Shown in pieces: positions 1-64,000 of a DNA stretch of 64,000 bases (its first letter is position 1; each line of letters opens with the position of its first letter). The translations under genes and the position numbers were made by a program. The notes under the pieces were generated by a model. It did no database searches. It had not been told where the DNA came from and saw only the letters and a list, made by a program, of their open reading frames with translations. Source of the stretch: Alcaligenes sp. SDU_A2 (GTDB lineage Bacteria; Pseudomonadota; Gammaproteobacteria; Burkholderiales; Burkholderiaceae_B); NCBI RefSeq assembly GCF_038237375.1, contig NZ_CP151273.1, positions 3,224,001-3,288,000 on the forward strand. Reading direction: 5' to 3'.

Positions 1-1
1 G

Positions 2-1060
2 GACTTCGGCCAAGGTCCGGCCAACCCCAACCGGCTGCGCTGGAACCCCATGCCGCTGCCGGCCACACCCACGGATTTTTTGGCCGGCGTTCATACCTGG
101 GCAGGCAATGGCAGCAGCGGCGAACAAAGCGGCATAGGCATACAGTTGTACGCCATCAACCAGTCGATGGGACGGCGCGTGTTCTACAACGCGGATGCGG
201 AAATGCTGTTCGTGCCTGAACAAGGCCGTCTGCGCCTGGTCAGCGAGCTGGGCATCATGGACATAGAGCCGTGCGAGATTGCCGTCATGCCGCGTGGGGT
301 ACGTTTCAAGGTCGAACTGCTGGACGATGCCGCGCGCGGCTATCTGCTGGAGAACTTCGGTGCCCCCCTGCGCCTGCCCGAACTCGGCCCGATTGGCTCG
401 AACGGGCTGGCCAATGCGCGCGATTTCAAAACACCGGTTGCCTGGTACGAAGACCTGAGCGAACCGCACGAACTGGTGGCCAAGTTCACGGGCGGCTTCT
501 GGGTGGCCCAACTGGCCCATTCGCCGCTGGATGTCGTGGCCTGGCACGGCACACATGCCCCTTACAAATATGATCTGCGTGACTTCAACGTCATCGGCTC
601 GATCAGCTACGACCACCCCGATCCGTGCATTTTCACCGTGCTGACCTCGCCCTCGGACACGCCCGGCACCGCCAATCTGGACTTCGCCATTTTCCCGCCC
701 CGCATTCTGGCCATGGAAAACACCTTCCGTCCGCCCTGGTTCCATCGCAATTTCGCCAGCGAGTTCATGGGTCTTATCCAAGGGGTGTACGATGCCAAGG
801 CCGACGGCTTTGCACCGGGAGGCTCCAGCCTGCACAATTGCATGAGTCCACACGGACCCGATGCCGGCACCTTCGACAAAGCCAGCCAGGCGGACCTGAG
901 CCAGGCCGACTATCTGCGCAACACCATGGCATTCATGTTCGAGACGCGCAAAGTCATCCGGCCTACTCGCCAGGCGCTCGACAGCAACGGGCTGCAGGCC
1001 AACTACGACGCCGTCTGGGACGGACTGGAAAAACACTTTTCTACGGAACACAAGGCATGA
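2..1060 (+). CDS. hmgA: Homogentisate 1,2-dioxygenase (5' end outside window)
   Basis: This Fe(II) enzyme opens the ring of homogentisate to maleylacetoacetate in tyrosine/phenylalanine catabolism. The reading frame is open from base 2 ([16 protein letters not shown]...), so the gene starts upstream of the window; the ATG at 50 is internal. About 352 residues are visible, and the family usually has about 430 to 440. The C-terminal half carries the conserved iron-site region [11 protein letters not shown] followed by [10 protein letters not shown], typical of HGD. The stop overlaps the start of fumarylacetoacetase (ATGA), so the two are translated as an operon. A maleylacetoacetate isomerase gene is not seen here. 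The identification is firm; only the N-terminus is missing. Confidence 0.96.
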
Positions 1061-2382
1061 CAAGCACTTTCCTGAATGACACCCACGACCCGGCGCTACA
1101 AAGCTGGGTGCCAGGCGCCAACGAGGCGGACAACGGCTTTCCTATCCAGAATCTGCCCTTTGCCGTGGCGCGCCGCCGGGATAGTCAGGAAGACTTCCGC
1201 GTCATGGTCGGCATAGGCCCTTACGCGCTGGACCTGGGCCTGCTGGCCTGCGAAACCCCTTGGCACGGCAAGGCAGCGCACGCCCTGGCGGCCTGCGCCC
1301 ATCCGGCCCTTAACCCCTTGATGGCACTGGGTCAGGACTACTGGAGCGCGCTGCGCGCCGCCTTGTCGCAAGACCTGCGCAGCGGCTCGTCCGCCGAGTC
1401 GCGCCTGCGTGCACTGCTGATCGAACGCGATCATCTGGAATATGCACTGCCCATGCAGATCGGCGACTACACCGATTTCTACATTTCCATTCACCACGCC
1501 ACCGCTGTGGGCAAGCAGTTCCGCCCTGATGCGCCCTTGCTGCCCAACTACAAATGGGTTCCCATCGGCTATCATGGCCGCGCTTCCAGCATAGGCGTGT
1601 CGGGCCAGCAATTCCCTCGCCCACTGGGCCAGACCCGCCCGCCCGAAGGCCAGGATCAACCCGGCTTCGGACCTTGCCAGCGCCTGGACTTCGAGCTGGA
1701 AATGGGGATTGTCATCGGCCAGGGCAATCCTGCCGGTCACCGTATCCCCATCGGCCAGGCCCAGCAGCATGTATTTGGCCTGTGCTTATTGAACGATTGG
1801 TCGGCACGCGACCTGCAGGCCTGGGAGTACCAACCACTGGGCCCCTTTCTGGCCAAGAACTTTGCATCCACGATTTCGCCCTGGATCGTCACCCTGGAAG
1901 CGCTGGCCCCCTTCCGACGCGGGTTCAGCCGCCCGGAAACCGATCCACAGCCGCTGCCTTATTTGCAGGACGCAGACAATCAACAAAGCGGGGTGCTGGA
2001 TGTGGAACTGGAGGTCTACCTGAGCACGGAGCAATCGCGCCACCAGGGACAGCCTGCCGCTCTGCTCTCGCGCAGCAACTTCAAGGAAGCATACTGGACG
2101 GTTTCTCAACTGGTGGCCCACCATACCGTCAATGGCTGCAATCTGCAGACCGGCGACCTGCTGGGTACTGGCACGCTGTCTGGCCCCGGCAAAGGCCAGG
2201 AAGGGTCGCTGCTGGAAATGAACCAAGGCGGCAAGAACCCGATCGAGCTACCCTGGGGAGAACAACGCACTTTCCTGCTGGATCAGGACGAAATCATCCT
2301 GAAGGCACGGTGCCGTAAAGAAGGCTACCCCACACTGTCGTTCGGTGAATGCGCAGGACGGGTGCTGCCCGCCCTGGTTTAA
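1057..2382 (+). CDS. fahA: Fumarylacetoacetase
   Basis: This enzyme hydrolyses fumarylacetoacetate to fumarate and acetoacetate, the last step of the homogentisate pathway. The product has 441 residues, close to the eukaryotic-type FAH length. It shows an N-terminal domain (about 1-125) and the catalytic FAH fold, with the metal and active-site stretches [23 protein letters not shown] and [11 protein letters not shown]. The start at 1057 is chosen because its ATG overlaps the hmgA TGA and the protein begins as in other FAHs; the same frame is open far upstream but that part lies inside hmgA in another frame. A minus-strand terminator follows directly, serving the converging neighbour. Confidence 0.96.
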
Positions 2383-2383
2383 A

Positions 2384-2420
2384 GAAAAACGCCCCACAGG
2401 CCGTCTACGGGCTGTGGGGC
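2384..2420 (-). terminator. Rho-independent terminator of the PAP2 gene
   Basis: The 9-bp stem GCCCCACAG/CTGTGGGGC lies at 2391-2399 and 2412-2420. On the minus strand it is followed by a T-rich run (plus-strand AAAGAAAAA at 2381-2389). The T-run places it at the end of the converging minus-strand gene, directly after the fah stop. Confidence 0.75.
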
Positions 2421-2444
2421 GCTAAAGCCACGGGACATCAGCCC

Positions 2445-3131
2445 TTAATAAATCAGACTCCTGCGACGCGCCCAGCCATGCAGGACAGAAAACAAGACAC
2501 AGCCATACAGCCCCAACAGGGCGGCCGATGCCAGTACCTGGCTCAAAAAATGGTAGCCCTGCATAACGCGCAGCAAACCAAAACCTAAACCCGCGCACAG
2601 CCCCAGCACCAGCCCTGTCCAGGCCAGTGCCTTGCGGCCCAACAGAACACCCACGAAAAACAGCGCCAATAGCGCATAGCCAGATGCCGCATGGGCGCTG
2701 GGCAAGGCATTGCCCGCCTCCGCCAGCGAATGCGCCCAAAAATCGGCCGGCATGGCCATAGGCCCATTGAACTGATCCAGAACCAAGGGGCGCGGCATGG
2801 CGGTCAGGTGCTTGAACACACCGGCTAACAAGGGGCCGCTTCCCATGAACAGCGCCGCCCCCGACCATGCCAGACGCCGCTGCGAATGCGCTGGTTGACG
2901 CCAGGCCACCAAAACCAGCAGCGCCGCCCCGCCAAAAGGCACAAACCAGACCAGCCTGCGCCCAAAAAAATCAATCGCAGGCTGATGCTGCCAGGGGAAC
3001 GTCTGCGCCTGCGCATCATAGAAATACTGGCTCAAGGCCAGATCCGGACCGGACCCCATCAAGAAGCCCGCCGCCACGGCCAGGGCCGCAAACAACGCGA
3101 CACTCCAACGCATAGAAGAACAAAACGGCAT
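2445..3131 (-). CDS. PAP2-family membrane phosphatase
   Basis: This is an integral membrane protein of about 228 residues with roughly six hydrophobic segments, of the type-2 phosphatidic acid phosphatase superfamily. These enzymes act on lipid phosphates at the inner membrane. The three PAP2 signatures are recognisable: KHLTAMPRP (the KxxxxxxRP block), PSAHA (usually PSGH) and RVMQGYHFLSQ (usually SRx5Hx3D). In the last block the Asp is Gln and the Ser is Leu, so the site is not canonical. The ATG at 3131 is chosen because a purine-rich AGGGGC precedes it; a TTG at 3152 would overlap the upstream gene. Substrate is unknown; undecaprenyl diphosphate, lipid A or phosphatidate are all possible. 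Confidence 0.8.
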   Translation of the reverse strand: MPFCSSMRWSVALFAALAVAAGFLMGSGPDLALSQYFYDAQAQTFPWQHQPAIDFFGRRLVWFVPFGGAALLVLVAWRQPAHSQRRLAWSGAALFMGSGPLLAGVFKHLTAMPRPLVLDQFNGPMAMPADFWAHSLAEAGNALPSAHAASGYALLALFFVGVLLGRKALAWTGLVLGLCAGLGFGLLRVMQGYHFLSQVLASAALLGLYGCVLFSVLHGWARRRSLIY

Positions 3132-3148
3132 ATACGGCCCCTGCCCTG

Positions 3149-4576
3149 TCAATCCGGCAGAACCTTGCCTGGGTTCATGATGCCCAGCGGGTCCAGCGCC
3201 GATTTGATGCGCTGCATCAAGGCCAATTCCACCGGATCTTTGTAACGCGGCAGCAGATTGCGCTTGAGCTGACCGACGCCGTGTTCTGCGCTGATGGAAC
3301 CCTGGAAACGGTGGACACTGTCGTGTACCAAAGCATAAATCTCGTCCTGGCGTTGCAACAGTTCTTGTTCGGTAAACGCCGTGCCACGCGCCACGTTGTA
3401 GTGCAGATTGCCATCGCCCAGATGGCCAAAAGTTACGTTCTCGATGCCCGGAAACGCGGCCTGCAACTGGGCATCGGTTTCGTTGACGAACTGCGCCATC
3501 AGCGACACCGGAATGGACACATCGTGTTTAATGCTTTTGCCATAAGCTTTTTCGGCCAGCGGGATGCTTTCGCGTAAGTGCCACAGCGCCTTGCTCTGCG
3601 CCAGACTCTCGGCAATGACCGCATCCTGAACCAGCCCTTGTTCCAGCGCCTGGCCGATCACGCTCTCGAAGCGCTCTCGGGCATGTTCCAGGCTTTCGCT
3701 ATCCGACAGTTCCAGCAAGGCATACCACGCCGCCTGGGCCGATTCGCCCTGGAACGGCATGCGCTGTTCGGGATAGCAGGTAACCACGGCCTGCAGGCAA
3801 TTTCCCGCAATCAGCTCAAAACCGGTCAGCGAGGCAGCCAGACCGCTGCGTGCCAAGGACAGCACCTTGACGGAATCTTCAATGGACTCCAGCGCCAGCA
3901 ACGCCGTGCATCCAGCCACGGGAACCGGATACAGCTTGATGGTAGCCGCCGTGATGATGCCCAGCGTGCCTTCGCTACCGATGAACAAATTACGCAAATC
4001 GTAGCCGGTATTGTCTTTGCGCAGGCCATGCAGGCCATGCAATATATCGCCCTGCGCCGTCACCACTTCCAGGCCCAAGGCCAGATCGCGGGCATTGCCG
4101 TAACGCAGCACCTGTGTGCCGCCGGCATTGGTGGCCAGGTTGCCGCCCAAGGTGCAACTGCCTTCGGCCGCCAGGCTCAAGGGGAACAGGCGATCGTGCT
4201 CGCGCGCTGCCTGCTGCACGTTCTGCAAAATACAACCGGCCTCGACCACCATCGTGTCGTTGTCCGTATCCACGCTGCGAATCGTGTTCAGGCGCTCCAG
4301 CGACAAGACCAGTGCCGTGCCGCTGGCATCCGGCGTCGCCCCACCACACAGGCCGGTGTTGCCACCCTGCGGAACCACAGGCACCCCATGCTGCGCGCAC
4401 AAGCGCACGACCAGCGCGACTTCTTCGGTGTTGCCCGGTCGCGCCACCGCCAGCGCCGCGCCTTTGTAGCGTCCGCGCCAGTCTTCCAGATACTGCTGCA
4501 TGGCCGGGCCGGTCAGCACATGCCGCTCGCCTATACCACTCTGGAGTTCCTGTAGAAATGTCATGACCTTGACCAT
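3149..4576 (-). CDS. FAD-linked 2-hydroxyacid dehydrogenase (GlcD / D-2-hydroxyglutarate dehydrogenase type)
   Basis: This flavoprotein oxidises a D-2-hydroxyacid (glycolate, D-lactate or D-2-hydroxyglutarate are family substrates) and passes electrons onward. Length is about 475 residues, as in the GlcD/Dld2 family. The N-terminal half is a PCMH-type FAD-binding domain with VPQGGNTGLCGGATPD. The C-terminal half is the FAD-oxidase cap with FGHLGDGNLHYNV and SAEHGVGQLKR. The start is ATG at 4576 or the in-frame ATG at 4564; both have only weak ribosome-binding sites. The frame is open much further upstream, but that part overlaps the divergent algC gene and is not coding. It stands alone, without glcE/glcF neighbours. 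Confidence 0.88.
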   Translation of the reverse strand: MVKVMTFLQELQSGIGERHVLTGPAMQQYLEDWRGRYKGAALAVARPGNTEEVALVVRLCAQHGVPVVPQGGNTGLCGGATPDASGTALVLSLERLNTIRSVDTDNDTMVVEAGCILQNVQQAAREHDRLFPLSLAAEGSCTLGGNLATNAGGTQVLRYGNARDLALGLEVVTAQGDILHGLHGLRKDNTGYDLRNLFIGSEGTLGIITAATIKLYPVPVAGCTALLALESIEDSVKVLSLARSGLAASLTGFELIAGNCLQAVVTCYPEQRMPFQGESAQAAWYALLELSDSESLEHARERFESVIGQALEQGLVQDAVIAESLAQSKALWHLRESIPLAEKAYGKSIKHDVSIPVSLMAQFVNETDAQLQAAFPGIENVTFGHLGDGNLHYNVARGTAFTEQELLQRQDEIYALVHDSVHRFQGSISAEHGVGQLKRNLLPRYKDPVELALMQRIKSALDPLGIMNPGKVLPD

Positions 4577-4693
4577 CCTGAAAAAAACGGAAATTCGCGC
4601 CGCAGCGCAGCGTCGGAGCCACTTATGGTAACTCACGGCAGCGGCGGCATTCAGGCTAAACTGTCTTTCTTTCTCTTTCACCGAGTCTTTACC

Positions 4694-6082
4694 GTGAACC
4701 TGAACCCTGCCCTGCCCGACGCCGTTTTCAAAGCCTACGACATTCGCGGCACTGTGCCCGAGCAGCTTAACCCCGAATTTGCGCACCTGCTGGGCCTGGC
4801 CCTGGCCGCCAGCGCTCGCGAACAAGGTGTCAGCACTCTGGTGGTGGGTTACGACGGTCGCCACAGCAGCCCTGCCTTGTCGGCAGCCCTGCAAGATGGC
4901 ATCCAGGCAGGCGGCGTCAATACGGTGGACCTGGGCATGGTGCCCACGCCGGTGGTGTACTTTGCCGCCAATGTCCTGAACACAGGGTCCGGGGTGGCGA
5001 TTACCGGCAGCCACAACCCGCCCAACTACAACGGCTTCAAGATGATGATGGCAGGCAAGACCCTGCACGGAGCCGACATCCAGGCACTGAAACAACGCAT
5101 CCAAGCCGGCGTGCAGGCTGCCGCCCAAGCAGGAACACAGGAAAAGCGCGACCTGCTGGACCAGTACGTCGCCACCATTGCCGAGCGCGTCAAGCTGGCA
5201 CGCCCCATGAAAATCGCCCTGGACTGCGGCAATGGCGTAGGCGGCGTGGTCGCCGAGCGCCTGTTCAAGGCCCTGGGCTGCGATGTGGATGTCCTGTTCG
5301 GCGATGTGAACGGCGACTTCCCCAACCACCATCCCGATCCGGCCGAACCTCACAATCTGCAAGACCTGATCCGTCATGTGCAAAGTACGGACTGCGAGGT
5401 CGGCCTGGCGTTTGACGGCGACGCCGACCGCCTGGGCGTGGTCACGCGCTCGGGTCAGATCATCTGGCCAGACCGCCAACTTATTCTCTACGCACGCGAT
5501 ATTCTGCAGCGCGAACCCGGTGCCACCATTATTTTCGACGTCAAGTGCAGCCGCCATGTGGCGCTGGAAATCGCCAAGGCCGGCGGCCAGCCACTGATGT
5601 GGCAAACAGGTCACTCGCTGATCAAAGCGAAACTGGCCGAAACCGGTGCCCCACTGGCCGGCGAAATGAGCGGCCATGTGTTTTTCAAAGAACGCTGGTA
5701 CGGTTTTGACGATGGCCTGCACACAGGCGTGCGTCTGCTGGAAATCCTGTCGCGCAGCGACAACCCATCGGCAGAACTGGAAGCGCTACCCCAGGACCAG
5801 TCCACACCGGAATTGAAACTGCCCTTGGCCGAAGGCGAACCCCACACCCTGATCGCGCGCCTGCAGCAAGAAGGCCGCTTCCCCACGGCGCAAAGCCTGA
5901 ACACCATAGACGGCGTACGCGCCGAATACGCCGACGGCTTCGGACTGGCCCGTGCGTCCAATACCACGCCCGTCATCGTGCTGCGCTTTGAAGCGCAATC
6001 TCAAGAAGCCTTGCAGCGCATCCAAAACGAATTCCGCGCTGCCCTGCTGGCCCTCAAACCAGACGCCGCGCTGCCGTTCTAG
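4694..6082 (+). CDS. algC: Phosphomannomutase/phosphoglucomutase
   Basis: This mutase interconverts hexose 6-phosphates and 1-phosphates and feeds nucleotide-sugar synthesis for LPS and exopolysaccharide. The product of about 462 residues matches AlgC-type enzymes in length. It has the N-terminal FKAYDIRG, the phosphoserine loop TGSHNPPNYNG, the Mg site DGDADRLG and the sugar-binding GEMSGHVFF. The homology start is the GTG at 4694, giving a protein that begins shortly before FKAYDIRG. An in-frame ATG at 4625 has a better ribosome-binding site (GGAG six bases upstream) and would add 23 residues, so that start remains possible. The stop codon directly abuts the last CRISPR repeat, with no terminator between. 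Its product feeds the same precursor pools as the glycan operon at 6709-16293. Confidence 0.93.
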   Translation: MNLNPALPDAVFKAYDIRGTVPEQLNPEFAHLLGLALAASAREQGVSTLVVGYDGRHSSPALSAALQDGIQAGGVNTVDLGMVPTPVVYFAANVLNTGSGVAITGSHNPPNYNGFKMMMAGKTLHGADIQALKQRIQAGVQAAAQAGTQEKRDLLDQYVATIAERVKLARPMKIALDCGNGVGGVVAERLFKALGCDVDVLFGDVNGDFPNHHPDPAEPHNLQDLIRHVQSTDCEVGLAFDGDADRLGVVTRSGQIIWPDRQLILYARDILQREPGATIIFDVKCSRHVALEIAKAGGQPLMWQTGHSLIKAKLAETGAPLAGEMSGHVFFKERWYGFDDGLHTGVRLLEILSRSDNPSAELEALPQDQSTPELKLPLAEGEPHTLIARLQQEGRFPTAQSLNTIDGVRAEYADGFGLARASNTTPVIVLRFEAQSQEALQRIQNEFRAALLALKPDAALPF

Positions 6083-6599
6083 ATGTCTATCCCCGCTTGC
6101 GCGGGGAACACTGGTTAGCGCGGGACGAGGCGAAGACTCGTTGCGGTTCATCCCCGCTTGCGCGGGGAACACTCATGCGCTCTTTCTCGCCATCGATCTG
6201 TAACTGGTTCATCCCCGCTTGCGCGGGGAACACTAGGCGCAGTCGGTTCGCGGGTAGCTGGTTAACGGTTCATCCCCGCTTGCGCGGGGAACACAGTGTT
6301 GCCGATAATCAGGCTCTGGTTTGTGGCGGTTCATCCCCGCTTGCGCGGGGAACACGCCTAAGCGACGTGATCGAGATCGACGGCCTACGGTTCATCCCCG
6401 CTTGCGCGGGGAACACCCTACTAGACCGCCCTACGGTATACGTAAGCGCGGTTCATCCCCGCTTGCGCGGGGAACACGTTGACAAACGGCGGCAGACCGC
6501 CCTCCCAATCGGTTCATCCCCGCTTGCGCGGGGAACACTTGTTGATCCGCTGGGAGCAATAGGTATTCGGCGGTTCATCCCCGCTTGCGCGGGGAACAC
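6083..6599 (-). CRISPR. Type I-E CRISPR array, 9 repeats and 8 spacers
   Basis: Nine 29-nt repeats begin at 6083, 6144, 6205, 6266, 6327, 6388, 6449, 6510 and 6571, separated by eight spacers of exactly 32 nt. The repeat core CCCCGCTTGCGCGGGG forms a 6-bp stem with a 4-nt loop, as in type I-E. In the crRNA sense (minus strand) the repeat begins GTGTTCCCCGCG and ends GATGAACCG. The repeat at 6083-6111 is degenerate at its left edge (four mismatches), marking the leader-distal end. The AT-rich flank at 6600 onward is the leader. The repeat at 6205 has T instead of C as its first plus-strand base. No cas gene lies in the window, so Cas proteins must come from elsewhere or the array is orphaned. 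Confidence 0.97.
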
Positions 6600-6708
6600 T
6601 CTAAATCTAAGCCATTGTTTTTAAAAAATAAAACAAAACAATAAAAATCCACCGAAAAAAACGGCGTTTCAACACCCTCTCATCAGCGCTGCTGAACTGA
6701 GCTGCAAA
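6600..6708 (-). promoter_or_regulatory. CRISPR leader
   Basis: This 109-bp non-coding stretch joins the newest repeat to the stop of the glycosyltransferase gene. Its array-proximal 60 bases are strikingly AT-rich compared with the GC-rich surroundings, as expected of a type I-E leader. An 8-bp inverted repeat ATTGTTTT/AAAACAAT lies at 6614-6621 and 6635-6642. I could not pick a convincing -35/-10 pair. Because the glycan operon runs in the same direction, read-through could also supply crRNA precursor. Confidence 0.7.
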
Positions 6709-9078
6709 CTATGCATTCAAGGGACTCAGTTGCTGATACAAGTCCAGATGGGCTTCGGTGATACGCTGAATATCGAAAGCTTGTTCGGCCAAGCGTCGGC
6801 CTTGCGCGCCCATGGCGCGACGACGCGCGGGATCGTCGGCCAGTTCCTGCACAGCCCGGGCCAAGGCCTGGGCATCGCGCACCGGAACCAGCAGGCCGGT
6901 CACGCCCGGTTCGATGGCATCGCGGCAGCCGGGTACATCGGTGGTGACCACTGCGCGCCCGCAGGCCGCTGCCTCGACCAGTGATTTGGGCAGACCTTCC
7001 CGATACGAAGGCAACACGGCAATATGCGATTGCGCATACAACTGGGCCACGTCACGCCGTTCGCCCAGGCATTGCACGCCCCCCTCCTGTCGCCAGTTTT
7101 CCCATTCTTGCTGTGAAATACTGGCCGGATTGCCAGGGTCCGGACTGCCGGCCAGTACCCACTGAACCTGACTGCCTTGACGGGCACTGATGCGGGCCGC
7201 TTCGACAAACTCGCGCACCCCCTTGTCAGCCAGCAAGCGGGCCACCATAAACGCCACGGGCGGGCCGTCCGGCTCGGCTTGATCACGAAACTGATCCAGA
7301 TCGACGCCCGAACCGCGAATCATGACGCATTGCCCTGACCGAACCACGCCGGCGTGCAACAAGACATCCCGATCGTTACTATTCTGAAAAATAACTCTGC
7401 TGTGGGCATGTCCGAGCGCCAGGCGATACAACTGCACCGCTATCCAGCGTATCGGATCGACTCCTTTGTCGCGTCCGGTAAACACATAACCCAGACCGGA
7501 GATCGCCGCCAAAAAGCCAGGCACGCCCGCCAGCCGTGCCGCGATACCGCCGTATAACACGGGCTTGATGGTGACGGCATGCACCACATCGGGGCGTTCG
7601 CTGCGAAACAGACGCCACAGCGCCCACACCGTGCGCGCTTCCTGAACCGGGTTGGTGCCGCTGCGCGTCATAGGTAAAGCATGATGGATCAGCCCATGCT
7701 GCTCGATGATGCCAACCGCCTCGCCATCCATCGTGGCCACATGCACCTGGTAGCCCTCGCGCTGCGCCGCCAGCGCCAAAGGCAAGCGATGCGACAGGAA
7801 AAATGCCGGGTTGTTGACCACGAACATCAGCTTTCGCGGGGCTTGCTCAGCCCCGCGGGCAAGCGCAGAGTCGGACACTGTGCGCGTACGACGCGGTCGT
7901 TTACGCTTGGGTGGATGGGCCGCCGCCAGCTCGGTCCAAGCCTGGGTGTAGTTATTGACCATGCCCTGCAGGGAAAACAGTCGGGCCACGCGTTCGCGTG
8001 CATGTTCGTGCCGCGCCTGCCAGGATGGCGAACCCAGTTCATCTACCGCACTATTAATGGCACCAGACAAAGCCTCGGCATGCCGGGGGGGCACGACCCA
8101 ACCCTCGTTACCCACGATCAAAGCGGCATCGCCGACGTCGGTCACTACATTGGACACGCCCGCTGCCATCGCTTCGCACACGACGTTCGGAAAACCTTCC
8201 GCGGAGCTGGACAGAACGTGGACATCCAACGCGTTCATCAGACGTGGCACATCGCTGCGCCGACCCATCAAAATAACGGACTCGTGCAACTGATGCTGAT
8301 CCAGCAAGCGCATCAAAGCCTCGTTACCGCTATCCATGCCATCGCCGATCAGCAAACAGCGCAATCCGGGATGACGACGCAAACTACGTGCCAAAGCGGC
8401 CAGCAGATTGGGATGATCTTTTAGCGGATTCCAGCGCGCCACGCTACCGATCACCGGGGTATCCAAAGCCAAGCCCAATTCGCTGCGCACCTGTTCACGC
8501 GCTTGCGCGTCCGGATGCCAGCGGCTTAAATCATAGCCATTGGGGATGACTTTCATGATGTCGGCGCGATAACCCCATTGTTTATGACGCCGCGCCGCAT
8601 TTTCTGCGCAGGAAACAATCAGATTCGGGATAATGCGCGAAACCCGCGCACACAGCCAGGCTACCAGCCGCGCTTTGGGGCTGCCCTGGTACAGGTTGGC
8701 CCCCGAATTGCGTATCCCCCAAGACACCGCCGGTAACTGCGCGATACGGGCCGCCGCGCCACCGACCAGATCCGAGTGATACATCCATGTCTGGACAACA
8801 TCGGGCTGCATATCGTCCAGCAACTTCACCAGGGCACGCAGGCCCTTAAGAAACCGCCAAGGCGATTTCATATGCAGACAATGCAACTCGATGCCGGCTT
8901 GCCGCAACTGAGGGCCAAATACATCCTCGCCCCCCAGGGACACCACGATATGCTCGGTGTCCTGACCGGGCGCGGTCGCCAGCCGAAACAGCACGGTTTC
9001 GGCACCGCCCTGCCCCAACCCGGAAATAATATGCACGACGCGCAATGGCGCTGATGCCGCAGACGGCAATCCATTCAT
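6709..9078 (-). CDS. Tandem GT4 glycosyltransferase fusion (two GT-B domains in one protein)
   Basis: This single frame of 789 residues contains two complete family-4 glycosyltransferases. Domain 1 (about 10-385) begins VVHIISGLGQGGAETV and has the donor-site EGFPNVVCEAMA; it resembles WlbH-type enzymes. Domain 2 (about 418-789) begins MFVVNNPAFFLSHRLPLA and has YREGLPKSLVEAAACG; it resembles PglA/WlbE-type enzymes that use HexNAc-like donors. A basic linker (PPKRKRPRRTR at about 390) joins them. The ATG at 9078 overlaps the stop of the upstream gene, as expected for the operon; the frame is open further upstream but overlaps that gene. An internal ATG at 7827 could start domain 2 alone. It is the last gene of the glycan operon and acts at the cytoplasmic face of the inner membrane. 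Fused family pairing is inferred, donors are unknown. Confidence 0.88.
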   Translation of the reverse strand: MNGLPSAASAPLRVVHIISGLGQGGAETVLFRLATAPGQDTEHIVVSLGGEDVFGPQLRQAGIELHCLHMKSPWRFLKGLRALVKLLDDMQPDVVQTWMYHSDLVGGAAARIAQLPAVSWGIRNSGANLYQGSPKARLVAWLCARVSRIIPNLIVSCAENAARRHKQWGYRADIMKVIPNGYDLSRWHPDAQAREQVRSELGLALDTPVIGSVARWNPLKDHPNLLAALARSLRRHPGLRCLLIGDGMDSGNEALMRLLDQHQLHESVILMGRRSDVPRLMNALDVHVLSSSAEGFPNVVCEAMAAGVSNVVTDVGDAALIVGNEGWVVPPRHAEALSGAINSAVDELGSPSWQARHEHARERVARLFSLQGMVNNYTQAWTELAAAHPPKRKRPRRTRTVSDSALARGAEQAPRKLMFVVNNPAFFLSHRLPLALAAQREGYQVHVATMDGEAVGIIEQHGLIHHALPMTRSGTNPVQEARTVWALWRLFRSERPDVVHAVTIKPVLYGGIAARLAGVPGFLAAISGLGYVFTGRDKGVDPIRWIAVQLYRLALGHAHSRVIFQNSNDRDVLLHAGVVRSGQCVMIRGSGVDLDQFRDQAEPDGPPVAFMVARLLADKGVREFVEAARISARQGSQVQWVLAGSPDPGNPASISQQEWENWRQEGGVQCLGERRDVAQLYAQSHIAVLPSYREGLPKSLVEAAACGRAVVTTDVPGCRDAIEPGVTGLLVPVRDAQALARAVQELADDPARRRAMGAQGRRLAEQAFDIQRITEAHLDLYQQLSPLNA

Positions 9079-10202
9079 GCTTGTGCTCCCTGTTGCTGGC
9101 CGCCCCGGGCGGCCGTGAAAACCTCGTCCCACGCCTGCAGGACCTGCGCCAGTTGGTAACGCTGGCGTACTGCCGCCGCCGCCCGGCGGCCCAGCACGCC
9201 GCGAAATACGCCATCGCCCATCAGCTCGGAGAGGGCCGCCGTCAGAGCACCTTCGTCTCCGACCGGCACCAACATCGCATCGCGGCCATCGGCGGTGATC
9301 TCGCGCGGGCCGCTGGGACAATCCACAGTGACGGCCGGCAAGCCCATTGCCATCGCTTCCAGCAGTACGTTGGGGAAACCTTCCACTTCCGAGGTCATGG
9401 CAAACGCATGCGCACGCGCCATCTCGGCCCAAGGCTCGGATGTCTTGCCGGGCAGACGGATGCGTTCGCCCATGCCCAACAAAGCCACCTGCTGCATCAA
9501 CGCGGCACGTTGCGGACCGTCGCCGCGAATGACCAGAGTCCACTCCGGATACGACGCCGCCAAATTGGCAAAAACGCGGATCAGCACATCGAAACGCTTG
9601 GAGGGCACCATGCGCCCCATCGCCAACAAAGTGCAGTGGCGGTTTTCTTCGACGCGCACCAGACGCTCCACGGTATCGAGCGCCTGCGGCAAGGGATTGG
9701 ACACCACCGCCACTTGCTTCATGCCAGGCACCATGGCCTGAAATGCCGCGATGCTGGCTTGTGTCTGAACAGTCACAACCTGCGCTTTGGGATACAAGCG
9801 GCGACGCATGGCCTGCAAGACCTTGCCGGCACTGCTGCTGAACGCTGGATTGGTGCGCTCGCCCACCACAATGGGCACGCCCATGTCGGCCAAGCCCAAC
9901 AACACATTGACGTTGACGTTGGTCAGAAAAGACACAATGACATCGGGCTGCTTTTCGCGCACCAGCTTGCGCATTGCAGCCAGCTTGGCCAAAGGCTTGG
10001 GCAGCCAACTGCCGCGCATGCGGTGCGCCAACCAGACCACCTCGACCTTGGAGTCGATCTCGTAAAAAGCCGTGCCGCCGCCACTGAACGTCGGCACGAG
10101 CGTGACCTGATCGCCACGCAACCCCCAGGCATTAGCCAGCGTCGAGGCGACGCGCTCAGCCCCGCCGGCATTCAGGGAACTGACGAAAAACAGAATTTTC
10201 AC
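9075..10202 (-). CDS. Glycosyltransferase family 4
   Basis: This is a GT-B fold glycosyltransferase of about 375 residues. It has the N-terminal acceptor domain motif FFVSSLNAGGAERVAS and the C-terminal donor motif EVEGFPNVLLEAMAMGLP with the conserved E-x7-E pattern of GT4 enzymes. The GTG start at 10202 is chosen because GGAGG lies four bases upstream and the core GT motif follows at once; the ATG at 10241 would add 13 unrelated residues. The stop overlaps the start of the tandem glycosyltransferase. It adds one sugar to the lipid-linked glycan built by this operon; donor and acceptor cannot be read from sequence. Confidence 0.88.
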   Translation of the reverse strand: MKILFFVSSLNAGGAERVASTLANAWGLRGDQVTLVPTFSGGGTAFYEIDSKVEVVWLAHRMRGSWLPKPLAKLAAMRKLVREKQPDVIVSFLTNVNVNVLLGLADMGVPIVVGERTNPAFSSSAGKVLQAMRRRLYPKAQVVTVQTQASIAAFQAMVPGMKQVAVVSNPLPQALDTVERLVRVEENRHCTLLAMGRMVPSKRFDVLIRVFANLAASYPEWTLVIRGDGPQRAALMQQVALLGMGERIRLPGKTSEPWAEMARAHAFAMTSEVEGFPNVLLEAMAMGLPAVTVDCPSGPREITADGRDAMLVPVGDEGALTAALSELMGDGVFRGVLGRRAAAAVRQRYQLAQVLQAWDEVFTAARGGQQQGAQA

Positions 10203-10250
10203 CGGGCCTCCGTGGGTCCATACAAGGGGGCAAACACGCAAAACGCCATT

Positions 10251-11390
10251 CTAAGACCGCCGTAAGCACTGTTCCAACAATTGCTGCCACAATGCCAGCA
10301 CGCGCGCGGATGAAAAACGATCGCGCACATCGATGGCGCGCCGCGCCAGACGCTGGCGCTTGTCGGGATTGGCCATGAGATCGGACAGGTGAGCGGCCAA
10401 GGCCTCGACATCGGACACCGGCTGCACCAGCACCCCGTCGATATTGGCGCGGATGATCTCGCGCGGGCCGGTGTCGCAATCGTAGGCTACTGCGGTCAGG
10501 CCGCTGGCCATGGCTTCCAGCAGACTGTTGGACAAGCCCTCCATGCGCGAACTGAGCACGTACAGATCCGACTGGCCGTACCAATCGGCCATATTGCCGA
10601 CCCGCCCAGGCATCTGTATGCGCTCCTGCAAGTTCAGGTCGGCAATGCGCTCCTGCAAGGCCTCGCGCTGCTCGCCTTCGCCCAGAATAACCAGATCCCA
10701 ATTGGGAAAATAGCTGGAGAGCATGGCAAATGCATCAATCAAAGAATCAAATCCTTTGACCGGATGCAGACGCCCTACGGCCAGCAAACGCCTGCGCCCA
10801 TCCAAAGCAGGCACAGGCACGACCGGTTCACCGTTTTCCATGGGCCAACGCACCGCATTCGGAATGACCTGCACCTGACTGCCAGGCACATGTTCGCGCA
10901 GCCAGTCGGCCGTGCCGGCCGTCAGCGCCACTACCGCCTGGGCCTGCGGGTAGGTGCGCACGCGCGCCTTTTGCCAGAAAGAAGAAATCGACTGGGACGG
11001 CGGATGGGTGTGTTCAGTAGCAATGACTTTGCAAGGCAAGCCTTTGGCCGCCGAGACCGCCAGCACCGATGAGGTGGTCATCATGCCCAGCAACACATCG
11101 GGTTTGTGGCGGCGCAACAAGGCGCGCAGGCGGCGCACACGCCGCCAATTGTTCCATAAAGCCTGCCACCGCCCCCGGCTGGCACCGGCCGTGCCCAGCA
11201 CATGACGCTCCACCCCGCTGGCCAGCGCGTAGACATCTTTATTCTCGCCGGCTTGGGTCACGAGCGATACCCGATAACCGCGTGCCACCCAGGCAGCGCT
11301 CAAGTCGGCCGCAACGCGTTCCGCCCCCCCACCACCCAAGGAGTGGATCAGCAACATGATGTGCGGCCGGGTTCCTGATTGACTGTGCAC
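10251..11390 (-). CDS. Glycosyltransferase family 4
   Basis: This GT4-family enzyme has 379 residues with the N-terminal motif LLIHSLGGGGAERVAADL and the C-terminal donor site SRMEGLSNSLLEAMASGL. It is similar in layout to the neighbouring gene at 9075-10202, so the two may be an old duplication. It sits six bases after the flippase gene in the same direction and 48 bases before the next glycosyltransferase. It is inferred to add a sugar to an undecaprenyl-linked oligosaccharide at the cytoplasmic side of the inner membrane. The sugar is unknown. Confidence 0.88.
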   Translation of the reverse strand: MHSQSGTRPHIMLLIHSLGGGGAERVAADLSAAWVARGYRVSLVTQAGENKDVYALASGVERHVLGTAGASRGRWQALWNNWRRVRRLRALLRRHKPDVLLGMMTTSSVLAVSAAKGLPCKVIATEHTHPPSQSISSFWQKARVRTYPQAQAVVALTAGTADWLREHVPGSQVQVIPNAVRWPMENGEPVVPVPALDGRRRLLAVGRLHPVKGFDSLIDAFAMLSSYFPNWDLVILGEGEQREALQERIADLNLQERIQMPGRVGNMADWYGQSDLYVLSSRMEGLSNSLLEAMASGLTAVAYDCDTGPREIIRANIDGVLVQPVSDVEALAAHLSDLMANPDKRQRLARRAIDVRDRFSSARVLALWQQLLEQCLRRS

Positions 11391-11396
11391 GTTTTC

Positions 11397-12758
11397 CTAT
11401 TCCTGCCGCTCGGGTGCCACGGCACCGGCCGGCTTCAAAGCCAAAATAAAATAACAGGCGAAAGAGGCCGCGTACATCAGGCTGGTTGCCAACATGATGC
11501 CTGCCGGGCCCATACGGGCCGCCAGCACCGGATTCAAGGCCGCCTTCACCATAAAGTTGACCACGGCAATCGCTGCCATGGATGTGTAACGATTCTGACT
11601 GGCCAGCAACTGGACCAGAATCAGGACACCAAAATAGAAAGGCAGTTGCACTAAACCCCAGCGCATGACATGGGCTACGGCGGCGGTATTGTCCGCCGTG
11701 AACGCGCCGCGCTCGTACAACAGGGCCACGCCCCAAGGAGCCAGCACAATCCCTAGGGCAGCGGCCGCCGCGCCGCCCAGCAGCATCAGCACTGACCATT
11801 TCAGGGCCATGGAACGCGCCCGCTTCTGGTCGCCCCGGCTCTGGATATCTGCCAGCACCGGCAAGGCCGCACGGCCTACCGACGCCGCCCCCACGCCCAG
11901 CAACAAAGAAATCAGACGGCTGGCATACCCCAGCGTGGCATTGGCATTGGCTCCCAGATTGGCCGCCGTATACTGGTCGATAGGTCCGACAAAACTCATG
12001 GCCACTTGCCCGACCAGCATAATGGACGCTGCCTTGAGCAGATTGGGCCACTGTTCCGAACGCAAGCTAGGCGTGGGCCGCGCCCAGACCTGATCGGCGC
12101 GCGAGGCCAGCGCCAACAACCAGACCGCCTGGATAATCAGGCCCAGCAGTGTGCCCCATAACAGCGGACCAATGCCTGGATCGGCACCGGCGGCCAGCAC
12201 CAGCACCAGGATGACAAAGGCCGGGACGCTGTCCAGCAAGGTATTGATGTGCCGTTCGTGAGCCCGCAGACGCGCCGCGCTCAGTCCTATCATCAAGGTC
12301 AGCACGGCGGCAGGCGCAAAAGCGAACAACAACTCCTGGCTCATCAGCCGGGCTTGTGCCGTCAGCCCCTTGCCCGCCCAATCCAACACCCAAGGCCAGG
12401 CCACCCATAACAGCGCACCCAGGACGCAGCCCAAGACCATGCACCAAGCCTTGATTTCGCCCAGAAAACGACGCCGTGCCTGCGGCTCCAGCTTGCGCAG
12501 GCGCACCAGCACGGGAATCAAGACCACAGACATGGAGCCCACCAGCGTCAACGGCAGCCAATTGGCCATGACCATGGTGAACTGATAGGCATCGACCGCG
12601 TCGCTGACACCGTAGCGGTAGGCCACGGCCATTTCCTTGAGCGCGCCCGCTGCCTTGCCCAGCAGCAGAAAAAACGCCACCCGCATCGCACCCACGGCGA
12701 TGCGGCGGTGGTCGGCATGCAAGCCGGACAGGCGTTTTTTCAAACTGCTGCGGTTCAC
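11397..12758 (-). CDS. MurJ/MviN-like lipid-linked oligosaccharide flippase
   Basis: This is a polytopic membrane protein of about 453 residues with 12 to 14 hydrophobic segments. The N-terminal region ([19 protein letters not shown]) is characteristic of the MurJ/MVF branch of the MOP superfamily. Placed between nucleotide-sugar genes and glycosyltransferases, it most likely flips the finished lipid-linked glycan to the periplasm, the Wzx role, rather than lipid II. The GTG at 12758 is chosen because GTGA overlaps the stop of the epimerase gene; a TTG at 12779 is the alternative and neither has a clear ribosome-binding site. A second, housekeeping murJ would be expected elsewhere in the genome. 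Confidence 0.82.
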
Positions 12759-13825
12759 CTCAGAAACGCCACATACCAAGGCATGGCGACCTCCAGACCT
12801 TGCTGGATGGTGTGGCTGGGCTCGTACCCCAGGTGTTCGCGGGCCTTGGAAATATCGGCCTGCGAATGACGCACATCGCCGGCACGGAAATCCGCATGCA
12901 CCGGCGCGCGGGTATAGGACACGCCATTGGCCGCCAGGGCCGTTTGCAGATACTCAAACAACTGGTTCAGGCTGGTGCGCGCATTCACGGCCACGTTGTA
13001 GACCTCGGCGATGCCCGGCGACTGATCCTGAGCGGCCTGCTCATTGTGCTGCTCGACCTTCAGGGCGGCCAGAATGTTCATCTGCACCACATTGTCGATA
13101 AAGCAGAAGTCCCGGCTGGTCTCGCCGTCGCCGTTGATCTGCAAGGTCTGGTCCTGGATCATGGCCGACACCCACTTGGGGATGACGGCAGCGTAGGCAC
13201 CGTTAGGGTCCTGACGCTTACCGAATACATTGAAGTAGCGCAGACCCACGCTGGAAAAACCATAGGCGCGGGCGAACACATCGGCATACAGTTCGTTGAC
13301 GAACTTGGTGACGGCATACGGCGACAAGGGCCGCCCGATGCGATCTTCGACCTTGGGCAGGCCGGGGTGATCGCCATAGGTCGAGCTGGATGCCGCATAG
13401 ACAAAGGCCCGGACCTTGGCATCGCGGGCGGCAACCATCATGTTCAGACTGCCGCTCACGTTGACCTCGTTAGAGGTCAGCGGATCGTTCAACGAGCGTG
13501 GCACCGAGCCCAGCGCCGCCTGATGCAACACGTAGTCCACACCCTGGACAGCCTGACGGCAGTCATCGAGGTTGCGGATGTCGCCTTCAATAAAGCGGAA
13601 GCGGGCCCAGCGCTGCGCACCCACCTGCTCGCGCACTTCATCCAGATTGTATTGGTGGCCTGTGGCAAAGTTGTCCAGACCGACAACCTGCTGATCCAGC
13701 ATCAGCAGGGTTTCCAATAGATTCGAGCCGATAAAGCCCGCGCAGCCGGTCACCAGCCAGGTTCCAGGCTGATCGCGCAACTGCTGCTTGGCCTGTTTAA
13801 ATGCAGAACTCATGGTGGTATCCAT
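12755..13825 (-). CDS. wbpP: UDP-HexNAc 4-epimerase, WbpP/TviC type
   Basis: This short-chain dehydrogenase/reductase-type epimerase of 356 residues has the NAD-binding [13 protein letters not shown] near residue 27. The WbpP-subfamily sequence [17 protein letters not shown] follows, then the catalytic AASSSTYGD and the YxxxK block SPYAVTKF. WbpP converts UDP-GlcNAc to UDP-GalNAc; TviC acts on the uronic acid forms. The start at 13825 overlaps the stop of the dehydrogenase gene (TAATG); an ATG at 13813 is also possible. With the neighbouring dehydrogenase it should make UDP-GalNAcA, the Vi-antigen/O6-type precursor. Confidence 0.9.
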
Positions 13826-15105
13826 TAAAGGCGCAGATCCGACTCGTTGCGGTCGAACACGTATTTCAGGTCATACAGCACATGTTCGGGCTTGCCCCAC
13901 CGGCGCACGCCTTGCACGCCCAGCTCCTTGAACTGATGGTGCGCCACCGCCACGACAATACCGTCATAGGCACCGGCCTGCGGGTCCTGGACGGGCGTCA
14001 GACCATATTCATGCTCGGCTTCCGCGGGGTCTACCCACGGATCGTAAACATCCACATGCACATCGTATTGCTTGAGCTCGTGAACGATATCCACGATGCG
14101 GGTATTACGCAGATCGGGGCAGTTTTCCTTGAAAGCCAGACCCAGCAACAGCACGCGCGCGCCTTGCACCTGGATACGGCGCTTGGTCATGGCCTTGACC
14201 AGTTGGGAGGCCACATAAGCCCCCATCGAGTCGTTCAGACGGCGGCCAGCCAAAATGATTTCGGGGTGATAGCCGATGGCCTGCGCCTTGTGCGTCAGGT
14301 AATACGGGTCCACACCGATACAGTGCCCGCCCACCAGACCGGGACGGAATGGCAGGAAGTTCCATTTGGTGCCGGCTGCTTGCAATACATCCAGCGTGTC
14401 GATGCCCATGCGATTGAAAATCAGGGCCAGTTCGTTGATCAAAGCGATATTGACGTCGCGCTGGGTATTCTCGATGACCTTGGCGGCCTCGGCCACACGG
14501 ATGGAGCTGGCCTTGAAGGTCCCCACCACGATGATTTCGCCATACAAGGCATCGACCAGATCAGCCACCTCGGGCGTGGAACCGGACGTTACTTTTTTAA
14601 TGGTGGAGACGCGATGCTCCTTGTCGCCCGGATTGATGCGCTCGGGACTGTAGCCGGCGTAGAAATCTTCGTTGTAGCGCAGACCCGACACCTGTTCCAG
14701 CACGGGCACGCACACTTCTTCGGTCGCGCCGGGGTAGACCGTGGATTCGTAAATAACGATATCGCCACGCTTGAGCACCTTGCCTATGGTCTCGGAAGCA
14801 CGCACCAGCGGGGTCAGATCGGGTTGCTTGAATTCATCGATGGGCGTGGGCACGGTCACGATGAACACATTGGCCTGGGCCAGTTCATCGGCATCGCAAG
14901 AATAGCTCAGGCCCGTAGCCTGGGCCAGTTCTTCGCTGCTGACTTCCAGCGTACGGTCCACGCCGTCTTTCAGTTCGGCCACACGGCGGGCGTTGATGTC
15001 AAAACCGATGACGGAACGCTTCTTGCCGAACTCGACCGCCAGAGGCAAACCGACATATCCGAGGCCGACCACGGCCAGTTTCACATTCTCAAGTTGCAAC
15101 TTCAT
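13825..15105 (-). CDS. wbpO: UDP-N-acetylhexosamine 6-dehydrogenase, WbpO/TviB type
   Basis: This enzyme oxidises C6 of UDP-GlcNAc or UDP-GalNAc to the uronic acid using two NAD+. It has 426 residues. The N-terminal Rossmann motif is [12 protein letters not shown], the centre has [10 protein letters not shown], and the catalytic Cys lies in [14 protein letters not shown]. The C-terminal domain has the [14 protein letters not shown] signature of the nucleotide-sugar dehydrogenase family. The overall sequence is of the TviB/WbpO branch, not UDP-glucose dehydrogenase. It precedes the epimerase with overlapping stop and start. Which of the two enzymes acts first cannot be read here. Confidence 0.92.
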
Positions 15106-15153
15106 TCTCCAATAGGCGGGATGCGCAAGGAAATTTTGACGAAGGCCGGAAGA

Positions 15154-16293
15154 TCAGTCCCGGTCGGCTCGCCGGCGAACCGAAGGCAGCAGCAGCCAGG
15201 AAGGCCGCCGCCACGATACCAGGCGGGCATACAGCCAGATATAGACCAGGGAAAAGGCCAGCATGCTGGCGCACAAAGCCCAGGTATTGTCCCACCAGAT
15301 AGTGGCAGGAACCAGACCGATCAGAGCCAGCACCCACAGGTAAGGCGAGGTCATGGCATTACAAAACGCTGGCAAGGCCCCTTCGCTGTCGCGGCTGAAC
15401 GTGGCGCGCACCAGGCGGCGAAATACCAATTGGTGCAGATGCAGTGCGTCGGGCTGGTCCACCGGCACGCCGCGCTTGAAACGACGGCGCCAGATCGAAA
15501 ACATGGTCTCGAACACCGGGTAGAACAAAACGGCAAGGGCATAAAATGGCGAAACGCTGGGATTGCGCACCACCAGTTGCACCGCCAGTTCGGCCAGCAT
15601 GAACCCCAGGAAGTACGCACCGCCATCGCCCAGAAACACCCGTCCGAACGGGAAGTTCCAGACCAGAAAGCCCAGCGTGGCCGAGGCCAGCGACGCGGCA
15701 ATCAGAAAAATAGGATAGTCCTGCACCTGCAGCGCCACCAGCGCCAGGGACATCGCCATCAGGGTGGCGATCATGCCAGCCAAACCGTTCATGCCATCGA
15801 TGATGTTCAGGGCATGCGTGCAGCCCCCCACGGCAATCATGGTGAACAGCAGTGAAATCGGCCAGAAACCCAGTACCCAGTCGGCCCAGCTGACTCCCAC
15901 CCGCGACACCCCGCCCAGCAGCCACCAGGCGATGGCCGCCGACAGAAAAGCGGCCAGCAGACGTTTGAGCGAACCGACATCCTTAGTGATGTCCTCGACC
16001 AGGCCGGCCACAAATACCGGCATGGCCGCCAAAAACAGCACCGGCCACAGCCAGGTCAGGGTCATATTGCTGGGGCCAAGCACTAACAGACCAGCCAGAC
16101 TGCCTGCCACGACTGCCAGGCCCCCAACGCGGGGCGTGGCGCGGGAATGAGACGCCTGAGGCTTGCTAAGGTCGCTATCGCCGGTCAGTCTGCCGTGCCA
16201 GCGCTCGGAGGCCACGATAAGCCCGCCGACCATAAACGCCACGACACAGATATACAACCAGGTAAACGACTCCCCCATCTGAGGTAAGGACAC
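15154..16293 (-). CDS. Undecaprenyl-phosphate HexNAc-1-phosphate transferase, WecA/WbpL family
   Basis: This is a polytopic membrane enzyme of 379 residues that starts glycan assembly by moving a sugar-1-phosphate from its UDP carrier to undecaprenyl phosphate. The family motifs are in order: the acidic loop LVEDITKD, NIIDGMNGLAG, FLGDGGAYFLGF and the cytoplasmic DALHLHQL. The GTG at 16293 has AGGG about ten bases upstream; an ATG at 16278 is the alternative. It is the first gene of the seven-gene operon that ends at 6709. Its HexNAc substrate probably comes from the UDP-HexNAc pool handled by the next two genes. Confidence 0.9.
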   Translation of the reverse strand: MSLPQMGESFTWLYICVVAFMVGGLIVASERWHGRLTGDSDLSKPQASHSRATPRVGGLAVVAGSLAGLLVLGPSNMTLTWLWPVLFLAAMPVFVAGLVEDITKDVGSLKRLLAAFLSAAIAWWLLGGVSRVGVSWADWVLGFWPISLLFTMIAVGGCTHALNIIDGMNGLAGMIATLMAMSLALVALQVQDYPIFLIAASLASATLGFLVWNFPFGRVFLGDGGAYFLGFMLAELAVQLVVRNPSVSPFYALAVLFYPVFETMFSIWRRRFKRGVPVDQPDALHLHQLVFRRLVRATFSRDSEGALPAFCNAMTSPYLWVLALIGLVPATIWWDNTWALCASMLAFSLVYIWLYARLVSWRRPSWLLLPSVRRRADRD

Positions 16294-16482
16294 TGCGAAA
16301 CACCCTGAAGGTTAGCACTGCATTATTATCAACCTGCCACCCCGGCTCTGTCCGTGACCAGTCGCATTAAATGCAACAAAATCTATGTAGATGCGGAGGC
16401 AGGCGCGCGCGTCACAACGACGCTTGACGACAGCCCGCTAATTTGCACTAGCGCAAGGCCGAAATCAAGCGTTTTGCGGGGT

Positions 16483-17439
16483 TCAGGAGCCGACCTGCAC
16501 CAGTTCGCCGGTAGGAGCCAGTTCATTGCCACATTCCGTCAACAAACGACGCAGCCAACGGTGGCTGGGCGAATGCCGATTGCGCTCGTGCCAGAGCTGG
16601 TAAAAGCGCATGGGAGGGAACTGCACCGGAGCCTCCAGGATGGCCAAGGGCAACAGCTTGCAATAAAACTCGGCAAAGTGGCGCGCCGTGGTAAAAACCA
16701 GATCCGTATTTTGTAACAGGTACGGCGCGGCGGAAAAGGACTGCACAATGACACTTTCGTCGCGCTGTATGCGCAGCCCGGACAAGGTCGTGTCGATGAC
16801 GCCGCGCTGATTGATCGAATACGGCATGGGCACAACATGGCGCGCGCGCAGGTAGTCGTCCAGAGTCAGCCCTTTACGGGCCAGTGGGTGCGTGGCTGCA
16901 ACCAGGCAGACAATCTGGTCTTCCAACAATACCGACAGGTGCATGCGATCGGGCGGCTCGGGCCAGTTGCCGATGACTACATCCAGATCGCCTTCGGCCA
17001 GGGATCGCTCGAAATCGAAGTTGGCATCCAGCGCATGCAAGTTCAAACGGGCCTCGGGCGCTTCGCGTCGCATACGCTCGACCACACTGCCGATGAACAT
17101 AGGGGCCAGGTAATCGGGCGCGCCGATATGAAACTCGCTACGGCTGACCTGCGGATCGAAAGTCCCGGGCGCATTGACCATGCAATCGATCTCGGCCAGG
17201 GCTCCTTTGGCATGCGCGAGCAAGGCAATAGCCCGTTCGGTGGGCACCATGCCGCCTTTTTCCCGCACCAGCAAAGGATCGCCAATAATATCGCGCAAGC
17301 GCCGCAGCGCAGCGCTGATGGCAGGCTGCGACTGATTCATCTTGAAGGCGGTGCGCGAGACGCTGCGCTCGGTCACCAACAAGCAAAATACCCTGAGCAG
17401 GTACGTATCGAGCGGGTTATCCCCACGTCGGGCTGCCAT
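16483..17439 (-). CDS. LysR-family transcriptional regulator, probable ureide-gene regulator
   Basis: This LysR-type regulator has 318 residues. The winged helix-turn-helix occupies about 10-70 (VSRTAFKMNQSQPAISAALR), followed by the linker helix and a two-lobed effector domain. It is transcribed divergently from uraD, about 290 bp away, the usual layout for a LysR activator and its target. A purine or ureide intermediate is the plausible effector, but that is inferred from position only. Confidence 0.88.
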   Translation of the reverse strand: MAARRGDNPLDTYLLRVFCLLVTERSVSRTAFKMNQSQPAISAALRRLRDIIGDPLLVREKGGMVPTERAIALLAHAKGALAEIDCMVNAPGTFDPQVSRSEFHIGAPDYLAPMFIGSVVERMRREAPEARLNLHALDANFDFERSLAEGDLDVVIGNWPEPPDRMHLSVLLEDQIVCLVAATHPLARKGLTLDDYLRARHVVPMPYSINQRGVIDTTLSGLRIQRDESVIVQSFSAAPYLLQNTDLVFTTARHFAEFYCKLLPLAILEAPVQFPPMRFYQLWHERNRHSPSHRWLRRLLTECGNELAPTGELVQVGS

Positions 17440-17732
17440 CCGGACTTCTCCTTCTTACACAGTGTTCCGCCATGATATTGACACACACGCGGAATACGCC
17501 ATGGCATATATCATTTATAAGGCTAATTCTATTTTATTTATGATTAGAAATCTTAAACTGCTTGAAGATAAAAAGATCAGAGGCTGGGGACACCCTACTT
17601 CATAGGCGCCAAGCAGCCGCTGGGGCGTGCGCTGCATGGCCTTTATATATTGACGCAACCGGCCTTGTTTTTGATGCGCACGCAGGCGTTCTGGCTAACC
17701 ACATATAAATCCCAAGAAAACCGGACTGAACC
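17440..17732. promoter_or_regulatory. Divergent control region between LysR gene and uraD
   Basis: This gap of 293 bp between divergent genes is AT-rich in its middle part. A TTCTA/TAGAA inverted repeat with a 13-base centre lies at 17527-17531 and 17545-17549 and could be a LysR operator. No confident -35/-10 pair was chosen. Confidence 0.35.
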
Positions 17733-18260
17733 ATGACCCAAACCCTTACTTCCGACACCGCTCTGGCCGAACTGTCTAAGCTGGAGCAAGCCCAGTTCGT
17801 GGACAGGCTGGAAGGCATTTTCGAGCATTCACCCTGGGTGGCGGAGCGTACCTGGAGCCAGCGCCCCTTTAACAGCGTGGACGAGCTACATGCGGCGATG
17901 GTGCAAGTTGTGAACCAAGCCTCGCACGATGAAAAGAAAGACCTGATCTGTGCCCACCCGGAGCTGGCCGGCAAAGAAGCCGAGGAAGGCACGCTGACGA
18001 CCGCCTCCACCGGCGAGCAGCGCGGTGCCGGCCTGGACCAGTGTTCCGCGCAGGAACTGTCTCGTCTGCGTGGCCTGAACGCCGGCTACCGCGAACGCTT
18101 CGGCTTTCCGTTCGTAATCGCCGTCAAAGGCTTGACCCGCCACCAGATCATGGACACGGTGGATGCCCGATTGAACAACGATACAGAAACAGAGTTCGAG
18201 ACCTGCCTGCGCGAAATCGGCAAGATCGCCCGTTTCCGTCTGGATGCCCTGCTGGGCTGA
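17733..18260 (+). CDS. uraD: OHCU decarboxylase
   Basis: This enzyme decarboxylates 2-oxo-4-hydroxy-4-carboxy-5-ureidoimidazoline to S-allantoin, the last step from urate. The 175-residue product matches UraD in length. It shows the family stretches FEHSPWVAERTW and CAHPELAGKEA (with the catalytic His) and the RFGFPFVIAVKG block. It begins the plus-strand ureide group and is followed 26 bases later by allA. Urate hydroxylase, HIU hydrolase and allantoinase genes are not in the window. Confidence 0.94.
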   Translation: MTQTLTSDTALAELSKLEQAQFVDRLEGIFEHSPWVAERTWSQRPFNSVDELHAAMVQVVNQASHDEKKDLICAHPELAGKEAEEGTLTTASTGEQRGAGLDQCSAQELSRLRGLNAGYRERFGFPFVIAVKGLTRHQIMDTVDARLNNDTETEFETCLREIGKIARFRLDALLG

Positions 18261-18286
18261 TCCACGCACCTTAACCAGGAGACGCC

Positions 18287-18799
18287 ATGCCTATCACACT
18301 GACACTGGAAACGCTGACCGCCCAGGCTTTTGCCCCTTTTGGCGATGTCATCCAAGCCAGCGAGGCCGTCAACCACTTCACCATCAATGACGGCAATACC
18401 GAACGCTATCACGACCTGGCCAATATAGAGCCCGGCCCGGACGGACAAGTCATCGTCTCCATTTTCCGTGGCCAGCCCCGTAGCCTGCCCTTTCAGGTCA
18501 CCATGATGGAGCGCCACCCCAAAGGCAGCCAGGCCTTCATCCCCCAGTCCGGCCAGCCCTATCTGGTCATCGTCGCCCCAGCCGGCGAAGCCCCCAAAGC
18601 CAGCGATCTGCGTCTGTTCCTGGCGCGCGGCGACCAAGGCGTGAACTACGCGACCGGCGTCTGGCACCACCCCTTGATGGCCTTGAATCAAGTGGCCGAC
18701 TTCATCGTGATCGACCGCAAAGGCCCAGGCGATAACTGTGATGTCATCCAGCTGGAAGAACACGCCATCATCGCCGAGCTGGACACCGCACCGGCATGA
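18287..18799 (+). CDS. allA: Ureidoglycolate lyase
   Basis: This enzyme splits S-ureidoglycolate into glyoxylate and urea. The 170-residue product matches AllA, with APFGDVIQAS near the N-terminus, QAFIPQSGQPYLVIVAP in the centre and GVWHHPLMAL near residue 125. A good ribosome-binding site (CAGGAG) precedes the ATG. Its stop overlaps the start of the next gene. The glyoxylate it releases is the substrate of gcl at 23933, which ties the two gene groups together. Confidence 0.94.
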   Translation: MPITLTLETLTAQAFAPFGDVIQASEAVNHFTINDGNTERYHDLANIEPGPDGQVIVSIFRGQPRSLPFQVTMMERHPKGSQAFIPQSGQPYLVIVAPAGEAPKASDLRLFLARGDQGVNYATGVWHHPLMALNQVADFIVIDRKGPGDNCDVIQLEEHAIIAELDTAPA

Positions 18800-19587
18800 G
18801 CGAATCCTGTGCGCTGACCCCGGACATTCAAGCCATCTACGCCGCGCGCCCCAAAAACTGCAGCCAGGCCGAATGGCGTGCCCGGGTCAATCTGGCCGCC
18901 TGCTATCGCCTGGCGGCCAGGCAGGGCTGGGACGACATTATCTACACGCATATTTCGCTGCGCCTGCCCGGACGCGACGATGTGTTTCTGATCAATCCGT
19001 TCGGCCTGCGTTTTGACGAGATCTGCGCCTCCAATCTGCTGCTGATCGATCTGCAAGGCAAGGTCGTCGATGGCACAGACCGGCGCGCCAACCCCAGCGG
19101 TTTTGCCATACACGGCGCGGTTCACCGCGCCCGCAAGGACGCGCATTGCGTCATTCACCTGCACACCGATGCCACCATTGCCGTCTCGGCGCTGCAATGC
19201 GGCTTGCTGCCCTTGTCCCAGCACGCCATGCGTTTCTGGAACGATATTGCCTACCATGACTATGCGGGCCTGGCTTTTTCCCGGCAAGAACAGGAACAAC
19301 TGGTCTTGGAGCTGGGATCGCACCCGGCTATGCTGCTGCGCAATCATGGCAGCCTGACCTGCGGACGCACCGTGGCCGAAGCCTACATACTGATGGACAC
19401 ACTGGAGCGCGCCTGTCGCATCCAGCTCTCGGCCATGTCCACCGGCGCAGAGCTGCACGTGCCGGCCCCTGATGTATTGGCGCAAACACATCGCCAACTG
19501 CTGCCCGGCTCTCAGCCCGAAGGCTTGCTAGAATGGCCGGCCTTGCTGCGCCGGCTCCAGCAGTCCGACCCGGACTTCTGCCTTTAG
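18796..19587 (+). CDS. Class II aldolase/adducin family protein
   Basis: This 263-residue protein has the class II aldolase fold. The zinc ligands are visible as HLHTDATIAVSAL and the later NHGSLTCG; an earlier YTHISLR also carries a conserved His. It overlaps allA by four bases and is therefore co-translated with it. Family members include fuculose-phosphate aldolase, ribulose-5-phosphate epimerase and several decarboxylase-like enzymes. None of these activities is part of the known ureide route, so the job here is unassigned. It might act on a side product of ureide breakdown. Confidence 0.85.
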   Translation: MSESCALTPDIQAIYAARPKNCSQAEWRARVNLAACYRLAARQGWDDIIYTHISLRLPGRDDVFLINPFGLRFDEICASNLLLIDLQGKVVDGTDRRANPSGFAIHGAVHRARKDAHCVIHLHTDATIAVSALQCGLLPLSQHAMRFWNDIAYHDYAGLAFSRQEQEQLVLELGSHPAMLLRNHGSLTCGRTVAEAYILMDTLERACRIQLSAMSTGAELHVPAPDVLAQTHRQLLPGSQPEGLLEWPALLRRLQQSDPDFCL

Positions 19588-19611
19588 CAGCCCATACCAT
19601 ACGGAGCAACC

Positions 19612-19797
19612 ATGCCTACCATCAACGTACAACTGTTCGACGGCCGTCCTGTGGAAACTAAGCGCGCCCTGGCTCAAGCCTTGACCCAAGAGGCCTGTCG
19701 GGTACTGGGCTGCAGCCCGGAGGCGGTCGACATCGTCTTTACCGACATCAAGCGCGAAAACTGGGCAACGGCCGGCGTGCTGTGGTCCGACAAATAA
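19612..19797 (+). CDS. 4-oxalocrotonate tautomerase family protein
   Basis: This small protein of 61 residues begins MPTINVQLFDGR, giving the N-terminal Pro that is the catalytic base after Met removal. Length and fold pattern match the 4-OT subgroup. It lies 24 bases after the aldolase-family gene and ends the first ureide operon before a strong terminator. The substrate is unknown; a keto-enol tautomerisation of a ureide-derived oxo acid is possible. Confidence 0.85.
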   Translation: MPTINVQLFDGRPVETKRALAQALTQEACRVLGCSPEAVDIVFTDIKRENWATAGVLWSDK

Positions 19798-19820
19798 AAC
19801 GCCAAACACTGTCGTTCCAG

Positions 19821-19843
19821 GCGGCCCCACGGGGCCGCTTTTT
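19821..19843 (+). terminator. Rho-independent terminator
   Basis: The inverted repeat GCGGCCCC/GGGGCCGC (7 to 8 bp) lies at 19821-19838 and is followed by TTTTT. It ends the uraD-allA-aldolase-tautomerase unit. Confidence 0.85.
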
Positions 19844-20288
19844 ACTGCCCAGCCCATATAGACCGGCCCGCGTGGCACACAGAAATTCAAGCATCAAATA
19901 ACACAGTTCCATATCGCATGCTAGGTGGGCAATACCCCTATCCCGGCCTGCTCGGCGTCAGATACCGCATCTGGATGTCAATACTGTTACGACAGGCCCT
20001 GTTTTAGCGGGCTTATCTGAAAACAGCGCCAGAATGCCAAACGCTATACGCGTTTGCGTATTCCACTTATCAAGCCCCGCCTTCTTCCAGCCCTCTCCCC
20101 CATCCGATACCTTTATGCGTGCGCTGCCAGACATCGCCGCGCACACAGGCCGCAGCAGCATCGGATCACCCGCCAGAGCACAGGCACCCACACATCCGCG
20201 CTGTTAGCCCGGCCGACGCCGCCCTGGCGCACCGCACATGCAGCGCAACAGAGTCGGACGTCCATAACGTATTACTAAGGAGACCCTG
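19844..20288. other. Intergenic region upstream of the purine permease
   Basis: This stretch of about 445 bp has no credible gene. It holds a CTGTTTT/AAAACAG inverted repeat (19999-20005 and 20020-20026) that could be an operator. The permease ribosome-binding site AAGGAGA lies just before 20289. No clear promoter was identified. Confidence 0.4.
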
Positions 20289-21761
20289 ATGTCTGCGAAC
20301 CCTCAAGTCAGCCAGCCCGACCCATGCGGCGGCGTGGACGAGCGCCTGCCGCTCGGCCAGTTGGCAACCCTTGGCCTTCAGCATGTCATGGTGATGTACG
20401 CCGGTGCGGTCGCCGTGCCATTGATCATCGGTGCCGCACTGGGCCTGAGCAAAGAACAGATCGCCCTGCTGATCAATGCCGATCTGCTGTGCTGCGGCCT
20501 GATCACCATCATCCAGGCGCGCGGCATGGGCGTCTTCGGCATCCGCCTGCCTGTCATGATGGGTGTGTCCTTTGCCGCCGTCAGCCCTATGATCGCCATA
20601 GGCCTGGACCCCGAACTGGGTCTGACCGGCATTTTCGGTGCCACTATTCTGGCCGGTATCTTCAGCATCCTGATCGCGCCGGTCTTTAGCCGCATGATGG
20701 GACTGTTCCCGCCCGTGGTGACCGGCATCATCATCACTGTCATCGGCATTACGCTGATGCGCGTCGGCCTGGACTGGGTGGGCGGGGGCAAGCCCCAGAT
20801 TCTGGATACCGCCACCGGCCAGATGATTGCCAACCCCGACTATGGCTCGCTGGAAAACCTGGCCATTGCCATGACGGTCTTAACCATCATCCTGGTGATT
20901 ACCAAGTTTGCCCGTGGCTTTCTGGCCAATGTGGCCGTGCTGATTGGACTGCTGGCCGGTTTCTTCATTTCCCTGGGTCTGGGACGCATCAGCTTTGCCG
21001 GGCTGGATCAGGCAAGCTGGTTTGCCGTGGTCACTCCTTTCGAGTTCGGCGTGCCCACCTTTAGCTGGGGGCTGCTCGGTGCCGCCGCTGTGCTCTCGCT
21101 GATCATGGTGGTGATCATGGTGGAGTCGCTGGGCATGTTTCTGGCCCTGGGCTCGATCTGTGGCCGCCCGCCCAGCCGCGAAGACCTGGTGCGGGGCTTG
21201 CGCACCGATGGCCTGGGCACACTGGTGGGCGGCATCATGAACACCTTCCCGCACAGCTCCTTCTCGCAAAACGTAGGACTGGTTAGCGTAACCGGCGTGC
21301 GCAGCCGCTGGGTTTGCGTCATGGGCGGCGTATTCCTGATGGCTCTGGGCCTGTTTCCAAAAATGGCTTTCGTCGTCGCCTCTATTCCCAACTATGTCCT
21401 GGGTGGTGCCGGCATTGTAATGTTCGGCATGGTGGCGGCCACCGGCATCAAAATCCTGATGTCGGCCAATCTGAACCGCAACCGCTACAACCCATACATC
21501 ATCGCCATCAGCCTGGGCTTTGGCATGATTCCCCTGGTCGCCGAGCACCTGCTGGACAAGATGCCCGCCGCCTTGGCTCCCCTGCTGCACAGCGGCATTT
21601 TGCTGGCAGCCGTATCAGCTATTGTCCTGAACCTGTTCTTTAACGGCATAGAAAAATTTGCAGGCCAGAGCCACGAGGTGCAATCCACCGCTGCCGAAGC
21701 CCAAAAGCAGGAAAACACACAAACCGCCGACAAAGAGCGCAGACTCGCCTCGCAACACTGA
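20289..21761 (+). CDS. NCS2-family purine (urate/xanthine) permease
   Basis: This polytopic inner-membrane symporter has 490 residues and about 14 membrane segments, belonging to the nucleobase:cation symporter-2 family. The NCS2 signature region is clear as NTFPHSSFSQNVGLVSVTG, including the QNxG motif. The N-terminal half has GIRLPVMMGVSFAAVSPM. Position among ureide genes points to urate or xanthine as cargo. The long cytoplasmic tail is hydrophilic. An 11-bp-stem terminator follows. Confidence 0.92.
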   Translation: MSANPQVSQPDPCGGVDERLPLGQLATLGLQHVMVMYAGAVAVPLIIGAALGLSKEQIALLINADLLCCGLITIIQARGMGVFGIRLPVMMGVSFAAVSPMIAIGLDPELGLTGIFGATILAGIFSILIAPVFSRMMGLFPPVVTGIIITVIGITLMRVGLDWVGGGKPQILDTATGQMIANPDYGSLENLAIAMTVLTIILVITKFARGFLANVAVLIGLLAGFFISLGLGRISFAGLDQASWFAVVTPFEFGVPTFSWGLLGAAAVLSLIMVVIMVESLGMFLALGSICGRPPSREDLVRGLRTDGLGTLVGGIMNTFPHSSFSQNVGLVSVTGVRSRWVCVMGGVFLMALGLFPKMAFVVASIPNYVLGGAGIVMFGMVAATGIKILMSANLNRNRYNPYIIAISLGFGMIPLVAEHLLDKMPAALAPLLHSGILLAAVSAIVLNLFFNGIEKFAGQSHEVQSTAAEAQKQENTQTADKERRLASQH

Positions 21762-21775
21762 TTCGTCTTACCCAT

Positions 21776-21807
21776 AAGGCCGCCTGGACTCAGGCGGCCT
21801 TCGTTTT
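21776..21807 (+). terminator. Rho-independent terminator
   Basis: A perfect 11-bp stem (AAGGCCGCCTG/CAGGCGGCCTT) with loop GACT at 21776-21801 is followed by CGTTTT. It ends the permease transcript. Confidence 0.85.
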
Positions 21808-21821
21808 GCTCTGCGCAGTCC

Positions 21822-21835
21822 ATACTAAAAAGTAT
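21822..21835. promoter_or_regulatory. Candidate regulator-binding site upstream of porin gene
   Basis: The inverted repeat ATACT-N4-AGTAT is followed by CGA. A near copy, ATACT-N3-AGTATCGA, lies at 23826-23838 in front of the LysR gene. The pairing suggests one regulator binds both, although spacing differs by one base. Confidence 0.4.
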
Positions 21836-21954
21836 CGACCACCCTATATGTAAATAAAAAACACAAAAAACTACAGGAAAATTCAATACCTGTGTCCAAC
21901 ACACCGGGCGTCAGACCCTGGACACGCTATCAAGCACATTGAAGAGGAGACATC

Positions 21955-22827
21955 ATGAAACACCCGCACTGCGCTGTGCTGGTTTGCACGGCGCTGGCCG
22001 CCATCCCGGCTACACCTGCCCTTGCCGCCACCTGGAGCGACACCTTTCTGGCTTACCGATATAGCTCGGCCTATACCGAGCCGATGAACCCGCGCGATAT
22101 CGAAAAGCATATCCTGAGCCTGACGCACGTCAGCGGCTATAGCCTGGGGCAGAATTTCTTCAACCTGGACATCTTGCAGTCGGACCGCCACGACCCATCC
22201 AACGGCAGCAAAAACAATGGGGCGACCGAGTTCTACGCCACCTACCGGCACCAGTTGTCGCTAGGGAAAACCTTGGACAAAGACGTGTCTTTCGGCCCTG
22301 TCAAAGACGTGGCGATTACCGCCGGATTCGATCTGAACACCAAGAACACCGCCTTTGCCCCACGCAAGCGTCTGCTGGTGGTCGGCCCCACGTTCAAGTT
22401 CGATGTCCCCAAGGGATTTGTAGACCTGAGCCTGCTGTACGGCAAAGAATGGAATCATTGCGGCCTGGGCTCGCCCGCCTGCCCGGACAGCAAGATCTCC
22501 TTTGCCCCCCAGTTCATGGCCAGTCTGACCTGGAACCTCCCCTTCGATGCCGGCGCGGTGCCGCTGAAATTCCAGGGCTTTGCCAACTACAACGGCCCCA
22601 AAGGCAAGGACTACGCCGGCATCAGCACCAAATCCGAAGTGCTGGTGCGCACCTCGCTCATGGCCGACGTGGGCAAACTGGCCTTCGACAAAAAGAACAC
22701 CTTATGGGTGGGTATAGGCTACGAATACTGGCACAACAAGTTCGGCAACCGTTACATGGCCAATGGCAACGTCAAGCCCGGCATCAAGACCAGCGCGCCG
22801 ACCGTCCAGGTCGAATGGCACTTCTGA
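21955..22827 (+). CDS. Tsx-like outer-membrane nucleoside channel
   Basis: This 290-residue protein has a signal peptide (residues 1-24, cleavage after TPALA) and alternating beta-strand character to the end. It finishes with Phe (VEWHF) as outer-membrane barrels do. The mature N-terminus TWSDTFLAYRYSSAYTEP is typical of Tsx/nucleoside-binding outer-membrane proteins. It lies between the purine permease and the glyoxylate genes, so uptake of purines, nucleosides or ureides across the outer membrane is the likely role. A good ribosome-binding site (GAGGAGA) precedes the ATG. Confidence 0.85.
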   Translation: MKHPHCAVLVCTALAAIPATPALAATWSDTFLAYRYSSAYTEPMNPRDIEKHILSLTHVSGYSLGQNFFNLDILQSDRHDPSNGSKNNGATEFYATYRHQLSLGKTLDKDVSFGPVKDVAITAGFDLNTKNTAFAPRKRLLVVGPTFKFDVPKGFVDLSLLYGKEWNHCGLGSPACPDSKISFAPQFMASLTWNLPFDAGAVPLKFQGFANYNGPKGKDYAGISTKSEVLVRTSLMADVGKLAFDKKNTLWVGIGYEYWHNKFGNRYMANGNVKPGIKTSAPTVQVEWHF

Positions 22828-22847
22828 TCGCTGTCGCCTGACGGCAG

Positions 22848-22879
22848 ACAACCGCTCTTCCGAGCGGTTGTTTGTCTTT
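22848..22879 (+). terminator. Rho-independent terminator
   Basis: A perfect 10-bp stem (ACAACCGCTC/GAGCGGTTGT) with a TTCC loop at 22848-22871 is followed by TTGTCTTT. It ends the porin transcript, facing the converging LysR gene. Confidence 0.85.
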
Positions 22880-22904
22880 CATAGTTCAGCGACGCAACAC
22901 AGAG

Positions 22905-23822
22905 TCAGAACTGCACTTCCCCATCCCAATACCCAGGCGTGTTGTAGATAGCGCGCAAGTAGTCGATAAAGCGGCGTACCTTGGCCGGCAAATAACGCTG
23001 CTGCTGATATACCGCCTGAATGTCGTAGCTAGGAGCCTCGAAATCGGTCAGCACAGTGACCAATTCGCCGCGCTTGAGCTCGGGTTGGATCTCCCACGTG
23101 GAGCGCCAGCCTATCCCCCATCCCTGCTTGACCCAGTTAAACAACAATTCGCCATCGTTGCAGTCCAAGTCGCCATCCACCCGCACCGCCAAGGGCTTGC
23201 CGTCGCGCATAAATGTCCAGCCCCGTTGCTGACCGCCTTGCAAATTGAAGGCCAGGCAATTGTGGCGCGCCAGATCTTCGGGAACGCGCGGCACGCCATA
23301 GCGCTCGAAGTACGCGGGCGTGCCGCACACCACGCGCCGATTGGGATACAAACGCACCGCCACGTAATTAGGGTCGGTGACTTCGCCGATGCGCAAAGCC
23401 ATGTCGTATCCCTCGCGCACCAGATCGACCACGCTATCGGTAAAGTTGAACGACAGCTTCAGTTCCGGATAGCGCTTCTTGAATGCGATGGCGTGCGGTG
23501 CCACATGGCGGCGACCGAACGCAGCCGGCGCGGACACCACCAGATGCCCGCGCACCACTTTGCGCTGCGCGCTGATACTGGCTTCGGCTTCGTCAAAGTC
23601 CTTCAGTATCTGTTTGCACTGCTCCAAAAACTGCTCACCCAGATCGGTCAGAGTCAGCCCACGCGTAGAACGGTGCATCAAGCGCACGCCCAGCCTTTTT
23701 TCAAGCGCATCCAAACGCCTGCCCATGACGACGGGCGTCACGCCTTCGACGACAGAAGCTGCCGCAAAACTGCCTTTTTCAGCGACCAAGGCGAAGCTTC
23801 GGATTTCGGTATAACGGCTCAT
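22905..23822 (-). CDS. LysR-family transcriptional regulator, probable gcl-operon regulator
   Basis: This 305-residue LysR-type regulator has the helix-turn-helix at about 1-60 ([21 protein letters not shown]) and an effector domain containing [16 protein letters not shown]. It belongs to the CrgA/DmlR-like branch. It is divergent from gcl. A candidate operator (ATACT-CCA-AGTAT) lies four bases before its own start codon, which would allow autoregulation together with control of the gcl operon. Confidence 0.88.
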
Positions 23823-23825
23823 TCA

Positions 23826-23838
23826 ATACTCCAAGTAT
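23826..23838. promoter_or_regulatory. Candidate LysR operator in the LysR-gcl intergenic region
   Basis: The inverted repeat ATACT-CCA-AGTAT, followed by CGA, sits directly upstream of the LysR start. It resembles the element at 21822-21835 upstream of the porin gene. It is inferred to be bound by this LysR protein. Confidence 0.4.
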
Positions 23839-23932
23839 CGATAGAAGCAATCGTACCACCAATTCAAAGCAACCCCACTGCTCCTTATTATCGAGTCATA
23901 CATTTCGTCAACAGATGAACGAGGAGACATCA

Positions 23933-25708
<1,776 letters not shown>

Positions 25709-25734
25709 TTGTTGATTTAAAACGGAGTACCGAC

Positions 25735-26514
25735 ATGCCAAAATTTGCCGCCAACCTGACCATGCTGTTCAACGAGCACGACTTCCTGGATCGTTTCCAG
25801 GCAGCGGCCGACGCCGGCTTCAAAGGTGTGGAGTATCTGTTCCCCTACGCCTACGACAAACAGCAACTGGCCGAACAACTGCAGAAAAACGGCCTGATCC
25901 AGGTTCTGCACAACTTGCCGGCAGGCGACTGGGATGGCGGTGAACGCGGCATCGCGGTGCTTCCTGAACGCGTGGGCGAATTTCAGGACGGCGTAGGCCG
26001 GGCCATCGAATACGCGACGGCCCTGGGCTGCAAGCAAGTCAACTGCCTGGCTGGCAAAGTACCGGCCGGACTGGATACGGATACTGCCCACCGCACCTTC
26101 GTCGACAATCTTCAGTTTGCCGCCGGCAAATTGAAAGAAGCCGGCATACGCCTTCTGGTCGAGCCCATCAACACCTACGATATTCCGGGCTTTTACCTGA
26201 ATCGCACCGAACAGGCGGCAGCCCTACTGCAAGACGTAGGCTCGGACAACCTGTTCATCCAGTACGACATCTACCATGCGCAGCGCCAGGAAGGCGAACT
26301 GGCCAATACCATCAAGAAGCACTTGGACAAGATTGCGCACATCCAGCTGGCCGATAATCCCGGCCGCAACGAACCGGGCACCGGCGAAATCAATTACGCC
26401 TGGCTGTTCAAACACATCGACGCGACCGGCTACGACGGCTGGATAGGCTGCGAATACAAGCCGGCAGGCCTGACAAAGGACGGCCTGGGCTGGATTCAGG
26501 CCCTGAGCGCCTGA
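25735..26514 (+). CDS. hyi: Hydroxypyruvate isomerase
   Basis: This enzyme interconverts hydroxypyruvate and tartronate semialdehyde. It is a TIM-barrel protein of the xylose-isomerase-like superfamily with 259 residues. Visible motifs include MLFNEHDFLDRF near the N-terminus, the metal-ligand region LLVEPINTYDIPG and FIQYDIYHAQR, and IGCEYKP near the end. It lies 26 bases after gcl and 41 before glxR, the order found in many glyoxylate operons. Confidence 0.95.
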   Translation: MPKFAANLTMLFNEHDFLDRFQAAADAGFKGVEYLFPYAYDKQQLAEQLQKNGLIQVLHNLPAGDWDGGERGIAVLPERVGEFQDGVGRAIEYATALGCKQVNCLAGKVPAGLDTDTAHRTFVDNLQFAAGKLKEAGIRLLVEPINTYDIPGFYLNRTEQAAALLQDVGSDNLFIQYDIYHAQRQEGELANTIKKHLDKIAHIQLADNPGRNEPGTGEINYAWLFKHIDATGYDGWIGCEYKPAGLTKDGLGWIQALSA

Positions 26515-26555
26515 ACGCCCTGCTGACTGCACACCAATAACTAGGAGATTCCACA

Positions 26556-27440
26556 ATGGCAAAAATCGGTTTCATCGGTCTGGGCATCATGGGTGCCCCC
26601 ATGGCAATCAATCTGATCAAAGGCGGCCATGAACTGTTCGCCTACACCCGCGGCAAGGTGCCCCAAAGCGTCAGCGACGCCGGTGCCACCCTTTGCAAGA
26701 ATGGCGCGGATGTTGCCCGCCAGGCCGACATCATCATTACCATGGTGCCCGACACCCCTCACGTGCAGGATGCCCTGTTCGGCGAGAACGGCGTGGCCGC
26801 CGGCTTGTCCAAAGGCAAGATCGTGGTGGATATGAGCTCCATTTCCCCAGTGGCCACCAAAGACTTCGCACAACGCATTGTGGAGCAAGGCGGCGAATAT
26901 CTGGATGCCCCCGTATCGGGCGGCGAAGTCGGTGCCAAGGCTGGTTCCCTGACTATCATGGTCGGCGGAAAGCAAGAAATCTTCGATACGGTCAAACCCT
27001 TGTTCGACCTGATGGGCAAGAACATCACGCTGGTGGGCGGCTACGGCGATGGCCAGATCACCAAGGTGGCCAATCAGATCATCGTGGCCTTGACCATCGA
27101 AGCCGTGGGCGAAGCCTTGCTGCTGGCCTCCAAGGCTGGCGCGGATGCGGCCAAGGTACGCGAAGCGCTGATGGGCGGTTTTGCCAACTCCCGTATTCTG
27201 GAAGTACACGGCGAACGCATGGTCAAACGCACTTTCGACCCCGGTTTCCGCATTGAGCTGCACCAGAAAGACCTGAACCTGGCGCTGACCACGGCCCGCC
27301 AGTTGGGTGTGGCCCTGCCCAGCACCGCTGTCGCCCAGGAGCTGTTCAATACCTGCGCGGCCCACGGTGGCGCAGGTCAGGATCACTCCGCGCTAGTGCG
27401 CGCCCTGGAAATCATGGCCAACTACGAAATCGGCCAGTAA
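26556..27440 (+). CDS. glxR: 2-hydroxy-3-oxopropionate (tartronate semialdehyde) reductase
   Basis: This NAD(P)H enzyme reduces tartronate semialdehyde to D-glycerate. It has 294 residues and belongs to the 3-hydroxyisobutyrate dehydrogenase family. The N-terminal Rossmann motif is FIGLGIMGAPMA. The substrate motif is DAPVSGGEVGAKAGSL, and the catalytic Lys lies in GDGQITKVANQI. A ribosome-binding site (TAGGAGA) precedes the ATG. It follows hyi and supplies glycerate to the next gene product. Confidence 0.95.
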   Translation: MAKIGFIGLGIMGAPMAINLIKGGHELFAYTRGKVPQSVSDAGATLCKNGADVARQADIIITMVPDTPHVQDALFGENGVAAGLSKGKIVVDMSSISPVATKDFAQRIVEQGGEYLDAPVSGGEVGAKAGSLTIMVGGKQEIFDTVKPLFDLMGKNITLVGGYGDGQITKVANQIIVALTIEAVGEALLLASKAGADAAKVREALMGGFANSRILEVHGERMVKRTFDPGFRIELHQKDLNLALTTARQLGVALPSTAVAQELFNTCAAHGGAGQDHSALVRALEIMANYEIGQ

Positions 27441-27500
27441 GAGCCGTGCTGCGGCGGGCAGCCTATCGCCCGCCGCCCATGCCGTCACCCAGGAATAGCC

Positions 27501-28787
27501 ATGAAAATAGAGCCCCAAGACCTGCTCCACAAAATGTTCCAGGCCGCCGTCAACGCGGCCCAACCCGAACACTGCATCCCCCCCTATCTGCCACCGCCCC
27601 CAAAAGGGCGCACCATCGTAATCGGCGCGGGCAAAGCCTCGGCCGCAATGGCACAGGCACTGGAGCGACACTGGGCGCACGGCCCCGTCAGCGGCGTCGT
27701 GGTGACTCGCTACGGCTACAGCGTACCCTGCGAGCACATCAAAATCCTGGAAGCGGCTCACCCTGTCCCCGATCAGGCCGGTGAACAAGCCGCGCACGAC
27801 ATCCTGCGCACGGTCAGCGGATTGAACGAGGACGACCTGGTGATCTGCCTGATCTCCGGCGGCGGCTCCTCTTTGCTACCCCTGGCGGCCGAAGGAATCA
27901 CCCTGGCCGACAAACAGGCCATCAACAAAGCCTTGCTGAAATCGGGCGCGTCCATCGGCGAGATGAACTGCGTGCGACGCCACCTGTCCGCCATCAAAGG
28001 TGGGCGCCTGGCCGCCGCCTGCGCTCCGGCCCGTGTGCTGAACCTGCTGATTTCCGATGTGCCCGGCGACAAACCTATGGATATCGCCTCCGGTCCCACC
28101 GTGGCCGACCCAAGCACCTGCGAACAAGCCCTGGAAATCATCGACCGATATGGCATCGATATCCCGCCGGCTGCGCGCACGCTGCTGCAAACCGGTACAG
28201 GCGAAACAATCAAGCCTGATGATCCTCGCCTGGCCCGGGTCACCACTCATCTGGTCGCCACTCCCCAACTGGCCCTGCTGGCCGCGGCCCGGGTGGCCGA
28301 AGCCGCAGGCGTGCGTCCCGTGCTGCTGGGCGACAGTATCGAAGGCGAAGCCCGCGACGTGGGCAAGGTCATGGCGGGCATCGCCTTGAGCACTGCCCGG
28401 CACGGACAGCCAGCCCACGCCCCTTGCGTGCTACTATCCGGCGGCGAGACTACGGTAACCCTGCACGGCCAAGGCCGCGGCGGGCGGAACGTAGAGTTCC
28501 TGCTTTCCGCCGCCTTGGCGCTGGACGGGGCACCCGGCATCTACGGCCTGGCCGGTGACACTGACGGTGTCGACGGACAAGAAGAGATTGCCGGCGCATT
28601 TTGCAGTCCCGATACGCTGGAACGCGCATGGAGCAAGGGGATACACCCACGCGAGAGCCTGGATAACAATGACGGCCACGGGTTTTTCGAGGCCTTGGAC
28701 GACTCCCTGGTCACCGGTCCGACCCTGACCAACGTCAACGATTTTCGCGCCATCCTGGTCGTATCCCCCGATTTGTCTATTACTTAA
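27501..28787 (+). CDS. ttuD: Glycerate 2-kinase, MOFRL family
   Basis: This kinase phosphorylates D-glycerate at C2, giving 2-phosphoglycerate. It has 428 residues with the N-terminal DUF4147 domain (IVIGAGKASAAMA, CLISGGGSSLLPLP-like CLISGGGSSLLPLA) and the C-terminal MOFRL domain (LSGGETTVTLHGQGRGGRN). This family is the GckA/TtuD class, unrelated to GlxK. The 2-phosphoglycerate enters glycolysis directly at enolase, and the pyruvate kinase at 29224 can then finish the route. Confidence 0.92.
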   Translation: MKIEPQDLLHKMFQAAVNAAQPEHCIPPYLPPPPKGRTIVIGAGKASAAMAQALERHWAHGPVSGVVVTRYGYSVPCEHIKILEAAHPVPDQAGEQAAHDILRTVSGLNEDDLVICLISGGGSSLLPLAAEGITLADKQAINKALLKSGASIGEMNCVRRHLSAIKGGRLAAACAPARVLNLLISDVPGDKPMDIASGPTVADPSTCEQALEIIDRYGIDIPPAARTLLQTGTGETIKPDDPRLARVTTHLVATPQLALLAAARVAEAAGVRPVLLGDSIEGEARDVGKVMAGIALSTARHGQPAHAPCVLLSGGETTVTLHGQGRGGRNVEFLLSAALALDGAPGIYGLAGDTDGVDGQEEIAGAFCSPDTLERAWSKGIHPRESLDNNDGHGFFEALDDSLVTGPTLTNVNDFRAILVVSPDLSIT

Positions 28788-28797
28788 AGGAATGAAC

Positions 28798-29199
28798 GTG
28801 AGAAATACCAAAGCACTGACACTGGATGACGTCAAACGCATCGCCGCTGCCGCCGAAGCTGAAGCCCTGAAGAACAATTGGGCTGTCAGCATCGCGATCT
28901 GCGACGCGGGCGGTCACGCTCTCTGGCTGCAGCGCATGGACGGCGCCCCCACGATGAGCGCCACGGTCGCCCCTGGCAAGGCCCACGCCTCGGCCATCAG
29001 CGGCAAGCCCAGCAAGGTTTTTGAAGATATGGTCAACAACGGCCGCTACGCCGCTCTGGCCATGCCCTTGTCCCCCTTGGAAGGCGGTGAACCCATTGTG
29101 ATCGACGGTCAGGTCATCGGCGCTGTCGGCGTATCGGGCGTAAAGGCGGCTGAAGACGCCCAGATTGCCCGCGCCGGCATTGCCGCTTTGACCGACTAA
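28798..29199 (+). CDS. GlcG/HbpS-family (DUF336) protein
   Basis: This 133-residue protein of the GlcG/HbpS family contains the typical SIAICDAGGHALWLQRMDG block and the C-terminal IDGQVIGAVGVSG. Members occur in glycolate and glyoxylate operons and some bind heme; the function is not settled. The GTG at 28798 is preferred because AAGGA lies exactly six bases upstream. The ATG at 28792 touches that ribosome-binding site and is unlikely. It sits between glycerate kinase and pyruvate kinase in the operon. Confidence 0.85.
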   Translation: MRNTKALTLDDVKRIAAAAEAEALKNNWAVSIAICDAGGHALWLQRMDGAPTMSATVAPGKAHASAISGKPSKVFEDMVNNGRYAALAMPLSPLEGGEPIVIDGQVIGAVGVSGVKAAEDAQIARAGIAALTD

Positions 29200-29223
29200 C
29201 CTGCGTTCTCCAAGGACAACACC

Positions 29224-30654
29224 ATGAAACGTCAACGCCAATCCCGGATACTGGCAACACTAGGGCCAGCCAGTTCGTCACCCGAACGCATCCGTGAACT
29301 GTTTGAAGCCGGAGCCGATGTTTTTCGCTTGAACTTCAGCCACGGCACACACGAAGATCACGCCGCTCGCTACCACGCGATCCGCCAGATCGAGCAGGAA
29401 ACAGGTCGAAGCATTGGTATTTTAATGGACCTGCAAGGCCCAAAACTGCGCGTGGGCACCATGAAAGACGGCCGCGTGCAACTGACGACAGGCCAGGCAT
29501 TTCGCTTGGATCTGGACCCGGCCGAAGGCGATGAGACGCGTGCTCACCTGCCCCATCCGGAAATCTTCGCCGCGCTGGAAAACGGCACCGATCTGCTGCT
29601 GGACGATGGCAAGCTGCGTCTGCGGGTAGACAGTTTCGGTCCCGACTTTGCGCAAACCACTGTCATGGTGGGCGGGCCTTTGTCGGATCGCAAGGGCGTG
29701 AACGTACCGGGTGTTGTCCTGCCCATTTCCCCACTGACCGAAAAAGATCTGGCTGACCTGGCATTCGGCCTGGAACTGGGCGTGGACTGGGTTGCCCTGT
29801 CCTTTGTCCAGCGTCCCGACGACATCCGCGAGGCGCGCGCCATCATCGGCGACAAGGCCTGGATCATGGCCAAGCTGGAAAAGCCCCAGGCGTTGGAACA
29901 CCTGGAAGAAATCGTGAATCTGTGCGATGGCGTCATGGTCGCCCGTGGTGATCTGGGCGTAGAGGTTCCGCCGCAGCGCGTACCCGTACTGCAACGCCAA
30001 ATTGTGCGTACCGCACGCGCAGCAGGCCGCCCCGTCGTGGTGGCCACGCAAATGCTGGAGTCCATGATTACCTCTCCCGTGCCCACCCGGGCCGAAGCGT
30101 CGGATGTCGCCACGGCCATCTACTCGGGCGCGGATGCCGTCATGCTGTCGGCCGAATCCGCCTCGGGGCAGTTTCCCTTGGAAGCGGTGTCCATCATGGA
30201 CAACATCATCAAGGAAATCGAGAACGACCCCAGTTGGCGCACCATTCTGGAAGCCAACCACAGCACGGCTGAAGCCACAACGGCAGACGCCATCTGTTGC
30301 GCTCTGCGCCGTGTCGCCAGCATTCTGGAGCCGGCCACGACCGTTGCCTACACCACGACCGGTTACAGCGCGCTGCGGGCCAGCCGCGAACGTCCGACTG
30401 CCCCTATCCTGGCCTTGACGCCACGCCCCAACACGGCGCGTCGCCTGGCTCTGGCCTGGGGGGTTCACGCGATTCCCTGCGATGATGTCAGCGACCTGGG
30501 GGAAATGATCGATCATGCAACCGATGTGGCAGTGCAACACGATTTCGCCCGTTCCGGCGATACCATCGTGATGATTGCCGGCGTACCTTTTGGCACCAGC
30601 GGTCGCACCAATCTGCTGCACGTGGCCACCGTGCCTCATCTGTCCCAGAACTGA
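29224..30654 (+). CDS. pyk: Pyruvate kinase
   Basis: This enzyme converts phosphoenolpyruvate and ADP to pyruvate and ATP. The 476-residue product has the N-terminal ATLGPASSSPERI, the barrel motifs FRLNFSHGT and MAKLEKPQALE, the Mg and substrate site MVARGDLGVEVP, and the VVATQMLESM block. The C-terminal regulatory domain is complete. It ends the gcl operon, 24 bases after the glcG-like gene. Placing a pyruvate kinase here completes the glyoxylate-to-pyruvate route with enolase. Confidence 0.96.
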   Translation: MKRQRQSRILATLGPASSSPERIRELFEAGADVFRLNFSHGTHEDHAARYHAIRQIEQETGRSIGILMDLQGPKLRVGTMKDGRVQLTTGQAFRLDLDPAEGDETRAHLPHPEIFAALENGTDLLLDDGKLRLRVDSFGPDFAQTTVMVGGPLSDRKGVNVPGVVLPISPLTEKDLADLAFGLELGVDWVALSFVQRPDDIREARAIIGDKAWIMAKLEKPQALEHLEEIVNLCDGVMVARGDLGVEVPPQRVPVLQRQIVRTARAAGRPVVVATQMLESMITSPVPTRAEASDVATAIYSGADAVMLSAESASGQFPLEAVSIMDNIIKEIENDPSWRTILEANHSTAEATTADAICCALRRVASILEPATTVAYTTTGYSALRASRERPTAPILALTPRPNTARRLALAWGVHAIPCDDVSDLGEMIDHATDVAVQHDFARSGDTIVMIAGVPFGTSGRTNLLHVATVPHLSQN

Positions 30655-30736
30655 TCGGCCACGCAACCGCGAACTGCTTGGTCCGGCTTTCAAGCACCGG
30701 CCGGTGTTTGGGTAGGGACGTGCCGGACAAATGAGC

Positions 30737-30766
30737 AAAAAAAACCCGAGATCAAAAGATCTCGGG
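30737..30766 (-). terminator. Rho-independent terminator of a minus-strand transcript
   Basis: A perfect 9-bp stem (CCCGAGATC/GATCTCGGG) with an AAAA loop lies at 30745-30766. On the minus strand it is followed by eight T (plus-strand A-run 30737-30744). No minus-strand protein gene ends here, so it must end a non-coding transcript. Confidence 0.85.
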
Positions 30767-30891
30767 CAAATCCACCAAAGGAGGAGGGTGGAGGAGACAA
30801 TCGTGGCATGCCGGGCTGCTGGACTATGCACAGCGCCTGAAAGCTAGGGTAATTACGGTTGTTTTTCCCGCTTTCTTTTCGACATCCGATA
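30737..30891 (-). ncRNA. Candidate small RNA with CCTCC (anti-Shine-Dalgarno-like) motifs
   Basis: A minus-strand RNA of about 150 nt is inferred between the promoter-like pair at 30897-30925 and the strong terminator at 30737-30766. Its 3' half carries CTCCTCCACCCTCCTCC just before the terminator stem (complement of the purine tract at 30777-30800). Such repeated CCUCC motifs are complementary to ribosome-binding sites and are known in stress-related small RNAs of other proteobacteria. No open frame with a ribosome-binding site fits within it. The transcript itself is inferred; the terminator and motif are directly visible. Confidence 0.5.
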
Positions 30892-30896
30892 ACTAA

Positions 30897-30925
30897 AGTG
30901 TAGCGACAAAATTTGTGCGATGCAA
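30897..30925 (-). promoter_or_regulatory. Possible sigma-70 promoter of the small RNA
   Basis: On the minus strand TTGCAT (30920-30925) and TACACT (30897-30902) are separated by exactly 17 bases. The hexamers match consensus only partly. A TTGACG at 30953-30958 is an alternative -35 but lacks a good -10. Confidence 0.35.
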
Positions 30926-31030
30926 GATAAATACGCTCCAACCCGCTTAAACCGTCAAGATGTGGCGTAGACACCTCATTTTGCTACCCTAAAACCCACA
31001 GCAGGTATCTAGTCGTTATCCCTAGGCCAC

Positions 31031-31057
31031 AAAAAACCGCTCATGGAGCGGTTTTTT
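31031..31057 (-). terminator. Bidirectional rho-independent terminator of coq7
   Basis: A 12-bp stem, AAAAAACCGCTC/GAGCGGTTTTTT, encloses a 3-base loop. It lies 20 bases after the coq7 stop and has T-runs in both directions, so it also isolates the small-RNA region from coq7. Confidence 0.88.
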
Positions 31058-31076
31058 ATTAGCTTCGGATCTGGTT

Positions 31077-31745
31077 TTATAACCTGTAGGCCGTCGTGGT
31101 CATGACCTTAGACATCATGCGCATGACCGACTTGATCGGCGGCGGCAGACCGGCGGCACCATTGTGCTCGGCAGTGCGTCTATGTTCGATTTCATCATCG
31201 CGCATCTGCTCGACAATACGCCGCGACCGCGCATCGGCCACCGGCAGCGTTTCCAGATGGCTTTCCAGATGCTCTTCCACCTGGCGCTCGGTCTCGGCCA
31301 TAAAGCCCAGGTTATAGGGCACACCGGCACGGCTGGCAATCAGGCCCAGCGCGAACGAGCCGGCGTACCACAGCGGGTTAAATACGCTGGGCCGACTGTC
31401 CAGTTCGCGCAAGCGGTCATCGCACCAGGCCAGGTGGTCTACTTCTTCCTGGGCGGCGTGCAGCAGCACTTGCGTGACCTGTGGGTCTTTGCACAACATG
31501 GCCTGGCTGCGATACAGCGCCTGGGCGCATATCTCGCCAACGTGATTGACGCGCATCAGTCCGGCGGCGTGACGTGCTTCTTGTGGCGTGATATCCGATA
31601 CTTCTTTACCGGCTGGATTGGGCCGCGAGGCGCGGGCCGAACGCCCCAGTACATCCAATGCCCGGTTCGCTTCGGTCAAGAGTTGGTCGAACAAGCTGTT
31701 GCGTCTGTGCAGACGCGCTGCACCGGCCGAAAGAGAACGATTCAT
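31077..31745 (-). CDS. coq7: Demethoxyubiquinone hydroxylase Coq7
   Basis: This di-iron monooxygenase hydroxylates 2-polyprenyl-3-methyl-6-methoxy-1,4-benzoquinone in ubiquinone synthesis at the inner membrane. The 222-residue product shows the carboxylate-bridged di-iron ligands in HVGEICAQAL, AAQEEVDHLAWC and DDEIEHRRTAE. Length and motifs match bacterial Coq7. It is followed by a strong terminator. It lies just downstream of the oxidase cluster, so quinone synthesis and terminal oxidase genes are neighbours. Confidence 0.95.
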   Translation of the reverse strand: MNRSLSAGAARLHRRNSLFDQLLTEANRALDVLGRSARASRPNPAGKEVSDITPQEARHAAGLMRVNHVGEICAQALYRSQAMLCKDPQVTQVLLHAAQEEVDHLAWCDDRLRELDSRPSVFNPLWYAGSFALGLIASRAGVPYNLGFMAETERQVEEHLESHLETLPVADARSRRIVEQMRDDEIEHRRTAEHNGAAGLPPPIKSVMRMMSKVMTTTAYRL

Positions 31746-31778
31746 GGAGGCTTACCTGAAAAACAGAATCAATCGCTA

Positions 31779-32417
31779 TTATTGCCGCAAAAAAGCCATG
31801 ACGGCCTTGATCTCGGCCAATAGCCAGAACAGGGGCAAGACGCAGGCCATGACCACCAGGCCTATGCCGGCGATTTCCTGGTCGGACTGCAAATAGAAAT
31901 TACACAGACGCATGGGGTTTTCCTGGTACAGAATACCCACAATGCCCATCATCCAGCAGAAATTGCCCAGAAAAAACAAACGAAACACCAAATGAGCGCG
32001 CCGCCAGGATTCCATGAACAACATGCCCATCAGCACCAGCCCCACGTACTTGCCCACCGCCATGGACGAAGACACCAAAACGTCGTCCAGGGACTTGGGC
32101 ACCATCCAGTAGGCAGCGGCAAAACTGACCAGAATCAGGCCGGGCAGCCCGTATTCGTTTAACGCGTAATAAGGGCGCAGGAGCGCCTGCATGATCTTGC
32201 CCCGCCCTGCACCCTGAAAGCTCAAGGCTAATTGCAGCACAATGCCCGACAGCACCAGCAGCGGGATATGGACCAGCATATGCAGACTCATCTGGGCGGT
32301 CAGAAAACGGTCCCAATACGCTGCTGCCGCAAATAAAACAGCGGCCAGCAGGGCCAGTATGCTGCCCAGATACGGATGGATGCGACGCGGCGCAGGCGAA
32401 GTATTCAGGCGTATCAT
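31779..32417 (-). CDS. Six-segment membrane protein of the oxidase cluster, function unknown
   Basis: This 212-residue protein has about six hydrophobic segments (near 16-36, 42-64, 90-108, 120-140, 145-165 and 185-207). The second segment has the pattern MSLHMLVHIPLLVLSG, which resembles the His-rich helix of CtaG-type cytochrome oxidase assembly factors; the likeness is short and the assignment is only a suggestion. It overlaps the SCO gene by four bases and so is translated with it. A role in copper or heme delivery to the neighbouring oxidase would fit. Confidence 0.7.
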   Translation of the reverse strand: MIRLNTSPAPRRIHPYLGSILALLAAVLFAAAAYWDRFLTAQMSLHMLVHIPLLVLSGIVLQLALSFQGAGRGKIMQALLRPYYALNEYGLPGLILVSFAAAYWMVPKSLDDVLVSSSMAVGKYVGLVLMGMLFMESWRRAHLVFRLFFLGNFCWMMGIVGILYQENPMRLCNFYLQSDQEIAGIGLVVMACVLPLFWLLAEIKAVMAFLRQ

Positions 32418-33046
32418 GGCGCGTCCTTGGATACACGCTCTAAGGCTTGCCGGGCATGCGACAAAGCCAGGATGGGTTCGCCGTAATCCACGATGCGGCG
32501 CAGCCGGGGTTCGGATGTAACGACATGGTAGGCGGCGTTGTGCTCGTATTCGTCGAAGGGCGCAGGAATGACGATAATGCCGAAATCATCCAGAACGCGC
32601 TGGCGCTGATCGCCCGCTTGCATCGTGACGAACTGCCACACTTGGGGATCGGCCTTCATCATGTGACTGTAGCGCTGCAAGCGGTCGGCCGAGTCCGAAG
32701 GATCGAAGCTGATGCTGAGCAGACGCACTTTATCCTGCAAGCCTTCGTCCAGAATGGCCTGTTGCAACTGCTGGTATTCGGAACCCATGGCCAGACACAG
32801 CGTGACACAACGGGTATAGATGAAGTTAACGATAGCGATGCGACCATCGTCGCGCAGCACATCGTGCAGGCTGCGCACGGCGTTGGACGGAGTCAACACC
32901 GATACATCCGAAATAAGTCGAGGCGAGGCGGCCACATCGTTGCGACGGGCCGTCTCGGAAGTCAGGGCCGCAAATCCCTGCGTCAGGTGGAACAGCGCCC
33001 CGATACCCAGGGCGCAGACCAACAGGATACTTGCCAGGAGCCTCAT
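32414..33046 (-). CDS. SCO1/SenC-family copper chaperone
   Basis: This 210-residue protein is anchored by an N-terminal hydrophobic segment (residues 3-20) and has a periplasmic thioredoxin-like domain. The copper-binding CxxxC is Cys80 and Cys84 in IYTRCVTLC, and the partner His lies in NAAYHVV. SCO proteins deliver copper to cytochrome oxidase or handle its cysteine redox state. It follows the cytochrome c gene and overlaps the next membrane protein gene. Confidence 0.9.
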   Translation of the reverse strand: MRLLASILLVCALGIGALFHLTQGFAALTSETARRNDVAASPRLISDVSVLTPSNAVRSLHDVLRDDGRIAIVNFIYTRCVTLCLAMGSEYQQLQQAILDEGLQDKVRLLSISFDPSDSADRLQRYSHMMKADPQVWQFVTMQAGDQRQRVLDDFGIIVIPAPFDEYEHNAAYHVVTSEPRLRRIVDYGEPILALSHARQALERVSKDAP

Positions 33047-33067
33047 GCCCGGCCCCTTAATACAACA

Positions 33068-33667
33068 TTACTGTTCCATGGGCGCCAGTTCGGCGTCGCC
33101 ATTCCAGTGATCCTTCTTATCGGCAGTTTTTTCACGTTCAGCTTTGACAAAGGCCTCGTCCACAGGATCGGCGCTGTTGCCACCCAATTCAGTACGCAGG
33201 TAGTTTACTACTGCCGTCATTTCCGCGTCATTGAACTTATCGCGGAACTCGGGCATGGCACCATTGTACTTGTTACCCTTGACGGTCAGCTCGCCGGTAA
33301 TCCCGTGCAGCAGAATCTGAACCAGGACCTCGGGTTTGCGCATCACCCACTCGGAGCCCACCAGCGGCGGGAAAACACCGGGGATACCAGCACCCGTAGC
33401 CTGGTGACAGGCAGCACACTGCGCCACAAACAACTGCTGACCATCGATCTTGCCGCCTTCAGCGCCCTCGGGAGCCTGAAAGTCGGCCGCGATGCGATTA
33501 TCGCCCACGGTCGAATCGTAGTGCATGGTGGTGCTGAAAATATAGTAGATGCCCCACAGAAACAAACTGGCGATGATAAGCAACACCGCCCACGGCACCG
33601 GTGCCGCTTTTTCTTCGGGATCGGCGTTTTCGCGCAACTGCGCGTCGTACTTGTGATTGTCGGTCAT
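33068..33667 (-). CDS. Membrane-anchored mono-heme cytochrome c, CcoP-like position
   Basis: This 199-residue protein has one membrane segment (about 26-45) and one class I cytochrome c domain with heme site CAACH at 84-88 and the Met ligand in YNGAMPEF. It occupies the place of CcoP behind ccoO, but true CcoP has two heme c groups and about 300 residues. The C-terminal 35 residues are charged and low in complexity. It probably carries electrons to the oxidase core. Confidence 0.88.
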   Translation of the reverse strand: MTDNHKYDAQLRENADPEEKAAPVPWAVLLIIASLFLWGIYYIFSTTMHYDSTVGDNRIAADFQAPEGAEGGKIDGQQLFVAQCAACHQATGAGIPGVFPPLVGSEWVMRKPEVLVQILLHGITGELTVKGNKYNGAMPEFRDKFNDAEMTAVVNYLRTELGGNSADPVDEAFVKAEREKTADKKDHWNGDAELAPMEQ

Positions 33668-33722
33668 TCAAATTCTCCGATGCGCCCCGACTGGCGGGGC
33701 GCACTAGCTGGACAGTGCCTGA

Positions 33723-34313
33723 TTACTTGAGCATGTTGGCTGGCGATACGGGGTACGTACGATCCAGCGCCAACAGATACTGAACAAGATCCAGAGCCTC
33801 TGGCTTGGCAACCACGACCTTGCCCTCCGGAGCAAAGGCTCCCGGCAGATTGACGACCTTGTCGCCGGGCTCGGCCTTGTCCTTGAGCTCGAACATAAAG
33901 GGATAGGCGGGCATATTGCTGCCAGGCGTATAGGCACGGGGCTGATACAGGTGACCCAGGTGCCAATCCACGCTGGGCTGACGCGCGCCGATGTTCATCA
34001 GGTCTGGGCCGGTGCGCATGGTGCCGAGCAGGTGGGGCGTATCGTAATAGTAGTCGCCCGCCACCGATGCCCGCCCCCAGCCGCGCTGAAAGTCCGGAGC
34101 CTGGTTTTGGCTGCGTGGCTGCTGCGAGTGACAGTACACACAGCCCATATTGATGTATTCCTGGCGACCGCGCAGTTCCACACTGGTGTAAGGCTTCAAG
34201 CCTTCAGGCGGTTCGACTTTCTCGACCTGCAGATACGGGATCACCACTAAAGCCGAGGTGGCCAGGGCAAGCGTCACCATGGCGCCGCCCAACAGTTTGT
34301 ATTCGCTTTCCAT
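33723..34313 (-). CDS. ccoO: cbb3-type oxidase subunit II (CcoO-like cytochrome c)
   Basis: This 196-residue protein has one N-terminal membrane helix (about 8-28) and a mono-heme domain with GCVYCHSQQPR (heme Cys58, Cys61, His62), the CcoO signature. The region WGRASVAGDYYYDTPHLLGTMR and the axial Met in GSNMPAYPFM are also CcoO-like. It lies seven bases after the ccoN-like gene. It passes electrons from c-type cytochromes to the catalytic subunit. Confidence 0.92.
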   Translation of the reverse strand: MESEYKLLGGAMVTLALATSALVVIPYLQVEKVEPPEGLKPYTSVELRGRQEYINMGCVYCHSQQPRSQNQAPDFQRGWGRASVAGDYYYDTPHLLGTMRTGPDLMNIGARQPSVDWHLGHLYQPRAYTPGSNMPAYPFMFELKDKAEPGDKVVNLPGAFAPEGKVVVAKPEALDLVQYLLALDRTYPVSPANMLK

Positions 34314-34320
34314 GACTAAA

Positions 34321-35976
34321 TCAGGCCTCCACTACATTGCGAGTTGCCGAGCGCTGGTGAAACAGGGCTGGACCAATACGACGGCTGCCATAGCGCAGAG
34401 CCATTGCCACGAAGTGGAAGGCGAACACAAGGTGGCCCAAAGTCATCAGACCGCCACCCAGAGAACGCGACTTCAGGTAGGGGATAGTGACAAAAACAGA
34501 TTCCATGAAGGACTTGGCAGGGTCAAGCATAGCCACGCCTTGCAGCCAGCCGCCGATGCTCAAACCCACCGCGTAGACGGCAAAGCCGATCAGCACCAGC
34601 CAGAAATGCAGAGAAATCAGCTTGGGGTAAGGCCATTCCCAGGACATGACGCGCGGCATGACATAGTAGATGGCACCGAACATGACCAAGGTAAAGAAGC
34701 CATACAGGCCGATGTGGGCATGGGCCACCGTAAAGTGCGTGAAGTGCGTGATGGTGTTGATGCTGCGCAGCGCCTCGAAGGAGCCCTGAATGGAGCTGAC
34801 GGTATACATCATGCCGCCCAACACCATAAAGCGCAGTGTCGGCGAGTGGATCAGCGTGCGGAAGTGACCTTTCATGGTGTAGTGCTGGTTGACCGAGAAG
34901 GCCAGCACGGGAATGATCATCATCATGCTTTGCACGATGGACAGGGTAACCATCCACTGCGGCACGGGGCCACCCACCAGGTGGTGGCCGCCGACCTGAC
35001 CATAAAAGAATGCCAGGCCCCAAAACCCTACCAGCGACAGATTGTAGGAAACAATGGGCCGGCCAATGATCTTGGGCAGGAAGTAATACACCGATGCCAA
35101 AGCCATGGGCGTGTAGAAAAGACCCAGCACATTATGGCCGAACCACCAGTTCATGGTGGCCTGCTCGACGCCCACGTGCACGGCAGGCAGGTTGCCCACC
35201 AGGAACAGGATAGGGAACCAGAACAACGCTGCGCCCATATACCAAACCGACACGTACAAGTGGTGCGTGCGGCGATTCTGCAAAGTGAACAGCAAAGGCA
35301 GAGCGGCCAAGGCACCGCCGACCACCATCAGGATGTCGACCTGCCAAGGCATTTCCAGCCACTCCATGCCGTCGGTGATACCGACCGCAATGCTGCCCAG
35401 GCCAGCAATCAGGCCGGCGTTCCACAGCGCGCCGCCCAGAATGGCGAAACGTGCGCCCATCAGCGGGGTCTTAAACAGGCGCGGCAGCATCCACATGGCC
35501 ACACCGAAGGCGGCCATCGGAGCCCAGCCATAGGCAACGGCGTTCAGGTGCAGCGTGCGCATGCGACCGAAGGTCATCCAGGCCTGCTCGACCAGAAAGT
35601 CCGGTTCGTGCAGCTTGATCGAGCTGATCAGCCCGGCCGTGGACGCCACGATAAGCCAGACAATGGAACAGGACAGGAACATGAAGGTGACGTAAGCGGA
35701 GGAGCGGTCGGCTTCCACACGCTCGGCCAGCTCAACACCCAGAGCCTGCCGATCTTCAGTGGAAATGGCGGTTTCGCCCATTTCCTTTTGCAGTGCCAGA
35801 CGCTGCTCGGGCGTGGCGGACGGATCGTCCACCTGGCCGATTTCGCCTTTGGAGAAGATCTCCTTGGCGGCGGCAGGACTGTCGTCAAAGAAGTTCCGGC
35901 GCAACGACCAGATAAAGACAAAAAGTCCTGTGACGGACAATATGAAAGCTAGAAGCAGTATTGAAACGGTATTCAC
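34321..35976 (-). CDS. ccoN: cbb3-type oxidase subunit I (CcoN-like)
   Basis: This is the catalytic heme-copper subunit that reduces O2 at the inner membrane. The product has about 551 residues and at least 12 membrane segments. Visible ligand regions are MRTLHLNAVAYGW, NWWFGHNVLGLFYTP, QVGGHHLVGG (the two adjacent CuB His) and FTVAHAHIGLYGF. Between helix 1 and helix 2 it carries a charged insert of about 60 residues (KGEIGQVDDPSATPEQR...). The GTG at 35976 (GGA five bases upstream) puts the first helix at the N-terminus; ATGs at 36027 and 36078 would add unrelated residues. It heads the operon ccoN-ccoO-cytochrome c-SCO-membrane protein; CcoQ and the two-heme CcoP are absent. Confidence 0.9.
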   Translation of the reverse strand: MNTVSILLLAFILSVTGLFVFIWSLRRNFFDDSPAAAKEIFSKGEIGQVDDPSATPEQRLALQKEMGETAISTEDRQALGVELAERVEADRSSAYVTFMFLSCSIVWLIVASTAGLISSIKLHEPDFLVEQAWMTFGRMRTLHLNAVAYGWAPMAAFGVAMWMLPRLFKTPLMGARFAILGGALWNAGLIAGLGSIAVGITDGMEWLEMPWQVDILMVVGGALAALPLLFTLQNRRTHHLYVSVWYMGAALFWFPILFLVGNLPAVHVGVEQATMNWWFGHNVLGLFYTPMALASVYYFLPKIIGRPIVSYNLSLVGFWGLAFFYGQVGGHHLVGGPVPQWMVTLSIVQSMMMIIPVLAFSVNQHYTMKGHFRTLIHSPTLRFMVLGGMMYTVSSIQGSFEALRSINTITHFTHFTVAHAHIGLYGFFTLVMFGAIYYVMPRVMSWEWPYPKLISLHFWLVLIGFAVYAVGLSIGGWLQGVAMLDPAKSFMESVFVTIPYLKSRSLGGGLMTLGHLVFAFHFVAMALRYGSRRIGPALFHQRSATRNVVEA

Positions 35977-36202
35977 AATGATCCAGGCCTGGTTAATGTG
36001 AAGCTGCCAAGCAGCTCGGCGGCACATGACGCGTCGCAGATCAAAAGAGCGTGGACGCAAAAAATCTGCGACTGCCAATGTCGCGAGAGCCGCATGTTAA
36101 AACACCCGTCTGTTACACCTTGATAAAACCCACTTCAAAAACATGGTTTATTGAGGCAGAACAAATACGGACACGACTTTTTTTGGTATAGGGACAGGCG
36201 CC

Positions 36203-36230
36203 ATTATAGGCGAGGGTATACCCGTGTGAC
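36203..36230 (-). promoter_or_regulatory. Probable sigma-70 promoter of the oxidase operon
   Basis: On the minus strand a perfect TATAAT (36203-36208) has GTCACA 16 bases upstream (36225-36230). It would start transcription near 36196 and leave a leader of about 220 bases before the ccoN start. A complete FNR/Anr box was not found. Confidence 0.5.
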
Positions 36231-36531
36231 ATGGTTGTTTCAATTTCCCTGCTACCTGCCTTGCATATTATCCTAGGACAAAAAACAAAACCACATAAAG
36301 CCCTACATTTTGTCTACATTTTTGTCCGCGCCTGTCATATCGCATTCCATATATCGCCATGCATGGCCCGCTACATACGTATAAACGGATAAGCCATATA
36401 GCCATAAAGGCAACGCAAGCAAGTCCTGCCTGTCACTGGCGGTGCGCAGACGAAAAGCGGTCAAAAAAGTACAATCATGGCAAGCACACTTTGACGGGGC
36501 GCAAGCCCCGCACCGAATCAAGGACACCACG
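36231..36531. other. Intergenic remainder between oxidase operon and osmC-like gene
   Basis: This AT-richer divergent gap of about 300 bp has no credible gene. It ends with a short GGGGCGCAAGCCCC hairpin (36496-36509) and the ribosome-binding site AAGGA of the next gene. A plus-strand promoter is expected but none was clear. Confidence 0.4.
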
Positions 36532-36954
36532 ATGGAATGCACAATTGACTGGGGCGGTGCCGACGGCATGCTCTTTATCGCCCGTACCGGCAGCGGTCAC
36601 GTCACCGCCATGGACGGTGCCCCCGAAGGCGGCGGCAACAATCTGGCACCCCGCCCCATGGAAATGCTGCTGACGGGTGCCGGCGGCTGCGCCGCCTACG
36701 ATGTCGTGCTGATCCTGAAGCGCGGCCGTCACGCCATTACCGGCTGCCAGGTCAAGCTCACGGCAGAGCGGGCCGACACCGACCCGAAAGTCTTTACCCG
36801 CATCCACTTCACTTTTGTGGTTTCCGGCAAAGACCTGCCGCAGGCAGCCGTGGAGCGCGCCGTGCAGTTGTCACACGACAAGTACTGCTCGGCTTCCGCC
36901 ATGCTGGGTAAAACAGCAGAAATCACCTATTCCATCGACATCCAGCAAGCCTGA
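36532..36954 (+). CDS. OsmC/YhfA-family peroxide-related protein
   Basis: This 140-residue protein of the OsmC family resembles the YhfA branch. The two conserved Cys lie in [11 protein letters not shown] and [11 protein letters not shown]; in OsmC/Ohr proteins this pair reduces organic hydroperoxides. The ATG at 36532 is chosen because AAGGA lies seven bases upstream; the open frame before it has no homology pattern. It is followed after seven bases by thyA and probably shares its transcript. Confidence 0.88.
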
Positions 36955-36961
36955 GACCACC

Positions 36962-37762
36962 ATGTCCGCACATCCCTACGAAGACCTGCTGCGACTGGTC
37001 TACACACAAGGCACGCCCAAGACCGATCGCACCGGAACCGGCACCCGCTCAGTCTTCGGGCACCAGATGCGCTTTGACCTGTCGCAGGGCTTTCCGCTGA
37101 TCACCACCAAAAAACTGCACACTCGCAGCATCTTCATCGAGCTGCTGTGGTTTCTGCGCGGCGAATCCAATGTTCGCTGGCTGCAAGAGCGCGGCGTATC
37201 GATCTGGGACGAATGGGCCGACGCCGACGGCAATCTGGGCCCGGTGTACGGTGTGCAGTGGCGCTCCTGGCCGACACCCGATGGGCAGCACATCGATCAG
37301 ATCAGCCAGCTTATCGAGCAAATCCGTCGCAACCCCGACTCGCGCCGCCTGATCGTATCGGCCTGGAACGTGGCCGACGTTGGCCAGATGGCGCTACCGC
37401 CCTGCCACGCCCTGTTCCAGTTTTATGTGGCGGACGGCAAACTGTCATGTCAGCTGTATCAGCGCAGCGCCGATATTTTCCTGGGCGTGCCCTTCAATAT
37501 CGCCAGCTATGCCCTGCTGACGCATATGGTGGCCCAGCAATGCGATCTGGCAGTGGGCGATTTCATCTGGACCGGCGGCGACTGCCACCTGTATTCCAAT
37601 CATTTCGAGCAGGCCGAACTGCAACTGTCGCGCGAACCGCGCCCCTACCCAACGCTGAACATCAAACGCAAGCCCGCCAGCCTGTTTGAGTACGAGTTCG
37701 AGGATTTCGAGATCGCCGACTACGACCCCCACCCCCACATCAAGGCTCCGGTCGCCGTATGA
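36962..37762 (+). CDS. thyA: Thymidylate synthase
   Basis: This enzyme makes dTMP from dUMP with methylene-tetrahydrofolate as methyl donor and reductant. The 266-residue product matches E. coli ThyA (264). It has [22 protein letters not shown], the catalytic Cys in [12 protein letters not shown] and [13 protein letters not shown]. The ATG at 36962 is the homology start; the frame is open further upstream inside the osmC-like gene. It overlaps folA by four bases, the usual pairing because ThyA produces the dihydrofolate that FolA reduces. Confidence 0.97.
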
Positions 37763-38253
37763 ACACACTGCCCGCCATCCGCCTGGTCGTAGCCTATGCG
37801 GCCAACCGCTGCATCGGCAAGGACAACACCCTGCCCTGGCGTCTGCCCTCGGACCTGCAGCACTTCAAGCGCGTCACGATGGGCCTGCCCATTATTATGG
37901 GGCGCAAGACCTGGGAATCGCTGGGCCGCCCCCTGCCGGGACGGCCCAACATCGTCATCAGCCGCAATACCGACTACGCGGCACCCGGCGCACAGGTCTT
38001 TAGCGATCTTCACAGCGCCTTGCACGCCTGCGCCGACTTTGACACCGCCTGCGTCATCGGCGGAGAACAAATCTTCGCCCTTGCTCTGCCCCAGGCACGG
38101 GAGCTGATCGCCACGGAAATCCATTCCGAGGTGCAAGGCGACACCTTCTTTCCCGCGCTGGCAGACGATCAGTGGACGGAAGTCGAACGATTGCCGCAGC
38201 CCCCCGAAAACGGCCTGTCTTTCGATTTCGTCACCTACAGACGCAAGGTCTGA
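37759..38253 (+). CDS. folA: Dihydrofolate reductase
   Basis: This enzyme reduces dihydrofolate to tetrahydrofolate with NADPH. The 164-residue product has the N-terminal [18 protein letters not shown], the active acidic residue in [21 protein letters not shown] and VIGGEQIF. It overlaps thyA and restores the folate that ThyA oxidises. Confidence 0.96.
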
Positions 38254-38415
38254 GCCTGGCTGACCCGCATGGCGGGCCGACCGGTCCGCCATGATCTGCC
38301 CTGCGAACTAGGGTTTATCCCAGGCCTGGCCGCTTTGCAGCGCAACAAGGACAGGACACAATACAGTTTGTCTGCCGACAATCAGGTGTCGTGCGTCCTT
38401 ACCCAGGAATGCGCC

Positions 38416-39741
38416 ATGATCCGAGCCCCCGCCAGTACCGACCTGTCATCTTTGTGGATGCCGTTCACCGCGAACCGGCATTTCAAGCAACACCCCAAAC
38501 TACTGGCCCGCGCCAAGGGCATGTACTACTACACGGCAGACGGTCGCCCCATTCTGGACGGAACGGCAGGACTGTGGTGCGTGAACGCGGGCCATGGCCG
38601 CGCCCATATTATCGAGGCCCTGACGCGCCAGACCATGAACCTGGACTATGCGCCCAGCTTCCAACTGGGCCACGAAGATGCTTTTCGCGCCGCACAGGCC
38701 GTCGCCGAGCTGATGCCCAAGGGCTTGGACCGCATCTTCTTTACCAACTCCGGCTCGGAATCGGTCGACACGGCGCTGAAGATAGCGCTGGCTTATCACC
38801 GGGCGCGCGGTCAAGGACAGCGCACCCGCTTCATAGGCCGCGAACGCAGCTATCATGGTGTCGGACTCGGCGGTATTTCGGTAGGCGGCATCTCGGCCAA
38901 CCGCCGCGCTTTTTCCTCCATGCTGCTCGCAGGCGTGGACCACCTGCCCCACACCCACAACCTTGAGCACAATGCCTACAGCCAAGGCCAGCCGGCCTGG
39001 GGCGCGCATCTGGCCGATCACCTGGAAGGACTGATCGCCCTGCACGATGCCAGCAATATCGCCGCCGTCATCGTAGAGCCGCTGGCCGGCTCGACTGGCG
39101 TGCTGGTCCCCCCGCAAGGCTATCTGGAAAAGCTGCGCCAGATCACCAGCAAGCACGGCATCTTGCTGATATTTGACGAAGTCATCACCGCGTTTGGCCG
39201 TTTGGGCGACAATACCGCCAGTGAATATTTCCATGTCACCCCCGACCTGATCACTCTGGCCAAGGGCATCAGCAACGCCGCCGTGCCGGCCGGTGCCGTC
39301 GCCGTCCGACGCGACATCCACGACACCATTGTGCAAGCCAGCAGCAGCGGCATCGAGTTCTTCCACGGCTACACCTATTCGGCCCATCCGCTGGCCACGG
39401 CCGCCATTCTGGCCACGCTGGAGGTGTATCAGGACGAAGCCCTGTTCCAGCGGGCGCGTCGCCTGAGCCCCTACTTTGAGCAGGCCGCGCACACACTGCG
39501 GGGCAGCCCGCACATCATCGATATCCGCAATCTTGGCCTGGTGGCCGGTATCGAGCTGGCCAGCCGCGTCGGTTCCCCAGGCGCGCGTGCAGCCGAAGTA
39601 TTCGATGCCTGTTTCGAAGAAGGCGTGTTGGTGCGCTATACCGGCGACACCATTGCCATCTCCCCCCCTTTGATCGTGGACCAGGAGCAGATAGACCACA
39701 TTTTCAACACGGTGCGCAAGGTGCTCAAGAACGTGCGCTGA
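38416..39741 (+). CDS. Omega-amino acid:pyruvate transaminase (beta-alanine type)
   Basis: This class III PLP-dependent aminotransferase has 441 residues. It begins with the LWMPFTANRHFK block typical of beta-alanine:pyruvate transaminases, followed by FFTNSGSESVDTALK and the PLP-Asp region LLIFDEVITAFGR. The Schiff-base Lys lies in ITLAKGISNAAVPAGAV. The ATG at 38416 has AGGA eight bases upstream and is the homology start. It stands alone between folA and the repair gene, with its own 160-bp upstream gap. Beta-alanine is the likely donor, but other omega-amines are possible. Confidence 0.9.
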   Translation: MIRAPASTDLSSLWMPFTANRHFKQHPKLLARAKGMYYYTADGRPILDGTAGLWCVNAGHGRAHIIEALTRQTMNLDYAPSFQLGHEDAFRAAQAVAELMPKGLDRIFFTNSGSESVDTALKIALAYHRARGQGQRTRFIGRERSYHGVGLGGISVGGISANRRAFSSMLLAGVDHLPHTHNLEHNAYSQGQPAWGAHLADHLEGLIALHDASNIAAVIVEPLAGSTGVLVPPQGYLEKLRQITSKHGILLIFDEVITAFGRLGDNTASEYFHVTPDLITLAKGISNAAVPAGAVAVRRDIHDTIVQASSSGIEFFHGYTYSAHPLATAAILATLEVYQDEALFQRARRLSPYFEQAAHTLRGSPHIIDIRNLGLVAGIELASRVGSPGARAAEVFDACFEEGVLVRYTGDTIAISPPLIVDQEQIDHIFNTVRKVLKNVR

Positions 39742-39879
39742 CACCTGTACGGGTCGAGCTGCGCGCTCGGGTGTGGATATCCCTTTCCGATTCAAGAAAA
39801 TTCAAGCGCAAGAATCAGGAAGTCTGGCGGGGATTCGTGCTTTTATACTGGCCTGGACTTCTATTCGCAGGCGCACACG

Positions 39880-41586
39880 ATGAACAGCCCTTTTTTCTTG
39901 CGCGACACGCCCAGCCCGTATCAGGACGCTGAACGCTTTCTGGCCGGCCTGGACGCGCACTGGCAGACTCTGGTGGAAACAGTCGGCCCATGCGTGCACA
40001 CTCCCAGGCCGGAACGCGATCCCTACGAAGCCCTGGTACGCGCCGTGGTGTACCAACAATTACATACGCGTGCCGCCGACTGCATTTTGCAACGGCTATT
40101 GGGCGTGTACGAACATGGCCGCTGTCCCTCACCCGAAGAACTGCTGGCCACTCCGGTGCAGACACTGCGTGCCTGCGGGCTGTCCAGTGCCAAGACCACC
40201 AGCATCCAGGGACTGGCGCAGGCGCGCCTGGACGGGCGCATTCCAGACCAGCAAGCCGCCCTGGCCATGAGCGACCAGGAACTGATTCAATCCCTGAGCC
40301 AACTGCGCGGCATAGGCCGCTGGACAGTGGAGATGATGCTGATCTACACCTTGGAGCGCCAGGACATACTACCGGCGGATGACTGGGGAGTCCGCGACGG
40401 TTATCGCCGTCTGAAGAACCTGGAAACAGCCCCCTCTGCCAAGATCCTGCGCGACCTGGGCCAGGCCTGGTCGCCTTATCGCAGTATTGCCGCCTGGTAT
40501 CTGTGGCGCGTCCCGCGCACCAGCGCCAAAGAACCAAAGCCCTACAGCACTCCTGCCCAGCGCTGGCAGGCGGTGCTGGAGCGGGACGCGAATGCCGATG
40601 CCCACTTTGTCTATGCCGTACTGAGCACTGGCACCTATGCCAGCCCCAGCGCTGCCGCCCGCCGCCCCAAACCGGAAAATGTGCGTTACTTCGATTCGCC
40701 CGAACAAGCTCAGGCCGCCGGTTTCCGAGCCAATCGCCACCGCCATGCCGATCGACAAGAGCTGGCGCAAAAGCACAGGCAAGCCGTCACCCAGGCCTGT
40801 CGCCTGATCGAAACCAAGCAGCCGGCCCCCAGCCTGAACGAGCTGGCCGCTGCCGTGGAGTTAAGCCCCTACCACTTTCACCGAATTTTCAAGGCCCAGA
40901 CAGGCCTGACCCCGCACGCCTACGCCCAAGCACTACGTACCCGCCGACTGCGCCATACATTGGATGCTCCACAAACCAGCATCACTCGCGCCATCTACGA
41001 TGCTGGCTATGGCGCAGCCAGCCGCTTTTACGAAGAGTCCCCCACCTTGCTGGGCATGTCGGCCCGCTCCTTCCGTCAGGCCGGTCATGGAAACACCATA
41101 CGCTTTGCCATTGCCCAATGCAGCCTGGGTGCCTTGCTGGTGGCCGAAAGCGAGCGCGGAATTTGCGCCATCTCCCTGGGCGACGACGCCGAAGCACTGC
41201 TAATAGAATTGCAAGAACGTTTCAAGGCGGCCCAGTTGATCGGGGCCGATCCGCAGTTCGAGCGGCGAGTGGCGCAAGTGGTGGCATTGGTCGAAAACCC
41301 TGCGATAGGGCTGGATCTACCCCTGGACATCCAAGGCACGACGTTCCAGCAGCGCGTCTGGGAAATACTGCGCAGCATTCCGGTCGGCCAGACCCTTAGC
41401 TACACCGATATTGCGCAACGCCTGGGACAGCCACGCGCCGTGCGCGCCGTCGCCCGCGCCTGTGCCACCAATACGCTGGCCGTTGCCATTCCCTGCCATC
41501 GTGTCGTGCGCCGGGACGGTGACCTGGCCGGCTACCGTTGGGGGCTGGAGCGCAAGCGCAGTTTGCTGGATCGCGAAAGCGCTTGA
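39880..41586 (+). CDS. Four-domain alkylation repair fusion: AlkA-like glycosylase + Ada (zinc site lost) + AraC + methyltransferase
   Basis: This 568-residue protein joins a DNA-3-methyladenine glycosylase to a full Ada. Residues 1-210 are AlkA-like: helix-hairpin-helix LRGIGRWTVEMM (142-153) and the catalytic Asp in LPADDWG (167/168). Residues 225-295 align with the Ada N-terminal domain, but all four zinc Cys are gone: C38, C42, C69 and C72 of E. coli Ada correspond to Ala254, Ala258, Asn285 and Arg288. Residues 300-400 are an AraC helix-turn-helix (LSPYHFHRIFKAQTG). Residues 405-568 are the O6-methylguanine methyltransferase with active Cys539 in IPCHRVV. Without Cys38 it cannot take a methyl group from phosphotriesters, so classical Ada activation should be lost. 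The glycosylase at the N-terminus differs from the known AdaA-AlkA order. Confidence 0.93.
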   Translation: MNSPFFLRDTPSPYQDAERFLAGLDAHWQTLVETVGPCVHTPRPERDPYEALVRAVVYQQLHTRAADCILQRLLGVYEHGRCPSPEELLATPVQTLRACGLSSAKTTSIQGLAQARLDGRIPDQQAALAMSDQELIQSLSQLRGIGRWTVEMMLIYTLERQDILPADDWGVRDGYRRLKNLETAPSAKILRDLGQAWSPYRSIAAWYLWRVPRTSAKEPKPYSTPAQRWQAVLERDANADAHFVYAVLSTGTYASPSAAARRPKPENVRYFDSPEQAQAAGFRANRHRHADRQELAQKHRQAVTQACRLIETKQPAPSLNELAAAVELSPYHFHRIFKAQTGLTPHAYAQALRTRRLRHTLDAPQTSITRAIYDAGYGAASRFYEESPTLLGMSARSFRQAGHGNTIRFAIAQCSLGALLVAESERGICAISLGDDAEALLIELQERFKAAQLIGADPQFERRVAQVVALVENPAIGLDLPLDIQGTTFQQRVWEILRSIPVGQTLSYTDIAQRLGQPRAVRAVARACATNTLAVAIPCHRVVRRDGDLAGYRWGLERKRSLLDRESA

Positions 41587-41611
41587 GCACACACGATCGC
41601 GCGCCAGACAC

Positions 41612-41637
41612 AAAAAACCCGGCTGACGCCGGGTTTT
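41612..41637. terminator. Bidirectional rho-independent terminator
   Basis: A 10-bp stem, AAAACCCGGC/GCCGGGTTTT, with loop TGAC lies between the converging ada-like gene and the lipoprotein gene. A- and T-runs on both sides let it work in both directions. Confidence 0.85.
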
Positions 41638-41662
41638 CGCTTTGCTACCAAGCAGGACACAC

Positions 41663-42154
41663 TTACATAGGCACCACGCGGGTAGGCCCGTTGCCACTGA
41701 GCATGCGCACGCGCTGCCCAACGGACAAGGGAACGTCCGCTTCCTGAGCGACCACACGGGTTTCGCCATTATCCAGCTTGACGGTGATTTCCAGGCCATC
41801 GGACTTGCCGACACGGTTCTCTACGGCATTGCCGACCAGGCCACCCAGCAAAGCACCGCCGATACTGGCAATAATGCTGCCACGACCGCCGCCGATGGAG
41901 CTGGCCGCCACCCCGCCAATGGCAGCACCGGCCACCGATCCCACGCCAGAAGTCTGATCCTTCTGAATGGTGACGGAACGCACGCTGACAACCGTACCCA
42001 GCCGCACAATCTGCTCACGCTGGGCCTGGCCGTAGCTGTAAACGGAGCTCGATGCCGATTGGTTCGCGCACCCCGCCAGCATAAAGACCGGAACGGCCAA
42101 GCTGGCTGCCATCAGCAGACGGACTTTGGGACGATGAAAAAAAGAAGCATGCAT
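41663..42154 (-). CDS. Glycine-zipper outer-membrane lipoprotein (SlyB/Pcp-like)
   Basis: This 163-residue lipoprotein has a lipobox FMLAGC with Cys29. A glycine-rich stretch (GSVAGAAIGGVAAS, then GGALLGGLVGNA) forms the 2TM glycine-zipper domain of SlyB/Pcp proteins. A short beta-rich C-terminal domain follows (EITVKLDNGETRVV). These proteins sit in the outer membrane and support envelope integrity. The ATG at 42154 has GGAG eight bases upstream; the frame extends further upstream but that part is not signal-peptide-like. Confidence 0.88.
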   Translation of the reverse strand: MHASFFHRPKVRLLMAASLAVPVFMLAGCANQSASSSVYSYGQAQREQIVRLGTVVSVRSVTIQKDQTSGVGSVAGAAIGGVAASSIGGGRGSIIASIGGALLGGLVGNAVENRVGKSDGLEITVKLDNGETRVVAQEADVPLSVGQRVRMLSGNGPTRVVPM

Positions 42155-42213
42155 ACGATTTACTCCGGAAAATTCGCCTGGCCTACCCAGCACATTTGCG
42201 CCTGGACTCAGGA

Positions 42214-43155
42214 TCAAAGGCTGCGTTCGATACCGAAGTGCTGTTTTAGCATAGCCTGTACATCGGATCGTTTAAACGCATGGTTCTGGGGACCATGGCT
42301 GGCAATTTTAATACTGCCCATCAGGTTACCCAAGCTGCAGGCCTCCTCAAAACTCCACCCTTTTGTAAGACCATATAACAGGCCGGCACGATGCGCATCG
42401 CCGCAACCGGTAGGGTCTAGCACTTGAGCGGCCGGGACCGGAGCAATGGCAATTTCCTGGCCATCGCGGTAAAGCGTGCTTCCATGAGCACCACGGGTGA
42501 CCACAGCTGCCTTCAGGCCGCCGGCAATCTGCGTCATGGTCTTGCCGGTCCGCTGCTCAATGACCTCGGCCTCGTAATCGTTGGCGGTAAGAACCTGACA
42601 CAGTTGCAGCATCTCCACCAAGTCTTCACCCGAAAACAATGGCATAGCCTGCCCCAGATCGAAGATAAACGGCACGCCCATGGCATTCAGACGTCGGGCA
42701 TGGGCAAACATGCCTTCTTTGGCGTCCGGCGCCACAATACCCCAGCCCGCCTGCTGTCCCGACAAGTCGTTATCGGCCGAGTGCAACATGGCACCTGGAT
42801 GAAAAGACGTGATCTGACTGGCTGCCAGATCGGTGGTGATAAAACACTGCGGGGTAAACAGCTCTGGCATGACACGAACCATGCCGGTATCGATGCCCAG
42901 CTCATTCATGCGCTTGACGTAATCCAGGCCGTCGCCCCCTACCGTGCCTACTGGCACAGGCTCGCCGCCCAGCATGTTCAGCGTATAGGAAATATTGCCC
43001 GCGCAACCACCCCACTCTTTACGCAGGCTGGGCACAAAAAAGGACACGCTCAGCGCCTGAATGCTGTCGGGCAAAATATGATCTTTAAAATAGCCCTCGA
43101 AAACAGCGATCGTATCAAACGCGATAGATCCACACACCAGCACTCGCTCGGACAT
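42214..43155 (-). CDS. PfkB-family carbohydrate/nucleoside kinase
   Basis: This ribokinase-like sugar or nucleoside kinase has 313 residues, with GGCAGNISYTLNMLG near residue 50 and the catalytic C-terminal motif DPTGCGDAHRAG (usually GAGDAF). Both PfkB signature regions are present and the catalytic Asp is kept. Sequence character is near bacterial adenosine kinase-like members, but the substrate is not certain. It follows the zinc-ribbon gene by eight bases in a minus-strand unit. Confidence 0.82.
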   Translation of the reverse strand: MSERVLVCGSIAFDTIAVFEGYFKDHILPDSIQALSVSFFVPSLRKEWGGCAGNISYTLNMLGGEPVPVGTVGGDGLDYVKRMNELGIDTGMVRVMPELFTPQCFITTDLAASQITSFHPGAMLHSADNDLSGQQAGWGIVAPDAKEGMFAHARRLNAMGVPFIFDLGQAMPLFSGEDLVEMLQLCQVLTANDYEAEVIEQRTGKTMTQIAGGLKAAVVTRGAHGSTLYRDGQEIAIAPVPAAQVLDPTGCGDAHRAGLLYGLTKGWSFEEACSLGNLMGSIKIASHGPQNHAFKRSDVQAMLKQHFGIERSL

Positions 43156-43163
43156 AACGTACC

Positions 43164-44321
43164 TTATGGAAAAAAAGGGCTAATCTCATAGCCGTTGACC
43201 TGGAGTCCCCCGGTATCCAGGGGCAACTGCACCGCCAGCTCCGCACGTGCCCCGAAAGGCAGGTGTCGCAAGCCCGGCACCAGATACTGCTCGGGAGCAA
43301 GGTTGCGCCGGGCGATCAGGGCACCGGAAAAATCCTTCAAGTCCAGCACCAGCGTGGGCCACTGCTGCGGACGCTCAAATTCGTTGCGCAGCGTAAAACG
43401 CAGCATGGAGCGCGACCCTTCGCCCGGCTCCTTGTGCAAGGCCGACGACACGATGCGGATGGCATCGATACGACGCTCGAAAGGCACCTGACAGCCCAGC
43501 TCCAGGCAGGCCCGTTCCAAAACGGGACGCAGCACCGGCACATGACTGGCAATCTGCACCCGGTAAACATACACCAGTTGACCGAGCAGCACGACGATAC
43601 CGAGCACGCACAACAATTTCCAGAAGAACGACCAGATACGCTGTCCTGTTCCTGCCTCACCTTCGTAGCGCGTTTCGCGCTGCAAGGCCGGGTTAGCAGG
43701 AATGGTCCAATCCTGCTCGACGTCTGCCCTTGCCGTCCCGTCGGCCTGACGCGAAGGGTAAGCCGCGCGCAAAGTCTGGGCACGGTCGCCTACGCTGAAA
43801 TCCGGGTCGGACTCCCCCCAGGATGCCGCACCGATATGATGCTCACTGGATTGAACCGGCAGATGTCCGGACACAAAAAAAGGAAGCTGTTCGTGCCCAT
43901 CGCTGTCTGATCGATCGGCTTGGGTCGAGGGCTGGGGCGGCGCGACTGGCGCATTGGCCAGGACGGAATCAGGAAACTTGCGCACCTGCAACGAGTCGTG
44001 GGCCGACCCCTCGTCGCGCGGCGGCGCATGACGGGAATGCTCGACAAAACGCGGCCCTGGCACGGGTGCCTGCAGATCAACCTGCTGTGCCGCCGGGGGC
44101 CGGTTCTGCGCCAGCACCGGCTCGATCTTGACCGAGGGCTCGGGAGCCTGGGAGGGCGCACGATAGGTGGGTTCCGGCTCGCCCTCGTCGATCACCTCCT
44201 CGAAGCCATCAAAAATATGCGCGCACTGGATACAACGTATATAGCCCCGGCGGCGCTGCAACAGCTCGACACTGGCTGCAAACGTCGTTGAGCACCGAGG
44301 GCAGCGAGTCTTCAGCTCCAT
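43164..44321 (-). CDS. MJ0042-type zinc-ribbon membrane protein with DUF3426
   Basis: This 385-residue protein starts with a zinc ribbon (CPRC near residue 8 and CIQC near 30). A long hydrophilic, Pro- and Gln-rich linker follows, then one membrane helix (about 237-258, LLCVLGIVVLLGQLVYVY) and a periplasmic DUF3426 domain. This layout is common in betaproteobacteria next to prmA and accBC. The function is not known; a membrane-linked regulatory or assembly role has been suggested by the architecture only. Confidence 0.85.
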   Translation of the reverse strand: MELKTRCPRCSTTFAASVELLQRRRGYIRCIQCAHIFDGFEEVIDEGEPEPTYRAPSQAPEPSVKIEPVLAQNRPPAAQQVDLQAPVPGPRFVEHSRHAPPRDEGSAHDSLQVRKFPDSVLANAPVAPPQPSTQADRSDSDGHEQLPFFVSGHLPVQSSEHHIGAASWGESDPDFSVGDRAQTLRAAYPSRQADGTARADVEQDWTIPANPALQRETRYEGEAGTGQRIWSFFWKLLCVLGIVVLLGQLVYVYRVQIASHVPVLRPVLERACLELGCQVPFERRIDAIRIVSSALHKEPGEGSRSMLRFTLRNEFERPQQWPTLVLDLKDFSGALIARRNLAPEQYLVPGLRHLPFGARAELAVQLPLDTGGLQVNGYEISPFFP

Positions 44322-44345
44322 AAGCCCACCTAAATACTTACCGTC

Positions 44346-45266
44346 TTACAAAGGACGCTGACCAGCCAGGCAGACCCAGCCATCGCGTATCTGCCAGACC
44401 GTCAACGGCAGGTAGGGCGAATAGACGGCGATCATCTCGTCGGCCTGCCAGTCGTAAATACCTGACAACACCAGATGGCCACCCGGCTTGACGCGGTTAG
44501 CCAGCATAGGGGCCAGCATGCGCAGCGGATTGGCCAATATATTGGCCACGACCAGATCGGTCTGCCCGGCAGGCATCTGATCGGGCAACAAACCCTGGAC
44601 CTGAACCTGATTGACCTGCGCATTGTAGCGCGTGGAAATCACGGCCTGTTCGTCAATATCCACGCCCAGTGTCTGGCCTGCCCCCAGCTTGCGCGCGGCA
44701 ATGGCCAAAATGCCCGATCCACAACCATAATCCAGCACGGTCTGCCCCGGCTGGACATGGTGCGCCAGCCAGTCCAGGCAAAGATGCGTCGTAGGATGGC
44801 TGCCCGTGCCAAACGCCAGCCCGGGGTCCAGCTCGATGCGCACCAAACCATCGCCCGCCTCCTGCACCAGAGGCAGATCCACATCGTCCTTGTGCCAGCT
44901 GGGTACGATCAGAATACGCTCACCGACCGGAATGGGGCCGAACTGAGACTGAGTCAGGCGAACCCAGTCCGCATCGGGCACATCGCGCACACTCCACTGC
45001 ACCTGCGCCGGATCGAGCACGCCCGCCTGCCCCAGCAACTGCACCATGTCCTGAGGCTCCATGTCCTCAGGCAGCAAAGCAACGACTCGGTTGTGGTGCC
45101 AGGCCAATACTTCAGGCTCTATGCCCGGTTCGCCGAACAAGGGTTTTTCGTGCTCGGTGTCCCCGTCGGCATCTTCTACGGAAACGGACAAGGCACCCGC
45201 TTCCAGCAGGGCATCGGACAAGTGCTCTGCCTGTTCTTCAGGGCAGCTCAACAAGAGTTCACGCAT
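44346..45266 (-). CDS. prmA: Ribosomal protein L11 methyltransferase
   Basis: This SAM-dependent enzyme methylates ribosomal protein L11. The 306-residue product has an N-terminal substrate-recognition domain and a C-terminal class I methyltransferase with VLDYGCGSGILAIAA and the later NILANPLRML (the NxxxNP-type motif). The upstream GLAFGTGSHPTT segment is characteristic of PrmA. It lies between accC and the zinc-ribbon gene; a stem-loop at 45283-45310 separates it from accC. Confidence 0.95.
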   Translation of the reverse strand: MRELLLSCPEEQAEHLSDALLEAGALSVSVEDADGDTEHEKPLFGEPGIEPEVLAWHHNRVVALLPEDMEPQDMVQLLGQAGVLDPAQVQWSVRDVPDADWVRLTQSQFGPIPVGERILIVPSWHKDDVDLPLVQEAGDGLVRIELDPGLAFGTGSHPTTHLCLDWLAHHVQPGQTVLDYGCGSGILAIAARKLGAGQTLGVDIDEQAVISTRYNAQVNQVQVQGLLPDQMPAGQTDLVVANILANPLRMLAPMLANRVKPGGHLVLSGIYDWQADEMIAVYSPYLPLTVWQIRDGWVCLAGQRPL

Positions 45267-45282
45267 CTAGTTCTTCCATAAA

Positions 45283-45310
45283 GCAAAACAGGGGCGAGCC
45301 CCTGTTTTGC
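45283..45310 (-). terminator. Stem-loop between accC and prmA
   Basis: A perfect 12-bp stem, GCAAAACAGGGG/CCCCTGTTTTGC, with loop CGAG lies 51 bases after the accC stop. On the minus strand the stem ends in TTTTGC and is followed by TTTATG, so it may be a partial terminator or a transcript-stability element. Confidence 0.6.
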
Positions 45311-45360
45311 ATGATCGCGGCGCAAGGCATGCCGGTACAGAACCGTCACGCCCTGTTGGC

Positions 45361-46707
45361 TTACTTGCGCTGGGACAGTCTCTGTTCCAGGTAATGAATG
45401 CTGGTGCCGCCTGCCTTGAAATTGGCGTCTTGCATCAGTTCGCGGTGCAAAGCGACGTTAGTCTGAATGCCTTCCACCACCATCTCGGACAAGGCGATGT
45501 CCATACGGGCAATCGCCTGCTCACGGGTCTTGCCGTAGGTAATCAGCTTGGCAATCATCGAGTCGTAGAATGGCGGCACCGTGTATCCGGAGAACACGTG
45601 CGAATCGATACGCACGCCTGGACCGCCCGGTGTGTGCCAATTGGTGATCAAGCCTGGGCTTGGGGTGAACTTGAATGGATCTTCCGCATTGATGCGGCAT
45701 TCGATGGAGTGCCCCTCGAAATGGATGTCGCGCTGGCGCAGCACGAACTTCTCGCCCGCGGCCACCTTGATCTGCTCCTGGACCAGGTCAATGCCCGTGA
45801 TCATTTCGGTGATCGTGTGTTCGACCTGAATACGGGTATTCATCTCGATGAAGAAGAACTCGCCGTTTTCGTACAGGAACTCGAACGTGCCCGCGCCGCG
45901 ATAACGCATTTTGCGGCAGGCATCGGCGCAACGCTCGCCGATACGCTCGATCAAACGACGCGCAATGCCGGGGGCCGGTGCTTCCTCGATGACTTTCTGG
46001 TGACGACGCTGCATGGAACAGTCGCGCTCACCCAGCCAGATCGCATTGCGATCGCCGTCGGCCAGCACCTGAATTTCGATATGGCGTGGATTCTCGAGGT
46101 ACTTTTCCATGTAGACCTCGGGATTGTTGAACGCCGCCGCCGCTTCGGACTTGGTCGTGGCGACCGCCGTCAGCAAGGCCGCTTCGGTATAGACCACGCG
46201 CATGCCGCGTCCGCCGCCGCCACCCGAGGCCTTGATGATGACCGGATAGCCCACTTCGCGGGCAATGCGCAAAATCTCCTGCGGATCGTCGGGCAAAGCG
46301 CCGTCCGAGCCGGGCACCACGGGCACACCGGCTTCGATCATGGCTTTCTTGGCCATGACCTTATCGCCCATCGTGCGGATGTTTTCGGGACGCGGGCCGA
46401 TAAAGACAAAGCCACTTTTTTCGACACGTTCGGCGAAATCGGCATTCTCGGCCATGAAGCCGTAGCCGGGGTGGATCGCTTCGGCATCGGTGACTTCGGC
46501 TGCCGAAATGATGGCCGGCATGCTCAGATAGCTGTCGCGGGCAGGCGCAGGCCCGATGCAGACGGCCTCGTCGGCCAGACGCACGTACTTGGCACCGCGG
46601 TCAGCCTCGGAATATACCACCACCGTCTTGATACCCATTTCGCGGCAGGCGCGTTGGATGCGCAGGGCAATTTCGCCCCGGTTGGCGATTAGGACTTTTT
46701 CAAACAT
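45361..46707 (-). CDS. accC: Acetyl-CoA carboxylase, biotin carboxylase subunit
   Basis: This ATP-grasp enzyme carboxylates the biotin of BCCP in fatty-acid synthesis. The 448-residue product matches E. coli AccC. It begins [16 protein letters not shown], has the ATP loop [13 protein letters not shown], and the ligand region [13 protein letters not shown] with the active-site Glu and Arg. It follows accB by four bases. Confidence 0.97.
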
Positions 46708-46711
46708 ATCA

Positions 46712-47161
46712 TCAACCGATGATGAACAGAGGCTGGCCGTATTCCACGGGACCGCCGTTTTCGATCAGGATTTCCTTGATCACGCCGGACTTGTCGGCTT
46801 CGATCTCGTTGAGCAGCTTCATGGCTTCGATGATGCACAGCGGATCGCCTTCCTTGACCGTCTGGCCCACTTCCACGAATGCGGCGGCACCTGGGCTGGG
46901 AGCACGATAAAAAGTGCCGACCATAGGCGATTTGACAGCATGTCCTTCGGCCACGGCAGGTGCGGGCGCTGCTGCGGCTGGCGCTGCCGGCGCGGCCACA
47001 ACCTGAGCGGCCGGCGCTTCAAACGTCTGAACCACGGGCGCAGCCGTGCTTTGCGAAAATTTGACGATGCGCACTTTGTCATCGCCTTCCGTGATTTCCA
47101 GCTCGGCAATACCCGACTCAGCCACCAGATCGATCAGGGTTTTGAGTTTTCTAAGATCCAT
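46712..47161 (-). CDS. accB: Acetyl-CoA carboxylase biotin carboxyl carrier protein
   Basis: This carrier moves the carboxylated biotin between AccC and the carboxyltransferase. The 149-residue product begins [13 protein letters not shown], has an Ala/Pro-rich flexible linker (about 50-75) and ends with the biotinyl domain carrying the lysine of EAMKL. The ATG at 47161 is the homology start; the frame is open upstream but without homology. The order aroQ-accB-accC is the common one. Confidence 0.96.
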
Positions 47162-47243
47162 GCGTGCTTCCCGCGATGCCGCCCTGTTCGAACACTGAAC
47201 GGCATCAAAAAAAGAAAATTGGTCAAAAAACGAAGACAGCCGC

Positions 47244-47678
47244 CTAGCTGTCCAAGGCAAAACGCAATGCAGCTTCGTACCCGAACGCCCCCAGCCCCAC
47301 GATCACGCCACGGGCGCAGTCGGACAGATAGGATTGGTGGCGGAAAGGCTCACGCTTGTGAACATTGGACAAGTGGACTTCGACGAATGGAATGCCGACC
47401 CCGGCCAGGGCGTCGCGTATCGCCACGCTGGTGTGTGTATAAGCACCGGCGTTGATGATGATGAATTCGACACCTTCGGCACGGGCCTGATGAATCCGGT
47501 CGACGAGCCCGCCTTCGTGATTACTTTGGAAAAAATGACACCGGGCGCCATGCTGATCTGCCAAGGCCCGCAAACTGCCGTTGATATCGTCGAGGGTCTG
47601 ATGTCCGTAGACATCCGGCTCCCGGGTACCCAGCAGATTGAGGTTAGGCCCGTTCAGGACCAGAACATGATTCGCCAT
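47244..47678 (-). CDS. aroQ: 3-dehydroquinate dehydratase, type II
   Basis: This enzyme dehydrates 3-dehydroquinate in the shikimate pathway. The 144-residue product has [16 protein letters not shown] with the catalytic Tyr in [30 protein letters not shown] and [14 protein letters not shown]. It lies upstream of accB in the same direction, 82 bases away. aroE of the same pathway is at 53390 on the other strand. Confidence 0.96.
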
Positions 47679-47838
47679 AGCGGATTTTTCGTGAAGACAG
47701 ATCGCCTTTTTACGCTAAAAAGCACCATTTGTCCATCAACAACCCCGATTACAAGCGGTAACGGAACACTTTTGGGTTTACAGCGGCAAACCGTGCTGAA
47801 CCAGAAATTTGCCGCAATTGAACGACGAAGTAAGCCAG

Positions 47839-48336
47839 TTAACGCTGACGCTTGATAACTTCGTCCAATTTTTGCGGATCGATCTGTCCAAGAATCCGCT
47901 CACTGATCCGGCCATTGCTGCCAAACACCACGGTAAAGGGTAAGCCCCCCTTCTTATTGCCCAGGCTGCGCATCTGTTTGACTCCGCCCGGACCCGAAAG
48001 AAGAATGTCGTAGCTGACCGGCACGCGCTGCAAAAACTCCCGCACGTTGTCCTTGGAGTCAACGGCAATACCCACGAAGTTCACCTCGGGGTAACGCTGG
48101 TGCAAGGCCTGCAGATCGGGCATTTCCTTGACGCAGGGAGCGCACCAGGTCGCCCAGAAGTTAATGACCAGCGGCTTGCCAGCATAGGACGACAGGGTGC
48201 GATCTTGATCCTGCAGGTCGGGAAATGCCTGCGCCAGAAAAGGATCGGGCGGAAACAAGCCGGCCCAGGACGCCGCGGGCAAGGTCAACAGTCCCGCGCA
48301 CACCAGGGACCGCTGCAAAAATAAGCGCCGTTGCAT
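47839..48336 (-). CDS. TlpA/ResA-like periplasmic thiol:disulfide protein
   Basis: This 165-residue protein has a signal peptide (residues 1-25, LPAASWA) and a thioredoxin fold with the redox pair Cys65 and Cys68 in FWATWCAPCVKEMPDL. It lacks a membrane anchor after cleavage. TlpA/ResA proteins keep cytochrome c apoproteins or oxidase copper sites reduced. It lies 160 bases upstream of aroQ and is divergent from mpl. Confidence 0.9.
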   Translation of the reverse strand: MQRRLFLQRSLVCAGLLTLPAASWAGLFPPDPFLAQAFPDLQDQDRTLSSYAGKPLVINFWATWCAPCVKEMPDLQALHQRYPEVNFVGIAVDSKDNVREFLQRVPVSYDILLSGPGGVKQMRSLGNKKGGLPFTVVFGSNGRISERILGQIDPQKLDEVIKRQR

Positions 48337-48445
48337 ACGTGCTCACACATAAATAGACAGTATCGGACGATGATAGCACCCGCATACGAAGCAGGCCGAC
48401 GCGCCAGATCAAACATCCGACTAAAATACAGGCCGGAGGATTGTC

Positions 48446-49810
48446 ATGCACATACATATATTAGGCATATGCGGCACGTTCATGGGTGGTCTGGCGCTGA
48501 TCGCCCGTTCGGCAGGCCACACTGTCACCGGCTGCGATACCGGGGTCTACCCCCCCATGAGCACCCAACTGCAGGAACAGGGCATAGAGCTGATCGAAGG
48601 CTTTGATGCCGACCAGACACGCCTGGCCCCCGACCTGTACATCATCGGCAACGTGGTCTCCCGGGGCAATCCCCTGATGGAAGCCATTCTGGACCAAGGC
48701 CTGCCCTATGTTTCGGGGCCGCAGTGGCTGGGCGAAAATATACTGCGCGGCCAGCACGTGCTGGCCGTCGCCGGCACCCACGGCAAGACCACGACCAGTT
48801 CCATGCTGGCCTGGATACTGGAACAAGCCGGACACGAACCCAACTTCCTGATCGGCGGCGTGGCCCCCGATCTAGGCGTATCGGCGCGCTTTGACCCGGC
48901 CCAGCCACTGTTTGTGATCGAGGCCGACGAGTACGACACCGCCTTTTTCGACAAACGCTCCAAATTCGTCCACTACCGGCCGCGCACGGCTGTATTGAAC
49001 AATCTGGAATACGACCATGCGGATATCTTCCCCGACCTGCACGCCATACAGACCCAGTTCCACCATCTGGTGCGCACCATCCCCCACTCGGGTCTGATCC
49101 TGTGCCCCACCGACACCCCCGCTCTGGAGCAGACCTTGGCGCGCGGCTGCTGGACGCCTGTCAATTACTTTGGCCTGCAAGGCGACTGGGACAGCCGGGA
49201 TATCGGCCCGACCACCTTTGAGGTCATCCATCGCGGCCACCTGCAAGGCACGGTACGCTGGGCACTGACCGGGCGGCATAACCAGCTCAACGCGCTGGCG
49301 GCCATCGCTGCCGCCCAGCATGTCGGCGTCGCCCCCGAGCAGGCCATCGAAGCACTCAGTCACTTTCAAGGCGTCAAACGCCGCATGGAAGTACGCGGCA
49401 CTGTTCAAGGTGTTACGGTTTACGATGATTTTGCCCACCACCCCACCGCCATTGCGACCACGCTGGAAGGGCTGCGCGCCCAGGTCGGCCCCAAGACTCG
49501 CATTCTGGCCGTGCTGGAACCGCGCTCGAACACCATGAAGCTGGGAGCGATGGCCGCCCGCCTGCCGTCATCACTGGAACAGGCCGATCTGGCTTTCTGC
49601 TATGGCGAAACATCCGGCAAACATGCCCTGGGCTGGGACCCGGCTATTGTGTTGGCCCAGATGGGCGAGCGCGCCACAGCCTGGAACGATTTAGATAAAA
49701 TGGTGTCTGCCATTGTCCAGGCAAGCCAGCCCGGCGATGCCATTGTCGTCATGAGCAACGGCAGCTTTGGCGGCATACACCAGCGCTTGCTGGACCGCCT
49801 GCCCCGCTGA
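48446..49810 (+). CDS. mpl: UDP-N-acetylmuramate:L-alanyl-gamma-D-glutamyl-meso-diaminopimelate ligase
   Basis: This Mur-ligase-family enzyme attaches recycled murein tripeptide to UDP-MurNAc. The 454-residue product has the N-terminal HILGICGTFMGGLALIAR, the ATP loop AGTHGKTTTSSM and the later EADEYDTAFFDKRSKF, diagnostic of Mpl rather than MurC. It opens a long plus-strand group of envelope and RNA genes. A divergent gap of 109 bp separates it from the TlpA-like gene. Confidence 0.96.
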   Translation: MHIHILGICGTFMGGLALIARSAGHTVTGCDTGVYPPMSTQLQEQGIELIEGFDADQTRLAPDLYIIGNVVSRGNPLMEAILDQGLPYVSGPQWLGENILRGQHVLAVAGTHGKTTTSSMLAWILEQAGHEPNFLIGGVAPDLGVSARFDPAQPLFVIEADEYDTAFFDKRSKFVHYRPRTAVLNNLEYDHADIFPDLHAIQTQFHHLVRTIPHSGLILCPTDTPALEQTLARGCWTPVNYFGLQGDWDSRDIGPTTFEVIHRGHLQGTVRWALTGRHNQLNALAAIAAAQHVGVAPEQAIEALSHFQGVKRRMEVRGTVQGVTVYDDFAHHPTAIATTLEGLRAQVGPKTRILAVLEPRSNTMKLGAMAARLPSSLEQADLAFCYGETSGKHALGWDPAIVLAQMGERATAWNDLDKMVSAIVQASQPGDAIVVMSNGSFGGIHQRLLDRLPR

Positions 49811-49834
49811 CCCCCTACCCCCACAGGTGCCTTC

Positions 49835-50425
49835 ATGATTCTCTACCTACACGGCTTTCGCTCCTCGCCCTTGTCCTATAAAGCGCAGCGCATGCAGCAA
49901 GCCCTGCAGGAACGGGAGCTGCAGGACCTGTGGCGCTGCCCCCAATTGCCGGCCAGTCCGGCACAAGCCATCGCGCTGTGCCGTCGCATTCTGGATTCAG
50001 AACTGCAGGCCGGCCATACGCCCGACCAGTTGTGCATCATGGGCTCATCCCTGGGCGGCTACTACGCCAGCCACCTGGCCCAGCACTATCGTTGCCGTGC
50101 CGTACTGATCAACCCCGTGGTGTACGCCGGCCGCGATCTGGCTACCCAGGTGGGTGAGCACGTCAGTTACCACTCGGATGCGCCCTTTCACTTTCTACCC
50201 GAATACGTAGACGAGCTGGACGAAATACAAGTGCCCCGCCCCGCCGACCCCAAGCAGTTCTACCTGCTGGCGGCCAAAGGCGACGAAGTCCTGAACTGGC
50301 GCGAGATGGCAGACTGGTACCGAGGCAGCCAGGGCCACATCGTTGAGGGCGGCGATCACGGTTTTTCGGATTTCGATCCCTGGATTCCCGAAATTCTGCA
50401 CTTCGCCCTGCAACGACCTTACTAA
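49835..50425 (+). CDS. yqiA: YqiA/UPF0227-family alpha/beta-hydrolase (esterase)
   Basis: This 196-residue alpha/beta-hydrolase begins MILYLHGFRSSPLSYKA. It has the nucleophile elbow MGSSLGGYYA with Ser as nucleophile and the C-terminal GGDHGFSDF carrying the His. Members hydrolyse short acyl esters; the physiological substrate is unknown. It lies 24 bases after mpl and 38 before the RNB gene. Confidence 0.9.
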   Translation: MILYLHGFRSSPLSYKAQRMQQALQERELQDLWRCPQLPASPAQAIALCRRILDSELQAGHTPDQLCIMGSSLGGYYASHLAQHYRCRAVLINPVVYAGRDLATQVGEHVSYHSDAPFHFLPEYVDELDEIQVPRPADPKQFYLLAAKGDEVLNWREMADWYRGSQGHIVEGGDHGFSDFDPWIPEILHFALQRPY

Positions 50426-50463
50426 TACTTACCGGATGGCAGCGGCCATCCACATGGAACATC

Positions 50464-52353
50464 ATGTACGTCCTTTTCGAAGACAGCGGCAACTTCAAGG
50501 CAGAAAAAGTCTTCTCCGAGAGCGACACCACATTGCAAGTGGAATCGGCCTCCGGCAAACGCAGCAAGATCAAGAAAAACAGCGTGCTGTTCAGCTTTGA
50601 GCAACCCGCGCCCGCCCAACTGATGGAACAGGCGCAAGCCCTGGCCGAATCACTGGACATCAATTTTCTGTGGGAATGCGCACCCCAGGAGGAATTCGAG
50701 GCCGCCGCCCTGGCCCAGGACTATTTCGGCCATACGCCCGGTGCCGTCGAAAAAGCCGGCACGATCTTCGCCCTGCACAGCGCGCCCGCCTATTTCCATC
50801 GGCGCGGCAAAGGGCTGTATCGCCCCGCCCCGCCCGAGATCCTGCAGGCCGCGCTGGCCGCTATCGAGAAAAAACGCCTGCAACAAGAACAAATCGAAGC
50901 CTGGGCGCAAGACATGGTGCAAGGCCGCCTGCCCGAGGCTATCGCCCAGAAGGCCCACACTTTCCTGGCCCAGCCGGACAAGAATTCGCTGGAATGGAAA
51001 GCCTTCGATCAGGCACAGAAAGAACTGAATACGGGCACCGAGAAACTACTGCTGTCGCTGGGGGCCTGGTCCAACCCATTAACGCTGCACCAGCACCGTT
51101 TTCTGTCGGCCCATTTCCCCAAAGGCACGGGCTTTCCGGCCATCCAGGTCCAGGACTGGGGGCAGGATCTGCCACTGGCCCAGGTGACCGCCTATTCGGT
51201 AGATGACGCCAATACCATTGAAATCGACGATGCCCTGTCGGTGCAGGTTCCCGAGCCGGGCCGTATCCGAGTCGGCGTTCACATTGCCGTGCCGGCACTG
51301 GCCATCAAACGCGGCAACGAACTGGATCAACTGGCGCGCGCGCGCATGGCCACGGTGTACACGCCGGGTTACAAAATCCCCATGTTGCCGCCAGAGCTGA
51401 TCGCCCGTTTCTCCCTGGACCAGGGCCAAGTACGTCCCACGCTGTCGCTGTATGTCGATGCCGACAGCAACACGGGCGAGATACTGGGCCACCAGACGCG
51501 ACTAGAACGCATCGCCGTCGAACGCAATTTGCGCCAGCACGAGCTGGACCCACTGATCTCCGAGCAGGCCTTGAACGATCCGGCCGCCGACCTGCCGTAT
51601 GCAGACTGGCTGCGCCCGCTGTGGGCCTTTTCACGCCAGTTGGCAGCGCAACGCGAGGCCATACGGGGCAAACCCGAAAACAACAACCGGGTGGAATACA
51701 CCTTCGAGCTGGACGGCCCGCACGACGATCCCAACTCCATCATCCGCCTGGTGCCGCGCGTGCGCAATGCCCCCCTGAGCCTGCTGGTGGCCGAATATAT
51801 GATTTTGGCCAACCAGCTCTGGGGCGGCCTGCTGGCCGAGCACAATGTGCCCGGCATCTACCGCTCCCAACAATTCATGCGCACGCGCATGTCCACGACG
51901 CCCGCCCCCCACGAATCCATAGGCGTGCCGCAATACACCTGGTCCACGTCGCCGTTGCGCCGCTATGTGGACCTGATCAACCAGGGCCAGATTCTGGCGG
52001 CCGCCGAACACGGCATCTCTGCGCGGCTGGCAGCCCCCTTCCAGCCCAAGGACGCCGACCTGTTCGCCATCATCGGCGCATTCGAGGGCCAATACGCCCA
52101 ATGGTCCGACTACCAATCGGCCCTGGAGCGCTACTGGTGCCTGCGCTGGCTGCAACAGCAGGGCATTACCCAGGCCCGGGCCACCTTTATAAAAGAAGAC
52201 CTGGTGCGCCTGAACGACGCTCCCCTGGTATTGCACGTGCCCGGCCTGCCCGCGCTGGACCGAGGCCAGGAAGTCACCATAGACCTGCTGGCCTTTGACG
52301 AGCTGGCGCTGACGGTGGAATGCCGCCTGCGCGAGATCGCGACCGCAGCCTGA
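50464..52353 (+). CDS. RNB-domain ribonuclease (RNase II family)
   Basis: This 629-residue protein has an N-terminal S1/cold-shock-like part (MYVLFEDSGNFKAEKV), a middle helical stretch and the RNB catalytic domain (about 230-520). The metal-site segment SVDDANTIEIDDALSV has three of the four RNase II Asp residues and Glu in place of Asp207; this form is common in one RNB subgroup. STSPLRRYVDLINQ, with the nucleotide-binding Arg, is present. It degrades RNA processively from the 3' end in the family. It differs from full-length RNase R by a short C-terminus. Confidence 0.9.
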   Translation: MYVLFEDSGNFKAEKVFSESDTTLQVESASGKRSKIKKNSVLFSFEQPAPAQLMEQAQALAESLDINFLWECAPQEEFEAAALAQDYFGHTPGAVEKAGTIFALHSAPAYFHRRGKGLYRPAPPEILQAALAAIEKKRLQQEQIEAWAQDMVQGRLPEAIAQKAHTFLAQPDKNSLEWKAFDQAQKELNTGTEKLLLSLGAWSNPLTLHQHRFLSAHFPKGTGFPAIQVQDWGQDLPLAQVTAYSVDDANTIEIDDALSVQVPEPGRIRVGVHIAVPALAIKRGNELDQLARARMATVYTPGYKIPMLPPELIARFSLDQGQVRPTLSLYVDADSNTGEILGHQTRLERIAVERNLRQHELDPLISEQALNDPAADLPYADWLRPLWAFSRQLAAQREAIRGKPENNNRVEYTFELDGPHDDPNSIIRLVPRVRNAPLSLLVAEYMILANQLWGGLLAEHNVPGIYRSQQFMRTRMSTTPAPHESIGVPQYTWSTSPLRRYVDLINQGQILAAAEHGISARLAAPFQPKDADLFAIIGAFEGQYAQWSDYQSALERYWCLRWLQQQGITQARATFIKEDLVRLNDAPLVLHVPGLPALDRGQEVTIDLLAFDELALTVECRLREIATAA

Positions 52354-52358
52354 TCGCC

Positions 52359-53231
52359 ATGACAGCGCCGTCGCCCCGCCGCCGCTTACCTCGCGACTAC
52401 CTGTGGCCGGCGGTGGCGATCTCGGCTCTGGCGCATGCCGTGCTGATTTTCTGGCCACACGGGCGCAGCGTCCCGCGCCCCGCGCAGGACATGGACGTGG
52501 CCCTGGTCAATTTCAGTACCGAAACCGCCCCCCTGTCCCCGCATCTGCTGGCCCAACTTAACCTGGAGGGCGGCGGCCAGGATACACAAGGCCAGGCCAG
52601 CCAGCCCTTGCCGCTGACGGACCCCGATCTGCCTAATCTGCTGGTGCTGGAAGCGCTGCGCAAGCGCCAGCAAAGCCTGGAAATCGAGCAACAGCGTCTG
52701 TTAGGTGAGCTGGACCCATCCGACACCGCTCCGCCGCCCACGCCGACCACCGAATATATAGGTGCCGCGCAAAGCCCCGGACAGGACGATACCGACCGCA
52801 GCCCGGTAGTCAGCAACGCCCGCATTGCCCTGCTGCGCGACCAGATCCGCGAACAGCAGCGCCAGCCACGCTATCACTATGCTGGCCCGAGCGCGCGCGC
52901 CAGCGACGAAGCGCACTACCTGGATCAATGGCGTCAGACCATCGAACAGACCGGCACCCGCCACTATCCGCGGCAAGACGGACAGAAGCTGTACGGGCAC
53001 CTGCAAATGACGGTCTATATCCGACGCGACGGCAGTTTGCTGCGCGCCGAACTGACCCAGCCCGCCAAGGAACCGGCCCTGAACCTGGCCGCCCGCCGCA
53101 TTGTGGAGCTGGCCGCGCCCTTTGCGCCGCTGCCTCCCGATGTTGCTCCCGGTGCCGATGTGCTGGTTATCTCACGCAGTTGGAACTTCACCCGCGATAC
53201 ATTCAGCATGCAGGCCCCAAGCCAGGACTGA
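52359..53231 (+). CDS. TonB-like protein (single TM, TonB C-terminal domain)
   Basis: This 290-residue protein has one N-terminal membrane helix (about 17-33, WPAVAISALAHAVLIFW). A periplasmic spacer with a coiled-coil-like stretch (LEALRKRQQSLEIEQQ) follows, and a TonB C-terminal domain (about 200-275, LQMTVYIRRDGSLLRAEL). The Pro-Lys-rich spacer of true TonB is missing and no exbB/exbD genes are adjacent. It may act as an envelope energy or scaffold protein rather than TonB itself. The ATG at 52359 is five bases after the RNB stop. Confidence 0.8.
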   Translation: MTAPSPRRRLPRDYLWPAVAISALAHAVLIFWPHGRSVPRPAQDMDVALVNFSTETAPLSPHLLAQLNLEGGGQDTQGQASQPLPLTDPDLPNLLVLEALRKRQQSLEIEQQRLLGELDPSDTAPPPTPTTEYIGAAQSPGQDDTDRSPVVSNARIALLRDQIREQQRQPRYHYAGPSARASDEAHYLDQWRQTIEQTGTRHYPRQDGQKLYGHLQMTVYIRRDGSLLRAELTQPAKEPALNLAARRIVELAAPFAPLPPDVAPGADVLVISRSWNFTRDTFSMQAPSQD

Positions 53232-53389
53232 CATTCGGACGCGCCAATGGCCTAGCGCAAAGCGCGCCCCGCGACGCGCGCCGGATGGGTAAAATACCAC
53301 TGACCAGGCAGAGCACCGATGTCCAGACACAGAACAAGGACATCCAGACCGGCCAGATCCTATAACAAGACATTTCCAGAGAGCCTCAC

Positions 53390-54241
53390 ATGTCCGACAC
53401 CCGCTCGGCCGGGCGCTACGGCGTCATCGGCAATCCGATCCGGCACAGCCGTTCGCCCGAAATCCACGAACAATTCGCGCAACAGTGCAGCATCGCGCTA
53501 AGTTACGAACGAATCTTGGCTCCGCTGGATGGTTTTGAGCATAGCGTCCAGGATTTTTTCCAGAGCGGCAAAGGCCTGAACGTCACCCTGCCGTTCAAAG
53601 AACAGGCCTTCGAGCTGGCTTCGCACAATCTGAGCCGCCGGGCCCGCATGGCCGGCGCAGTCAACACCTTGTGGCTACAGGATGGCCAATTGCACGGCTG
53701 CAATACCGATGGCGTGGGCCTGTGCGCCGATCTGCGCAGGCTGGGCCACGATCCGGCTGATAGGCGTATTTTGTTGATCGGCGCGGGCGGCGCTTGCCGC
53801 GGCGTGGTGTTTCCACTGCTGCAAGCAGGCTGCGAATTGCTGCACATCATCAACCGGACCAGCACAAAAGCCCATGATCTGCGCGAACACGTGGTCGCGC
53901 TGGAGCCCGATACATCGCGCCGCCTGAGCGCCGGCGGACTGGACGATCACTCCGGAGACTGGGACATTATCATCAACGCCACCTCGGCCAGCTTGCAACA
54001 GTCCCTGCCCGAGCTGCCCGATGCCCGTTACCGCAAACACTCCCTGGCCTACGACATGTTCTATGCAGGGGAGCCCACTGCCTTTATGGTGGCGGCCGAG
54101 CGGGCCGGTGCCGATCAGGTGGCTGACGGCCTGGGTATGCTGGTCGGGCAGGCAGCCGCCAGTTTTGCCATCTGGCATGGCGTGGAACCGGACGTAGAAC
54201 CCGTACTGGCTGCGCTGCGCCAGCACAGCGGACACATCTGA
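53390..54241 (+). CDS. aroE: Shikimate dehydrogenase
   Basis: This NADP enzyme reduces 3-dehydroshikimate to shikimate. The 283-residue product has GNPIRHSRSPEIH, the catalytic Lys in NVTLPFKEQAF, the glycine-rich LIGAGGACRGVV and the C-terminal GLGMLVGQAAASF. It is followed after one base by mtgA. Its pathway neighbour aroQ is at 47244. Confidence 0.96.
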   Translation: MSDTRSAGRYGVIGNPIRHSRSPEIHEQFAQQCSIALSYERILAPLDGFEHSVQDFFQSGKGLNVTLPFKEQAFELASHNLSRRARMAGAVNTLWLQDGQLHGCNTDGVGLCADLRRLGHDPADRRILLIGAGGACRGVVFPLLQAGCELLHIINRTSTKAHDLREHVVALEPDTSRRLSAGGLDDHSGDWDIIINATSASLQQSLPELPDARYRKHSLAYDMFYAGEPTAFMVAAERAGADQVADGLGMLVGQAAASFAIWHGVEPDVEPVLAALRQHSGHI

Positions 54242-54242
54242 C

Positions 54243-54959
54243 GTGACTGTCTTCACCCAGCCCTGGAAATGGGTTCGTCTATCGCTGCTGGCCCTAGCGG
54301 TCGGCGTGCTGCTCTACCAGATCGCCTTGTTTCTGATGGTGCTTTGGTACAGTGTGATGCCGCCCAGGCTCACGCCTTTCATGGCGGCCGAACAGCGCGA
54401 ACTGCGCGCCAGCGAACCGGACGCTCGGATACGCTACGAGTGGGTGCCCTACGATCAGATCAGCACCAACCTGAAACGCGCCGTCATTGCCTCCGAAGAT
54501 GCCAACTTCATGCAGCATACCGGCGTAGAATGGGATGCCATACGCAAAGCCTGGGACTACAATCGTCGCCAGTCCGAAAAAGGCTCGGCGCGCCGCCGTG
54601 GCGGCTCCACCATTTCCCAGCAATTGGCCAAAAACCTGTTTCTGTCCGAATCGCGCAGCTATCTGCGCAAAGGCCAGGAGCTGATCCTGACCTATATGAT
54701 AGAAGCGGTCATGAGCAAAGAACGCATCCTGGAGCTGTACCTGAATGTAGCCCAATGGGGCCAAGGCGTATTTGGCGCGCAGGCGGCCGCCCGCCACTAT
54801 TACAAACAGGACGCCGCCCGAATCAGCGCGGTGCAGGCCGCACGGCTGGCCGGAATGCTGCCCAACCCGGCCTACTACGACCGCCGCCGCGACAGTTCCT
54901 ACCTGCAATCACGCACGCGAACAATCAGCCAGCGCATGCGCCAGGCCGCCATCCCCTAA
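54243..54959 (+). CDS. mtgA: Monofunctional biosynthetic peptidoglycan transglycosylase
   Basis: This inner-membrane glycosyltransferase polymerises lipid II. The 238-residue product has one N-terminal helix (about 13-35) and the GT51 domain with IASEDANFMQHTGVEW (catalytic Glu), RGGSTISQQLAKNLFLSE and the later ELYLNVAQWGQGVFG. The start is GTG at 54243, two bases after the aroE stop. No transpeptidase domain is present. Confidence 0.95.
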   Translation: MTVFTQPWKWVRLSLLALAVGVLLYQIALFLMVLWYSVMPPRLTPFMAAEQRELRASEPDARIRYEWVPYDQISTNLKRAVIASEDANFMQHTGVEWDAIRKAWDYNRRQSEKGSARRRGGSTISQQLAKNLFLSESRSYLRKGQELILTYMIEAVMSKERILELYLNVAQWGQGVFGAQAAARHYYKQDAARISAVQAARLAGMLPNPAYYDRRRDSSYLQSRTRTISQRMRQAAIP

Positions 54960-55040
54960 ACATCCCTCACCCTCCTTTTCAGGGTGTCCACGCACGGCTT
55001 TTTTGTTAATCTAGCCACGTCTTTGCCACAACCCTATTTC

Positions 55041-56201
55041 ATGCGCACCGCCCGCCGCTATCTTGCCTCCGAAATCTACCGCTCCAGCGCGGTCGTCCTG
55101 CTTGCCCTGCTGGGGCTGTTCACCTTTTTCGCCCTGATCGAAGAACTGGACAACGTAGGTTCCAAATTCTCCCTGGCCAGCCTGTTCTACATTCAGGCGC
55201 TGGAGCTGCCGACACGCCTGTACGATCTGCTGCCCATCGGCCTGCTGATCGGTGCCATCCTGGCCCTGGCCAGCCTGGCGCAACGCAACGAGCTGGTCAT
55301 TCTGCGCGCCTCGGGAGTCAGCGGGATGCGCATGATGCTGATGCTCTGGACCGTCACGCTGCCGCTGGTGGCCGGTGCCTTCGTGCTCTCGGAATACGTC
55401 ACGCCAATGGCCGAAGTCAAATCCAGCGAACAAGGCATGGCGCTGCTTGGCCGCTCCGGCGGCGGACGCCTGGACAGCGGCTACTGGTTCAAAGAAAACA
55501 AGCCTGACAATGGCATGCGCATCATCAACATCGCCAGTCTGCAAGGCAATGGCAATGTCGCCGACGTCAGCATCTACGACTTTATCGACGGCCAACGCCT
55601 GAGCACCGTCGCCCAGGCCCCCACAGGCGTATTCAACGGCAACGAACTGGTACTGACCGACGTGACCGAAACCCACCTGAGCGAACACTCCCACCAAGCG
55701 CTGGCCCAATTGCAAGCACCGGACCAGCCACTCGTGCGTATCGAGAAACGCCCAGAACTGGTGCTGCAAACGACCTTGACCCCCGATCGCCTGATTGCCC
55801 GCGTCGTCACACCCGAGCGCATGTCCATTCTGGACCTGAAGGACTACATCGACTACCTGCAAGCGAACAAGCTACAAACCAAACGCCAGGTCGTGGCCCT
55901 GTGGCGCAAGGTCGCCTACCCGTTTACGCTGTTGGTCATGATTACCATTGCCGCGCCCATCGGCTTCATGCAGACGCGCCACGGTGGCGTGGGCACCAAA
56001 GTATTTACCGGCATCTTGTTGGGCGTCGGGTTCTTCATGATCAATCAATTGGCCCTGAATGTGGCCATGCTCAGCGATCTGGCCCCCTGGGTCACCGCCC
56101 TGCTGCCCAATCTGATGGCGATGGCCCTGGCCCTGGGAGGACTTATCCTGATGGAAAACCGCCATAATCTGCGCCGTCGCCACTCCAGCGTCTCGAACTG
56201 A
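55041..56201 (+). CDS. lptG: LPS export permease LptG
   Basis: This inner-membrane component of the LptB2FG transporter extracts LPS for export. The 386-residue product has two N-terminal and one more membrane helix, a periplasmic beta-jellyroll (about 130-270), and three C-terminal helices. The N-terminal YLASEIYRSSAVVL and the LRASGVSGMRM coupling loop fit LptG. The ATG at 55041 is the homology start. lptF is not next to it, unlike in E. coli where lptF and lptG are adjacent. Confidence 0.9.
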   Translation: MRTARRYLASEIYRSSAVVLLALLGLFTFFALIEELDNVGSKFSLASLFYIQALELPTRLYDLLPIGLLIGAILALASLAQRNELVILRASGVSGMRMMLMLWTVTLPLVAGAFVLSEYVTPMAEVKSSEQGMALLGRSGGGRLDSGYWFKENKPDNGMRIINIASLQGNGNVADVSIYDFIDGQRLSTVAQAPTGVFNGNELVLTDVTETHLSEHSHQALAQLQAPDQPLVRIEKRPELVLQTTLTPDRLIARVVTPERMSILDLKDYIDYLQANKLQTKRQVVALWRKVAYPFTLLVMITIAAPIGFMQTRHGGVGTKVFTGILLGVGFFMINQLALNVAMLSDLAPWVTALLPNLMAMALALGGLILMENRHNLRRRHSSVSN

Positions 56202-56204
56202 ACC

Positions 56205-57044
56205 ATGCCACTGTCTCACTCCGCTTCCATCTGGGCCATCGGCGACATTCAGGGTTGCTGCTCTTCTCTGGATACACTGCTGCGCCACCCCGATATTCAG
56301 GCCGATGCACAGGCCCATTTCTGGTTCGCCGGCGACCTGGTCAACCGGGGCCCGGATTCGGCCGGATCGCTACGCCGCATCCGCGCCTTGGGCAAACGCG
56401 CCACCTGCGTGCTGGGCAATCACGACATTCATTGTCTGGCTGTGGCGGCTGGCGTGCGCAAGAGCGGCAAGCATGACACGCTGACCGCACTGCTGGCCGA
56501 ACCGGACGCACAGGAACTGCTGGACTGGTTGCGCCATCAACCCCTGGCACACTACGAGCACGGTCACCTGATGGTTCATGCGGGCGTACATCCATCCTGG
56601 AGTCCCGAGCAAACGCTGGAACACGCCAAGGAACTGGAGTCGCTGCTGCGCGCCGACGATTGGCGCGAACATATCGCCGAACTGTTCGGCAACGATCCCG
56701 ATACCTGGCACGCCACCCTCAAAGGGCAATCACGCCGCCGCGCTATCGTCAGCACACTGACTCGCATGCGCATGTGCAGGGCCGACGGGGGTATGGATTT
56801 CAAACACAAGGGTGCTCCAGACCCCGAATCAGGACTGCTGCCCTGGTACGAGCTACCAGATCGGGTCAGCGCCGATATTCCTATTATTTTCGGCCACTGG
56901 TCCACTCTGGGCCTGATGAACACGCCTACCCTGCTCAGCCTGGACACCGGTTGCGTCTGGGGCCGGCAGCTTAGTGCCGTACGCCTGCAAGACCGGCGTC
57001 TGGTTCAGATCCATTGCCCGGAAAATCAGAAACCTGGCGAATAA
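56205..57044 (+). CDS. apaH: Symmetrical bis(5'-nucleosyl)-tetraphosphatase
   Basis: This phosphatase hydrolyses Ap4A to two ADP. The 279-residue product has the metallophosphatase motifs AIGDIQGC, AGDLVNRGPDS, VLGNHDIHCL and MVHAGVHPSW. It follows lptG by three bases and ends the plus-strand group before the converging acyltransferase gene. Confidence 0.95.
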   Translation: MPLSHSASIWAIGDIQGCCSSLDTLLRHPDIQADAQAHFWFAGDLVNRGPDSAGSLRRIRALGKRATCVLGNHDIHCLAVAAGVRKSGKHDTLTALLAEPDAQELLDWLRHQPLAHYEHGHLMVHAGVHPSWSPEQTLEHAKELESLLRADDWREHIAELFGNDPDTWHATLKGQSRRRAIVSTLTRMRMCRADGGMDFKHKGAPDPESGLLPWYELPDRVSADIPIIFGHWSTLGLMNTPTLLSLDTGCVWGRQLSAVRLQDRRLVQIHCPENQKPGE

Positions 57045-57058
57045 AGCGGCGCTCGTGC

Positions 57059-57802
57059 TCAATCCGGGCAGACAACAGCCCGGATGCGGTCGCGCGCGTG
57101 CTGGGCGGTCACGCTGCGCCCCCACTGCGCACAGGCCTGCGCGGGCATCAGTTCCAGGAAATGGCAATGCACCTGGGCCCGGCGCGAACTGAGCAAAACC
57201 CAGATATTGCCGACCAGAGACTGTTCGCCCACGAACGCAAAGCGCTCCGTGCGACGCCCGTCCTGCTCGAACAACAAGGCCACAGGCTGTATGTCCACAT
57301 GCAGGCCAATGGCCGCCTCGAACAGGCTGGCATGAAAGTTTTTGACATCCAAACCGGTCGACGTGGTGCCTTCAGGAAACAAGCCAACCGCATCGCCGCG
57401 CTGAAAACGGCTTTCCATCTGCTGGCCCACGATATGTACCGCGCGCCGCTGACCGCGCTCGATAAAAACGGTGCCCGCACCCGCCACCAGCCACCCTAAG
57501 ATCGGCCAGCGACGGATCTCGCTCTTGGCGATGAACGAGGTCGGACGCACGCTGTTGAGCACGAAAATATCCAACCACGAGACATGATTGGACACATACA
57601 GCACCGCCCCGTCCCGTACGGCCTGCCCATGTTCAAAAACCTGAACACCGCAAATACGCATCAGAAGACGCGACATGCCCAGCACCAGCGCCCGCCGTCC
57701 GCCGGGGCGCAAGACCGGAAACGCCAGCCCCACCAGCAACAAACCTAACAATATCCACACAACCAGCGCCACGGCGCGCCAGGCAAAACGAAAAATAGTC
57801 AA
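57059..57802 (-). CDS. Lysophospholipid acyltransferase, PlsC family
   Basis: This 247-residue membrane-anchored acyltransferase has an N-terminal helix (about 7-30). The motif NHVSWLDIF supplies the catalytic HxxxxD, and FPEGTTSTG is the acceptor-binding motif. The family makes phosphatidate or transfers acyl chains to ornithine lipids, so the substrate is open. The start is a TTG at 57802, 24 bases after ruvX, chosen to keep the membrane anchor; a later GTG is possible. Confidence 0.88.
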   Translation of the reverse strand: MTIFRFAWRAVALVVWILLGLLLVGLAFPVLRPGGRRALVLGMSRLLMRICGVQVFEHGQAVRDGAVLYVSNHVSWLDIFVLNSVRPTSFIAKSEIRRWPILGWLVAGAGTVFIERGQRRAVHIVGQQMESRFQRGDAVGLFPEGTTSTGLDVKNFHASLFEAAIGLHVDIQPVALLFEQDGRRTERFAFVGEQSLVGNIWVLLSSRRAQVHCHFLELMPAQACAQWGRSVTAQHARDRIRAVVCPD

Positions 57803-57826
57803 AGGGCTTCAGCCTCGTGATTGGAC

Positions 57827-58258
57827 TCAGGCGGGTGGCAGACTGTCCAGATAGCGCTGCAAAATAACATAAGCGGCCACCGCATCATCATCATCGTTAT
57901 TTCCCAGCAAAGCCTGGGCTTCCATGCTGGAGCCGCGCTCGTCCACCAGCTCGACCGTAATCCCAAAACGGCCATGCAACTGATTGGCGAAACGCCGGCA
58001 ACGAAGCGAAGCATACTGCTCCCCGCCTTCCGTGGTCAAAGGCAAACCTACCACCAGGCGGTCGGGCTGCCATTCATCGAGCAGCGCCTGAATAGCGGCA
58101 AAACGCTGTTCGCGCGTGACCGGCCGCAAAATAGAATACGGGCGGGCCTGACGTGTCAGGGTGTTGCCCAGCGCCACGCCGATTTTTTTCAGGCCATAGT
58201 CAAAGGCCAATATGGTTTCGGCCGCCGGCACGGACGTGCCGCAGTTGTGTTCAGGCAT
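57827..58258 (-). CDS. ruvX: RuvX/YqgF pre-16S rRNA nuclease
   Basis: This RNase H-like nuclease has about 143 residues. The metal-site motifs are visible as LAFDYGLKKIGVALG, VVGLPLTTEGG and VELVDERGSS. It was named a Holliday junction resolvase but acts in 16S rRNA 5' maturation in E. coli. The ATG at 58258 overlaps the stop of yqgE by eight bases; ATG 58267 and TTG 58276 are alternatives. The yqgE-ruvX pairing is widely conserved. Confidence 0.92.
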   Translation of the reverse strand: MPEHNCGTSVPAAETILAFDYGLKKIGVALGNTLTRQARPYSILRPVTREQRFAAIQALLDEWQPDRLVVGLPLTTEGGEQYASLRCRRFANQLHGRFGITVELVDERGSSMEAQALLGNNDDDDAVAAYVILQRYLDSLPPA

Positions 58259-58841
58259 GGCCTGCATCGCCTGCAAGCATCAGCGGATCGATGCCCAGCA
58301 AGGCCAAGGCGCTGCCATAACGCTTTTCGACCGGCGTGGAAAACAGAATATCGTGGGTCGCCTTGACGTTCAGCCACGCATTGTCGGCCATCTCGCTTTC
58401 CAACTGCCCGGAACTCCAGCCGGCATAACCCAGGGTCACCAGCATATGCTGCGGCCCCTGACCATGCGCCACATCCTGCAACACATCTTTGGAAGTGGTC
58501 AGGGTCAGTTCTCCCACCGCCAAGCTGGATGTATAGGCTTTGTCCGAATCATGCAGGACAAATCCCCGGTCGGTCTGTACCGGCCCGCCGAAATAAACAA
58601 TGGTGTCGGCCAGGTCTGTGCCCGCATCCACGGACACCTCGATACGCTCCATCAGCTCGGCCAGGCTCAGATCGGTAGGCCGGTTGATGACCAGGCCCAA
58701 CGCGCCTTGCTCGTTATGCTCGCAGACATAGATGACCGTATCGGCCAGACTGCCCGACACCACGCCGGGCATGGCCAACAACAGATTGTGGGTCAGATTG
58801 GCGCTTTCCTGAACCAGAGGAGACTGACTTGTGGCGCTCAT
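58251..58841 (-). CDS. yqgE: YqgE/AlgH-family (UPF0301) protein
   Basis: This 196-residue protein has the family pattern LTHNLLLAMPGVV, YVCEHNEQGALGLVINRP and YFGGPVQTDRGFVLH. Function is unknown; AlgH was linked to alginate regulation in Pseudomonas. The ATG at 58841 is preferred because GGGAGG lies five bases upstream, rather than the ATG at 58862. It overlaps ruvX. Confidence 0.92.
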   Translation of the reverse strand: MSATSQSPLVQESANLTHNLLLAMPGVVSGSLADTVIYVCEHNEQGALGLVINRPTDLSLAELMERIEVSVDAGTDLADTIVYFGGPVQTDRGFVLHDSDKAYTSSLAVGELTLTTSKDVLQDVAHGQGPQHMLVTLGYAGWSSGQLESEMADNAWLNVKATHDILFSTPVEKRYGSALALLGIDPLMLAGDAGHA

Positions 58842-58884
58842 ACGTACCTCCCGCCCAGGCAAACCACCTTGTCAAAGGGGCTGA

Positions 58885-59049
58885 TCACACTTCGATCAGT
58901 TCGAAATCTTCCTTGCGCGCGCCGCATTCGGGACAGACCCAGTTCGGAGGCACATCTTCCCAACGCGTGCCGGGAGCAATCCCTTCCTCGGGCAGGCCCG
59001 CTTCTTCATCGTAAATCCAGCCGCAAATCAGGCACATCCACGTACGCAT
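58885..59049 (-). CDS. rubA: Rubredoxin
   Basis: This is a 54-residue iron protein with one Fe(SCys)4 site formed by MCLICGWIYDEEAG and WVCPECGARKEDF. It transfers electrons to oxygenases or reductases. The ATG at 59049 gives the standard rubredoxin length; the frame upstream adds an unrelated 18 residues. It lies upstream of yqgE in the same direction and divergent from the thiD-like gene. Confidence 0.95.
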   Translation of the reverse strand: MRTWMCLICGWIYDEEAGLPEEGIAPGTRWEDVPPNWVCPECGARKEDFELIEV

Positions 59050-59183
59050 AACATCCCTACCGTATTTGTAAACATAGACCGATCCAGGTGCAAATCGGGG
59101 CAATCCATTAAAATGGGGTCAATATTACTAAACCCTGCGTCATCCGGGCCAAATAATTGGCACAGGGGCGCATCTGACATCAA

Positions 59184-59993
59184 ATGGCTGCTGATCTCGA
59201 AAATTCAAGTACCGGTCTGACGCTGGTGCTGGCACCCTACGACCCCAGCGGCAGCGCCCACCTGCCGGCCGACGCCCTGACCGGTGCCCGTCTGGGTTGC
59301 CATGTCCTGAGCGTGCCCACGGCACTGTTGGTGCGCGATACCGCCCAACTGGAAAGCATTCAGCCGCTGTCCGAAGACACGGCCGACGACCAGGCCCGCT
59401 GCCTGCTCGAAGATGTCAACATCCAGGCCATCAAGTGCGGGCCCGTGTATAGCCCCGAAATGGCCAGCATGGTAGCCGGCCTGTGCGCCGACTATCCTGA
59501 ACTGCCTCTGGTGCTGCATCTTAGCGCCATGCCCGCCGGCCTGGACGATATCGATGCCGAAGACGCCCTGGATGCCTGCCTGCGCCTGCTGCTGCCGCTC
59601 AGCGCGCTGCTGGTCGTCGATCACGCAAGTCTTGAACAATGGCAGGCGGACGGCATGCTCGAGGACGGCGAATCCGCCATTGCCGGGCTGCTGGGCGCGG
59701 GCGGACATGCCGTACTGTGCACCGGCGCGCCAGGCGCAGCCGGACAGTGGCACTTCCTGTTTCACGGGCACCACGGACAGCTCTCCTACACCCTGCCCAG
59801 GGACTCCAACCTGCGCCAACAAGATCTGGACAGCCTGCTGGCCGCTGCCTGCGCGTGCCGTCTGGCCCAAGGCATGGAACTGGACAGCGCGCTAGAATCG
59901 GCATTGAATCACTTGCAAGATCGCTTGCAAGACACTTTTCAGCCCGGCATGGGCCATCGCCTGTTCAACCACGCCACCAATCGCCATGACTGA
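59184..59993 (+). CDS. ThiD-like (HMP kinase fold) protein with degenerate active site
   Basis: This 269-residue protein has the ribokinase-like fold of hydroxymethylpyrimidine(-phosphate) kinase. The N-terminal motif reads DPSGSAHLPADALTGARLG, where ThiD has DPSGGAGIQAD. The C-terminal GTGC-type anion hole and the catalytic Cys are not recognisable; SNLRQQDLDSLLAAACAC stands there. It overlaps thiE by eight bases. It may be a regulatory or scaffold relative, or a kinase with changed chemistry. The likeness to ThiD is inferred from the fold pattern and the thiE neighbour. Confidence 0.7.
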   Translation: MAADLENSSTGLTLVLAPYDPSGSAHLPADALTGARLGCHVLSVPTALLVRDTAQLESIQPLSEDTADDQARCLLEDVNIQAIKCGPVYSPEMASMVAGLCADYPELPLVLHLSAMPAGLDDIDAEDALDACLRLLLPLSALLVVDHASLEQWQADGMLEDGESAIAGLLGAGGHAVLCTGAPGAAGQWHFLFHGHHGQLSYTLPRDSNLRQQDLDSLLAAACACRLAQGMELDSALESALNHLQDRLQDTFQPGMGHRLFNHATNRHD

Positions 59994-60657
59994 CACCACG
60001 CCACTGCGCTTTCCGGCCGGCCTGTACGGCATCACTCCCGACTGGGACGACACCCCACGCCTGTTGCGCGCCGTGCAAGCCGCGCACGATGGTGGCCTGA
60101 AGGTGCTGCAATTTCGCCGCAAGAAGGGCGACAAGCAAGCCCTGCGGCAACAACTGACCCAACTGGCCGAGCTATGCGCCTCGCTGGCCCTGCCGCTGCT
60201 GATCAACGATCACTGGGCCTGGGCCTTGCAGTACCCTGTTCAGGGAGCCCATCTGGGCAAGGACGATGGCGACCTGATCCAGGCTCGTCATACCCTAGGC
60301 CAGCACGCCCTGTTGGGGCGTTCGTGCTACAACAGTATCGCGCTGGCCCGCCAGGCGCTGGACCAAGGAGCCGACTACATCGCCTTCGGGGCCATGTTTC
60401 CGTCCAGCGTCAAGCCCGATGCGCCCCGCGCCGAACTGGACACACTGCGCCAGGCCCGCCTGCTATGCCAGGATCAGAGCCGCAGCAAACGTGCCGCCGT
60501 GGTCGCCATTGGAGGCATCACGCCCGACAACGCCGCCGCACTTATACACGCCGGGGTGGACAGCGTGGCGGTCATCAGCAGCCTGTTCGACACGCCCGAT
60601 GTACGTGCCACCGCACAACGCTTTACCGATCTTTTCCGAGCCCAGGCCCAGCACTGA
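59986..60657 (+). CDS. thiE: Thiamine-phosphate synthase
   Basis: This enzyme couples HMP-PP and the thiazole phosphate to thiamine phosphate. It is a TIM barrel of 223 residues with GLYGITPDWDD, KVLQFRRKKGDK, LLINDHWAWAL, and the phosphate-binding GAMFPSSVKPDAP and AIGGITPDNAAAL. It overlaps the thiD-like gene and precedes hemL by 51 bases. Confidence 0.93.
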   Translation: MTDTTPLRFPAGLYGITPDWDDTPRLLRAVQAAHDGGLKVLQFRRKKGDKQALRQQLTQLAELCASLALPLLINDHWAWALQYPVQGAHLGKDDGDLIQARHTLGQHALLGRSCYNSIALARQALDQGADYIAFGAMFPSSVKPDAPRAELDTLRQARLLCQDQSRSKRAAVVAIGGITPDNAAALIHAGVDSVAVISSLFDTPDVRATAQRFTDLFRAQAQH

Positions 60658-60708
60658 CTGACCCGCCTGCCACGACCCAACCGCTTCAACCGTCTGGATT
60701 TCTGCCTC

Positions 60709-61992
60709 ATGTCCCGTAACACGCAACTTTTCGAACGTGCCTGCGAATTCATTCCCGGTGGCGTCAATTCGCCCGTCCGCGCCTTCGGCTCGGTCGGCGG
60801 CACGCCTTGCTTCATCGAACGCGCCCAGGGCCCCTATATCTGGGATGCGGATGGCCGCCAGTACACCGACTACGTCGGCTCGTGGGGCCCGGCCATCCTG
60901 GGCCATGCCGACCCCGACGTGGTCAAAGCCGTTCAGGACACCGCCGTGCACGGCCTGTCTTTCGGCGCACCCACCGAAGGCGAAGTCGTCCTGGCCGAAA
61001 CCATTACCCGCCTGCTGCCTTCCATCGAGCAAGTGCGCCTGGTCAGCTCCGGCACCGAAGCCACCATGAGCGCCATCCGACTGGCGCGCGGCTACACCGG
61101 CCGTAAAACCATCATCAAATTCGAGGGCTGCTACCACGGCCATGCCGACAGCCTGCTGGTCAAGGCCGGCTCGGGCCTGCTGACCTTCGGCAACCCCACC
61201 TCCGCCGGCGTGCCCGACGAATTCGTGGCCCACACCCTGGTACTGGACTACAACAAGCTGGACGCCGTACGCGCCGCCTTCGAGCAAAAAGGCCAGGACA
61301 TCGCCTGCATTATCGTCGAACCCTTTGCCGGCAATATGAACCTGGTGCGGCCTGCGCCCGGCTTTCTGGAAGGCCTGCGCGAACTGTGTACTCAGTACGG
61401 AGCCGTGCTGATTTTTGACGAGGTCATGACCGGCTTTCGCGTCGGCCCGCAAGGCGCGCAAGGCCTGACCGGCGTACGTCCCGACCTGACCACGCTGGCC
61501 AAGGTCATCGGCGGCGGCATGCCGGTGGGAGCCTTCGGCGGACGACGCGAGATCATGCAATGCGTGGCACCGGTGGGCGGCGTCTACCAGGCAGGCACGC
61601 TGTCCGGCAACCCGGTGGCCGTGGCCGCCGGTCTGGCCACCCTGAAAAAACTGGGACAGCCCGGTTTCTACGACACCCTGTATGCCAACACTGCGCGCCT
61701 GATTGATGGCCTGCGGGCGGCGGCACGCGAGGCGGGCGTGGCATTTTCCGCCGATCACCAAGGCGGATTGTTCGGCATCTACTTCAGCGAGCAGATCCCC
61801 ACCTCCCTGGCCGAGGTATCGGCAGGCGACATCGAACGCTTCAAGCACTTTTTCCACGCCATGCTGGACAAGGGTGTGTACTTCGCGCCGTCTGCCTTTG
61901 AAGCCGGCTTCGTCTCGGTCACGCACACCCCGGACGTCATAGACGCCACCATCCAAGCCGCGCGCGAGGTCTTCGCCACGTTCAAGAACTAA
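60709..61992 (+). CDS. hemL: Glutamate-1-semialdehyde 2,1-aminomutase
   Basis: This PLP enzyme makes 5-aminolevulinate for heme by the C5 pathway. The 427-residue product has [41 protein letters not shown] and the Schiff-base Lys in [16 protein letters not shown]. Length matches HemL. It ends the thiD-like/thiE/hemL group and is followed by the palindrome-rich gap. Confidence 0.97.
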
Positions 61993-62121
61993 GGGTCTCG
62001 GTAGGCAGTCTCCCCCCAACGACCTGGCCGGGCTGACGGCGCCGCATTAAAAAAGGCTCTGCGAAGCATTCCGGGAGCCAATTTACCCGGTCGATGAAGC
62101 ATTGGTTTTTTGAATACGCCA

Positions 62122-62162
62122 TTCAAGGCGCAGCACACTCGGACGAGTTGATGCGCCTTGAA
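62122..62162. repeat. 11-bp inverted repeat downstream of hemL
   Basis: TTCAAGGCGCA (62122-62132) and TGCGCCTTGAA (62152-62162) form a perfect 11-bp stem with a 19-base loop. A second IR, AGCCATAC/GTATGGCT, follows at 62201-62233. With the larger palindrome downstream they fill the gap of about 595 bp between the converging hemL and ligase genes, which otherwise has no credible gene. Confidence 0.75.
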
Positions 62163-62265
62163 CAACTCAAAACACCGATGGCATAGCCCCGGCTATACAT
62201 AGCCATACCCAACCGACCATTGAGCGTATGGCTGATATCTTGTACGGCGTACGCGGACGCCCCGC

Positions 62266-62559
62266 CGTTTGGGTCAAGCACAGCTGTGCTGTTCTCGCCA
62301 GGCCGACCCTAGCAGGCCGGCAGGCGAGTCAGTGCCTTCGCCGCAGGCGGGGTGCCGGGGCGGGAAGCAAGGAGCGTGCTGTTCGAGCAGGACGCGTGTG
62401 ATTCGTCCAGTGGACGAATCACCCTGCGAGTTCACGCTCCGCCCGCCCCGGCATCCTGACCAGGGAATCCGCGCATAGCGCGGGCGAAGGAACCCGCCAA
62501 GCCGGCCTGCTAGGGTCGGCCTGGCGAGAACCCAGGTTGCTGTCCGCTTGGCCTAAACG
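62266..62559. repeat. Long imperfect palindrome of about 290 bp
   Basis: The two arms pair in order around a centre near 62410. Outer arms CGTTTGGGTCAAGC (62266 on) and GCTTGGCCTAAACG (ending 62559) match imperfectly. The arms 62291-62321 and 62501-62531 are a perfect 31-bp inverted repeat. GTGCCGGGGCGGG (62352-62364) pairs with 62442-62454 with one mismatch, and the centre 62398-62422 is a 12-bp stem with one unpaired base. It lies between the ends of two converging genes. It could be a mobile repeat (MITE-like), a giant bidirectional terminator or a structured RNA. Confidence 0.85.
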
Positions 62560-62587
62560 GGCCAAGCAATGCAAAGGAACCCCGCCC

Positions 62588-64000
62588 TCAGCCCTGCGCC
62601 ATCTGACGCAGTAAAAAGCGCTGCAACTTGCCAGTCTCGGTACGTGGCAACTGAGCAACGAATTCGATGGCACGCGGATACTTATAAGGCGCGGCATTCT
62701 CCTTCACAAAATCCTGCAACTGCTTGCACAGCTCCGGACTGCCGACAAAACCGGGTTTCAACACGATAAACGCCTTGACCACCTGGCCTCGTTCGGGATC
62801 GGGCGCGCCCACCACGCCGCACTCAGCCACTGCCTCATGCTTGAGCAAGGTTCCCTCGACCTCTGGGCCGGCAATGTTGTAGCCCGAAGATACAATCATG
62901 TCGTCATTACGGGCCTGGTAATACAGGTATCCGTCCTCGTCCATCTTGAACGTGTCGCCCGGGAAGTTCCACCCGCCCTGAACAAACTGCTTTTGCCGCT
63001 CATCGTTCAGGTACTTGCAGCCGGTCGGCCCTTTGACGGCCAAACGCCCCACCGTGCCCACCGGCACGGGATTCAGGTCATCGTCCAAAATAGCAGCCAC
63101 ATAGCCGGGCACCACCTTGCCGATCGCGCCGGGTCGCACCTGTTCAGGCGGGCTGGAGACATAGACGTGAATCATTTCCGTGCCGCCTATGCCATCGGTC
63201 ATCTCGATGCCGCTGGCTTGCTTCCACAGTTGACGCGTGGCATCGGGCAAGGCCTCGCCCGCCGATACACTGGCGCGCAGGCTGCTCAAAGAATAACGCC
63301 CCACCAACGCAGCCATCTGCCGATAAAAGGTTGGCGCGGTAAAGCTCATGGTGACCTTGAAGCGATCCACTGCCGCCAACAGGTCAGACGGGGTCAGGCG
63401 CTCCAACAACACGGACGATGCCCCTGCCCGCAAAGGAAAGCACAACAGACCGCCCAGACCAAACGTAAACGCCAGGGGGGGAGTGCCACACACCACATCG
63501 TCAGGCGTCAGACGCAGAATATGGCGCGAAAAAGTGTCGCACATGGCCAGCACGTCGCGATGAAAGTGCATGCAGCCCTTGGGCTGACCCGTGGTGCCGC
63601 TGGTAAACGCAATCAGGCACACGTCGTCGCCCGCCGTATCGCAAGCCACAAAATCCACCGGTTTGTCGCGCAAAAGCGCCTCCAGCCCAGTCTGGCCATC
63701 ATCGTTAAAACACAGCAGTTGTTCCAGACCCGGCGCATACGAGTCGTGCTGCGCATCCATGCAATGATCCAGCTCCTCGCGCAAGCGAACATCACACAAG
63801 GCCGCCTGAACCTGAGCTTTATCCAGGATGGTCTTCAATTCCACGGCCCGCAGCAAAGGCATGGTCGGCACGGTCACCAGACCTGCCTTGATGCTGGCCA
63901 GCCAACAGGCCGCCATCATAGGATTGTTCGGGCCGCGCAGCAAAATGCGATTGCCCGGCACCAACTTCATATCCTGCGTCAGAACATGAGCAATCCGGTT
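62588..64000 (-). CDS. Aryl-CoA ligase, probably 2-aminobenzoate/benzoate-CoA ligase (5' end outside window)
   Basis: This AMP-forming acyl-CoA synthetase activates an aromatic acid to its CoA thioester. The frame is open to the window edge (NRIAHVLTQDMKLVPGN...), so the ATG at 63970 is internal. About 470 residues are visible. The AMP-binding motif is AFTSGTTGQPKG. The later GGTEMIHVYVSS, GDTFKMDEDGYLYY and C-terminal PRTETGKLQR with the catalytic Lys are all present. The N-terminal pattern NNPMMAACWLASIKAG is characteristic of the anthranilate-CoA/benzoate-CoA ligase group. Neighbouring pathway genes would lie beyond the window. Confidence 0.9.
   Translation of the reverse strand, partial: NRIAHVLTQDMKLVPGNRILLRGPNNPMMAACWLASIKAGLVTVPTMPLLRAVELKTILDKAQVQAALCDVRLREELDHCMDAQHDSYAPGLEQLLCFNDDGQTGLEALLRDKPVDFVACDTAGDDVCLIAFTSGTTGQPKGCMHFHRDVLAMCDTFSRHILRLTPDDVVCGTPPLAFTFGLGGLLCFPLRAGASSVLLERLTPSDLLAAVDRFKVTMSFTAPTFYRQMAALVGRYSLSSLRASVSAGEALPDATRQLWKQASGIEMTDGIGGTEMIHVYVSSPPEQVRPGAIGKVVPGYVAAILDDDLNPVPVGTVGRLAVKGPTGCKYLNDERQKQFVQGGWNFPGDTFKMDEDGYLYYQARNDDMIVSSGYNIAGPEVEGTLLKHEAVAECGVVGAPDPERGQVVKAFIVLKPGFVGSPELCKQLQDFVKENAAPYKYPRAIEFVAQLPRTETGKLQRFLLRQMAQG

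Follow-up and report, generated by a model that had tools for sequence, protein, structure and literature searches.

In the Ada protein of Escherichia coli, methylation of Cys38 is reported to lower the negative charge at its site and so to lead to sequence-specific DNA binding (PMC4437013), and the operator that is read, the Ada box, is described as an A box AAT, six bases and a B box GCAA (PMC4437013, PMC3788762). In Caulobacter, the Cada2 protein is described as having no A-domain and as being activated by methylation of the cysteine of its PCHR motif (PMC10957082). In P. putida, the alkA promoter is reported to be induced by MMS and MNNG only when ada is present; in the same account, deletion of the B box abolishes induction, deletion of the A-box ATT raises MMS induction with a delay, replacement of ATT by GCC halves induction, and deletion of four more upstream bases abolishes it (PMC3788762). 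Fusions among such proteins have also been described: the mycobacterial Ada-AlkA protein joins an Ada regulatory part to AlkA, with Ogt as a separate protein (PMC7432924), and an archaeal protein joins an alkyltransferase to endonuclease V (PMC10779285).

The window, by which we mean the whole stretch of 64,000 nucleotides that was analysed, belongs to a 3.65-Mb Alcaligenes genome (G000) and encodes a protein in which an AlkA-like glycosylase precedes a full set of Ada domains (Table 1). A preliminary description of this DNA had recognized a four-domain fusion with an intact methyltransferase active site, and the reading frame, strand, coordinates and Pfam matches all agree with it. The Pfam matches lie above their cut-offs throughout (HhH-GPD 53-197, Ada_Zn_binding 227-288, HTH_18 322-400, Methyltransf_1N 407-483 and DNA_binding_1 489-567); the A-box domain is thus present, with Ada_Zn_binding (PF02805) scoring 80.8 bits (cut-off 23), and the NCBIfam model NF011964 assigns residues 223-567 to Ada with 426 bits (cut-off 345). 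By both resources, therefore, the Ada N-domain, the AraC-type HTH and the methyltransferase stand in one chain, as in E. coli Ada. The top matches among solved structures are the domains of E. coli Ada and the DNA-3-methyladenine glycosylases 3s6i, 4hsb and 4b21, of which 3s6i is DNA-3-methyladenine glycosylase 1, with which the PADD motif of the fusion aligns. The HhH-GPD domain and the aspartate of that motif, D168, which by homology we take to be the catalytic one, mark the N-terminal part as a predicted AlkA/Mag-type HhH glycosylase, and the PCHRV active site, with C539 within IPCHRV, marks the C-terminal part as a predicted O6-methylguanine methyltransferase.

Table 1. The fusion gene, its predicted domains and its upstream elements (positions in the window)
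Feature	Position	Strand	Basis or remark
AlkA-AdaN-AraC-MGMT fusion gene, 568 aa	39880..41586	+	ORF, Pfam, NCBIfam
AlkA-like HhH glycosylase domain, residues 9-215, PADD motif	39904..40524	+	Pfam HhH-GPD; 3s6i E=4.1e-52
Ada N-domain without zinc cysteines, residues 224-295	40549..40764	+	Pfam; alignments
AraC-type HTH with SPYHFHR, residues 296-402 (its E. coli Ada counterpart is the B-box reader)	40765..41085	+	Pfam HTH_18; alignment
O6-methylguanine methyltransferase domain, residues 405-568, IPCHRV, C539	41092..41583	+	Pfam; solved-structure matches; alignment
Predicted Ada box AATTCAAGCGCAAGA (A box AAT, B box GCAA, spacing 6)	39799..39813	+	81 nt 5' of ATG
Probable -10 element TATACT, within TTATACTG	39844..39849	+	inferred assignment

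The protein is thus an AlkA-first Ada fusion, and the zinc-and-cysteine sensor of Ada is gone from it. In an alignment to the solved E. coli Ada chains 1wpk, 1zgw, 1u8b and 1adn and to relatives, Ala254, Ala258, Asn285 and Arg288 occupy the positions of C38, C42, C69 and C72, which confirms the earlier assignment of these residues; none of the four zinc cysteines of E. coli Ada, including the methyl acceptor C38, is therefore present. Two artefacts named in advance as able to overturn this were looked for and rejected: there is no displaced cysteine anywhere in residues 217-300, and a sequencing error or frameshift that would restore a canonical N-domain is at odds with uninterrupted frames and with recurrence of the same state in two other Alcaligenes genomes, G007 and G009. 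The parts of the domain that read DNA are mostly kept. T250, R261 and R283 (E. coli T34, R45 and R67) are retained, and among the A- and B-box contacts R45, H115 and R118 are kept, R71 is replaced by His (H287) and F114 by Tyr. Hence, the fusion is like E. coli Ada in its AdaN-AraC-MGMT order, its NF011964 match, its predicted A+B-box operator, its PCHR cysteine and T34/R45/R67, and unlike it in the missing zinc ligands and Cys38, in the two replaced contacts and in the AlkA domain in front. It shares with Cada2, as described, the want of a usable N-terminal methyl-acceptor cysteine, an AraC-type HTH and a PCHR methyltransferase domain; however, it has an A-box domain and an A box and no RLHD string, whereas Cada2 is reported to use a B+X box and to carry RLHD, in an account backed by mutants (PMC10957082). 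Among the matches listed from the open-licence literature, no title or abstract opening named an Ada N-domain that is cysteine-less or C38-only, or an Ada fusion with AlkA in front.

The N-domain that lost these residues does not look like a relic. Its dN/dS by the Nei-Gojobori method is 0.15 for G000-G007 and 0.06 for G009-G007, and the AlkA domain gives the same two values in these pairs; the values are rough, with synonymous sites near saturation and the third pair, G000-G009, saturated and without a value. The ratios of the N-domain thus fall among those of the glycosylase and HTH domains, the AraC domain being under purifying selection as well; its evolution appears to be about as slow as that of the enzyme domains, with no visible decay. 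Decay is not supported by these ratios, near-saturated and lacking one pair of three as they are, and the earlier suggestion of selection gains from them and from the recurrence of the zero-Cys domain in three Alcaligenes and two Azoarcus genomes.

The history of the locus can be followed across ten Alcaligenes genomes. The comparison with database homologues that had been proposed finds both the cysteine loss and the four-domain order again in G007 and G009, whose fusions lie at the same locus, have zero cysteines at these positions and show 71% search identity to the window protein, so that the fusion is present in three of the ten. Six others (G001, G002, G003, G004, G006 and G008) encode an AlkA-MGMT protein without the regulatory half, and the tenth, G005, has neither form, with separate AraC-MGMT and AlkA matches only. 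In G003 (L033) the 3' part of the two-domain frame is disrupted, whereas the other five have it as a single frame. We treat the nine loci as one because they have common downstream neighbours and a common promoter. In the trees, G000 is the first branch among the fusions, and G007 and G009 group with the two-domain proteins, in a fork that the trees do not resolve; the four-domain form is therefore likely to be the older state, from which AlkA-MGMT would have arisen by loss of the regulatory half. The two-domain proteins recall the archaeal AGT-endonuclease V, in which an alkyltransferase is likewise joined to a second alkylation-repair enzyme, though that protein is described with another partner enzyme and no regulator domains (PMC10779285).

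As to how the fusion came about, alkA and ada adjoin as separate genes, in the same order, in Pseudomonas and Azoarcus hits, and the fusion is therefore most simply a joined alkA-ada pair. The preliminary description was right that an N-terminal glycosylase reverses the known order, that of mycobacterial Ada-AlkA (PMC7432924), but the arrangement calls for no special explanation, as it simply preserves the order of the adjacent alkA and ada genes. Such adjacency is not general: in two samples, alkA lies directly upstream of ada in 11 of 44 loci whose Ada retains Cys38 alone among the four (C38-only) and in 6 of 100 with all four cysteines (CCCC). The alkA-ada operon of the P. putida group (PMC3788762) is like the fusion in having AlkA and Ada side by side in that order, and the members read here lack C42, C69 and C72; it is unlike the fusion in that the proteins are separate and Cys38 is kept. 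A methyltransferase-AlkA fusion of the opposite order, methyltransferase first, occurs in a 399-aa frame elsewhere (L042, G058 C34).

The earlier description had left open whether the protein is switched differently or serves repair only, and the evidence upstream of the gene favours the first. The string AATTCAAGmGCAAGA stands about 80 nt 5' of the ATG in all nine Alcaligenes promoters with the locus and is followed by TTATACTG, which contains TATACT and is likewise found in nine of nine upstream regions. Invariant columns make up 14 of 15 in the box as against 30 of 189 elsewhere upstream (Fisher p 9e-10). The pattern AATTNAAGNGCAAGA has exactly one match per genome in nine of the ten Alcaligenes and none in the fusion-less G005, its reversed control has none in any of the ten, and a looser Ada-box pattern also finds a single match in G000. 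By prediction, then, the fusion carries an A+B-box operator at its own promoter, as E. coli Ada does. The fusion is also the sole PF02805 match in G000 and the only protein there with both AraC and methyltransferase domains among the matches listed (4). Because a perfect Ada box (AAT-N6-GCAA) is unique in a genome in which one Ada-type protein was found, a role in repair alone is less likely, and the sequence evidence favours a regulator.

If repair were the only role, regulation would be gone and the N-domain would be left as a structural spacer or a general DNA clamp. The loss of every sensor cysteine could be read in this way, as could the six sister genomes in which AlkA-MGMT persists at this locus without AdaN-AraC, in one case with a broken frame. 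However, purifying selection acts on both AdaN and AraC, the box is conserved and unique in a genome with no other Ada-type protein found, and the regulatory half is lost only alongside a separate C38-only Ada, which all six of these genomes keep (6/6); on balance we regard a repair-only polyprotein as improbable. Among the carriers of the fusion, G000 and G009 have no separate C38-only Ada and G007 has one in addition; a divergent CCCC Ada of 34% identity is encoded in G009. Retention of AdaN-AraC where a separate C38-only Ada is absent fits a regulatory role, in nine related genomes that are too few for a test, and G000 is the one genome in which the zero-Cys protein is cleanly the sole candidate regulator of the box. 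The two-domain sisters retain the box and must have another reader for it, presumably their separate C38-only Ada, which raises the question of whether some unrecognized regulator reads the box in G000 as well, with the fusion as a mere target. No second PF02805 protein is found in G000, however, nor another AraC-methyltransferase protein among the matches listed, and we consider this very unlikely. None of the seven separate C38-only ada genes in Alcaligenes has an Ada box within 420 nt (0/7).

If the fusion does regulate, a switch by Cys38 methylation is impossible in it because the site is gone. We propose that its N-domain has become a static reader of the A box and that the switch has moved to C539 of the methyltransferase domain, a proposal by analogy whose chances we judge to be about even. 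In this scheme, a fused alkA-ada unit would have lost the zinc-thiolate sensor of methylphosphotriesters and retained DNA-binding regulation of its own promoter. With no anionic [Zn(Cys)4] site, the N-domain could approach DNA without methylation of Cys38 and read the A box independently of methylation, and the alkylation signal would be O6-methylguanine, which would methylate C539 as in Caulobacter Cada2. AlkA and O6-methylguanine transfer would place repair and regulation in one polypeptide, and sister species with a separate Ada would have deleted the regulatory half, leaving AlkA-MGMT. The retention of most DNA contacts in an N-domain devoid of zinc ligands, ahead of one conserved predicted Ada box, is what speaks for static reading, and we infer the C539 switch from the Cada2 precedent. 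The P. putida alkA promoter, whose Ada-dependent induction is reported to need the B box and to survive changes to the A-box ATT (PMC3788762), offers an intermediate case. Counting against the proposal, AdaN-AraC is lost in six sister genomes, so that the regulatory half is dispensable, and the A-box contact R71 is His in the Alcaligenes proteins. The differences from Cada2 in A-domain, operator and RLHD also weigh against it, as do the rarity of the box at Pseudomonas CCCC genes and its weakness in Azoarcus (see below).

The same features would allow a protein with no switch at all, in which the lost anionic site mimics methylated Ada, so that the box is bound and expression is steady without a damage signal. 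The zero-Cys site has no thiolate, the box and most contacts are kept, and the lowering of negative charge is how methylation is reported to act in E. coli Ada (PMC4437013); moreover, a C267G change is reported to render Cada2 constitutively active and to give cells an advantage in growth when DNA is damaged (PMC10957082). Against this, the intact and slowly evolving methyltransferase domain is a ready switch, and natural Cada2 proteins, according to the same account, apparently do not carry the constitutive form (PMC10957082). Constitutive regulation thus strikes us as unlikely.

Relatives of the window protein show that its state has a wider background. In a sample of 181 distinct Ada N-domains, gathered around the window protein and no census, 107 are CCCC, 67 are C38-only, five have zero cysteines and two are mixed (one CCRC and one partial frame), so that intermediate states are almost absent among the N-domains read. 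The C38-only state, with the three other zinc ligands gone, is found in Alcaligenaceae and in many Pseudomonas, and this is where the claim that all four cysteines went together loses support, as many relatives lack only those three ligands and keep Cys38. In this class (n=67), position 42 is Ser in 63 and position 69 is Ser in 66, position 72 is variable, and the contacts are kept almost throughout (T34 67/67, R67 67/67, R45 64/67 and R71 66/67). Because Ser is near-uniform at 42 and 69 and the contacts are kept, the C38-only site appears to be re-optimized, not decaying. Six of the 67 have an extra cysteine at position 41 (YCxPCSP), beside the lost ligand 42 (Pseudomonas L049, L050, L051, L058, L289 and L292). 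The five zero-Cys domains comprise the three Alcaligenes fusions and two from Azoarcus (A. indigens and TTM-91), in both of which the zero-Cys protein is the sole PF02805 match, as in G000; two other genomes given as the genus Azoarcus are CCCC. T34, R45 and R67 are retained in all five, and R71 in two, the three Alcaligenes having His.

Of 399 Burkholderiales genomes searched, 90 matched and all were read: 70 are CCCC, six C38-only, one zero, one CCRC and 12 without an N-domain. The CCRC case (L215, G264), has C69 replaced by Arg in a single Ada; no other of the 90 has a partial zinc site. The 12 without an N-domain (L026, L027, L199, L219, L222, L234, L236, L238 and L240-L243) are AraC-MGMT proteins of Cada2-like layout, with RLHD absent in 12 of 12 and no upstream Ada box (0/12). 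For Pseudomonas, 149 genomes were searched and 137 matched; the 70 that were read comprise 38 C38-only, 30 CCCC and two without an N-domain; these were the 30 best and 40 hand-chosen from lower ranks, and the 38:30 ratio is not a frequency. The Pseudomonas members of the C38-only class include L053-L057, L249-L281, L284, L289, L291, L292 and L297.

At 160 loci we scanned the 300 nt that precede the first match to an Ada domain for the box; as controls, the reversed pattern matched at three of these loci and the reverse complement at four. In Burkholderiales the box precedes 53 of 70 CCCC, four of six C38-only, the one zero-Cys (1/1), the one CCRC (1/1) and none of the 12 genes without an N-domain; in Pseudomonas it precedes 24 of 38 C38-only, one of 30 CCCC and neither of the two without an N-domain. 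CCCC genes of Pseudomonas thus rarely carry it, unlike those of Burkholderiales. Three of the 24 Pseudomonas C38-only boxes fall inside an alkA frame, and with alkA-adjacent loci set aside the box is present in 22 of 33 C38-only loci. In this sample, then, the operator does not require the zinc ligands, and it is seen at none of the 14 loci where the N-domain is missing. The box of the zero-Cys Azoarcus loci is weak, lying at the 3' coding end of alkA and exact in one of two (not in L063).

With the zinc part of the sensor lost and the DNA-reading parts kept, the zinc-less relatives, including many Pseudomonas, may sense damage in another way. More generally, we tentatively suggest a third mode of Ada, between that of E. 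coli Ada and Cada2, in which a zinc-less N-domain, with a C38-S42-S69 core or, in Alcaligenes and Azoarcus, a cysteine-free one, would recognize the A box with no methyl switch and the signal would come from the methyltransferase cysteine. Many Pseudomonas, probably including P. putida, would then work in this way; the suggestion as a whole seems to us plausible but somewhat doubtful. The P. putida-group proteins read (L053, L054, L055 and L057) are C38-only, without C42, C69 and C72, and L053/L250 are 54.3-54.5% identical to E. coli Ada, close to the 54.6% published for P. putida (PMC3788762). If true, this mode would fit the report that A-box changes do not abolish induction there (PMC3788762). 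Counting against it, the authors infer from R45 and R71 that activation proceeds as in E. coli, and the E. coli ada promoter is reported to be inducible in P. putida (PMC3788762). They also call the initiation of the response inexplicable, in respect of missing basal expression (PMC3788762), a puzzle that the present reading leaves unsolved. No exact AAT/ATT-N6-GCAA occurs within the 1 kb scanned at L053, L054 and L057, so that these loci do not show the box published for P. putida. It follows that an N-domain and an A box no longer imply a zinc/Cys38 switch, since 67 of 181 N-domains are C38-only and 5 of 181 have no cysteine, with operator and most contacts remaining; the finding that induction in P. 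putida depends only weakly on the A box (PMC3788762) becomes testable with two point mutants.

Because relatives keep Cys38 alone, loss was probably stepwise, with zinc lost first and Cys38 afterwards. How often this happened was addressed with trees of 104 of 201 rows, 98 after six long rows were left out, and with a careful tree of 48 rows (from 54 hand-named loci); a single clade was tested for the zero-Cys state on the 98- and 48-row trees and for the zinc-less state on the 48-row tree only. The 48-row tree draws the zero-Cys state as arising twice, but the test on it does not reject one common origin (p-AU 0.354), and on the quick 98-row tree the one-clade arrangement had the higher likelihood (p-AU 0.989); two independent origins were therefore not accepted as settled. 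One clade for the zinc-less state as a whole was rejected on the AraC-MGMT columns of the 48-row tree (p-AU 0.011). Two Pseudomonas CCCC proteins, L286 and L290, nest inside a C38-only clade of the AraC-MGMT tree, by regain, recombination of the N-domain or tree error; other Pseudomonas Ada proteins with all four cysteines are L283, L285, L287, L288 and L293.
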